38,015 nucleotides of DNA, taken from positions 1-38,015 of the forward strand of contig JAPKZX010000038.1 of assembly GCA_026393575.1 (NCBI GenBank), written 5' to 3'. This DNA is from Actinomycetota bacterium (lineage in GTDB: Bacteria; Actinomycetota; Acidimicrobiia; Acidimicrobiales; Ilumatobacteraceae). The notes beneath the pieces were generated by a model. That model saw nothing but the letters and a program-made list of their open reading frames with translations. It ran no database searches and was not told the DNA's origin. The number at the start of each line of letters is the position of its first letter. Within the stretch, counting starts at the first letter, position 1. Positions 1 through 38,015 of this stretch are shown one piece after another. The translations under genes were made by a program, and so were the position numbers.

Positions 1-1
1 A

Positions 2-340
2 GTGTTTGCAATGGCAAACCCGAACCCTGAAATTCGTCCAGAACAAGTTGATGGCCTTTCAAAAGTTATGTCAAATGGCCGCAGCGATTATCCGAACCAG
101 ATCAACAACGTTCTTGCATTCCCTGGAATCTTCCGTGGAGCACTTGATGCAAATGCAACAGACATTACAGAAGGTATGAAGCTTGCTGCAGCAGTAGCAA
201 TCGCTGAATCCGTCACTGATGCACAGTTGTCGCCAGAGTTTGTTGTGCCATCAGTGTTCGACAAGACCGTTGTGGAACGTGTTGCTCCAGCAGTGGCCGA
301 GGCTGCTGTTCGTGACGGCGTCATTCGCAAGAGCAAGTAA
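2..340 (+). CDS. NAD(P)-dependent malic enzyme, C-terminal end (partial)
   Basis: This is the last ~112 residues of a malic enzyme, which oxidatively decarboxylates malate to pyruvate in the cytoplasm. The gene is cut by the left edge of the window, so the first codons seen are internal. The opening [10 protein letters not shown] matches the conserved ALANP-PEI segment of bacterial malic enzymes. It is followed by the family's [15 protein letters not shown] and IFRGALD blocks, which form part of the NAD(P)-binding domain. The protein stops about 75 residues after these blocks, so it is the short form without the C-terminal phosphotransacetylase-like domain found in long MaeB proteins. Family assignment is strong; cofactor preference cannot be judged from this fragment. 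It converges with ssrA. Confidence 0.93.
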
Positions 341-344
341 GCGA

Positions 345-360
345 CTGCGCAATTGCGCAG
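345..360. terminator. 16-bp perfect palindrome between malic enzyme and ssrA
   Basis: CTGCGCAATTGCGCAG lies 4 bases after the malic-enzyme stop codon and 9 bases beyond the ssrA 3' end. As RNA it can fold on either strand into a 6-bp GC-rich stem with an AATT loop. Neither strand has a T-tract after it, so a role as a bidirectional terminator between the two convergent genes is only an inference. Confidence 0.4.
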
Positions 361-369
361 ACCTATAAA

Positions 370-752
370 TGGTGGAGCTGGGGGGAATCGAACCCCCGTC
401 CATCAGGCGCTATTCGCCAGTGATACGACCATTCCCGTTGTAGAGCTAACGCAACTCCATCGACGAGTCGACTGATCTCTTGCGAGAACTGCGCAGCGTC
501 TTTCCGCTATGCCATCAGTCTTTCCTAAAGTCAGCTGTCTTTCTCGCCGTCATTCTTTGCTTCTGTTGCCGGGCTGCAATGAATTGGCCCCGTGCGCCAT
601 TGCTGGTCACGATGTCTCTCAACTACCTAACGGATTAGGCAGCAAGAGCGAACTGCTTGTTGGCAATTCTGTTTTTTGCCCCGTTTAACGAATCTGAGCA
701 ATTCGGGTCGCACGTACGAACAACGAAACTGGTGTCGAAACCTGTCAGCCCC
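370..752 (-). ncRNA. ssrA: tmRNA (ssrA)
   Basis: This is transfer-messenger RNA, which rescues stalled ribosomes together with SmpB and tags the unfinished protein for proteolysis. On the minus strand the 5' end reads GGGGCTGACAGGTTTCGAC, the standard tmRNA start. The 3' end is a T-arm (GGGGGTTCGATTCCCCC) followed by AGCTCCACCA, with CCA encoded. The acceptor ends pair GGGGCU with AGCUCC and place a G-U at the third pair, the alanine identity element. The tag reading frame at 679-635 encodes AKNRIANKQFALAA and then TAA, ending in the ALAA degron. The total of 383 nt is normal. smpB lies 54 nt upstream on the same strand, so the two may be co-transcribed; a TACACT box at 779-774 could also be a separate -10 element. 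Confidence 0.96.
635..679 (-). other. tmRNA tag-peptide reading frame
   Basis: This is the resume codon GCA through the stop TAA inside ssrA. It encodes a 14-residue degron, AKNRIANKQFALAA. The FALAA end is the usual recognition signal for ClpXP-type proteases, and a clpP gene is present at 10466-11068. Confidence 0.9.
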
Positions 753-806
753 ATTGATTTTGGTGAGATGGTCAGTGTATGGCACGGGAGTGGCAACTGT
801 GGAGGG

Positions 807-1283
807 CTATTCCATTCCCTTACGTTGTCTACCAATAGCACGTTGCATTTCGCGTTGAACATCGCGTTCCGCAATGACTTGGCGTTTGTCTCCTTTACGC
901 CGGCCTCGAGCAAGAGCGAGTTCTACTTTGACGCGGCCGTCCACCAACTTCAATGCAAGCGGCACCAATGACAAACGCTCTCGAGCAACTCGATCGTGGA
1001 GACGATCAATCTCTTGGCGGTTGAGGAGCAGTTTTCGTGCTCGGTCAGGGTCGTGGGCGCCAACGCCCACTGCGAATCGGTAGGGCGAGATGTGAACGCC
1101 GTCGAGCCACACTTCGTTATCTATGACGCGCGCATAGGCGTCCACCAACTGCACCTGGCCAGCGCGCAGGCTCTTCACTTCGCTTCCGAACAGCACAATT
1201 CCCGCCTCGACGACATCGAGAATCTCGTAGTCGTGGCGTGCCTTGCGATTCGTCGCCAAATTGGTGTGTGGGCTTGGTGCCAT
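807..1283 (-). CDS. smpB: SsrA-binding protein SmpB
   Basis: SmpB binds the tRNA-like end of tmRNA and delivers it to stalled ribosomes. The protein has 158 residues, the usual family size. Family blocks are visible in order: NRKARHDYEI near residue 12, LFGSEVKSLR near 32, DAYARV near 48, and RKLLLNRQEI near 83. The basic tail (ARGRRKGDKRQ and after), which becomes helical in the decoding centre, is also present. The start is the ATG before APSPHTN. No Shine-Dalgarno is seen before it, so the message may be leaderless. The gene is followed by ssrA on the same strand and is divergent from the JAMM protease gene. Confidence 0.96.
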   Translation of the reverse strand: MAPSPHTNLATNRKARHDYEILDVVEAGIVLFGSEVKSLRAGQVQLVDAYARVIDNEVWLDGVHISPYRFAVGVGAHDPDRARKLLLNRQEIDRLHDRVARERLSLVPLALKLVDGRVKVELALARGRRKGDKRQVIAERDVQREMQRAIGRQRKGME

Positions 1284-1304
1284 AGGGGTAACGAAGCGTA
1301 CAGG

Positions 1305-1310
1305 TAGCCT
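1305..1310 (+). promoter_or_regulatory. -10 box (TAGCCT) of a likely leaderless promoter
   Basis: TAGCCT ends 8 nt before the ATG of the JAMM protease gene and no Shine-Dalgarno intervenes. This is the arrangement of leaderless actinobacterial promoters. The same arrangement recurs before several other genes in the window. Confidence 0.45.
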
Positions 1311-1318
1311 GCTCCACG

Positions 1319-1741
1319 ATGTCTACGATGCAATCACCTCAACTCATCATCCCGTCAGGTGCCTTGAAAGCAATGGCTGCGCACGCGTATCACTGTTTCC
1401 CAGAAGAAGCCTGTGGTCTGTTGATCGGCGACCCTGCATCACAGCGAGTCGCGCGCTTTGTCGCATGCACGAATGTTGCTCACAGCGCCAAGGTGTACAC
1501 CATTGACCCAAAGGAGCACCTGCGTGCCGAGTTGGCCGCAGAAGCCGAGGGTTTTGAAGTCATGGGTTCAGTGCATAGCCATACCCACACCGAGCCATTT
1601 CCTAGCCCCACCGATGTGGCCCAAGCGCCTGACCCCGGTTGGCACTATGTGATTGTGAGTCTGAAGCGGGGTGCTCCAGAGACTCGTGCCTATCGCATTG
1701 TGGGCGAGGCAATCACTGAAGTGACCATCGTTCCTTCATAG
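1319..1741 (+). CDS. mec: JAMM/MPN metalloprotease, Mec-like (CysO-cysteine peptidase)
   Basis: This 140-residue protein has a complete JAMM zinc site: Glu30 in PEEACGLLIG, then H86-S-H88, Ser96 and Asp99 in HSHTHTEPFPSPTD. The Pro that usually follows HSH is a Thr. In Mycobacterium the homologue Mec cleaves the cysteine residue added to the C-terminus of the sulfur carrier CysO by CysM, releasing free cysteine. Here cysM follows at 1853, which supports the same role. However, no ThiS-like cysO gene lies between the two genes or elsewhere in the window. The general fold could also act in other ubiquitin-like deconjugation reactions. The start is the ATG 8 nt after a TAGCCT box. Confidence 0.85.
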   Translation: MSTMQSPQLIIPSGALKAMAAHAYHCFPEEACGLLIGDPASQRVARFVACTNVAHSAKVYTIDPKEHLRAELAAEAEGFEVMGSVHSHTHTEPFPSPTDVAQAPDPGWHYVIVSLKRGAPETRAYRIVGEAITEVTIVPS

Positions 1742-1767
1742 CCATAGCGTTCCGCCGTTGAGAGGGT

Positions 1768-1796
1768 TATAATTCCGACAGGATTAGTCGGGAATA
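1768..1796 (+). promoter_or_regulatory. cysM promoter with overlapping inverted repeat (putative operator)
   Basis: A consensus -10 hexamer TATAAT at 1768-1773 overlaps an inverted repeat. The left arm TAATTCCGAC (1770-1779) and right arm GTCGGGAATA (1787-1796) match at 8 of 10 positions across a 7-nt spacer. The site would cover the -10 and the expected start of transcription, a position suited to repression. The half-site looks like those of Rrf2-family regulators (IscR/CymR type), but this is an inference from shape only. A 5-bp hairpin (1799-1814) follows in the leader. Confidence 0.5.
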
Positions 1797-1852
1797 GGCC
1801 CGATGGCATTCGGGTTGTAACTATGACCCACAGTGAGCCAAAGGAGGCGAAC

Positions 1853-2839
1853 ATGTCAGTTGCAGATGTACGCCGAAATGGCGGATCGGTGTTCGTATTG
1901 CAGAATGCCCTCGAATTAGTCGGCAACACCCCAATGGTCGATGTCTCGAATTTGTCGCCGAACCCAAATGTGCGCTTGGTTGCAAAACTGGAGAGCCAGA
2001 ACCCCTACGGATCTGTCAAGGACCGTATTGCAAAATCCATGATTGAAGATGCTGAGCGCACCGGACGACTAGTGCCAGGTCAACGCATTCTGGAACCATC
2101 ATCGGGAAACACAGGAATCGCTTTAGCTGCAATCGCAAAGATGAAGGGCTATCCCATCACCATCCTCATGCCAACGTCGGTCAGTATCGAGCGACGCCAG
2201 ATGCTTGAAGTTTTTGGTGCTGACATTATTTTGACGCCAGGTGAAGAGGGCTCGAACGGAGCAGTGAGTCGCGCGCAAGAAATGGCTGCGCAACATCCTG
2301 AATGGTGTTTCTTGTATCAATACGCAAATGATGCAAACCCACGTGCACATTTCGAAACAACTGGTCCAGAGATTTGGCGCGATTGCCCAGAAATCACACA
2401 CTTTGTTGCCGGCCTTGGAACAAGCGGAACACTCATGGGTGTCGGTACGTATCTCAAGCAACAGAATGCTGATATCAAAATTATTGCAATCGAACCACCA
2501 CTTGGCGAACGTGTTGAAGGATTGCGCAACTTAGACGACGGCTATATTCCGCCGGTGTTTGAAAACTGGCACGGTCGCGATGTTCTTGATCGCAAGCGTG
2601 TTGTGCGTCCGCGTGAATCCATTGAGTGGACACGTCGTTTAGTTCAAGAGTGTGGAATCTTTGCCGGATTGTCATCTGGTGCTTCACTTGCAGGTGCTGT
2701 GAAAGTTGCAAGCGAAATCCAAGAGGGAACAATCGTGTTCATCGTGTGTGATGGTGGCTGGAAGTATCTCTCAACTGGTGCGTATACAGCTGACCTCGAT
2801 GAAGCTGAATCAAACGCCGAAAAGATTATCTACTTCTAA
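1853..2839 (+). CDS. cysM: CysM-type cysteine synthase (O-phosphoserine sulfhydrylase family)
   Basis: This is a fold-type II PLP enzyme of 328 residues. The PLP lysine is Lys56 in NPYGSVKDR, and the substrate loop is SSGNTG at 83-88. The glycine-rich phosphate loop is AGLGTSGTLMG. The C-terminal DGGWKYLSTGAY block and the overall order match mycobacterial CysM, which uses O-phosphoserine and the thiocarboxylated carrier CysO. That substrate choice is inferred by resemblance; an O-acetylserine enzyme is possible. I chose ATG 1853 because AAGGAGG ends 5 nt before it. An in-frame ATG at 1823 has no such site. The upstream mec gene supports a shared pathway. The stop codon abuts the stop codon of the convergent transporter gene with no base between them. 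Confidence 0.9.
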   Translation: MSVADVRRNGGSVFVLQNALELVGNTPMVDVSNLSPNPNVRLVAKLESQNPYGSVKDRIAKSMIEDAERTGRLVPGQRILEPSSGNTGIALAAIAKMKGYPITILMPTSVSIERRQMLEVFGADIILTPGEEGSNGAVSRAQEMAAQHPEWCFLYQYANDANPRAHFETTGPEIWRDCPEITHFVAGLGTSGTLMGVGTYLKQQNADIKIIAIEPPLGERVEGLRNLDDGYIPPVFENWHGRDVLDRKRVVRPRESIEWTRRLVQECGIFAGLSSGASLAGAVKVASEIQEGTIVFIVCDGGWKYLSTGAYTADLDEAESNAEKIIYF

Positions 2840-3664
2840 TTATCGGCCAGCGATGAGCACGCCGAGGCCTGCCACCACGATGCTTGCAGCAAATACGCGT
2901 CGCTTCATGTCTTTTTCGCCGAGATAGCGCGTTCCTACTAGCGCCACAATAAGGACACTTGATTCACGCAAGGCCGTTACGTATCCAACTGGCGCACGCC
3001 GAACCGCAATCATGACCATCCAGTAGGTGAGCGCACTGGCGGCTCCAGCAAAGGAAAAGTGCAGCCATGAGGTTTTCATTGCCACAATCATTTGTTGCTT
3101 CTTGCCTGCCATCAATCCATGGAGGGTTGTGAAGAAACCGGTTGTAATGAAAATGGTCAACGCATAAACACTTCCGCTATTCACGCGTGCACCATGACTG
3201 TCAACAAGTGAGTAGCACGCAATAAATGTGCCCACAATGATCGCCGCACGCACATGTGCATTATCCGCATGGCCTGCGAGCAGCATTATTCCTGCAATAG
3301 CGATGATGATTCCAAGAATCATTAGTGGTGAGAGATGATCGCTGAGGAATAAAACGCCACCAAGTGCTGCGAGCAAAGCACCAGAGCCTCGCGCAATCGG
3401 GTACGTCACCGAGAAATCAGCAAGGTCGTATGAACGCGCAAGGGCAACGATGTAATACAAGTGGATAAATCCACTTGCCACGGCGGGCCACCACACAAAG
3501 TTTGGCGGAAGCCCAACAAAGGCCGTGATGATGATGCTGCCGATACCGGCCATGGTCATTTGTCCCCACAGGGCAATCCATCGGTCTCCGCTCTGCTTGA
3601 CCCAGAGGTTCCATGCAGCGTGAAGTACTGCTGCTGCAAGGGCGAGAAGTGTGGCAGTCAGCAT
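2840..3664 (-). CDS. EamA/DMT-superfamily permease
   Basis: This is a predicted inner-membrane protein of 274 residues, with about 9-10 hydrophobic helices spanning nearly its whole length. It begins MLTATLLALAAAVLHAAWN, the typical first helix of the drug/metabolite transporter (EamA) family. The two halves resemble each other, as expected for the duplicated EamA domain. The pattern YPIARGSG near the middle and APVGYVTALRESSVL near the end are family-like. The substrate is unknown. The reading frame stays open upstream into murI, but that part is not plausible protein. I place the start at ATG 3664, 8 nt after a TAGTCT box on this strand, as a leaderless message. It is divergent from murI. 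Confidence 0.85.
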   Translation of the reverse strand: MLTATLLALAAAVLHAAWNLWVKQSGDRWIALWGQMTMAGIGSIIITAFVGLPPNFVWWPAVASGFIHLYYIVALARSYDLADFSVTYPIARGSGALLAALGGVLFLSDHLSPLMILGIIIAIAGIMLLAGHADNAHVRAAIIVGTFIACYSLVDSHGARVNSGSVYALTIFITTGFFTTLHGLMAGKKQQMIVAMKTSWLHFSFAGAASALTYWMVMIAVRRAPVGYVTALRESSVLIVALVGTRYLGEKDMKRRVFAASIVVAGLGVLIAGR

Positions 3665-3672
3665 TGATACCG

Positions 3673-3678
3673 AGACTA
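3673..3678 (-). promoter_or_regulatory. -10 box (TAGTCT) for the DMT permease gene
   Basis: On the minus strand TAGTCT ends 8 nt before the ATG at 3664. It stands back to back with the murI box at 3683-3688, so two opposite promoters share a 30-bp gap. Confidence 0.45.
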
Positions 3679-3682
3679 CGCC

Positions 3683-3688
3683 TAGCCT
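3683..3688 (+). promoter_or_regulatory. -10 box (TAGCCT) for murI
   Basis: TAGCCT ends 6 nt before the murI ATG. There is no room for an ordinary leader and no Shine-Dalgarno, which suggests a leaderless transcript. Confidence 0.45.
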
Positions 3689-3694
3689 AAAGAA

Positions 3695-4522
3695 ATGACC
3701 GGGACCAACGACCGACCCATTGGGATGTTTGATTCCGGATTCGGCGGACTCACTGTGGCTCGAGCCGTCATCGACGTGTTGCCCAAAGAGAGTCTTGTGT
3801 ACATCGGAGATACCGGTAGATATCCCTACGGGCCGCGACCCGCAAGTGAAGTGCGTGAGTTTGCTTTGGAGATTGCATGGAGTTTGGTGAACGACCACAA
3901 TGCCAAGGCCATCGTTGTGGCATGCAATACAGCGTCAGCTGCCGCATTCAATGAGTTGGCAGATGTGTTACCCGTACCTGTTGTGAGCGTGGTTGAACCT
4001 GGTGCGCGTGCGCTTGCTGTTGCAACCATTGTGAGGCGGGTTGGTGTCATCGGAACTGTTGGCACCATTTCTTCAGGTGCGTATCAGCGCGCGTTAGCCG
4101 ATGTTGATGCATCGCTAGAACTCACAGCAACTGCATGTCCTGGGTTTGTTGAGTTTGTTGAACGTGGCCAAACACATGGTGACGAAGTGGTGTTGCTCGC
4201 GGAAAGACTTTTGGCTCCCGTCATTGACGCAGGGATAGATGCTCTTCTCTTGGGATGCACGCATTATCCCTATTTGTCGCGAGTGATCAGCGAAGTGATG
4301 GGCGCCGGCGTCACATTGGTATCAAGCGCAGATGAAACAGCTTTTGCATTAGCCGAGATGTTGAAAGATGTGGGCCTGTTGTCTGGGTCCGACAAAGACG
4401 GTTCGCGTACCTTCTTGTCATCTGGTGATGTGGAATGGTTTGCAGATTTTGGGCGACGACTTCTTGGCCCTGAACTCTCAAGTGCCAGCCAATGGCAACG
4501 TTCGAGTGGCAAACAGGCGTAA
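3695..4522 (+). CDS. murI: Glutamate racemase
   Basis: MurI converts L-glutamate to D-glutamate for peptidoglycan synthesis in the cytoplasm, without a cofactor. The protein has 275 residues, the usual length. The N-terminal IGMFDSGFGGLT carries the Asp-Ser catalytic neighbours, and YPYGPR follows. The two catalytic cysteines are both present: Cys77 in ACNTAS and Cys188 in GCTHYP. The start ATG begins TGTNDRPIG and follows a -10-like box at 6 nt. It is followed 33 nt later by rph and then rdgB. A murI-rph-rdgB order is common in actinobacteria. Confidence 0.97.
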   Translation: MTGTNDRPIGMFDSGFGGLTVARAVIDVLPKESLVYIGDTGRYPYGPRPASEVREFALEIAWSLVNDHNAKAIVVACNTASAAAFNELADVLPVPVVSVVEPGARALAVATIVRRVGVIGTVGTISSGAYQRALADVDASLELTATACPGFVEFVERGQTHGDEVVLLAERLLAPVIDAGIDALLLGCTHYPYLSRVISEVMGAGVTLVSSADETAFALAEMLKDVGLLSGSDKDGSRTFLSSGDVEWFADFGRRLLGPELSSASQWQRSSGKQA

Positions 4523-4555
4523 CCTGCTCGTTGCTTACATTTCATGGAGGAACAC

Positions 4556-5317
4556 ATGACACGTCCAGACGGAAGAACACCAGACCAATTGCGTCCCATG
4601 TCTTTTCAACGAGATTTCACAGAGATGTCTGCCGGCTCGGTGCTTGTCACTGTTGGCCGCACCCGAGTGTTGTGCACTGCTTCTATTGATGAAGATGTGC
4701 CGCGCTGGATGAAGGGCTCTGGCAAAGGGTGGGTGACTGCTGAATACTCCATGCTCCCTGGTTCTTCACCTGAAAGAGTTGATCGCGAAGCCGCAAAAGG
4801 TAAACAAAGTGGTCGCACTGTAGAAATTCAACGCCTCATCGGTCGCTCATTGCGTGTGGCATGCGATATGCGTGCACTGGGAGAGCGCCAAGTAGTTGTT
4901 GACTGTGATGTATTGCAAGCAGATGGCGGCACACGCACTGCAAGTATCTGCGGTGGCTTTTTGGCACTGCACGATGCACTCACACGGTTAGTGCAAAGTG
5001 GTGCAATCAAGGAAAATCCTCTTCACTCGTATGTTGCGGCCATCTCGGTTGGTGTGTGTAACGGAGTTCCTGTTCTCGACCTTCCATATGTAGAGGATTC
5101 AACTGCAGAAGTAGACATGAATGTTGTGATGCTGCGACCAGTGGGTGGTGGCGAATCACGTTTTGTAGAAGTGCAGGGAACTGCCGAAGGCGTAGCGTTC
5201 TCACGTAACGAACTTGATCAACTTCTTCAGTTAGCAGACTCTGGCCTTCATCGAATTTTTGATCTTCAGTCCGGGCTGTTGTCTGAAGCGCCGCCTGCGC
5301 GTCCGATGTCTCGGTAA
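4556..5317 (+). CDS. rph: Ribonuclease PH
   Basis: RNase PH is a phosphorolytic 3'-5' exoribonuclease that trims tRNA precursors. The protein has 253 residues. It opens with [12 protein letters not shown], followed by [17 protein letters not shown], the [13 protein letters not shown] block and [15 protein letters not shown]. The C-terminal half carries [16 protein letters not shown] and EVDMNVVM, all standard. I start at ATG 4556 because GGAGG at 4546-4550 is spaced 5 nt from it. The in-frame ATG at 4544 overlaps that site and is less likely. A gap of 3 nt separates it from rdgB, so translation is probably coupled. Confidence 0.96.
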
Positions 5318-5320
5318 ACC

Positions 5321-5917
5321 ATGTTGCACATTGTGTGTGCAAGTGTCAATGCACACAAAGTCGCTGAGATGAAACGCTTGATGCCCGACGGGGTGGACTT
5401 GTTGCCGCGGCCTCTCGACTTAAGCGAGATTGACGAAACAGCGCCAACCCTCGAGGGAAACGCAATCATTAAGGCTGTCGAAGTAGCTAACTTCTGTTCC
5501 CAATGGGCGCTCGCTGATGACACAGGTCTAGAAGTTGATGCGTTACACGGAGCACCTGGCGTGCATAGCGCGCGGTTTGCTTCAGACAATGCGTCTGATT
5601 CTGAAAACCGTCAATTGTTGTTGTCGAAAATGGCACACGAAGAAGTACGTTCGGCACGATTTAGAACTGTGGTTGCGCTTGTATCTTCCAATGGCGATAT
5701 GCACTTTGTTTCAGGGGTCTGCGAGGGCATTATTGCAAGAACACAGTCAGGCGTGAACGGATTCGGATACGACTCAGTGTTCATTCCATCTGCAGGTGAT
5801 GGACGCACGTTCGCGGAAATGTCAGATCTTGAAAAAGATGTGTTGTCGCATCGTGGAAAAGCGTTTGCTCAATTGCCTGAATTGTTGGCACGGGTTTTTG
5901 GCTTACCAACCACGTAG
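5321..5917 (+). CDS. rdgB: XTP/dITP diphosphatase (RdgB/HAM1 family)
   Basis: The enzyme hydrolyses non-canonical purine nucleoside triphosphates such as XTP and dITP to monophosphates, which keeps them out of DNA and RNA. The protein has 198 residues. The N-terminal IVCASVNAHKVAEM is the substrate loop, with SVN in place of the usual T/S-x-N. The general-base Asp lies in ALADDTGLEVDAL. FGYDSVF and SHRGKAF are the standard late motifs. It starts 3 nt after rph. Its last 15 nt overlap the 3' end of the convergent aldolase-like gene. Confidence 0.95.
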   Translation: MLHIVCASVNAHKVAEMKRLMPDGVDLLPRPLDLSEIDETAPTLEGNAIIKAVEVANFCSQWALADDTGLEVDALHGAPGVHSARFASDNASDSENRQLLLSKMAHEEVRSARFRTVVALVSSNGDMHFVSGVCEGIIARTQSGVNGFGYDSVFIPSAGDGRTFAEMSDLEKDVLSHRGKAFAQLPELLARVFGLPTT

Positions 5918-6919
5918 GTCAATTGGCCAAACGGCAATAATCTCGCCGAACGAATTGGCGACGTACGCTTCTTCATGTAATGCCATTGTGGGATCAATGT
6001 GTGATGGCGCCACAAATGCTTTGTCGCCAACTTGAGGGCGGGGAGTGCCTTCGTTTGCACTAAAGGTGATGTGTTCGTCCGAGCAAAACCATACGGAATG
6101 TTGATCAATGCTTGGATTGCCATGGTCCATTCCGAGGGATTTCAAACCCACGTCGATGACTGACCACTTGTTGTTGCTAGAGATAACTGTTCCGACTACC
6201 CACATCGCTTGCACAAATGGAATTCCAAGTTGTGCATATTGGGTGTCCATCAATGTGTAACTGCCAGCTTGCACTTCATTCACCGTGGTGCCTGCAAACA
6301 TGTCGTATGTGCCTGTTCCGCCGGCAGAAACTATGTCTCCGCCAACGTCTTCGTGTGCGAGCGCAAGAATCGACATGGCATCGCGCACATTCTTTTTCTT
6401 TTCTTCGCGATCATTCACCATCATGAGATGGCCTTCATAACCCATGACGCCACGCACAGTCATGCCACGTACGCGTGCAGAGTCTGCGAGTCGGCCAGCG
6501 ATGCTGGGGTCACAACCACATCGGGGAAGTCCGACGTTTACATCGATCATGATGTTTTGAATTCCGGCGCGTTCTGCTGCATCGAGGGTTTCTTCGGAAT
6601 CAATAGCGAGGGTGATGAGTGCTTGGTCTTGTGCACTTGCTAACGCTTCTAAACGACGAGGGTCGAGCACTTCATTAGCGAGAAGAAAATCGTTGCCAAC
6701 GCCGGCATGAATCATGCCGAGCACCTCGCGTGGTGTGGCACATGTAAAAGAACTGTGGCCAGCACCTTCCTGTTCGGCGGCGAGGCCAGAACACTTGTGG
6801 GCCTTGATGTGGGGCCGTAGTCGTTTGCCTGGATGAACATCGGCCATGGTGGCGATGTTTTTACGCAAGGCGGCAATATCAATGACAACTGCTGGGGTGG
6901 GAAGGTCGTTTATGTGCAT
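5903..6919 (-). CDS. D-threonine aldolase / D-serine dehydratase-like PLP enzyme (fold type III)
   Basis: This 338-residue protein has the alanine-racemase-type N-terminal barrel, with the PLP lysine (Lys39) in RPHIKAHK. The phosphate-binding segment is SAGGTGTYD. The C-terminal metal site reads SHIDPTMALHE. Its His-x-Asp pair resembles the divalent-metal site of D-threonine aldolase, whereas D-serine dehydratases normally have His-x-Cys. I therefore favour cleavage of a D-3-hydroxyamino acid to glycine plus an aldehyde, but the substrate is not proven. The ATG is only 2 nt after the 3' end of the tRNA-like gene at 6922-6995, and no Shine-Dalgarno is present outside the tRNA. The conserved N-terminus (DLPTPAVVIDIAAL) starts right here, so a later start is unlikely. 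It converges with rdgB. Confidence 0.85.
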   Translation of the reverse strand: MHINDLPTPAVVIDIAALRKNIATMADVHPGKRLRPHIKAHKCSGLAAEQEGAGHSSFTCATPREVLGMIHAGVGNDFLLANEVLDPRRLEALASAQDQALITLAIDSEETLDAAERAGIQNIMIDVNVGLPRCGCDPSIAGRLADSARVRGMTVRGVMGYEGHLMMVNDREEKKKNVRDAMSILALAHEDVGGDIVSAGGTGTYDMFAGTTVNEVQAGSYTLMDTQYAQLGIPFVQAMWVVGTVISSNNKWSVIDVGLKSLGMDHGNPSIDQHSVWFCSDEHITFSANEGTPRPQVGDKAFVAPSHIDPTMALHEEAYVANSFGEIIAVWPIDLRGW

Positions 6920-6921
6920 TG

Positions 6922-6995
6922 TGCCGGTGGAGGGACTCGAACCCCCAACACGCAGTACCTAAAACTGCTGCCTCTGCCAATTGGGCTACACCGGC
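6922..6995 (-). tRNA. tRNA-Leu(UAG)-like gene with a short, class I variable loop
   Basis: The 74-nt cloverleaf reads on the minus strand as follows. The acceptor is GCCGGTG/CACCGGC, with A at position 73. The D-arm is GCC/GGC with an 11-nt loop. The anticodon stem is GCAGT/ACTGC with loop TTTAGGT, giving anticodon UAG (codon CUA). The variable loop is GTGTT, only 5 nt. The T-arm is GGGGG-TTCGAGT-CCCTC. CCA is not encoded. The 3-bp D-stem with its large loop, the anticodon loop and A73 are those of tRNA-Leu. Bacterial tRNA-Leu normally has a long variable arm, which is missing here. It may be a divergent leucine tRNA or a tRNA-like element with another job. It abuts the aldolase gene downstream. 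Confidence 0.85.
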
Positions 6996-7058
6996 GCCTA
7001 AAGAAGGGTACAGCCAGGAGGTAGAGGACAGAGGGGTCAGAGGTGGCAAACTTGACCC

Positions 7059-8597
7059 GTGACAATTACTGACGCATCTTCCCTGAATCTCGCTCTCGAC
7101 GCCACCGCATTGCAAGAGCAACTTGGTCTGGCCAACACCGTGGTGGACCCGGCGTCGCTTGAGAGCAGTGTGAAGCGTTTTGCGGCACAAAAGATTGTGC
7201 TTCCTACTTTTGGTGAGTTGGCAGAACCACGGCTGATCTCACAAGACATCACAAAGGGTGTTGATAAAGACGCCGCCGATCCGCGCAACCTGTTCCGTGT
7301 GCACTGGTACAACGATCTCGATGGCAACCGTGTTGACGTGCCGAACCATGTCGTGTTGCCGTCATCTCTGACGGGAATTGAATCTCCAATCATCGTTGTT
7401 TTTGGTGACCGGTTTCCTATGATCACTGCGCACAAAGTTCTTGCGGCGTATTCCTGTTTCGTTCCTCGAGTAATCACTGGTCAGTTCGATCCAGAGCGCC
7501 ATCGCGCAGTGTGGCCATCAACTGGCAACTATGCACGCGGTGGAATTGCAATCAGTCGACTCATGGGGTCTCGTGGAGTTGCAGTGCTTCCTGCAGGAAT
7601 GTCTCAAGAGCGATTCGATTGGCTTGATAAGTGGGTAACTGACCCCTCCGACATTGTGCGTACCCCTGGTACCGAGAGCAATGTGAAGGAGATCTACGAC
7701 GCATGTAACGAGATGGCGAAAGATCCGGGCAACTTCATTTTGAATCAGTTCTGCGAATTCGGAAACCATGTTGGTCACTACGAAGTCACAGGGCGCGCTT
7801 TGGCGCACGCATTTGAGCATGTAAAGGCAAACGGTCATTCAGACATTCGACTGGCCGCGTTTACTTCGGCAACAGGTTCCGCTGGCACCATTGCTGCTGG
7901 CGACAGATTGAAAGACATCTACGGCACAAAGATTGTGGCTGTTGAAGCGCTTGAATGCCCAACGATGTTGGAAAACGGTTTCGGTGAACACAACATTCAG
8001 GGAATCGGCGACAAACATATTCCTCTGATTCATAACGTCATGAATACAGATGTGGTGGTTGGAGTTTCCGATCGCGCAACTGACGAACTAGACGTTCTCT
8101 TCAATACGCCTGCTGGTCAGCAGTATCTCGCATCCCGTCATGGCTTTAGTGCAGAACTGATTGATGCGTTAACGCATTTTGGATTCTCGGCAATCTGCAA
8201 TGTTCTAGCTGCAATTAAGACTGCAAAGTTGATGGGGTACGGTGCGAACGATGCAATCGTTACCATTGCAACAGATGGTGGCGCTTTGTATCCAAGTGAG
8301 CGCGTAAAGACAATTGCAGACCGTTTCAAGGGTGAATTCACCGCAGTGGATGCAGCAGAAATATTCAGCGAGCATCTGGGTTCAGTGAGCACAGACAACA
8401 TGATTGACTGCACCGAACGAGATCGCAATCGTATTTTCAACCTTGGGTATTACACATGGGTAGAACAGCAAGGAACTCCGCTTGACGTCTTTGAAGCACG
8501 CCGTTCACAGTCGTTCTGGCGCTCGGTGCGTAGCTATGCCCCAGTGTGGGACAACTTGATAACTGAGTTCAATGCTCGTGTTGCCAAGGCTTCCTAG
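7059..8597 (+). CDS. Fold-type II PLP-dependent enzyme (cysteine/threonine synthase superfamily), 512 aa
   Basis: The probable Schiff-base lysine is Lys126 in MITAHKVLAAY. STGNYARGG (154-162) corresponds to the substrate-binding S-x-G-N loop, and SATGSAGTIAAG resembles the glycine-rich phosphate loop. The N-terminal ~100 residues and the C-terminal ~100 residues extend beyond a simple 310-residue cysteine synthase. I do not recognise a precise reaction. The start is GTG 7059 with no close Shine-Dalgarno; AGAGGTGG lies about 14 nt upstream. The gene is followed 18 nt later by a second fold-type II enzyme, so the two may act in one pathway or complex. It is divergent from the tRNA-like gene. 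Confidence 0.75.
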   Translation: MTITDASSLNLALDATALQEQLGLANTVVDPASLESSVKRFAAQKIVLPTFGELAEPRLISQDITKGVDKDAADPRNLFRVHWYNDLDGNRVDVPNHVVLPSSLTGIESPIIVVFGDRFPMITAHKVLAAYSCFVPRVITGQFDPERHRAVWPSTGNYARGGIAISRLMGSRGVAVLPAGMSQERFDWLDKWVTDPSDIVRTPGTESNVKEIYDACNEMAKDPGNFILNQFCEFGNHVGHYEVTGRALAHAFEHVKANGHSDIRLAAFTSATGSAGTIAAGDRLKDIYGTKIVAVEALECPTMLENGFGEHNIQGIGDKHIPLIHNVMNTDVVVGVSDRATDELDVLFNTPAGQQYLASRHGFSAELIDALTHFGFSAICNVLAAIKTAKLMGYGANDAIVTIATDGGALYPSERVKTIADRFKGEFTAVDAAEIFSEHLGSVSTDNMIDCTERDRNRIFNLGYYTWVEQQGTPLDVFEARRSQSFWRSVRSYAPVWDNLITEFNARVAKAS

Positions 8598-8615
8598 AAG
8601 TGTGATGTATCAGGC

Positions 8616-9902
8616 GTGGTAACCGGCCTCGTCTGTGCTGTTTGTGGCACTGCAGTACCTATCTCACAGGCACTGTCATGGAAATGTCCGCTCGCAACCG
8701 ACGTAGACACTCACCATGTTTTGCATTTCGAAAACTCGGTAGAGCCATTTCGTCCCACTGACGATTCCAATCCATATCTGGCATTTCGCAAGTATTTAGC
8801 TGTTGATTCTTTTGGCGCGGCAATAGGTCTTTCTGAAGCAGAACGAATTCGGATTATTCAAGAGACGAATGAAGCAGTTGCCTCGATAGCCGGGACAGGC
8901 TTTCTACGTACGCCGCTCTATCGAAGCAGTGAGTTATCTGATGCTCTTGGGTTTACTGCCGAAGGTGGCGTGTGGATCAAAGACGAAACTCACAATGTCG
9001 CAGGCTCGCATAAAGCGCGCCATTTGTTCAGCGAACTTCTTCACTTGCTATTTGCAGAAGCGGCTGGCATCGCCCCATGGACAGTAAGTACGCGACCACC
9101 GCTAGCGATTGCTTCATGTGGAAATGCAGCTATTGCTGCTTCCACTCTTGCGGCAGCCGTGCGGTGGCCTATTTATGTTCACGTACCTCCGGCCGCTACA
9201 GCCGAAGTTCTAACGGCCTTAACGGAACTTGATGCAGATGTGCGGGTATGTGCGCGACTACCTGAAGATGAAGCTGGTGACCCTTGTGTCTTGCGTTTTC
9301 GTGAAGCAGTAGCGAATGGTGCAATTGCATTTGGAGTGCAGGGCACTGAGAATGCGTGGTGCCTTGATGGTGGACGAACGATTGGTTGGGAAATGACCGA
9401 GGACATGGGCCCTCTAATGGATCGCATCTTCATTCAAGTAGGTGGCGGAGCATTTGCTGCATGTGTTGGTGCGTCATTGCGATCTGCAGGAGTGCATCCC
9501 AAACTGCATGCAGTGCAAACCGAAGGATGTGCACCACTTGCTCGTGCATGGGAGAACGCACTCGCAACTGGTGGCGCACGTAATGCCGGGCCGCGTTGGA
9601 ATGAATGCATGTGGCCATGGGAAACAACCCCCGTGTCGATTGCTGACGGAATCTTGGACGATGAAACCTACGACTGGATTGGTGTGCTGGATTCCATGGC
9701 TGATACCGGCGGCGGACCAGTAGTGGTTTCTGAGCAACACGTGATGCAGGCATACGAATGGGCGCATTCGCTTACTTCAGTCAATGTGAGCGCAACTGGC
9801 GTCGCCGGATTAGCGGGTCTTATTGCCATGCGAAGCGACATTGCAAACGACGAACGTGTCGTTGTGGTGATGAGTGGCGTGGAGCGCGTAGAAGCTAATT
9901 AG
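8616..9902 (+). CDS. Threonine-synthase-like PLP enzyme (fold type II) with N-terminal Cys motif
   Basis: This 428-residue protein starts with a short metal-binding-like segment: Cys7-x2-Cys10, then Cys24. Such a segment is seen at the N-terminus of some threonine synthases. The PLP lysine is probably Lys133 in HNVAGSHKARH. SCGNAAIAAS (167-176) is the substrate loop and VGGGAFAACVG the glycine-rich loop. A threonine synthase normally carries a GSFKDR-type motif, so the SHKARH form points to a diverged substrate. No specific reaction can be named. The start is GTG 8616, chosen because it retains the Cys motif; the Shine-Dalgarno is weak. It lies directly downstream of another fold-type II enzyme on the same strand and converges with the carbonic anhydrase gene. 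Confidence 0.75.
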   Translation: MVTGLVCAVCGTAVPISQALSWKCPLATDVDTHHVLHFENSVEPFRPTDDSNPYLAFRKYLAVDSFGAAIGLSEAERIRIIQETNEAVASIAGTGFLRTPLYRSSELSDALGFTAEGGVWIKDETHNVAGSHKARHLFSELLHLLFAEAAGIAPWTVSTRPPLAIASCGNAAIAASTLAAAVRWPIYVHVPPAATAEVLTALTELDADVRVCARLPEDEAGDPCVLRFREAVANGAIAFGVQGTENAWCLDGGRTIGWEMTEDMGPLMDRIFIQVGGGAFAACVGASLRSAGVHPKLHAVQTEGCAPLARAWENALATGGARNAGPRWNECMWPWETTPVSIADGILDDETYDWIGVLDSMADTGGGPVVVSEQHVMQAYEWAHSLTSVNVSATGVAGLAGLIAMRSDIANDERVVVVMSGVERVEAN

Positions 9903-10428
9903 CGTGACGTATGTCAGGATTAACTTCGTTGAGCTTTCCCGTTTCTACGTCGTACACGAATCCGCGAATGTGATCTTTGTTGACCACGAACGGACTGTGG
10001 TGAAGACGATTCATTGATTGGCGCACTGCGTCAAACGGATCTGTAAATGCTTCAATTGCCCAACCAGGCTTAATGCCGCATTCGTCTTCAATCTGTTTCT
10101 TAAAGCCATCTTCAGAAATTGTTTGCAGTCCGCAATTTGTGTGGTGGATGAGAATGATTTCCTGTGTATTCAGGAGGCGTTGTGATACGACAAGTGAGCG
10201 AATCACATCGTCGGTGACCACTCCGCCAGCATTTCGGATGATGTGTGCATCGCCGTGGGCGAGGCCGAGCATCTGGAAAATATCCATGCGGCTGTCCATG
10301 CACGCAACGATGGCGAGGTGGCGCTGCGGGGTGAGCCCTAGGCCAACATCTGCAAATTCGGTCACAAATTGTGCGTTGTTCTTGACAAGTTCGTCAGTGT
10401 TTGGAGAAAAGTCAGGGGAGTTAGGCAC
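9895..10428 (-). CDS. Beta-class carbonic anhydrase (Rv1284-like)
   Basis: The enzyme interconverts CO2 and bicarbonate. Zinc ligands and the catalytic dyad are visible: Cys and Asp-Arg in ACMDSRMD, and the His and Cys ligands in HHTNCG. IRNAGGVVTDDVIRSL matches mycobacterial Rv1284 closely. The open frame extends upstream into clpP, but that part has no family similarity. I chose GTG 10428, giving 177 residues, near the usual 163. It is preceded at 6 nt by a CAGAAT box that could be a leaderless -10. A GTG further up at about 10458 is possible. Its 3' end overlaps the preceding convergent PLP gene by 8 nt. Confidence 0.9.
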   Translation of the reverse strand: MPNSPDFSPNTDELVKNNAQFVTEFADVGLGLTPQRHLAIVACMDSRMDIFQMLGLAHGDAHIIRNAGGVVTDDVIRSLVVSQRLLNTQEIILIHHTNCGLQTISEDGFKKQIEDECGIKPGWAIEAFTDPFDAVRQSMNRLHHSPFVVNKDHIRGFVYDVETGKLNEVNPDIRHAN

Positions 10429-10465
10429 TGCTCTATTCTGCCCGAGCAGGTAACCTTTCACCAAT

Positions 10466-11068
10466 ATGAGTACCTCTGGACTTCCTGTCAGCCCCGTTGC
10501 CCTTGATGGTGGCGGAGACCCACGTTCCGACATCTTCACGCGATTGCTGAAGAATCGGGTCATCATGTTGGGCACCGACGTGAACGATGATATTGCAAAC
10601 CAGATCTGTGCTCAGTTGCTGTATCTCGAAGGCGAAGATCCCAATGCAGACATCTGGCTATACATCAACAGCCCGGGTGGATCCGTAACAGCGGGTATGG
10701 CTATCTACGACACCATGCAGTTCGTTAGCTGTGATGTTGCAACTGTATGTATGGGTCTTGCTGCTTCTATGGGTCAGTTCTTGCTCACAGCCGGTGCTGC
10801 TGGCAAGCGCTACACGTTGCCGAACTCTCGCATCATGATGCACCAACCGCTTGCAGGTTTGCGTGGTCAAGCATCAGACATTGCAATTCAGGTGGAGCAA
10901 TCACGTTTCATCAAGTTGCGCATGGCAGAACTCATTGCCCATCACTCTGGTCGCACCATTGAAGACGTGCAAAAAGACAGCGAACGAGACCATTGGTTCA
11001 GTGCTGCAGAGGCCAAGGATTACGGTCTGGTCGACAAAGTCATTGTGAAGCGCGGAGAGATTCGCTAG
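10466..11068 (+). CDS. clpP: ATP-dependent Clp protease proteolytic subunit
   Basis: ClpP forms the barrel-shaped serine peptidase that works with ClpX or ClpC. The protein has 200 residues. The catalytic triad is Ser101 in GLAASMGQ, His126 in MMHQPL and Asp175 in ERDHW. YINSPGGSV forms the oxyanion region. The first ~18 residues may be a propeptide. A TAACCT box ends 9 nt before the ATG, so the leader is very short or absent. No clpX or second clpP copy is adjacent. The gene is divergent from the carbonic anhydrase gene and faces a lipoprotein gene. Substrates should include ssrA-tagged proteins from the tmRNA at the start of the window. Confidence 0.96.
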   Translation: MSTSGLPVSPVALDGGGDPRSDIFTRLLKNRVIMLGTDVNDDIANQICAQLLYLEGEDPNADIWLYINSPGGSVTAGMAIYDTMQFVSCDVATVCMGLAASMGQFLLTAGAAGKRYTLPNSRIMMHQPLAGLRGQASDIAIQVEQSRFIKLRMAELIAHHSGRTIEDVQKDSERDHWFSAAEAKDYGLVDKVIVKRGEIR

Positions 11069-11084
11069 TTACTCGCTCTGCCTC

Positions 11085-11540
11085 TTAGGGGGCAACAGTT
11101 GAAGTGGCTACTGCGACAGTGGTCGTAGGCGCAACTCGAGGCGGCTCAATGTTGAGGCCCGTTGAGATGTCAACAGCACATGTGCTCTTCACCCAATCGC
11201 GAACACTGATAGCTGATTGTTGCGCTGCATACGACGCATCAGCGAGTTCTTGAACTGCTTCAGAATCGCGGGCGTCAAGACGAGATGCCTGCTCAAGAAG
11301 TTCTGTCACGATGGCGAGGTCTCCCTCGATAGCAAGTGGTGCTCGGTCGAGAAGTCGTTGGTATCGCTTGACCATCGCAGAGGCTTCAGGAGCAGTGCTA
11401 ATTCGTTGACCGATATACGGCAGTTCGTTTCCTAACTGCTTGCAAAAACTGGTGCCTGTTCGTTCTGGACCAGAGCAGGCAGAAAAAGTAATCGTGCAAG
11501 CGATGGCAACTGCCACAACAGACCTCATACGCGTACACAT
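11085..11540 (-). CDS. Predicted lipoprotein of unknown function
   Basis: This 151-residue protein has a basic start (CTRMRS), a hydrophobic segment VVAVAIACTITF and then the lipobox-like FSAC. Export and lipid attachment at Cys22 are therefore likely. The mature part is mostly helical-looking and starts SGPERTGTSFCKQLG. It contains two further cysteines, one in FCKQLG and one in STCAVD, which might pair. The last ~20 residues are a Thr/Val/Ala-rich tail. I recognise no domain. The start could be ATG 11540 or ATG 11528. It is divergent from yifB and its stop lies 16 nt from the clpP stop. Confidence 0.75.
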   Translation of the reverse strand: MCTRMRSVVAVAIACTITFSACSGPERTGTSFCKQLGNELPYIGQRISTAPEASAMVKRYQRLLDRAPLAIEGDLAIVTELLEQASRLDARDSEAVQELADASYAAQQSAISVRDWVKSTCAVDISTGLNIEPPRVAPTTTVAVATSTVAP

Positions 11541-11581
11541 CTTTGTAATTCTTTCAGACTTGTGACCTAAGGGGACTGCAC

Positions 11582-13087
11582 ATGTATGCCGCTATTCGAT
11601 CTGCCACTTTGCTAGGAACACGTGGAGCACCCATTGTCGTGGAATCACACGTGGGCGTCGGCATCCCGGCATTCACCGTTGTGGGCCTTCCCGACGAAGG
11701 GTGTCGTGAATCAAGAGACCGCGTGCGAGCAGCGTTGTTGTCGAGTGGTCTTGAATGGCCCAATCGTCGTATCACCATCAATCTTGCAGGCACAGCAGAA
11801 CGCAAAGGCGGTGCCGGTATGGATCTTGCAATTGCGATTGGTCTCCTTGTTGCGCAAGAGGTCATCCATCCTTCAGCAATTGAAAGGATGGCCTTTATCG
11901 CTGAACTGGGTCTCGACGGTTCCTTGCGACCAACGGCTGGTATGGCTCCGCTGGTCGATGCTGTCTCTGATTGTGAAGTTGTGGTTGCAGGTAGCGCTAT
12001 TGCTGAATCGATGTTGGCGAGGCCTCCGCGCCTGCATGGTGTTGGAACGTTGCGTGAACTTGTGGACGTACTCATGAACAACCAGCCATGGCCAGAGATT
12101 GATCAGATTCCAGTACATGTTGTGGAAGACCCAATTGCCGATCTTGCCGATGTACGCGGACAACATTCGGCACGTCTTGCTTTGGAAGTAGCTGCAGCTG
12201 GTTTTCATCACATGTTGATGGTTGGTCCACCAGGTGCTGGTAAGTCAATGTTGGCCCGTCGTTTGCCTGGTCTCTTGCCACGGCTGACAGACGATGAAGC
12301 ATTCACGTGCGCAATGGTGCGTAGCGCGGCGGGAATTGGCAGTGGTGTAACAGTTGCGACGGCGCCCCCGTTTCGGTCACCGCATCACAGTGTGTCAATG
12401 GCTGCGATGGTGGGCGGTGGGTCGTCGTACATCCGGCCTGGCGAATTGAGTTTGGCATCGCACGGCGTGCTGTTTTTGGATGAGATGGGAGAGTTCGCTC
12501 CCACGGTGCTTGATGCGTTGCGTCAACCGTTAGAAGAAGGTGTCGTTTCTATCGCGCGTGCTCATTCGTCCGTCACTATGCCTGCCAAATGTTTATTAAT
12601 TGCTGCGACGAATCCGTGCCCGTGTGGTGCAGGCACGCCAACGCGGTGTCATTGCACTCCTCATGCCAAACAGAGGTACTTACGCAGATTTAGTGGGCCA
12701 TTACTCGACAGGTTCGACGTGCGCATTCATCTTGTTAAACCATCAACTGTTGATCTCACCAGTGACTCACCAGGAGAAAGTAGTGCTGTGGTGGCTCAAA
12801 GAGTCGCACATGTGCATCGCGTATCACTCGAACGCCAAGGCTGTCTGAATTCGGCGATCAGTGCCGAGCATCTAGACGAAGTCGCACCACTGTCACGCGA
12901 TGCAATGGTCTGGTTGCGACGAAAACTCGATGATGGTCATTTATCTGGTCGCGGGTATCACCGTATTCGAAGAGTTGCTCGCACGTTGGCCGACATGCAC
13001 GGTGAGCATGAAGTCATCAAGAGCGAATGGGTAGAGACAGCAGTTTCAATGCGAGTCTCCGTAGTGACGCAGACTGAGTTTCACTGA
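11582..13087 (+). CDS. YifB/ComM family Mg-chelatase-like AAA+ ATPase
   Basis: This 501-residue protein has the order typical of YifB/ComM. The N-terminal ChlI-type domain begins MYAAIRSATLLG and includes VVGLPDEGCRESRDRVRAA. The AAA+ core has Walker A GPPGAGKS near residue 219 and Walker B VLFLDEMGEF near 298. The zinc-like ATNPCPCG and C-terminal helical domain follow. In Gram-negative bacteria ComM is a helicase that extends strand exchange during natural transformation. The actinobacterial role is unproven, but the adjacent dprA supports recombination of incoming DNA. AAGGGG lies 8 nt before the ATG. dprA starts 1 nt after its stop codon, so the two are coupled. Confidence 0.92.
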   Translation: MYAAIRSATLLGTRGAPIVVESHVGVGIPAFTVVGLPDEGCRESRDRVRAALLSSGLEWPNRRITINLAGTAERKGGAGMDLAIAIGLLVAQEVIHPSAIERMAFIAELGLDGSLRPTAGMAPLVDAVSDCEVVVAGSAIAESMLARPPRLHGVGTLRELVDVLMNNQPWPEIDQIPVHVVEDPIADLADVRGQHSARLALEVAAAGFHHMLMVGPPGAGKSMLARRLPGLLPRLTDDEAFTCAMVRSAAGIGSGVTVATAPPFRSPHHSVSMAAMVGGGSSYIRPGELSLASHGVLFLDEMGEFAPTVLDALRQPLEEGVVSIARAHSSVTMPAKCLLIAATNPCPCGAGTPTRCHCTPHAKQRYLRRFSGPLLDRFDVRIHLVKPSTVDLTSDSPGESSAVVAQRVAHVHRVSLERQGCLNSAISAEHLDEVAPLSRDAMVWLRRKLDDGHLSGRGYHRIRRVARTLADMHGEHEVIKSEWVETAVSMRVSVVTQTEFH

Positions 13088-13088
13088 C

Positions 13089-14183
13089 ATGGAGCAGTTG
13101 CCACAGTGGGCATATAACGCTGCGCTTGCGTCTTTGCCCTTACAAACACCACTTCGTCTCAGGAGACTTATCGGCCTTGGGGATGTAGGACACGTATGGG
13201 AGATGCTCTCTAACAATGAGCGACCCCTTGATGGAATCCCCGACGATGTGTGGCGCGCATGGCATTCATGTGGTGAGGCTCATGTACAAGCAGTTACAGA
13301 GCAGTGCATTACTGCTGGCGTGTCAGTGGTGTCTGTGCATGATCAGGGGTATCCCGATGTGTTGCTGTCAGATCCTGAAGCACCGGCTGTGTTGTTTTTC
13401 AGAGGCAACTCGGCGGTTCTTGGCAGTCGACGTGTTGGCATTGTTGGAACCAGAAATGCAACACAGCGTGGAAAGTATTTCGCACGCGAGTTAGGTGCAG
13501 CATTGGCGGCTGAAGGAGTGTGCGTCATTTCGGGGCTCGCCCGTGGAATTGATGTTGAGTCACATGTTGGTGCATTGTCACAACAGAATGGATGTGGCCC
13601 TGTTGCAGTGGTGGCGTCTGGACCAGACGTCGTGTATCCACGCGAGCATCATCGAGTTTGGGCTCAAATTGCTCGTAACGGTTGCTTGCTCTCTGAGGCA
13701 CCACCAGGAACTGTGCCAGAGCCTTTTCGTTTTCCGATGCGTAATCGAATCATTGCTGGTCTCAGCGAAGTACTGGTAGTCGTTGAATCACAATCAAAAG
13801 GTGGGTCAATGATTACGGTGCGCGAAGCGATGAAACGAGATGTGATGGTGATGGCCGTCCCCGGTTCTCCAGGTGTTCCTGCCTCCGAGGGAACAAATGA
13901 TTTGTTGCGTGATGGCTGTGCGCCAGTCACGGAGGTTGTAGATGTTTTATTGGCGCTCGGATTGCATCATCGCAATGGGTCTGTCGTATCGCTTGAACGT
14001 GACGCTGCAGTTGACGACGAGCGTGAGGTTCTGCGAGCGATGGGTCGTGATAGTTGCAGTGTTGATGAAGTGGCTCTTCGCGCCAGTCTTCCTGTGGTGC
14101 ACGCCGCCGTACTTCTAGGTCGCCTCGAAGCAAAGGGTTGGGTGGCTAACTCGGGTGGCTGGTGGGAGACACTTATCGTCTGA
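13089..14183 (+). CDS. dprA: DNA-processing protein DprA
   Basis: DprA binds single-stranded DNA and loads RecA during transformation. The protein has 364 residues. An N-terminal helical region, covering roughly residues 1-80, precedes the Rossmann-like DprA core. The core contains VGIVGTRNAT, ISGLARGIDVESHVGAL, VVASGPDVVYPREH, SEAPPG and FRFPMRNRIIAGLS. A C-terminal winged-helix-like segment (about 300-364) completes the usual layout. The GTRNAT and GLARGID motifs are typical. It is translationally coupled to yifB, and the xerC-like gene follows after 21 nt. Together with comEA at 37 kb it suggests latent competence functions. Confidence 0.95.
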   Translation: MEQLPQWAYNAALASLPLQTPLRLRRLIGLGDVGHVWEMLSNNERPLDGIPDDVWRAWHSCGEAHVQAVTEQCITAGVSVVSVHDQGYPDVLLSDPEAPAVLFFRGNSAVLGSRRVGIVGTRNATQRGKYFARELGAALAAEGVCVISGLARGIDVESHVGALSQQNGCGPVAVVASGPDVVYPREHHRVWAQIARNGCLLSEAPPGTVPEPFRFPMRNRIIAGLSEVLVVVESQSKGGSMITVREAMKRDVMVMAVPGSPGVPASEGTNDLLRDGCAPVTEVVDVLLALGLHHRNGSVVSLERDAAVDDEREVLRAMGRDSCSVDEVALRASLPVVHAAVLLGRLEAKGWVANSGGWWETLIV

Positions 14184-14204
14184 CACGGCTAGTACCTTGG
14201 AGAT

Positions 14205-15533
14205 ATGAGCGGTGGAGCCACACAACGGAAGGCAACGCCCATACTCGACCCGTTCGACATCTCTCGGTATGTCAAAACTTTGCGCGTAGCGGATGCCTCG
14301 AGGGCTTCTCGCCAAGTGGATGTGACGCACGGGGCAACTTTCCTTGTTGCGATGGGCGTGCTCTCGCCAGCGTTGGTCATGCAAGAACACATTGAGTCTT
14401 ATGTGCAGTCGCTCGAGCAGAGTGGCTACACAGTGGAAACTGTGGAGCAACGAGTGTCATCACTGTCGAGCTATTTCACATGGTTCATCCGTACTCACAA
14501 ACCAGCAAAAGGACAAGATGCTCTGTTGCATCCGGTCCGTCGGGTACGCGCATCGCATGTGTCGTCGTGTGAAGAGTGCACCGCCGATGACGGTGCGCAG
14601 TCCGGGCACAATCTGAAAGGTGCGTGCACGGCGCGAGACGCGCGCATGTCACTGTGGAGTGTTGCTGCATTCGAGGGCTCACTTACTGCGTCAGCTGCTA
14701 ACACTCGTTCTGCGTATCGCCGTGATGTTGAACTGTTTGCCGAATGGTTGCTTGATTCTGCGCCAACCGTTACTCCGCAGACAGTTGAAAAACAGCATGT
14801 TCGTGATTATTTGTCTGTAATGCACGAACGCGGTGCCACCTCGCGCACTCTTGCACGTCGCATTGCGGCATTGCGTAGATATTTTGCGTGGGCCATTCGA
14901 ACAAAAATGGCAATGAATGATCCCACCGATGGTGTGCATACTCCCAAAGTGAATGGCAAATTGCCACGGCCCCTCGATGAAGAGACAGTTGCTCGTCTGG
15001 TCTCGACAGAAGATGAAGCAGCACCCGAATGGCGACGTGCACGTGATCGTGTGGTGCTCGAGATTCTGTACGGCAGTGGATTACGTGTCTCTGAAGTGTG
15101 TTCACTTACGGTACAAAGCGTCTCGTCCGATCAAACAACAATGCGCGTCATGGGTAAGGGTTCAAAAGAACGAGTGGTGCCGCTGAGTGAACCAGCAACA
15201 ATTGCCCTTCGCCGTTGGGCACAGGTGCGCCACGAAGTATTAGGTGAAACGCCTGAAGTTGCCTTGTTGCTGACTGGTCGTGGCCACCCGGTCAGTCGTC
15301 GCGACATTACGAGATTGCTCGATGAGGCATGCCAGCGCGCAGGTATAGCGGGCGGCACTCATCCACACGCACTGCGACATTCCTTTGCAACGCATCTCAT
15401 GGATAACGGTGCAGATACACGCTCCATTCAAGAACTTCTTGGTCATAGCGATGCCTCCACCACGCAGCGTTATACACATGTCAGTAAAGAGCGGTTGCGT
15501 CTCGTCTATTCAGAATCGCATCCACGCGCATGA
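14205..15533 (+). CDS. XerC-like tyrosine recombinase with duplicated core-binding domain
   Basis: This 442-residue site-specific recombinase is about 140 residues longer than ordinary XerC. The C-terminal catalytic domain is complete: Arg294 in SGLRVSEV, Lys318 in GKGSKER, His388-x2-Arg391 in HALRH, His414 in LLGHSD and Tyr423 in TQRYTHV. The region 155-250 is the usual core-binding domain. Residues about 48-115 look like a second, weaker copy: HIESYVQSLEQSG...SYFTWFIRT aligns with HVRDYLSVMHERG...RYFAWAIRT. Chromosome dimer resolution at dif is the likely role, since no other recombinase is seen here. The ATG follows a TAGTAC box by 9 nt. The stop overlaps the sigma-factor start (ATGA). Confidence 0.88.
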   Translation: MSGGATQRKATPILDPFDISRYVKTLRVADASRASRQVDVTHGATFLVAMGVLSPALVMQEHIESYVQSLEQSGYTVETVEQRVSSLSSYFTWFIRTHKPAKGQDALLHPVRRVRASHVSSCEECTADDGAQSGHNLKGACTARDARMSLWSVAAFEGSLTASAANTRSAYRRDVELFAEWLLDSAPTVTPQTVEKQHVRDYLSVMHERGATSRTLARRIAALRRYFAWAIRTKMAMNDPTDGVHTPKVNGKLPRPLDEETVARLVSTEDEAAPEWRRARDRVVLEILYGSGLRVSEVCSLTVQSVSSDQTTMRVMGKGSKERVVPLSEPATIALRRWAQVRHEVLGETPEVALLLTGRGHPVSRRDITRLLDEACQRAGIAGGTHPHALRHSFATHLMDNGADTRSIQELLGHSDASTTQRYTHVSKERLRLVYSESHPRA

Positions 15534-16282
15534 ACGCACGTCCGCTTCGTTACACCATCGACACTGCGTGGGATGCTTGGCACGAATCGCAAGAGGCGAC
15601 GGCCAGAGATTGGCTTGTCGTGCACTATGCATCGTTGGTGAAGTTCGTTGCTGGCCGTCTTGCTGCAGGTTTGCCTCGCACGGTAGACACGGGTGACTTA
15701 GTGAGTGCCGGAGTATTCGGACTCATGAATGCAATTGACAAGTTCGACCCTGCGAATGGTGCAAAGTTTGAAACGTATGCCATTCCGCGCATTCGAGGCG
15801 CAATTCTCGACGGCCTTCGTGCTTTGGATTGGGTACCACGTTCAGTGCGTTCACATTCGCGTTCTGTGCAAGATGCAATTGCGCGACTAGAGCATCAATT
15901 GGGTCGCACCCCTACCGATGAAGAGATCGCAGAAGAGTTGCAGATCACAACAGAAGAATTAGAAAAGTGGCTAGCCGATATTGCTGCTGGCTCAGTTGGT
16001 CCGCTTGACCATGTGGCGATGGACAACACGTCGCACGAAAAAGATGCTCACCTGCAGCCTGGACGTGCGATGGAAGAGGGCGAGTTGCGCGGGGCAATGC
16101 GTGAAGAGATTGCCAAGCTTCCAGAACGTGAACAAGCAATTCTCATTTTGTATTACGACGATGGTCTAACACTTGCTGAAATCGGTGATGCACTAGGCGT
16201 GACGGAAAGTCGTGTGTCTCAAATTCACACAAAAGCAGTTCTGCAGTTGCGTTCGCGATTAGCAGCCGCTGGCATGGGCTGA
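15530..16282 (+). CDS. whiG: WhiG/FliA-type RNA polymerase sigma factor
   Basis: This sigma-70 family group 3 factor has 250 residues. Region 2 contains GDLVSAGVFGLMNAIDKFDP and FETYAIPRIRGAILDGLRALDWVPRSVR, the FliA/WhiG signature. Region 3 includes the segment from RTPTDEEIAEEL, and region 4 carries LPEREQAILILYYDDGLTLAEIGD with the helix-turn-helix ending VTESRVSQIHTKA. In Streptomyces WhiG controls sporulation and sits near rpsB-tsf, the same neighbourhood as here. In other actinobacteria it can drive flagellar genes, and I see none in this window. The gene name is assigned by similarity and location, not function. Its start overlaps the recombinase stop by 4 nt. Confidence 0.88.
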   Translation: MNARPLRYTIDTAWDAWHESQEATARDWLVVHYASLVKFVAGRLAAGLPRTVDTGDLVSAGVFGLMNAIDKFDPANGAKFETYAIPRIRGAILDGLRALDWVPRSVRSHSRSVQDAIARLEHQLGRTPTDEEIAEELQITTEELEKWLADIAAGSVGPLDHVAMDNTSHEKDAHLQPGRAMEEGELRGAMREEIAKLPEREQAILILYYDDGLTLAEIGDALGVTESRVSQIHTKAVLQLRSRLAAAGMG

Positions 16283-16306
16283 CCTTTCAATTATTCGTGT
16301 GCACAC

Positions 16307-16759
16307 ATGTTGTACATGTTTGCTGTCTTGTTGCTGTCGGTCTTTAGTGTCGTGGCCCCAGTTCATGGACCCGTGGTGGAACAGTTTCGTGCGCCGGCAT
16401 GCGAGAGATGTGCGGGTCACAGGGGAGTCACTATTGCAACTAGTCCCGACGATGTGGTGCGTGTGGCGGCGGCGGGCGAGATTGTCTTTGTGGGCCAGGT
16501 GGCTGGGGTGACTTATGTGGTGGAACGCATCTCTGCAGATGTGCGCATCACGTATGGGCACATTCAGCCCCTGGACTCCCTCACAGTGGGCCAACAGGTT
16601 GATGAAGGTCAACCCTTGGGTCTGGCGGAATCCCGGGTGTACATCGGGGTGCGGGTGGGGACACGGCCCGTTCACCCTTTGCGCTACTTGGGTCTAGCCG
16701 GGGCCCGGTTGGTCTCTTCCAGCCAACTCCTTGGGGTGACGAGGACCCGTTCCCGATAG
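16307..16759 (+). CDS. Degenerate M23 (LytM-like) domain protein, probably secreted
   Basis: This 150-residue protein starts with a hydrophobic stretch (MFAVLLLSVFSVVAP) that looks like a signal sequence or anchor. The rest keeps the outline of an M23 peptidase: HRGVTIAT, VRVAAAGEIVFVG, RITYGHIQPL, VGQQVDEGQPLG. The zinc site is lost. The HxGxD motif reads HRGVT, with Thr for Asp. The HLHFE motif is replaced by YIGVRV. The protein is therefore probably not a peptidase but a cell-wall-binding or amidase-activating domain, as known for other degenerate LytM proteins. It lies between the WhiG-like sigma gene and rpsB, where actinobacteria commonly have an M23 gene. Confidence 0.75.
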   Translation: MLYMFAVLLLSVFSVVAPVHGPVVEQFRAPACERCAGHRGVTIATSPDDVVRVAAAGEIVFVGQVAGVTYVVERISADVRITYGHIQPLDSLTVGQQVDEGQPLGLAESRVYIGVRVGTRPVHPLRYLGLAGARLVSSSQLLGVTRTRSR

Positions 16760-16814
16760 GCTTTCTACGGCTAACAAAGGCATTACAGCCTGAGTTAGAC
16801 ATCAAAATTCATGC

Positions 16815-16857
16815 ACACTGACCACCTGCGGTCGCTTCGGCGTCGGATCGGTGTGTG
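16815..16857 (+). promoter_or_regulatory. Hairpin in the rpsB leader
   Basis: The 121-nt gap before rpsB holds CGC-TTCG-GCG at 16833-16842, a stable UUCG tetraloop stem. The flanks ACAC (16815-16818) and GTGTGTG (16851-16857) can extend the pairing with interruptions. It may be part of an S2 autoregulatory leader, which is an inference. I see no T-tract and no clear promoter hexamers. Confidence 0.35.
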
Positions 16858-16880
16858 AACAACCGCAGAAGGAGAAAATT

Positions 16881-17741
16881 ATGGCTGTCGTATCAATGCG
16901 GCAAATGCTCGAAGCTGGCGTTCACTTTGGACACCAGACCCGTCGTTGGAATCCAAAGATGAAGCAATTCATTTTCGGAGAGCGCAACGGAATTCACATC
17001 ATCAACCTCGACCAAACTCTCGAGCGTATTGAAACTGCTTACGAATTCGTTCGTGACCTTGTTGCCAATGGCGGAACAATCCTCTTCGTTGGAACAAAGA
17101 AGCAAGCACAAGATCCAATCCGTAGCTACGCCGAAAAGTGCGGCATGTACTACGTGAACGAGCGTTGGTTGGGCGGCATGCTCACCAACTTCGAAACCAT
17201 CTCAAAGCGCGTCGGCAAGATGCAGGAATACGAGCGCATGAAGGTGTCTGGCGAATTTGAAGCCATGCCGAAGAAAGAAGCTCTTCTTCTCACTCGTGAA
17301 CTCGACAAATTGCAAAAGAACCTTTCTGGTATCTCGAACCTTGCGCGTCGTCCCGACGCAATCTTCGTTCTTGACACAATGAAGGAGCACATCGCTGTTA
17401 CCGAAGCAAACAAGTTGAAGATTCCTGTGATCGCAGTAGTTGACTCAAACGTTGACCCAGATGTCATTCAGTTCCCAATCCCTGGTAACGACGATGCAAT
17501 CCGTGCAAACGACTTGCTGACTCGCGTGATTGCTGAAGCAGTCATCGAAGGCCGGTTCATTGCGCAGAAGCGCAATCCTGCTGCTGCAGCAGCGGCTGTA
17601 CCTGCAGAGCGCACACCTGAAGAAACAGCAGTGTTTGAAGAACAACAAGCCGAGGCTCGCCGTCAGGCTGCTGAAGCACAGGCATCACGCGAAGCACGCC
17701 TTGCCGCGAAGAAGACAACCGACGAACCAGCAGCGGAGTAA
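16881..17741 (+). CDS. rpsB: 30S ribosomal protein S2
   Basis: S2 is a component of the small ribosomal subunit. The protein has 286 residues. It opens [26 protein letters not shown], the S2 signature, and carries [21 protein letters not shown] and [25 protein letters not shown] and [10 protein letters not shown] follow. The last ~50 residues are an Ala/Glu-rich charged extension common in actinobacteria. I chose ATG 16881 because AAGGAG ends 6 nt before it; an open frame further upstream has no such site. tsf follows 5 nt later. Confidence 0.97.
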
Positions 17742-17746
17742 TTCAG

Positions 17747-18535
17747 ATGTCGTACACAGCAAAAGACGTACAGAGTCTGCGCCAGTCAACTGGTGCGGGA
17801 ATGATGGATTGCAAGAAAGCGCTTGAAGAAAACGGTGGCGACCTTGAAGAAGCAAAGCAGTGGCTGCGCGAAAAAGGTCTTGCCGCAAGCGCAAAGCGTG
17901 ATGATCGTGATAACGCCCAAGGTGTTGTCACTCTCATTGTCGAGCCAACTCGCGCTTCCATCATCAAACTGAAGTGTGAGACAGACTTCGTTGCATCGAG
18001 CGATGGTTTCAAGGCCGAAGCCGATGCGCTTGCTAAGGCAATCCTTGAAAAAGGTGAAGCCGGTGTTGGTGATCGCGCTACTCAAATCGATGACCTCAAG
18101 ATCACTTTGAAGGAAAAAATTGAAGTGGGCGAGACGATTCGTTTTGAAGCAGCCGCAGGAAACATCCTCGACTCCTACACACACGTCCAGGGTGGACGAG
18201 GCGTCAATGGCGTCATTGTGGAGATGTCTGGTGCATCTGTAGAACTTGCGCACGACATTGCCGTGCATATTGCGTTTGCACGCCCTCGCTTTCTGCAACG
18301 CGAAGATATTCCTGCAGATGTGCTTGAAAAAGAACGTGAAACTCTTGAAGCGATTACTCGCAACGAAGGTAAGCCAGAACAAGCGATAGCGAAAATTGTT
18401 GAGGGTCGTATTGCGGGCTTCTTCAAAGACGTTTGTCTTCTTGAGCAGCCATATGCCAAGGACGACAAAGTCAGTATTTCGCAACTCATTGGTGCGGCAA
18501 AGATTGTTCGATTCGCACAGGTGGAAATCGGCTAA
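17747..18535 (+). CDS. tsf: Translation elongation factor Ts
   Basis: EF-Ts exchanges GDP for GTP on EF-Tu. The protein has 262 residues. The N-terminal UBA-like domain includes [19 protein letters not shown], the main family signature, and the core has CETDFVA near residue 77. The dimerisation region and C-terminal helix are present, ending [17 protein letters not shown]. It lies 5 nt after rpsB, and its stop codon overlaps the pyrH start by 1 nt (TAATG), so translation is coupled. An in-frame shift or loss is not seen. Confidence 0.97.
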
Positions 18536-19260
18536 TGACTTCTCGGCCCACTTGGTCTCGTGTTGTGCTCAAACTTTCGGGTGAAGCACTTGCAGAGCCA
18601 ACGGGTTTTGGTCTCGACAACAATGTGTTGACGCAAGTCGCCACAGAAGTGCGTGAGGCTCGCGAAGAACTTGGAACAGACATTGCCATTGTTGTTGGCG
18701 GTGGAAACTTTTGGCGAGGCATTAAAGGTGCTGGTCAAGGTATGGACCAAGCACAAGCTGACTACATGGGAATGTTGGCAACGGTTATGAACGGTCTTGC
18801 ATTGCAAGACGCACTCGAGCGCGTTGGACAACAGTCGAGAGTTATGTCTGCAATCGAGATGCCAAAGATCGCAGAGCCGTACATCCGCCGCCGAGCACAG
18901 CGTCACCTTGAAAAGGGAAGAGTTGTTATCTTGGCCGGCGGAACAGGAAACCCTTTCTTCACTACAGACACTGCTGCCGCACTGCGTGCTGCGGAGATTG
19001 ATGCGCAAGCCATCTTGAAGGGCACCCACTCAGGCGTCGACGGCGTTTACACGGCAGACCCCAAACTGGATTCTGCAGCTACTCGGTATGAGCGCATTAG
19101 CCATATGGATGTCATCACCAAAGGTCTGAAAGTGATGGATGCCACGGCAATCACCTTCTGTATGGATAAAAACCTTCCGATTGTGGTGTTTGACCTCCTG
19201 GCTAAGGGAAACGTGAAGTCCATTCTCAGGGGTGACCCAGTAGGTACGCTGGTTGGGTGA
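18535..19260 (+). CDS. pyrH: UMP kinase
   Basis: PyrH phosphorylates UMP to UDP in pyrimidine nucleotide synthesis. The protein has 241 residues and belongs to the amino acid kinase fold. [37 protein letters not shown] and [18 protein letters not shown] are standard segments. [10 protein letters not shown] and the C-terminal [10 protein letters not shown] complete the fold. It starts at the ATG that shares one base with the tsf stop, and its own stop overlaps the frr start by 4 nt (GTGA). The tight rpsB-tsf-pyrH-frr order points to a single operon. Confidence 0.97.
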
Positions 19261-19814
19261 TTGAAGACGTCCTGCTCGAAGCCATCGACAAGATGGAAAG
19301 AGCCGTGGAACATGTCCAATCTCAGTTCTCAACCGTGCGCACAGGCCGTGCAAACGCCGCGCTTGTCGATCGCATCGTGGTCGAGTACTACGGCTCGCCC
19401 GTTCCGTTGCAACAATTAGCAGCCTTTCAAGTCCCTGAAGCTCGTACTTTGGTCGTGAAGCCACACGACAAGGGCGCTATCGCTGCGATTGAAAAGGCCA
19501 TTCGTGAAAGCGACCTCGGACTGCAGCCGTCGAATGATGGATCTATTATTCGTCTCACAATCCCAGTGCTTACTGAAGAGCGCCGTAAGGAATATGTGAA
19601 AGTCGTGAAGAATATGACCGAGGATGGTCGAATTGCAGTGCGCAACATACGTCGTGATGCGCGTAAGCAATTAGAGACATCGGAGAAAAACTCCGAGATG
19701 TCAAAAGATGAACTTGAGCGTGCCGAGAAAGATCTCGATAAGCACACACAGGATCATGTAGATCTCATCGAAAAAGCTCTTGCCCGCAAGGAACAAGAAC
19801 TGCTCGAGGTATAA
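19257..19814 (+). CDS. frr: Ribosome recycling factor
   Basis: RRF splits post-termination ribosomes together with EF-G. The protein has 185 residues, the family norm. The pattern [28 protein letters not shown] is the typical N-terminal helix and hinge, and the second domain includes [32 protein letters not shown] and [11 protein letters not shown]. It starts with GTG within the pyrH stop region (4-nt overlap), so translation is coupled. The next gene, cdsA, begins about 50 nt later with its own Shine-Dalgarno. Confidence 0.97.
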
Positions 19815-19863
19815 GAATGCACACAATGCTTATTGTTTGTATACAACCCGAAAGGGGAGAAAA

Positions 19864-21129
19864 ATGAGTGACGATATTTGGCGCCGTAAAGATGACACCG
19901 GGGGCGACGACTCCTCGGGTTATGGCACAGACTTTGGTTCCGACTTCGGGACAGTGCAGTTTGCCGATGATCCAACATCTGAACCTGCTCTCAGTTTTGG
20001 AGACAGTGACACAGGAAAGATGCCACATTGGACTGAGCCAGCCACTGGCGAAATTCCTGTGGTGGACGATGATGACGACACAGATGTGTGGGGCACATTC
20101 CAAGAGCCCAGTCAGCCAGCGCGCCGGCCAGACCACATCTCTATTGGTACCGACCCCACAGATGAGAGGCGTCGCCCTCGCGATATCACTGGAGACTTAG
20201 GTCGCGATCCATCACGTGACATCACTGGTGGTGTTCCGCGCGGTGGGCGCGGACAACCTGTTCGACGTTCTGGACCACGTGGACCAAAGAAGGGGATTAG
20301 TCGTGACATGCCAACTGCGATCACGACCGGATTAATCCTTCTTGCAGTTTTCCTTGGTGCCATCATGTGGCGTCCTGCTGCGGTCATGTTGATCGTTCTC
20401 GCTGTTGTTGGTTTTGCTGCGGTTGAATTCTTCAGCAAAGTCACTGAAAAGGGTTACCGACCTGCAACGTTTGCTGGGCTACTCACATGCATTGCTGCGC
20501 CACTTGCTGCCTACTGGGTCGGAGACGAAGCGCTTCCGCTCGTCCTTGCGTTTGGTTTCCTTGCAACGTCCATTGGTTTCCTTGGGGCATCTAGTGTCCA
20601 AAGTGGACCAATGCCAAACGTTGCGATTTCAACTATGGCCATGACATGGATTGGTCTCATGGGATCTTTCGCAGCACTGATTCTTCGCTACTCAGTCAAT
20701 GGTGGACTTGCTCACGTAGGTACAGACACATTGTTCATGGTCGTCATTGGTGTCATTGCAAATGACATCGGTGGTTTGTTCGTTGGTGCATCAGTTGGAA
20801 AAACTCCATTGCGTGAGTGGGTGAGCCCAAACAAAACTATTGAAGGTGCAATTGGTGGAGCCATAGCAACTCTTGTTGCTCTTGTTGTCGTCGGTTCACA
20901 AAACGGAACATGGAACAGCATGGGTGAATGGATTGCTCTCGCGATTGTCATTTCAGTCATGGCTCCAATCGGAGACCTTGTCGAGTCCATGTTCAAGCGC
21001 AACCTCGATGTCAAAGACTTCGGAAGTCTTATTGCTGGCCACGGTGGCGTTCTTGATCGTTTCGACGGATTCTTGTTCGTTCTTCCCGCTGCCTACTACC
21101 TCATGTTGGTATTGCAGCCCTGGGCGTGA
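19864..21129 (+). CDS. cdsA: Phosphatidate cytidylyltransferase with acidic N-terminal extension
   Basis: CdsA makes CDP-diacylglycerol from phosphatidate and CTP in the membrane. The protein has 421 residues. The C-terminal ~250 residues carry about eight hydrophobic helices and end with the full family signature S-x-F-K-R-x4-K-D-x-G-x6-H-G-G-x2-D-R (SMFKRNLDVKDFG, then GHGGVLDR). The first ~150 residues are polar and low-complexity, with an acidic run (DDDDDT) and the repeated words RDITGDLGRD and RDITGG. They are probably disordered and cytoplasmic. The start is ATG 19864, which follows AAGGGGAG by 4 nt; the longer open frame upstream is unlikely. Confidence 0.95.
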   Translation: MSDDIWRRKDDTGGDDSSGYGTDFGSDFGTVQFADDPTSEPALSFGDSDTGKMPHWTEPATGEIPVVDDDDDTDVWGTFQEPSQPARRPDHISIGTDPTDERRRPRDITGDLGRDPSRDITGGVPRGGRGQPVRRSGPRGPKKGISRDMPTAITTGLILLAVFLGAIMWRPAAVMLIVLAVVGFAAVEFFSKVTEKGYRPATFAGLLTCIAAPLAAYWVGDEALPLVLAFGFLATSIGFLGASSVQSGPMPNVAISTMAMTWIGLMGSFAALILRYSVNGGLAHVGTDTLFMVVIGVIANDIGGLFVGASVGKTPLREWVSPNKTIEGAIGGAIATLVALVVVGSQNGTWNSMGEWIALAIVISVMAPIGDLVESMFKRNLDVKDFGSLIAGHGGVLDRFDGFLFVLPAAYYLMLVLQPWA

Positions 21130-21184
21130 CCAACAACTGGTGTGCTGCCGTCATACTGACGCGTCCCACTGACAGAATGAATCC

Positions 21185-22327
21185 GTGACACAAAAGCGAG
21201 TTGCTATTGCTGGGTCCTCGGGCTCTATCGGAACTCAAACTATTGAGGTTGTTCTTGCCGAGCCTCATAACTATCGGGTCACAGCACTTGCAGTTGGGTC
21301 TTCAGCAGATGTTGTTATCGCACAAGCAAAGCAATTGCAACCAGAATTAGTTGTTGTCACTGATGAAGCAGAATTACACCGTGTTACCGCCGCATTGCCT
21401 GGAGTTGAAGTAACTCATCAGTTATCCGACATTGTCGATGTCGCAGATGTGGTGATTAACGGTGTGGTGGGATTTGCCGGCCTCTCGGTCACGCTTGAAA
21501 CGTTGCGTCAAGGTCGCACGCTCGGACTTGCCAATAAGGAGAGCCTGATTGCGGCTGGTCCCATCGTTCAACCATTGCGCAGTGTGCCTGGTGCGCAGTT
21601 AGTACCTGTTGATAGTGAGCACTGTGCGATTCATCAATGTCTGCGTTCGTCTGGGCGACCAGAATCGGAAGTTTCTCGCCTGGTGCTCACCGCAAGTGGA
21701 GGTCCATTTCGTGGTCGTTCACGTGATTCCTTGGCATCTGTCACCGTTGAAGAAGCCTTGCAACACCCCACATGGAAGATGGGTCCAAAGATCACCATCG
21801 ATTCGTCCACGCTGATGAACAAGGGTCTAGAAGTAATCGAAGCACATGAGTTGTTCAATGTGTCGTTCGATCAGATCGATGTCGTAGTGCATCCACAATC
21901 AGTCGTTCACTCAATGGTCGAATTTACAGATGGATCCACAATCGCGCAGATGTCGTTACCCGACATGAGGTTGCCTATTGGTTATGCATTGGGTTACCCA
22001 CATCGCATCAACACTGCATATGGCCGCATCGACTGGTCAACATTGACGCATCTAGATTTTGAAGCACCAGATCGCAACACGTTTCAGTGTCTCGACCTTG
22101 CGTATGCAGCGGGTCGAGCAGGTGGCACTGCGCCAGCTGCACTATCAGCAGCCAATGAAATCATCGTGGAGGCATTTCTGGCGGGTCGCTTGGTGTGGAC
22201 AGATATCGCCGTGTATTTGAGCAGTGTTATGGCGAGATTCAACGTGACACAACCACACTCTGTGGAAGATGTTTTAGAAGCTGACGCAATTGGTCGTCGT
22301 CTTGCAACCGAGGAGTTAAGTAAGTGA
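21185..22327 (+). CDS. dxr: 1-deoxy-D-xylulose 5-phosphate reductoisomerase
   Basis: Dxr makes 2-C-methyl-D-erythritol 4-phosphate from DXP, the second step of the MEP isoprenoid pathway. The protein has 380 residues. The NADPH loop is GSSGSIGTQTIEV and the ANKESLIAAG segment follows. The metal and substrate sites are in PVDSEHCAIHQCL, TASGGPFRG and IDSSTLMNKGLEVIEAHELF. HPTWKMGPKI is the usual mobile-loop region. The start is GTG 21185. The stop overlaps the next start by 4 nt (GTGA). ispG, another MEP gene, is two genes downstream, an arrangement shared by many actinobacteria. Confidence 0.97.
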   Translation: MTQKRVAIAGSSGSIGTQTIEVVLAEPHNYRVTALAVGSSADVVIAQAKQLQPELVVVTDEAELHRVTAALPGVEVTHQLSDIVDVADVVINGVVGFAGLSVTLETLRQGRTLGLANKESLIAAGPIVQPLRSVPGAQLVPVDSEHCAIHQCLRSSGRPESEVSRLVLTASGGPFRGRSRDSLASVTVEEALQHPTWKMGPKITIDSSTLMNKGLEVIEAHELFNVSFDQIDVVVHPQSVVHSMVEFTDGSTIAQMSLPDMRLPIGYALGYPHRINTAYGRIDWSTLTHLDFEAPDRNTFQCLDLAYAAGRAGGTAPAALSAANEIIVEAFLAGRLVWTDIAVYLSSVMARFNVTQPHSVEDVLEADAIGRRLATEELSK

Positions 22328-23571
22328 GCAACTTTTATCAGCGTTTCCGCGAAGAGATGGCTGCTGGAGGTTCTGTTGAAGAGATAGATAATCCAGAAGT
22401 CACGAGAAGTGGAAAAATCACAGGCGTCGTCATTGCAGCATTGTTGCTATATCTTGCGGTAAAAAACCCGTGGACATTTGTGTTTGTCGTGGGCTTACTC
22501 ATCTCAGTGTTTCTTCACGAAGTCGGGCACTTCTCTACAGCGCGACTTACGGGAATGAAAGTCACTCAGTTCTTCATGGGTTTTGGACCACGAGTGTGGT
22601 CTATGCGGCGTGGCGAAGTTGAATACGGTGTTCGCGCACTGCCACTCGGCGCGTTTGTTCGCATCATCGGCATGAACAACATTGATGAAGTGGAAGAAGC
22701 AGATGAATCTCGCGCTTATCGCTCCAAGTCGTATCCCCGTCGATTGCTTGTGATTACTGCCGGTTCGTTAATGCATATGTTGATTGCCTTCTCACTCTTT
22801 TTTGGTGTGTATGCGATTAGTGGGCGTGAACAACCAACTGGTGTATCTATAGTGCGCCATGTTGATGATCAGAACAGTCCCGCTTATGTCGCAGGCGTGC
22901 GCGAGGGTGACACGCTTCTGCGAATTGGCAATACGGCCATTACTGATTACGACTCGGTAGCCGCCGCCATTGGCACCTATCGACCAGGTGATTCTGTCGA
23001 CGTTGTTATCAAACAAAATGGTGTTGAGAAAAGTTTGGCAATTGTTTTAGCGGCTCATCCACAGGTAAAAGATCGGGGCTACTTCGGAGTTGCCGCTGAT
23101 GACTGGGGTTGGCAACGTCTAAATCCTGTCGTTGCTGCAGGTCAAAGCGCATCCGATATCGGCACCACAATGTGGGCGTCTGTAACTGGCGTTGTGTCGG
23201 CACTCAATCCCATCAACTCTGTTCGCCATCTCACCGATTCGTCTCAAGCAGACCCTGCCACTCGACCGAGCACCGTGGTGGGTGTCAGTCAATATGGCGG
23301 GACCGTTGGTCGCTCTGAAGGTCTGAAAGGGGTGCTCATTCTGTTAGCGAGCGTGAACGTGTTTATCGGAATCTTCAATATGTTGCCCCTGTTGCCTTTC
23401 GATGGTGGGCATGCGGCAATTGCCACCTACGAGCGAATTCGGTCACGGCGAGGTAAGCGATACCAGGCCGACATCAACAAAATGGTGCCCGTAGCAACTG
23501 TTGTGGTGGGGCTATTGGCGTTCTTGTTGTTGACCGGTTTGTATCTCGATGTGACGCAACCACTCGGGTAA
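22324..23571 (+). CDS. Site-2 intramembrane metalloprotease (RseP/Rip1-like, M50)
   Basis: This 415-residue membrane protease has the zinc motif HEVGH (His65, Glu66, His69) in the first part and a PDZ domain in the middle (about residues 155-245, SPAYVAGVREGDTLLRIGN). The third zinc ligand is in NMLPLLPFDGGHA near the end. Homologues cut membrane-bound anti-sigma factors. The N-terminal ~30 residues are polar and cytoplasmic. Hydrophobic helices occur near 33-47, 52-66, 140-158, 340-356 and 395-410. It starts with GTG, coupled to dxr by a 4-nt overlap, and ispG follows 30 nt later. The dxr-rip-ispG order is typical of actinobacteria. Confidence 0.93.
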   Translation: MSNFYQRFREEMAAGGSVEEIDNPEVTRSGKITGVVIAALLLYLAVKNPWTFVFVVGLLISVFLHEVGHFSTARLTGMKVTQFFMGFGPRVWSMRRGEVEYGVRALPLGAFVRIIGMNNIDEVEEADESRAYRSKSYPRRLLVITAGSLMHMLIAFSLFFGVYAISGREQPTGVSIVRHVDDQNSPAYVAGVREGDTLLRIGNTAITDYDSVAAAIGTYRPGDSVDVVIKQNGVEKSLAIVLAAHPQVKDRGYFGVAADDWGWQRLNPVVAAGQSASDIGTTMWASVTGVVSALNPINSVRHLTDSSQADPATRPSTVVGVSQYGGTVGRSEGLKGVLILLASVNVFIGIFNMLPLLPFDGGHAAIATYERIRSRRGKRYQADINKMVPVATVVVGLLAFLLLTGLYLDVTQPLG

Positions 23572-23601
23572 TCGGCTCTGAAGATGGCACACTAGTAACT
23601 G

Positions 23602-24813
23602 ATGTTTGAACGTCGATCTACTTCGCAAATAATGGTGGGCAAGGTGCCTGTCGGTGGTGGTGCACCCATCTCCGTGCAGTCAATGACCACCACGAAGACT
23701 GCCGATGTTGAAGGCACGTTGCAACAGATTTATGCACTTGCTGCGGCGGGTTGCGACATCGTGCGATGCACATGTAACGAGATAGAAGCCGCTGAAGGTC
23801 TTGCCCAAATAGTTCCGCGTTCGCCGATTCCGATCATCGCCGACATTCATCATCAGTACAAGATGGCTCTGGCGGCAATGGAAGCAGGCGTGCACGGATT
23901 ACGTCTCAACCCTGGAAATATTCGCAAGCCAGAGCACATTAAAGCTGTTGCATCTGAAGCGCGTGATCGCAATATTCCTATTCGTATCGGTGTCAATGGC
24001 GGCTCGCTTGATCCATCTCTATATGAGAAATACGGTGGGCTTACTGCAGCTGCAATGGTGGAGAGTGCGCTTCAGGAGATTGCCTATTTCCAAGAGGTTG
24101 ATTTCAATCTCATCAAGATTTCAGTCAAAGCAAGCAATGTTCCACTCATGGTGGAGGCGTATCGCATGCTTGCCGACGCAACAGACATTCCGTTACATCT
24201 TGGAGTCACTGAAGCAGGCCCACCGCCAGCAGGTTTGGTCAAAGCCACCGCCGGAATCTCTACGTTGTTGCTTGAAGGAATTGGTGACACCATTCGCTAC
24301 AGCCTCACTGCCGACCCAGTGGAAGAAGCGCGCGCAGGACGTCAATTACTAGAAGCACTTGGTCTGCGTGAGCGAAAGAATGTCGACCTCATCGCGTGCC
24401 CTAGTTGTGGTCGTGCCGAGATTGACGTTATTGATGTTGCCAACAGAGCAATGAAAGCGTTTGAAGACAAGAAGTTGCCATTGCAAATTGCTGTCATGGG
24501 TTGTGTCGTTAATGGTCCTGGCGAAGCACGTGAAGCAGACCTAGGAATCGCAGCAGGCAACAAGCGCGGTCATCTCTTTGTGAAGGGTCGCAATGTTGCT
24601 GTTATTCCAGAAAACGAGATGGTGGAAGCTTTAGTCGAGTGGGCCGAATTCATTAATGAGCACGGAACAGATGCTGCAATTGAGCGCGCTGACACCAAAC
24701 TTGCTGAGCGTGAGGCTGCGCGAGATCGTGCACAGCTCATGGATGAAAAAGGCGACGATGCCAATCATTCAGCTGAAAAAATCGTTGAGATTAGAAAAAC
24801 TGCTGGCAATTAG
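23602..24813 (+). CDS. ispG: (E)-4-hydroxy-3-methylbut-2-enyl-diphosphate synthase (flavodoxin)
   Basis: IspG carries out the sixth step of the MEP pathway with a 4Fe-4S cluster. The protein has 403 residues. It opens with the characteristic VGGGAPISVQSMTTTKT and contains the barrel strands PIIADIHHQYKMA and GLRLNPGNI. The cluster cysteines are in CPSCGRAEID near residue 269 and MGCVVNGPGEA near 302. The last ~40 residues form a charged extension beyond the usual end. The stop codon overlaps that of the convergent manA gene by 4 nt. Two upstream genes share the operon-like layout. Confidence 0.97.
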   Translation: MFERRSTSQIMVGKVPVGGGAPISVQSMTTTKTADVEGTLQQIYALAAAGCDIVRCTCNEIEAAEGLAQIVPRSPIPIIADIHHQYKMALAAMEAGVHGLRLNPGNIRKPEHIKAVASEARDRNIPIRIGVNGGSLDPSLYEKYGGLTAAAMVESALQEIAYFQEVDFNLIKISVKASNVPLMVEAYRMLADATDIPLHLGVTEAGPPPAGLVKATAGISTLLLEGIGDTIRYSLTADPVEEARAGRQLLEALGLRERKNVDLIACPSCGRAEIDVIDVANRAMKAFEDKKLPLQIAVMGCVVNGPGEAREADLGIAAGNKRGHLFVKGRNVAVIPENEMVEALVEWAEFINEHGTDAAIERADTKLAEREAARDRAQLMDEKGDDANHSAEKIVEIRKTAGN

Positions 24814-25841
24814 TTCTGGGTGAACACCCAAAGAACGCCACCCGAACCATCTGGGTCAACAAGTTCTAACTCTTCATTCGCTGGCAAAAGAACCATCTCT
24901 GGAGTTCCAGTCATTAGTTCATTGGCAACCGGGCCGAACAGAATTCTGTCAACAGGAGCAGGAGGCAAGTTAGTGCCGTTTTTCCACGGTAATTGCTGAA
25001 CATCAAATGCAGAGGTAGGAGATGCGTAATGCCCGTTGTTATCAGGACGTATCATGGGAATGTCTATTGAAGAGAAATCGACAATGGAAAGTAGTTCTTC
25101 CACATTGACAAACTTTGATGTGAATCCGGCACGGATGACATTGTCGGAAGACTTCATCACTTCAAGAGCGAAACCACGAATGTACGCATGCAGGTTTCCG
25201 GCGGGAAGTGAAATTGCTTCTCCGGGTTGAAGAGTGACGTGATGAAGGAGGGGAGCCACTCGCAGTGCGGGGTCACTTGGGTGCAACGAAGCAATGGTGG
25301 AGAGCCAATCAGGAAGTGCGTTGGTGGTAACTGGAGTTGATTGCTGCATGGCCCAGGTGACGTAGTGCTGAATGTCGTTTGCTTCAAGAACATCGGCTTC
25401 GTTATGCCATTTCATAGTGCGAAGTGATGCAACCGATTGTTGTATTGGTTGAAAACCACACAGTGCTTCGAAAGGCGTGAGAGCAATCAGCATCTCTGGT
25501 TTGTCGGAGGGATCGCGGTACATACGATGCGGAGAGTCAAGAGCAACGGAAGCCGAATTCTCTTGTGCAAACCCATCGATGGCTTGTCGCGTTGTTGGAT
25601 GTGTCTGTAGCGACAATGGCTTCGCGCATGCTAAGAGCTTCACCAGCATTGTCATCTCACCAACTTCTGAAGAGAGCAATGGCCCATTTGGTGTGTCGAG
25701 ATGCGAAGGCGCAACATGATGAGTCCCAAACCACATCTCAGCCCACGTGTTTCCATCGAGTGGCATTCCTAAAAGGAGAGGGATGGAGACAGAGTCGCCC
25801 CAGTCGTAGTGCTGAGCAGCACCAATGATGCGCCGCAACAT
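24810..25841 (-). CDS. manA: Mannose-6-phosphate isomerase, class I
   Basis: ManA interconverts mannose 6-phosphate and fructose 6-phosphate, linking glycolysis to GDP-mannose supply. The protein has 343 residues. The zinc-binding and active-site segments are visible: AQHYDWG near the start, AEMWFGTHHVAPS, KPLSLQTHP, YRDPSDKPEMLIAL and FEALCGF. The signature LPAGNLHAYIRGFALEVMKSSDNVIRAGFTSKF follows in the second half. It starts at ATG 25841, 4 nt after the proS stop on the same strand, so the two are probably co-transcribed. It converges with ispG. Confidence 0.95.
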   Translation of the reverse strand: MLRRIIGAAQHYDWGDSVSIPLLLGMPLDGNTWAEMWFGTHHVAPSHLDTPNGPLLSSEVGEMTMLVKLLACAKPLSLQTHPTTRQAIDGFAQENSASVALDSPHRMYRDPSDKPEMLIALTPFEALCGFQPIQQSVASLRTMKWHNEADVLEANDIQHYVTWAMQQSTPVTTNALPDWLSTIASLHPSDPALRVAPLLHHVTLQPGEAISLPAGNLHAYIRGFALEVMKSSDNVIRAGFTSKFVNVEELLSIVDFSSIDIPMIRPDNNGHYASPTSAFDVQQLPWKNGTNLPPAPVDRILFGPVANELMTGTPEMVLLPANEELELVDPDGSGGVLWVFTQN

Positions 25842-25845
25842 GGTT

Positions 25846-27612
25846 CTATTGACCGCTTCGGGCGAGTGCGACTACTCGGGTAACAGCATCTGCAACAGGA
25901 ATTGCTTCATTTGTTCCCGCATGGCGGTCTCGCAATTCAACGTTTCCTTCGGCGAGGGATTTACCCACGACCAAGATGGTGGGAATGCCAATGAGTTCTG
26001 CATCTTTGAACTTCACGCCAGGCGAAACTCCGTTGCGGTCGTCAATCAGTACTTCAAGACCTTGTGCTTCAAGTTCGGCCGCAATCTTTTCTCCGGCAAT
26101 GGTGATGTCGTCACCATTCTTGCCCGTGACCACTACATGCACATCGGCAGGCGCAATGGCTCGTGGCCATTTCAATCCGATGTCGTCGTGGAAGACTTCG
26201 GCAATTGAAGCAACGGCGCGCGAGACGCCAATGCCGTATGAGCCCATGGTGACTACCACTTGCTTGCCGTTGTGATCGAGAACTGTCAGCCCAAGTTTGT
26301 CTGCGTATTTACGACCTAATTGGAAAACATGACCTATCTCGATACCGCGCGCAATTTCAAGCGGTGCTGCGCAGTTAGGGCAAGGGTCTCCAGCTGCCAC
26401 TTCAACAGCTTCAATAGTTCCGTCTGCAGTGAAATCACGACCGTGCACTAAATGAATGACGTGAGTGTCCTTGGTGTTTGCGCCAGTCACCCAAGCACTG
26501 CCGTGAACCACTGATGGGTCAACGAGATAGCGAATGCCAGAGTCGGATGTTGATCCAAGAATTTGTGGTCCGATGTAACCGCGAATAAGTGTGCGATGTT
26601 GAGCAAACCCTGCATCGTCGAGTGGCTCTACTTCTGCAGGAGAAAGTTGCGCCTCAATGCGCTTCATGTCGACTTCACGGTCGCCAGGTACGCCGATGAC
26701 GAGTGTCTCGGTAGAACCATCTGGTTGACGTAGTCGTAGTACGACATTTTTGAGAGTGTCACTTGCTTGCCAAGGACGATCTGTACGCGGGTGATTTTCA
26801 TTTAAGAAATCAACAAGTGTTGCAATGGTGGGGCAGTTAGGGGTTGCGATGGTGGACGACGCATCGTATGTGTTGCTATCAGCAGTAGGAACTGAAGTAG
26901 TAACTGCTTCTGTGTTTGCTGAATAATCACATGCCGAGCAACGAACGAATGTGTCTTCGCCCACTTCGATGGGCGCAAGGAATTCTTCGCTCATGGAACC
27001 ACCCATTGCACCGCTCATTGCTTTCACAATTACGTACGGCAGTTGCAGGCGCGCAAAAATGCGTTCGTATGCATCACGATGTTGCGCGTAGCTAACGGCA
27101 AGCGCGTCATCATCAATGTCGAATGAGTAACTGTCCTTCATGAGGAATTCACGGCCGCGCAACAGACCGGCACGAGGACGTGCTTCGTCGCGATACTTCG
27201 TTTGAATCTGATACAGAGAAACAGGAAGATCTTTGTAGCTCGAGTACATATCTTTCACGAGCAGTGTGAACATCTCTTCGTGTGTTGGTCCAAGCAGGAA
27301 GTCGGCGCCTTTGCGATCCTTCAACCGAAAAAGGTTGTCGCCATATTCGGTCCAACGTCCGGTGGCTTCGTACACGTCGCGAGGAAGGAGGGCAGGGAAG
27401 TGAACCTCTTGTGCTCCCATGGCGTCCATCTCTTGACGAACGATGTCCTCGACTTTGCGAAGCACCCTCCAACCGAGGGGTAGCCAGGTGTACCCACCTG
27501 GGGCGGCCCGACGGATATAACCCGCCCGTACCAAGAGGCGATGGCTGGGGACTTCAGCATCGGAAGGGTCATCACGCAAGGTGCGAACGAAGAGTTGTGA
27601 GAGACGAAGCAT
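25846..27612 (-). CDS. proS: Prolyl-tRNA synthetase
   Basis: ProS charges tRNA-Pro. The protein has 588 residues and is the bacterial type, with an insertion domain between motifs 2 and 3. Motif 1 is in the region ending [32 protein letters not shown]. Motif 2 is [25 protein letters not shown], and motif 3 [16 protein letters not shown] lies near residue 440. The editing insert occupies about residues 240-400. The anticodon-binding domain ends the protein ([21 protein letters not shown]). A TAAGGT box lies 9 nt before the ATG, and no leader seems to be present. It is divergent from rimP. Confidence 0.97.
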
Positions 27613-27621
27613 CGGAGCAAA

Positions 27622-27627
27622 ACCTTA
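27622..27627 (-). promoter_or_regulatory. -10 box (TAAGGT) of proS
   Basis: On the minus strand TAAGGT ends 9 nt before the proS ATG, again with no Shine-Dalgarno, so the transcript is likely almost leaderless. The opposite strand here has TACTTT (27626-27631) and TATGCT (27639-27644), either of which could serve rimP. Confidence 0.35.
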
Positions 27628-27675
27628 CTTTGAATGGCTATGCTTGAAGCCGTCCTTTGAAGTTCGGTGAACCTG

Positions 27676-27709
27676 AGGCACGGGTACCCCCCGTGCCTTT
27701 TGTTTTGTT
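27676..27709 (+). terminator. Rho-independent terminator hairpin in the rimP leader
   Basis: Stem GGCACGGG (27677-27684) pairs with CCCGTGCC (27690-27697) over a 5-nt loop, extended by A27676-T27698. It is followed by TTTTGTTTTGTT. It reads on the plus strand and lies 28 nt before the rimP start. The preceding plus-strand gene ends 2.8 kb away, so the likely target is the rimP-nusA-infB leader itself, as an attenuator. Confidence 0.7.
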
Positions 27710-27737
27710 AGTGCCATGTTTGGCGGGAGGTAGTCAT

Positions 27738-28316
27738 ATGTCTGTCAATGTAGTTACGTCAGTGACCGCCATGGTTTCCCCCATTTTGGACGACTTGGGC
27801 CTTGAACTGTACGACATGGAGTTCTCAGGCGGCGTTTTGAAGGTCACCATCGACACTCCTGCCGGCCAAGAAGCAGGGGTCGACATCGACCAAATCTCTC
27901 GCGTCAACCGTTTGCTCGGTCGCGAACTCGACCACAATGACGTCGTCCCTGGTCGTTACACCCTCGAAGTGTCAAGCCCAGGTCTCGAGCGCAATCTTCG
28001 CACCCCTCATCATTTCCAGCGCGAAGTAGGTAAGGACGTTTCAATTCGTCTCGTTGCCGAGCACGAAGGTCAACGTCGTTTCGCTGGCGCACTCGTTGCA
28101 GCCACCGACGCAACTGCCACAGTGCGGGTCACCGACACTGCTCAGTCTGTTGAGATCCCTTTGGCACTCATTGAAAAGGCAAAGACAGTCTTTGTGTGGG
28201 AATCACAGCCAAAGCCAAACTCGAAAGAGGCGCGCGCCGCAAAGCGCAGCACTTCTCAAAAATCTGTTCCATCCGATCAGCAAACATCCGATCATCAAGA
28301 GGTAAGTGCGCAATGA
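27738..28316 (+). CDS. rimP: Ribosome maturation factor RimP
   Basis: RimP helps assemble the 30S subunit. The protein has 192 residues. The N-terminal domain contains SPILDDLGLELYDMEF and DIDQISRVNRLLGRELD. The PGRYTLEVSSPGLERNLRTPHHF block is the family's best-known signature. The C-terminal ~30 residues (from PKPNSKEARA) are a charged tail beyond the usual end. I start at ATG 27738 because GGGAGG ends 7 nt upstream. An open frame through the preceding terminator is present but has no support. Its stop overlaps the nusA start by 4 nt (ATGA). Confidence 0.95.
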   Translation: MSVNVVTSVTAMVSPILDDLGLELYDMEFSGGVLKVTIDTPAGQEAGVDIDQISRVNRLLGRELDHNDVVPGRYTLEVSSPGLERNLRTPHHFQREVGKDVSIRLVAEHEGQRRFAGALVAATDATATVRVTDTAQSVEIPLALIEKAKTVFVWESQPKPNSKEARAAKRSTSQKSVPSDQQTSDHQEVSAQ

Positions 28317-29470
28317 GCAACTTAGATATGTCCGAAGCAGTACGCATGCTCGCAGAGCACCATGGCATCAGTGTCGATTCACTGTTGCAAGTGCTCGTAG
28401 AAGCATTGGCAACAGCATATAAGAAGCGTCCAAACGCTGCAGACGAAGTCATCGTCGAGGTAAACCCAGAGAACCTCGACATGACTTTCACGGCTTACGA
28501 CGTTGACGACGACGGCAACTGGATCAACGAGCGCGACGATACGCCGAACAAGCATGAGCTTGGTCGAATCGCAGCAGCAACGTTTAAGCAGGTCATGAGC
28601 CAACGCATCCGTGAAGTTGAACGCGATCGCAAGTTTGAGGAATATGCAAACCGCGAAGGCGATCTTGTTACTGGAATCATGCAGCAGTCAGAGGGACGCT
28701 ATGCATTGCTCGATCTGGGCAAGGTAGAGGCATTGCTTCCTCAAGCGGAGCAAGTTCCGTACGAACGACCAGAGCCAAATGCGCGCGTGAAGGCGTACAT
28801 CGTTGAAGTACGTAAAACCGCAAAAGGCCCACAGATTGTGGTCAGCCGTACCCACCCAGGCCTCATCAAGCGTTTGTTTGAACTAGAAGTACCTGAAATT
28901 GCTGACGGCGTTGTAGAAATCAAGTCATGTGCTCGTGAACCGGGACACCGCACAAAGATTGCAGTGTTCTCGAACGACGCAAACGTTGACCCAGTGGGTG
29001 CATGCGTTGGTGCTCGTGGTGGTCGTGTACGTATGGTCGTCAACGAACTTCGTGGTGAAAAAATCGACATCGTTTCCTATTCGGAAGACCTTGTTGATTT
29101 CGTATCAAAGGCATTGTCTCCTGCAAAAGTCACTGAAGTGCGCTTGAGCGAAGACAACACGCAAGCCGATGTCATCGTTCCCGACTTCCAGTTGTCTTTG
29201 GCAATCGGCAAAGAAGGTCAGAACGCGCGACTCGCAGCACGTCTCACTGGTGTGCGCATCGACATCAAGTCGGAAACGCAAGCTGCCAACGAAGCCAACG
29301 GAATTTTCGAACCACGTCAATCACCTCGCAACACTGAGTATGCAGAGGGCGAATGGCGCAAGAACGACGAAACTGGTGAGCTGCAGTTCCACAACACCGA
29401 TGGGTCTGTGGTCAGCGAACAAGAGTGGGCCGGCGGCTCATCGAGTGACAGCGAAAGCACGGAGGCCTAA
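28313..29470 (+). CDS. nusA: Transcription termination/antitermination factor NusA
   Basis: NusA binds RNA polymerase and nascent RNA. The protein has 385 residues. The N-terminal domain (about 1-125) is followed by an S1 domain (GDLVTGIMQQSEGRYALLDLGKVEALLP). Two KH domains come next, with the signatures VDPVGACVGARGGRVRMV and LSLAIGKEGQNARLAARLTG. The last ~50 residues are acidic and low-complexity, as often seen in actinobacteria. There are no C-terminal acidic repeats of the E. coli type. The start is the ATG within the rimP stop region, with GAGG upstream. The small ylxR gene that usually separates nusA from infB is absent. Confidence 0.96.
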   Translation: MSNLDMSEAVRMLAEHHGISVDSLLQVLVEALATAYKKRPNAADEVIVEVNPENLDMTFTAYDVDDDGNWINERDDTPNKHELGRIAAATFKQVMSQRIREVERDRKFEEYANREGDLVTGIMQQSEGRYALLDLGKVEALLPQAEQVPYERPEPNARVKAYIVEVRKTAKGPQIVVSRTHPGLIKRLFELEVPEIADGVVEIKSCAREPGHRTKIAVFSNDANVDPVGACVGARGGRVRMVVNELRGEKIDIVSYSEDLVDFVSKALSPAKVTEVRLSEDNTQADVIVPDFQLSLAIGKEGQNARLAARLTGVRIDIKSETQAANEANGIFEPRQSPRNTEYAEGEWRKNDETGELQFHNTDGSVVSEQEWAGGSSSDSESTEA

Positions 29471-29473
29471 CCC

Positions 29474-32423
29474 TTGGCAATGAAGAAGATCCGAATTGCG
29501 GAGCTTGCAAAAGAGCTCGGCTGGACGAACAAAGAAACACTCGATCGCTCCAAAGAAATGGGCATCGACGTCAAGAATGTGTCTTCTTCCATGGAAGAAG
29601 CCACAGGCTGACCGTGTTCGTCGTAAAGCCGTCAAAGAGGGATTAGTACGAGATGTACAACCCGCTGAAGAGAAGCCAGCAAAGAAAGCTCCCGCCAAAA
29701 AAGCCGCTGCTAAAAAAGCAGACGGTGAATCTGGCGACGGTGATGCACCGGCAAAGAAGACTGCTGTCAAGAAGACTGCCGCAAAGAAAGCTCCTGCGAA
29801 AAAAGCAGCTGCTGCAAAAGTTGATGCAGATCCAGTTGAAGAAACGCCAGAAGTTATTGCACCCACACCAGTGACGCCTGTTGTTGAAGTACCCGTAGCA
29901 ACAACTCCTGTTGTTGATACTCCTGCGCCAGTGGTGGAAACCCCAGCACCTGCAGCGCCTGCCGCCCCAAGCGGTGAGTCTCGCGTTATCTCTAGTGGTC
30001 GACCAACAGGAGCGATTCCTCGCCCTCCAGTCGTTCCACAACCTCCTTCTCGACCATCGACTCCTGCAGGTCGTCCTCCAGCGGGAATGCCTCCAACCGG
30101 CATGACTCCTACTGGAATGCCACCGCGTGGCCCAAGTGCAGGTCCTCGTCCAATTCCACCACCACCCGGACCAATGTCTGCCTCTGGTCGACCAATACCT
30201 CCGCCTCCTGGTGGTCGTGTTGCACCTGGTGGTCCGCGTCCTGGTGGTCCAAGCGGTTTCCGTCCTGGTCCTGGATCACGTCCTGGCCCTGGTTCACGTC
30301 CTGGTCCTGGTGGTCCACGTACGGGTGGCCCTGGTGGGCCACGTACCGGTCCTGGTGGTCCTCGTACTGGTGGCCCCGGTGGTCCTGGTTCACGTCCTGG
30401 TTTTGCCCCTCGTCCTGGTGGCCCTGGTGGCGCTCGACCTGGTGGTCCTGGCGCAGGAGGCCCTGGTGGCGGTCCTGGCGCAGGTGGTCCTGGTGGTGGT
30501 CCTCGTCCTGGTGGCGGTCCCGGCGGCCCACGTAATGGTCAGCGTCGCGCACCTCGTAAGAAGTCGCGTGCACGTCGTCGGCGCGAATTCGATGAATTGC
30601 AGCCGCAGTTCACGAACTACTCCAACAGCAATGCTCCAGTTCCAGAAGGCACCATCGTTATTGAACGTGGCGTGTCTGCACAAGAGTTTGCTCCAAAGTT
30701 AAATCGCACAGCAGCAGACGTTGTTCGTTACTTGCTCGAGCACGGTGAAATGGTGACAGCCACCATGACACTCAGCGACGATCAGATGGAATTGTTTGCG
30801 CTTGAAGTTGGTGCTGAAGTTCTTCTTGTCGATCCAGGTCAGCAGCAAGAAACTGAATTGCAAGCGTTGTTCGATGACTCTGATGATGACGATGAGACAT
30901 TGCAACAGACTCGTCCACCTGTGATCACAGTGATGGGTCACGTTGACCACGGTAAAACAACGTTGCTCGACAGAATTCGTTCTGCCAATGTTGTCGCTGG
31001 TGAAGCCGGCGGAATCACGCAACACATCGGTGCATACCAGGTAGAAAAAGACGGCAAGAAAGTCACTTTCATCGACACACCTGGTCACGCGGCATTCTCA
31101 AAGATGCGTATGCGTGGTGCGCAGGTCACTGACATTGTTGTATTGGTTGTTGCAGCAGACGACGGTGTCATGCCACAAACAATTGAGGCCATTAATCACG
31201 CAAAGTCTGCTGAAGTGCCCATTGTTGTTGCAGTGAACAAGATTGATAAAGAGAACGCTGATCCACAGCGAGTTCTCACTCAATTGGCAGAGTACGAATT
31301 GGTTCCCGAGGCATGGGGTGGAGACACCATCGTTGTCGAGATGTCGGCACAACAAAACTTGGGTATCGACGACTTATTGGAACAGCTCACTGTTGTTGCT
31401 GAACTAGAAGAACTCACTGCAAATCCAACAGGACGCGCAAAGGGAATTGTTCTCGAAGCAAACCTCGACATTGGTCGTGGCCCTGTCGCCACCGTCTTGG
31501 TGGACAAGGGAACGTTGAAAGTGGGCGACCCAATCGTTGCTGGTGCAGCATGGGGCAAAGTACGCGCACTCATCAACGAGCGTGGCGAACAAGTAAAAGA
31601 AGCTGGCCCATCTACACCTGTACAGGTGCTCGGATTGTCATCTGTGCCTCAAGCAGGCGATGAGTTCCGTGCAGCACCAGACGAAAAGACTGCTCGTGTT
31701 GTAGGTGACTCACGTGGTCACACGCGTCGCACCTTGAACCAACGTGGAGATTCACGTGTACAAGGTGGCGTAAAGCTTGAAGACATCTTTAGTCAGATTC
31801 AGGCTGGCGAAGTGGCAACACTGAACCTTGTTATCAAGGCCGACGTACAGGGCTCTCTCGAAGCAGTGACGGAAAGCCTTCGCAAATTAGAACGCGAAGA
31901 AGTCAAGGTGGCATTTGTCCATCGTGGTGTTGGCGGTATCACCGAGAACGACATCACACTGGCAGCTACAACTAACGCAACTCTCATTGGTTTCAACGTT
32001 CGTCCCGACCGCAAGTCGCGCGAATTAGCTGAAATCGAAAAGGTTGAAATTCGTACATACGAAATCATCTACAAACTGTTGGAAGACATGGAACGAGCAA
32101 TGCTCGGTCTGTTGGCTCCTGAGTTCGAAGAAGTGGTTACTGGCGAAGCAGAGGTGCGCGAGATCTTCCGTGTGCCAAAACTCGGCGCCATCGCCGGATG
32201 TGTTGTGCGTACGGGCGTTATCACTCGTGGTACGAAGGTTCGTTTCCTTCGCGAAGGAACCATCATCTGGAAGGGCTCCATTCAGTCATTGCGCCGCTTC
32301 AAGGACGATGTTCGTGAAGTGCGCGAAGGTTTCGAGTGCGGTATCGGCTTGTCCGACTTCCAAGACCTCAAACCGGGCGACATTATTGAAACGTTCGAAG
32401 AACGAGAAATCGCTAGGGTCTAG
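29474..32423 (+). CDS. infB: Translation initiation factor IF-2 (apparent +1 frameshift near 5' end)
   Basis: IF2 delivers initiator tRNA to the ribosome. The true N-terminus is in frame from TTG 29474 (GGAGG 8 nt upstream) or ATG 29480. It reads [13 protein letters not shown] and continues to SSSMEEA near 29600, then meets TGA at 29609. The rest of the protein, from [14 protein letters not shown] onward, lies in the next frame. Deleting one C at 29601-29602 joins them as EEAQADRV, the conserved sequence. After the join come Lys/Ala-rich repeats, a Gly-Pro-Arg-rich region (about 30115-30545), a basic patch and the G domain. G1 is GHVDHGKT at 30935-30958, followed by DTPGH and NKID. Domains II-IV run to the stop. 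The protein is essential, so a sequence error or recoding is likelier than a broken gene. Confidence 0.9.
30115..30545 (+). repeat. Low-complexity Gly/Pro/Arg coding repeat in infB
   Basis: About 430 bases encode variations of GPR, GGP and RPG words, such as [14 protein letters not shown] and [11 protein letters not shown]. The coding strand is built from short CCTGGTGGTCC-like units, which makes it prone to slippage and to assembly error. The region links the N-terminal domain of IF-2 to its basic patch, as in other actinobacterial IF-2. Confidence 0.8.
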
Positions 32424-32425
32424 CC

Positions 32426-33067
32426 ATGGCTGACCTTGATTTTTTCTTCGACCCTGTATGCCCGTGGGCATGGATCACATCTCGTTGGGTGACTGAAGTA
32501 CAACAGTTACGCGACTACGAAGTGTCATGGAAGTTCATTTCTTTGAAGTTGATCAACCAGGAGTCAATGGATTATTCCAAGATGCCTGCTGGCTACAAGG
32601 AAGTTCACGCAGCTGGCACATATGGTTTGCGCGTGGCCGCCAAAGCGCGTTCTGTCGCCGGCAACGAAGCAGTAGCCAAGGTGTACACCGCACTGGGTAC
32701 AAGTTTGCACAACAAACAAGAGCGTGAACTATTTGTTGCCGACATCGAAGGCCACATCGCAAAACTTCTGGTTGAAGCAGGGTTGCCTGCGGAATGGGCC
32801 GACGCAGTCAACGATGAAACCTTTGACCGACTGATTTCTGACGAAACACAAATCGCTCTTGAGCGCACAGGAAAAGATGTTGGTACGCCCATCATTACTT
32901 TTAACCCTGGTGGAGTGCGCGAAGGATCCTTCTTTGGTCCCGTGATTTCCACCATTCCACGCGGCGATGAAGCAGTGCGTTTATGGGATGCCATTGAAGT
33001 GATTGCCACGGCGAGCGGAATGGCTGAATTGAAGCGCTCATTGCGTGCTCGTCCAAGCTTCGACTAA
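32426..33067 (+). CDS. DsbA-family thioredoxin-fold protein (mycothiol-dependent reductase Rv2466c-like)
   Basis: This 213-residue protein matches the mycobacterial Rv2466c type. DFFFDPVCPWAWITSRWVTEV aligns with the FDPLCPWCWITSRW active-site region. Next come the all-helical insert and the VGTPIITFN segment with the family's cis-Pro. The C-terminal FFGPVISTIPRGDEA follows. The motif is CPWA rather than CPWC: Cys12 is present, but the resolving cysteine is Ala15. A monothiol mechanism with mycothiol or another thiol is therefore implied, if the protein is active. It starts 2 nt after infB, so co-expression is likely. No rbfA gene follows infB here. Confidence 0.85.
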   Translation: MADLDFFFDPVCPWAWITSRWVTEVQQLRDYEVSWKFISLKLINQESMDYSKMPAGYKEVHAAGTYGLRVAAKARSVAGNEAVAKVYTALGTSLHNKQERELFVADIEGHIAKLLVEAGLPAEWADAVNDETFDRLISDETQIALERTGKDVGTPIITFNPGGVREGSFFGPVISTIPRGDEAVRLWDAIEVIATASGMAELKRSLRARPSFD

Positions 33068-33075
33068 TCATCTTC

Positions 33076-33081
33076 TAGTCT
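33076..33081 (+). promoter_or_regulatory. -10 box (TAGTCT) before the amidohydrolase gene
   Basis: TAGTCT ends 7 nt before the ATG at 33089, with no Shine-Dalgarno between. The same leaderless pattern is seen before murI and the DMT permease. Confidence 0.45.
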
Positions 33082-33088
33082 TAGGGCC

Positions 33089-34132
33089 ATGAAAGTTGTC
33101 TATACGCCAGCGCATCTATTGCATGATCCTCACTCAGAAATTGAGAAGGGCACTGTGCATTCTCCGTTCGAGCACATTGGTCGGGGAGAAGTCATTCGAG
33201 AAGTGCTCTCTGCCGATTCTCGTTTTGAAATGTTGTCGCCATCTGAGTGGGGTATTGATGTCATCAACGCCGTACACAACCCTGGGTTGCACCGCTTCTT
33301 CACTACTGCTTGGCAGGAGTATCAAGACATCATCGGGCCGACCCGAGAAGTAACGCCAGAAGTCTTCTATCGTCCTTCGCTTCGCCACAAGATGGCTGAT
33401 GGTGTTGAACCAGTTTCCATCACGGGTCGCTTGGGCTGGTGGTGTTTTGAAACCACAACACCTCTTACTGAGGGCACGTATGCCGCAGCGCGTGGGGCAG
33501 TGGACACTGCCATGACAGCAATGCAATTAGTGCTTGATGGTGAACGTGCTGCATATGGTTTGTGCCGCCCACCAGGCCACCATGCAACAACAGATTTGTA
33601 TGGCGGTTATTGCTTCTTCAATAACGCCGCAATCGTGGCGCATCATGTTGCGAGTACTACCGGTGTGAAAGTTGCTGTGTTAGACGTTGACTACCACCAC
33701 GGCAACGGCACACAAGAGATTTTCTATGATCGTGACGACGTGATGTATGTATCTCTGCATGGCGATCCGTCTCGTGCGTATCCGTACACCATTGGTTATG
33801 CAGACGAAACTGGAACTGGTCGTGGTCTTGGTAGCACTCTGAATGTGCCACTCGCTGCGCGCACCGATGATGACAAATATGTCGACGCACTCGCTGACGC
33901 AGTCGCAAAGATTCAAGCATTCGGCGCTCAGATGGTCGTGGTCTCGCTTGGGCTAGACACATTCATTACAGACCCCATCTGTGACTTGTCAGTAACTACC
34001 GATGGTTTCCGTCGCAGTGGCGAAGTAGTGGCCGCACTCGGGCTGCCAACAGTGGTGTTGCAAGAGGGTGGCTATGACGTCGACAAACTCGGTATCAACG
34101 TGCAGAGTTGGTTAGTGGGATTGGGCGTCTAG
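33089..34132 (+). CDS. Histone-deacetylase-superfamily hydrolase (acetylpolyamine amidohydrolase-like)
   Basis: The protein has 347 residues. It shows the deacetylase fold with the zinc and charge-relay motifs: RPPGHHA (about 157-163) with the His pair, DVDYHHGNGTQ (about 201-211), and SLGLDTF with the late Asp. EGGYD closes the site. The SLHGDPSRAYPY segment resembles acetylpolyamine amidohydrolases, so polyamine deacetylation is the best guess. Acetoin-utilisation-type deacetylases are another possibility. The N-terminal segment HSPFEHIGRGEVI is also typical. It stands alone between the DsbA-like gene and the convergent LLM gene. Confidence 0.85.
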   Translation: MKVVYTPAHLLHDPHSEIEKGTVHSPFEHIGRGEVIREVLSADSRFEMLSPSEWGIDVINAVHNPGLHRFFTTAWQEYQDIIGPTREVTPEVFYRPSLRHKMADGVEPVSITGRLGWWCFETTTPLTEGTYAAARGAVDTAMTAMQLVLDGERAAYGLCRPPGHHATTDLYGGYCFFNNAAIVAHHVASTTGVKVAVLDVDYHHGNGTQEIFYDRDDVMYVSLHGDPSRAYPYTIGYADETGTGRGLGSTLNVPLAARTDDDKYVDALADAVAKIQAFGAQMVVVSLGLDTFITDPICDLSVTTDGFRRSGEVVAALGLPTVVLQEGGYDVDKLGINVQSWLVGLGV

Positions 34133-34141
34133 CCCTACCGC

Positions 34142-35161
34142 TTACCCTTTCTTCAGCGCATCGATCACTGGCAACCAGCGATCGGGGTTTGCCTTGTACG
34201 GCGCATAGAAGCTCAGGCGATCAATCACGTCGCCGTAACGAGTAATCAGTTCAGGTGCTACTCGCTCGGGCTCGCCTACAACAGCGAAAGTATTCAAGAT
34301 CTCATCGGTAATGAGATTTCCCATCTCTACCCAGTTGCCCTGTTTCGACAAACCGTTCAGTTCTTCTTGCAGACCGCCCCACCCGTGAATGTCGAGCACG
34401 CCTTTGTATGCAGGTGTTGAGCCGTAGAACGCAATTTGCTGGCGCGTACCAGCGGCTGCAGCGGCCATCTCTTCTTCGGTGGTTCCGGTCACAACAAAAC
34501 TTGGCCCGACTAATTCAAAACCTTCCATTGTCTTTCCGGCTTTGGCGCGACCGCGCGCAAGTGCAGGAATGGTGACTTCACGAAGATATTTCTCGGTGGT
34601 AAATCCGTGACATAGGAATCCGTCGCACACTTCACCAGCAACTTCGGTCATCAATTCGCCTACGCCAGCAAGAAAGATTTTCGGTGTTCCAAATGGACTC
34701 ATTTCTTTTGCATCTGGTGTGAAGAACGGAGTCATCAATGTGTGTGTATAAAAGTCGCCGCGGAAATCTAACTTGGTGCCGTTCTCCCATGTATCCCAGA
34801 TTGCGCGAATGGCAAGAATCATTTCGCGCATGCGTGCTGCTGGGTGGCTCCACTCCATGGAGAATCGCTTGGTGATGTGCGGCTTTATCTGGCTACCCAA
34901 ACCAAGCATGAAGCGACCCTTTGAATAAGCCTGAAGGTCCCAGCCAATGTTGGCCAAGTTCATCGGGTTACGCGCGAAGGCAACGGCAATCGAAGTTCCT
35001 AGTTCTAATGTGCTCGTGTGTTCTGCGCCAAGCAAGAGGGGAAAGAACGGATCGTGCGAGGTCTCGGCGGTCCATGCGCCGGAGTACCCAGCTGCTTCTA
35101 ATTCTTTTGCTGCGTTTGGAACCTTCGTGAGATCCGTACCAAGTCCGCCATCTACCTTCAT
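34142..35161 (-). CDS. LLM-class (F420-dependent) oxidoreductase
   Basis: This 339-residue protein has the luciferase-like monooxygenase barrel. It begins MKVDGGLGTDLTKVPNAAKELEAAGYSGAWTAET and includes LELGTSIAVAFARNPMNLA, YSKGRFMLGLGSQIKPHI and the ADGF-like CDGFLCHG. The arrangement is that of the F420-dependent branch common in actinobacteria. The substrate is unknown. GGAGG ends 7 nt before the ATG. The start overlaps the stop of the PAC2-family gene by 4 nt, so it is the third gene of a coupled set that begins with the phosphotransferase. It converges with the amidohydrolase gene, with only 9 nt between the stops. Confidence 0.88.
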   Translation of the reverse strand: MKVDGGLGTDLTKVPNAAKELEAAGYSGAWTAETSHDPFFPLLLGAEHTSTLELGTSIAVAFARNPMNLANIGWDLQAYSKGRFMLGLGSQIKPHITKRFSMEWSHPAARMREMILAIRAIWDTWENGTKLDFRGDFYTHTLMTPFFTPDAKEMSPFGTPKIFLAGVGELMTEVAGEVCDGFLCHGFTTEKYLREVTIPALARGRAKAGKTMEGFELVGPSFVVTGTTEEEMAAAAAGTRQQIAFYGSTPAYKGVLDIHGWGGLQEELNGLSKQGNWVEMGNLITDEILNTFAVVGEPERVAPELITRYGDVIDRLSFYAPYKANPDRWLPVIDALKKG

Positions 35162-36060
35162 GATTGTCCTCCAGGTTGCTGGTCTCGCAAGAACTGCTCA
35201 ACCTCTGCTGCTAATTCGTCCACACTAGGTATAACTGCATCGTCATTGGTAGTTGAACTCCGAATGCCATGTATTTCGTCGTACGCAATCTCTAGTTTTC
35301 CCAACATTTCAGCGTGTTCAGGATTGCTTGACACCAGTTGGTCAAGACGCTCACGTTGCACTCCAGCCTCTCGTCTGAGAGCAGAAGTGTCGAGCGTGAG
35401 TCCTGCTTCAAGACAGATCGCTTCGACGAGTGCAGCGCTTGCTGCCGGATATGCCATGGACGCCACATAATGCGGAATTTGTGCCCACATTCCCATCGCA
35501 GGAATACCAATGTCGTGCAATGCATGTTCCAAAATTGCTTCAACTCCGGCAGGAACATCTACAGAGTTTTTTGTAAATGACAATCGAGCAGCAATGTCAG
35601 CGTCGGGGGACGTAGTGGAAAGGCCAACGGCGCGTGTATGCGGTGCTCCGTATGGGTACGCGCCCATGCCAATCATTTTTTCAACACCAAGTTGTTGGGC
35701 AAGCCCTGCGACAGTGCGTGCAAAGTGTTGCCATGCCGTATCGGGTTCAGGGCCGGTCAATAACAAAACGTCGTTGCCGTCTTCGTCGTTGCCAACGCGC
35801 ATCTCGGGACACGACCAAACAATCCGAGTATTGACACCTTCGCGCAACTCCATCATTGGCCGGCGTGCGCGGTAATCAATGAACGCATCACCATCGAACG
35901 TAATGAGGTCACGCGAGACGATGGCATTCTTCAAATGTTCCATTGCTGCATTGGCTGCACCACTTGCATCAATCCAACCGTTCAGCATCACAATAAGAAC
36001 AGGCGAATCAAGCGTTGGCAATTGGCCTTTGACGGTAAAGGGCAACGGTGCAGAGGTCAT
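35158..36060 (-). CDS. PAC2-family protein (proteasome-assembly-chaperone-like)
   Basis: This 300-residue protein shows the PAC2 fold, widespread in actinobacteria and archaea but of unsettled function. VLIVMLNGWIDASGAANAAMEHL is the first family block. The middle has the DYRARRPMM segment, then GMGAYPYGAPHTRAV, and finally the IPAMGMWAQIPHYVASMAYPAAS segment with conserved Pro residues. A C-terminal charged helix of about 60 residues follows. It overlaps the upstream phosphotransferase gene and the downstream LLM gene by 4 nt each, so the three are coupled. No proteasome gene is in the window. Confidence 0.88.
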   Translation of the reverse strand: MTSAPLPFTVKGQLPTLDSPVLIVMLNGWIDASGAANAAMEHLKNAIVSRDLITFDGDAFIDYRARRPMMELREGVNTRIVWSCPEMRVGNDEDGNDVLLLTGPEPDTAWQHFARTVAGLAQQLGVEKMIGMGAYPYGAPHTRAVGLSTTSPDADIAARLSFTKNSVDVPAGVEAILEHALHDIGIPAMGMWAQIPHYVASMAYPAASAALVEAICLEAGLTLDTSALRREAGVQRERLDQLVSSNPEHAEMLGKLEIAYDEIHGIRSSTTNDDAVIPSVDELAAEVEQFLRDQQPGGQS

Positions 36061-37088
36061 CGCAGTTTCTCAAGCATGCTTGCTGCCTTTTGGGCCGCAC
36101 CATCTACTTGAAGTTTAAATGGCTCTAATTCGGCAGGGTCGCGGTCACCGAGAGCGCCACCGAGGTATCGGGCATAGACGCCTTCAATAATGCACGCAAG
36201 TTTCCAATAAGCAAATGCAACGTAGTAATCAAGTTGTGAAATGTCACGGCCAGATACTTCGCCATACCGTTGTGCAAGATCAGCGCGATTAAGAAATCCT
36301 TCGGCGGTACATACCGCATTTGACCAGGCGCTGGCTTCATCATCTGGACCTGTCCAGTACACCATCAGTAATCCAAGGTCTGCCATTGGGTCTCCAAGTG
36401 TGCAGATTTCCCAGTCGAGAACTGCAATCACATTGCCGTGCGCGTCGACCATGCAGTTATCGAGTCGGTAATCGCCGTGCACAATCGTGGCTGTACTTTG
36501 CACTGGTATGCGGGTCATCAGCTCTTCGTACACGCTGTCTACGAGTGGAAGCTCACGCGTGCGCTGTTCAACAATGTTGCCGTGCCAACGCTTTAGTTGA
36601 CGTGCAATGTAACCATCGTGTCTGCCGAGATCTTGAAGACCAACAGATGTGATGTCCACAGCGTGAATGGCCGCCATGGTGTCCACGATTGATTCACTTG
36701 CTCTGCGGCACCCTTGCGATTGAAGGATGGAACTAGCAGTGGCTTTGTCGCGGATGACGTGACCATCAACAAATGCCATGACATAGAACGGCAGGTCGTT
36801 GACTGTTTCGTCGGTGCATAGGCCAAGCGCAGGCGCAACAGGAACGTTGCTCTTTGCTAGTCCCGCAATGATTCGATGCTCACGGCTCATGTCGTGGGCG
36901 CTGGCGAGACGATGACCAAGTGGTGGACGACGCAACACATATGAATGTCCCGCAGCGTCGTCGACCTTGAAAGTGAGGTTCGAGTGGCCACCAGCGATCT
37001 GGGTGTACGAGAACGGAGCTGTTGCGCCAGGAATGTTGGTGACAAGCCAATTCTCAACATTGGGACTGATGCCATGGGGAAGACTCAC
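36057..37088 (-). CDS. Phosphotransferase-family protein (APH / acyl-CoA-dehydrogenase-associated type)
   Basis: This 343-residue protein has the aminoglycoside-phosphotransferase-like kinase fold. The N-lobe nucleotide loop is in QIAGGHSNLTFKV, and the lysine-like position lies in SYVLRRPP. The catalytic loop is IVHGDYRLDN and the metal-binding segment is VLDWEICTLGDP. Those motifs and the ending FAYWKLACIIEGVYARY are typical of the branch often linked to fatty-acyl metabolism. A drug-resistance role is not indicated. The start is GTG 37088, 7 nt after a TAGTTT box, with GAGG close by. Its stop overlaps the PAC2 start. Confidence 0.85.
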   Translation of the reverse strand: MSLPHGISPNVENWLVTNIPGATAPFSYTQIAGGHSNLTFKVDDAAGHSYVLRRPPLGHRLASAHDMSREHRIIAGLAKSNVPVAPALGLCTDETVNDLPFYVMAFVDGHVIRDKATASSILQSQGCRRASESIVDTMAAIHAVDITSVGLQDLGRHDGYIARQLKRWHGNIVEQRTRELPLVDSVYEELMTRIPVQSTATIVHGDYRLDNCMVDAHGNVIAVLDWEICTLGDPMADLGLLMVYWTGPDDEASAWSNAVCTAEGFLNRADLAQRYGEVSGRDISQLDYYVAFAYWKLACIIEGVYARYLGGALGDRDPAELEPFKLQVDGAAQKAASMLEKLR

Positions 37089-37095
37089 ACCTCAA

Positions 37096-37101
37096 AAACT
37101 A
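37096..37101 (-). promoter_or_regulatory. -10 box (TAGTTT) before the phosphotransferase operon
   Basis: On the minus strand TAGTTT ends 7 nt before the GTG start at 37088. A small inverted repeat GGCCC-TTTG-GGGCC lies just upstream at 37110-37123, in the region shared with comEA. Confidence 0.4.
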
Positions 37102-37149
37102 CTTGTATTGGCCCTTTGGGGCCTAAGCGACAGCAATAGGGGCGGTTAG

Positions 37150-37899
37150 GTGGTGCCGTTCGCCATGGCAGAAATCCACATTTCACGCGTGGATGTACCG
37201 AATTGGAAACACGTTGAAAAGATCCTTCGTCATTGGTTGGCGTACATCGGCCTCCGCCGCCTAGTTGCGATGGCCGTGTCGGTGGTTTCGGCTGGTGTGG
37301 TTGTTTGGCTACTCATTCGCCCCTCAGCGCCATTGGTAGAGGCTGTGGTGCCTCAGGTGGGAGTCGCACCTGTTGTCACAGCAAGCACAGTTGAACGAAG
37401 TGGTGAACTGATTGTGCATGTCACTGGTGCAGTACAAAAACCAGGTGTCTACCGCTTGCAAACTTCTGCGCGCGTTATCGACGCGGTTACTGCTGCAGGT
37501 GGAGCAACAAAAACTGCAGACCTCGAGCGAATCAACTTGGCACAAACTCTGATCGATACGGAACAGATATTTGTACCGAGTCGCTCGTCATCGCGGCCAC
37601 GCACCACGGTCGCACCAAGATTGCGTCCGTCGCGCACCACGGTTCCACTCAACATTCCTGGCGTTGCTGCACCAAATGTTGCACCATCAGTTCCCAACAA
37701 CGATGCACGCATCAATATCAACTCAGCAACTGCGCAACAGTTAGATACGTTGCCCGGGGTAGGGCCTATGACAGCCAAAGCGATTGTGTCGTACCGCTCA
37801 CAGAAAGGTCCATTTTCGAGTGTGGACGATCTACTGAATGTTCCGGGAATCGGGCCAGCCAAATTGGCTGCTATGAAATCAAAAATACGAGTGAGTTAA
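37150..37899 (+). CDS. comEA: ComEA-like DNA-binding competence protein
   Basis: ComEA binds double-stranded DNA outside the membrane during natural transformation. The protein has 249 residues. A membrane-spanning helix (about 38-57) follows a short cytoplasmic start. A SLBB domain (about 87-145, VHVTGAVQKPGVYRLQ) comes next, then a Ser/Thr/Pro/Arg-rich linker. Two helix-hairpin-helix motifs follow (TLPGVGPMTAKAIVSYR and NVPGIGPAKLAAMK), preceded by ININSATAQQL. The start may be GTG 37150, with AGGGG 7 nt upstream, or ATG 37165. The membrane channel gene comEC, which usually follows comEA, is not downstream here. Its last 4 nt overlap the convergent small gene. Confidence 0.92.
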   Translation: MVPFAMAEIHISRVDVPNWKHVEKILRHWLAYIGLRRLVAMAVSVVSAGVVVWLLIRPSAPLVEAVVPQVGVAPVVTASTVERSGELIVHVTGAVQKPGVYRLQTSARVIDAVTAAGGATKTADLERINLAQTLIDTEQIFVPSRSSSRPRTTVAPRLRPSRTTVPLNIPGVAAPNVAPSVPNNDARININSATAQQLDTLPGVGPMTAKAIVSYRSQKGPFSSVDDLLNVPGIGPAKLAAMKSKIRVS

Positions 37900-38015
37900 A
37901 AGGCGCCGAGCAGGAATGCGCCGAGTAGTAATCCACCTGCAGCACCTACCCAGAGACCGCTGCCCATAACTACAAACTCGCGCGTCCATTCGCGCCAGCC
38001 GACCACGGGGCGTTG
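37896..38015 (-). CDS. C-terminal end of an unidentified hydrophobic protein (partial)
   Basis: The minus-strand frame is open from the window edge to TAA at 37896-37898. It encodes 39 residues: a charged segment (WREWTREFVVMG) and then a Gly/Leu/Ala-rich hydrophobic run (GLWVGAAGG, LLLGAFLLGAF). It looks like the end of a membrane protein with one last helix. The start lies outside the window, so size and function are unknown. The stop overlaps the comEA stop region by 4 nt, in line with the tight convergent ends elsewhere in this window. Confidence 0.55.
   Translation of the reverse strand, partial: QRPVVGWREWTREFVVMGSGLWVGAAGGLLLGAFLLGAF

What the first reader, a model, noticed from the sequence alone, without database searches (positions are those of the whole stretch)
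6922..6995. tRNA-Leu(UAG)-like gene lacking the long variable arm
All standard bacterial tRNA-Leu are class II, with a variable arm of 10 or more nt. This cloverleaf has a UAG anticodon, the leucine-type large D-loop with a 3-bp D-stem, a TTTAGGT anticodon loop and A73, but only GTGTT between anticodon and T stems. All stems pair, apart from a G-U in the T-stem. It could be a second, unusual leucine tRNA, one charged with a different amino acid, or a tRNA-like element used outside translation.
Basis: partly seen in the sequence, partly recalled or inferred. Interest (0 to 1): 0.75.

Follow-up and report, generated by a model that had tools for sequence, protein, structure and literature searches.

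The report
Short-armed leucine tRNA replacing the standard
This actinobacterium appears to read one leucine codon with a transfer RNA that lacks the long extra arm textbooks give to bacterial leucine tRNAs, and the same short design occurs in many other actinobacteria and in phages, often in place of the standard gene.

Summary
Window 6922-6995 (minus strand) is an intact cloverleaf with anticodon UAG, a five-base variable loop and A73. It is not a second tRNA: all 42 Rfam tRNA hits of the host genome were read and none is a class II tRNA-Leu(UAG). All 25 genomes of the genus carry it. The same body with UAG, UAA, CAA or CAG anticodons occurs across Actinomycetota, in phages, and in multi-tRNA loci of Cyanobacteria, Bacteroidota and Planctomycetota. 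In 27 of 29 genome-anticodon cases a short gene stands where no class II gene for that anticodon was found; in three further-checked relatives every class II-length tRNA was read, and none is Leu(UAG). Class II tRNA-Leu(UAG) of relatives often sits at the same murI-rph-rdgB locus. CUA codons align with leucine, and 26 of 26 genomes have one LeuRS. The E. coli leucine identity elements are kept; the long arm is not one of them (PMC9976931). Best reading: a working class I-shaped leucine tRNA charged by the ordinary LeuRS. Charging is untested.

The parts
6922..6995 (-). short-arm tRNA-Leu(UAG) gene, 74 nt, CCA end not encoded
6959..6961 (-). anticodon UAG
6947..6951 (-). variable loop GUGUU where class II tRNA-Leu has a long arm
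6970..6986 (-). D arm GCCCAAUUGGCAGAGGC, the shared signature of the short family
7005..7010 (-). TACCCT box 9 bases upstream of the tRNA, possible promoter -10 element (inference); TACCCT in 22 and TACATT in 2 of 25 genus loci
   Evidence: the simple promoter scan found no site
5903..6919 (-). neighbour: alanine racemase N-terminal / D-serine dehydratase-like gene; start codon 2 bases after A73
7059..8597 (+). neighbour: PALP-family gene, divergent from the tRNA
5321..5917 (+). neighbour: rdgB (Ham1 family), marker of the conserved tRNA-Leu(UAG) locus
4544..5317 (+). neighbour: rph (RNase PH)
3695..4522 (+). neighbour: murI-like Asp/Glu racemase gene

Best explanation
It is a working leucine tRNA of class I shape. 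It reads CUA (and probably CUG), is charged with leucine by the cell's single ordinary LeuRS, and stands in for the class II tRNA-Leu(UAG). LeuRS can accept it because its known recognition points (A73, A14, the A15-U48 pair, G18-G19, A20a and the D/T-loop corner) are present and the long arm is not needed. Shown: structure, conservation, absence of a class II UAG gene, a locus shared with class II genes of relatives, leucine at CUA positions, one LeuRS. Inferred: charging with leucine, expression, wobble range.
For: Only UAG tRNA among 42 Rfam hits of G000; all 9 class II-length hits of G003 are Leu(CAA, CAG, UAA, AAG), Ser or Tyr. In G041, G158 (single-contig, 99% complete) and G126 every class II-length hit was read: no Leu(UAG), while a short UAG gene is present. 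Exclusion of short and class II forms for one anticodon in 27 of 29 cases. Same locus as class II in relatives. CTA codons align with Leu in 37 of 59 cases (G003), 20 of 30 (G041), 26 of 43 (window). One LeuRS over the curated cut-off in 26 of 26 genomes. Identity elements from PMC9976931 (passages) present in the window gene.
Against: No charging or expression data. Short CAG genes coexist with class II CAG in G139 and G170, so not every short gene is a replacement. In the window's genus a tRNA-Leu(AAG), if edited to inosine, could also read CUA, so the short tRNA need not be the only CUA reader there. Leu fractions at CTA are slightly below most other Leu codons (0.63 against 0.69-0.74 in G003) on small counts.
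Confidence: 0.92

Rival explanations
1. The tRNA is charged with another amino acid and recodes CUA, as the unusual mitochondrial tRNA-Thr(UAG) of yeast does.
For: The class I shape is foreign to bacterial leucine tRNA, and recoding through a UAG tRNA is known in yeast mitochondria (PMC7609411, passages).
Against: CTA positions align with Leu in G003 and G041, with no other residue dominant. The anticodon loop has the normal 7 bases. Leucine identity elements, A73 included, are kept.
Confidence: 0.03
2. The tRNA serves outside translation (aminoacyl donor, regulatory or decoy tRNA), and CUA is read by an inosine-modified tRNA-Leu(AAG).
For: The window's genus has a tRNA-Leu(AAG), and the tRNA abuts the start codon of the next gene.
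Against: In G041 and G158 the class II leucine tRNAs are GAG, CAG and UAA, so of the leucine tRNAs found only the short one can pair with CUA by standard wobble rules. The short gene replaces a class II gene of the same anticodon.
Confidence: 0.04
3. Pseudogene or assembly error with a lost variable-arm segment.
For: The host genome is a draft (129 contigs, 82% complete).
Against: Same gene in 25 of 25 genus genomes and in single-contig genomes; stem pairs are kept through compensatory changes; 56.1 bits.
Confidence: 0.01

Closest known systems
Bacterial class II tRNA-Leu(UAG)
   Same: Anticodon, A73, D-loop AAUUGGYAGA type, and in relatives the same chromosomal locus
   Different: Long variable arm absent; D stem GCC/GGC instead of GCG/CGC; acceptor stem GCCGGUG or GCCGACG instead of GCGGGCG
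Animal mitochondrial tRNA-Leu (for example human mt-tRNA-Leu(UUR))
   Same: Leucine tRNA without a long arm, charged by a bacterial-type mitochondrial LeuRS, with A73 and A14 as main identity elements (PMC9976931, passages)
   Different: Organelle tRNA with a weakened anticodon branch; here a bacterial gene with a stable cloverleaf
Phage- and array-borne tRNA-Leu genes
   Same: 81 phage records match the window's tRNA; 36 of the 40 listed are annotated tRNA-Leu. Short genes occur in tRNA-rich loci
   Different: Those are accessory genes; in the window it is a solitary chromosomal gene and the only UAG isoacceptor
Yeast mitochondrial tRNA-Thr(UAG)
   Same: Non-class-II tRNA with UAG anticodon in place of tRNA-Leu(UAG) (PMC7609411, passages)
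   Different: 8-nt anticodon loop and CUN recoded to Thr; here a 7-nt loop and CUA aligns with Leu

Membership tests
tRNA (Rfam RF00005) | covariance-model score over the curated cut-off | tested here: met
   56.1 bits against 29
Bacterial class II tRNA-Leu | variable arm of 10 or more nt | tested here: not met
   5 nt, GUGUU
Class I tRNA | variable loop of 4-5 nt | tested here: met
   5 nt; definition from PMC7609411
Leucine isoacceptor (any class) | leucine anticodon and A73 | tested here: met
   UAG and A73
Leucine isoacceptor (any class) | E. coli leucine identity elements A14, A15-U48, G18-G19, A20a | tested here: met
   read from the sequence; elements from PMC9976931. In the 195-sequence set only U48 (190 of 195) and A73 (195 of 195) are free of the search pattern
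Leucine isoacceptor (any class) | its codon means leucine in the host | tested here: met
   CTA to Leu in 37 of 59 and 20 of 30 aligned codons of G003 and G041, 26 of 43 for the window
Leucine isoacceptor (any class) | charged with leucine by LeuRS | not testable with these tools
   only indirect: one LeuRS over the cut-off in 26 of 26 genomes
tRNA pseudogene | broken stems or low score, no conservation | tested here: not met

The most novel reading that the evidence does not exclude
One short leucine tRNA design, carried by phages and tRNA arrays across bacterial phyla with swapped leucine anticodons, has repeatedly displaced resident class II tRNA-Leu genes in Actinomycetota, at their own loci, perhaps because it escapes nucleases or toxins that attack the resident tRNA. 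Leucine tRNAs there are a mixed class I/class II set served by one LeuRS.
Probability: 0.35. Interest if true: 0.78.

Novelty: new variant of a known kind. Interest (0 to 1): 0.62.

Why it matters
[quoted passage not shown] Here are bacteria, some in one genus (G126 short, G351 class II), that differ in whether the same isoacceptor at the same locus has the arm. That makes the arm's role in LeuRS recognition, in separation from serine tRNA, and in attack by tRNA-targeting toxins directly testable. It also matters for tRNA annotation and for tRNA-seq pipelines that class bacterial Leu as type II (for example PMC6297222, passages).

Tried and rejected
Recoding of CUA: rejected on codon alignment. 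A second LeuRS for the short tRNA: none over the cut-off (its lower rows were cut). A hidden class II UAG gene: none among the 42 over-cut-off hits of G000, all read with ARAGORN (one has an unclear anticodon), nor among the class II-length hits of G003 (9), G041 (8), G158 (8) and G126 (9) (the Leu ones of G041, G158 and G126 were read from the pattern output). In the other genomes absence rests on patterns, which do miss genes: class II UAG of G208, G243 and G544 was seen only. A covariance model of the short tRNA was built but not used. A link between LeuRS domain layout and tRNA class was not evident by eye and was not pursued. A tree of short tRNAs was not made: 74 bases, and the pattern fixes the D arm.

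Limits. In the 195 sequences these positions are fixed by the pattern: G10-C12, A14, A15, G18, G19, A20a-C25, U33, A35, R36, R37, G53-C56, R57, A58; C13 was fixed only. Genomes were chosen by me, many because they carry the short gene, and are related, so the Fisher values (UAG 4.7e-5, UAA 1.8e-4, CAA 0.006; UAG 0.0011 without the three genomes completed) are descriptive. Two rows that are not tRNA-like (G119 C12, G411 C3) were dropped and double rows of one gene counted once. Reversed control patterns gave no hit, one and three.

Literature. Ten searches showed no paper describing a short-arm bacterial tRNA-Leu in the listings; the library lacks most subscription papers. Passages only were read of PMC7609411, PMC9976931, PMC12803027, PMC9569102, PMC6297222, PMC10272220, PMC10264068 and PMC11541572. 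A paper likely to touch it, on the cryptic tRNA operon of Anabaena (PMC8421152, known from the reference list), is not held. PMC11541572 says that in M. [quoted passage not shown]

Full report
What is there. On the minus strand at 6922-6995 lies a complete cloverleaf: GCCGGUG UA GCCCAAUUGGCAGAGGC A GCAGU UUUAGGU ACUGC GUGUU GGGGG UUCGAGU CCCUC CACCGGC A. ARAGORN names it tRNA-Leu(tag) and Rfam scores it 56.1 bits, over the 29-bit cut-off. The variable loop has five bases.

Conservation. All 25 genomes of the genus searched hold the gene (24 whole, one cut by a contig end), 84-100% identical to the window's copy; one more turned up. Contigs of equal length in handles and named records (G012:C4 and JAJTFJ010000003.1, 100,076 bases, titled Ilumatobacteraceae bacterium) suggest that the genus belongs to Ilumatobacteraceae; this is an inference.

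The only UAG leucine tRNA. The Rfam tRNA hits of G000 and G003 were listed at E up to 10. All 42 over-cut-off hits of G000 and the 9 class II-length hits of G003 were read. Class II leucine tRNAs are CAA, CAG, UAA and, unusually, AAG; none is UAG. G000 is 82% complete, but G003 (90%), G021 (96%) and G468 (97%) agree, the last two by pattern only, and in G468 CAG was not found. In the relatives G041 and G158 (single contig, 99% complete) and G126, every class II-length hit was identified: Tyr, four Ser, and Leu of the anticodons already seen, none UAG.

A wide family. A pattern for a leucine-anticodon tRNA with this D arm and a short loop hits 34 of 148 genomes of the order and 58 of 396 of the phylum. 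These are lower bounds: G126 and G309 carry a short UAG gene with a D loop one base shorter that the pattern missed. Anticodons are UAA, UAG, CAA and rarely CAG. In named genomes the UAG form is listed in Amycolatopsis, Lentzea, Kutzneria, Nocardioides, Kribbella, Herbidospora, a Corynebacterium and others. In Actinomycetota it is mostly the only tRNA of its locus (up to 8 kb), with exceptions such as Kribbella (6-10 tRNAs) and one Herbidospora (14). In Cyanobacteria, Bacteroidota and Planctomycetota it lies in loci with 2-34 tRNAs. Phages carry it too: 81 phage records match the window's tRNA, and 36 of the 40 listed are annotated tRNA-Leu; the others are two tRNA-Trp, one hypothetical protein and one unannotated stretch (loop length not checked one by one). 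At least 120 viral stretches match the pattern. Of 167 genes read out all have A73. Over 195 distinct sequences 99.3% of stem cells pair against 66% after shuffling.

Replacement, not addition. In 27 genomes read with a general leucine pattern, completed, there are 29 cases of a short gene for a given anticodon. In 27 of 29 no class II gene for that anticodon was found. The two exceptions are short CAG genes beside a class II CAG gene (G139, G170). Class II was found in 0 of 9 genomes with short UAG against 15 of 18 without (12 of 18 by pattern alone), 0 of 12 against 11 of 15 for UAA, and 0 of 6 against 14 of 21 for CAA. Fourteen genomes with a short gene show all five leucine anticodons, each in one class only. 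In the rest one or more anticodons were not found in either class.

Same place in the chromosome. In G411, of the same family, class II tRNA-Leu(UAG) lies between the dehydratase-like gene and the PALP gene beside murI-rph-rdgB, on the same strand as the window's short gene between the same recognised neighbours, with 1.0 kb of other sequence on the dehydratase side. G288 (class II, 2.9 kb on that side) and G309 (short, 23 bases) show the same order. Class II UAG lies within 6 kb of rdgB in 12 genomes read (G411 and 11); for most I chose the stretch knowing both coordinates, but G208, G243 and G544 were fetched around rdgB alone. It does not in G179 (36 kb), G211 and G182 (far), or G170 (another contig). 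Of the 9 genomes with short UAG, 7 have it within 4 kb of rdgB and 2 (G053, G139) on another contig. Named Nocardioides-type loci have it beside rdgB too. G126 (short) and G351 (class II) share a genus. The acceptor stems differ (GCGGGCG, GCCGACG or GCCGGUG), so more than an arm changed; gene replacement or conversion is likelier than deletion (inference).

Function. CTA codons of G003 align with Leu of G411 in 37 of 59 cases (0.63), other Leu codons at 0.69-0.74; the window's in 26 of 43; those of G041, whose other CUN tRNAs are GAG and CAG, in 20 of 30, other well-sampled Leu codons at 0.64-0.76. No other residue takes over. Each of 26 genomes has one LeuRS over the curated cut-off. PMC9976931 (passages) reports that in E. 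coli A73, the A15-U48 pair, G18-G19 and A20a matter for leucylation, that the sequence and fold of the long arm do not, and that minimal tRNAs without it stay active. All these elements are in the window gene. Charging by the ordinary LeuRS is the simplest mechanism; it is inferred, not shown.

What is known. [quoted passage not shown] Ten literature searches showed no contrary report, in a library that lacks most subscription journals. Phage records annotate such genes as tRNA-Leu without remark in the tables seen. One paper implies that some M. tuberculosis leucine tRNAs lack a long loop (PMC11541572). I rate this a new variant of a known kind.

Open. Origin and direction of spread are not settled. 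A mobile design that displaced residents would explain one D arm across anticodons and phyla, but the pattern selected for that D arm, so repeated arm loss with convergence is not excluded.

Noticed in passing
window 6917-6922: The start codon of the dehydratase-like gene (5903-6919) lies 2 bases after A73 of the tRNA; in the 25 genus loci printed an ATG or GTG follows A73 by 1-2 bases. This suggests a leaderless mRNA freed by tRNA 3' processing; reading frame was checked for the window only.
   Followed up: partly
L088 220-304; L096 219-305: The genus has a class II tRNA-Leu with anticodon AAG (also G021 and G468 by pattern) where relatives have GAG; if A34 is edited to inosine it could read CUA.
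   Followed up: no
L073 185-259; L097 234-309: Low-scoring tRNA-like hits (38.7 and 44.7 bits) with anticodons that ARAGORN could not settle.
   Followed up: no
L114; G139 C146 and C182: Short tRNA-Leu(CAG) genes beside a class II CAG gene: the short form also occurs as an extra copy.
   Followed up: no
window 370-752: tmRNA gene, minus strand, tag ANKQFALAA; looks ordinary.
   Followed up: no
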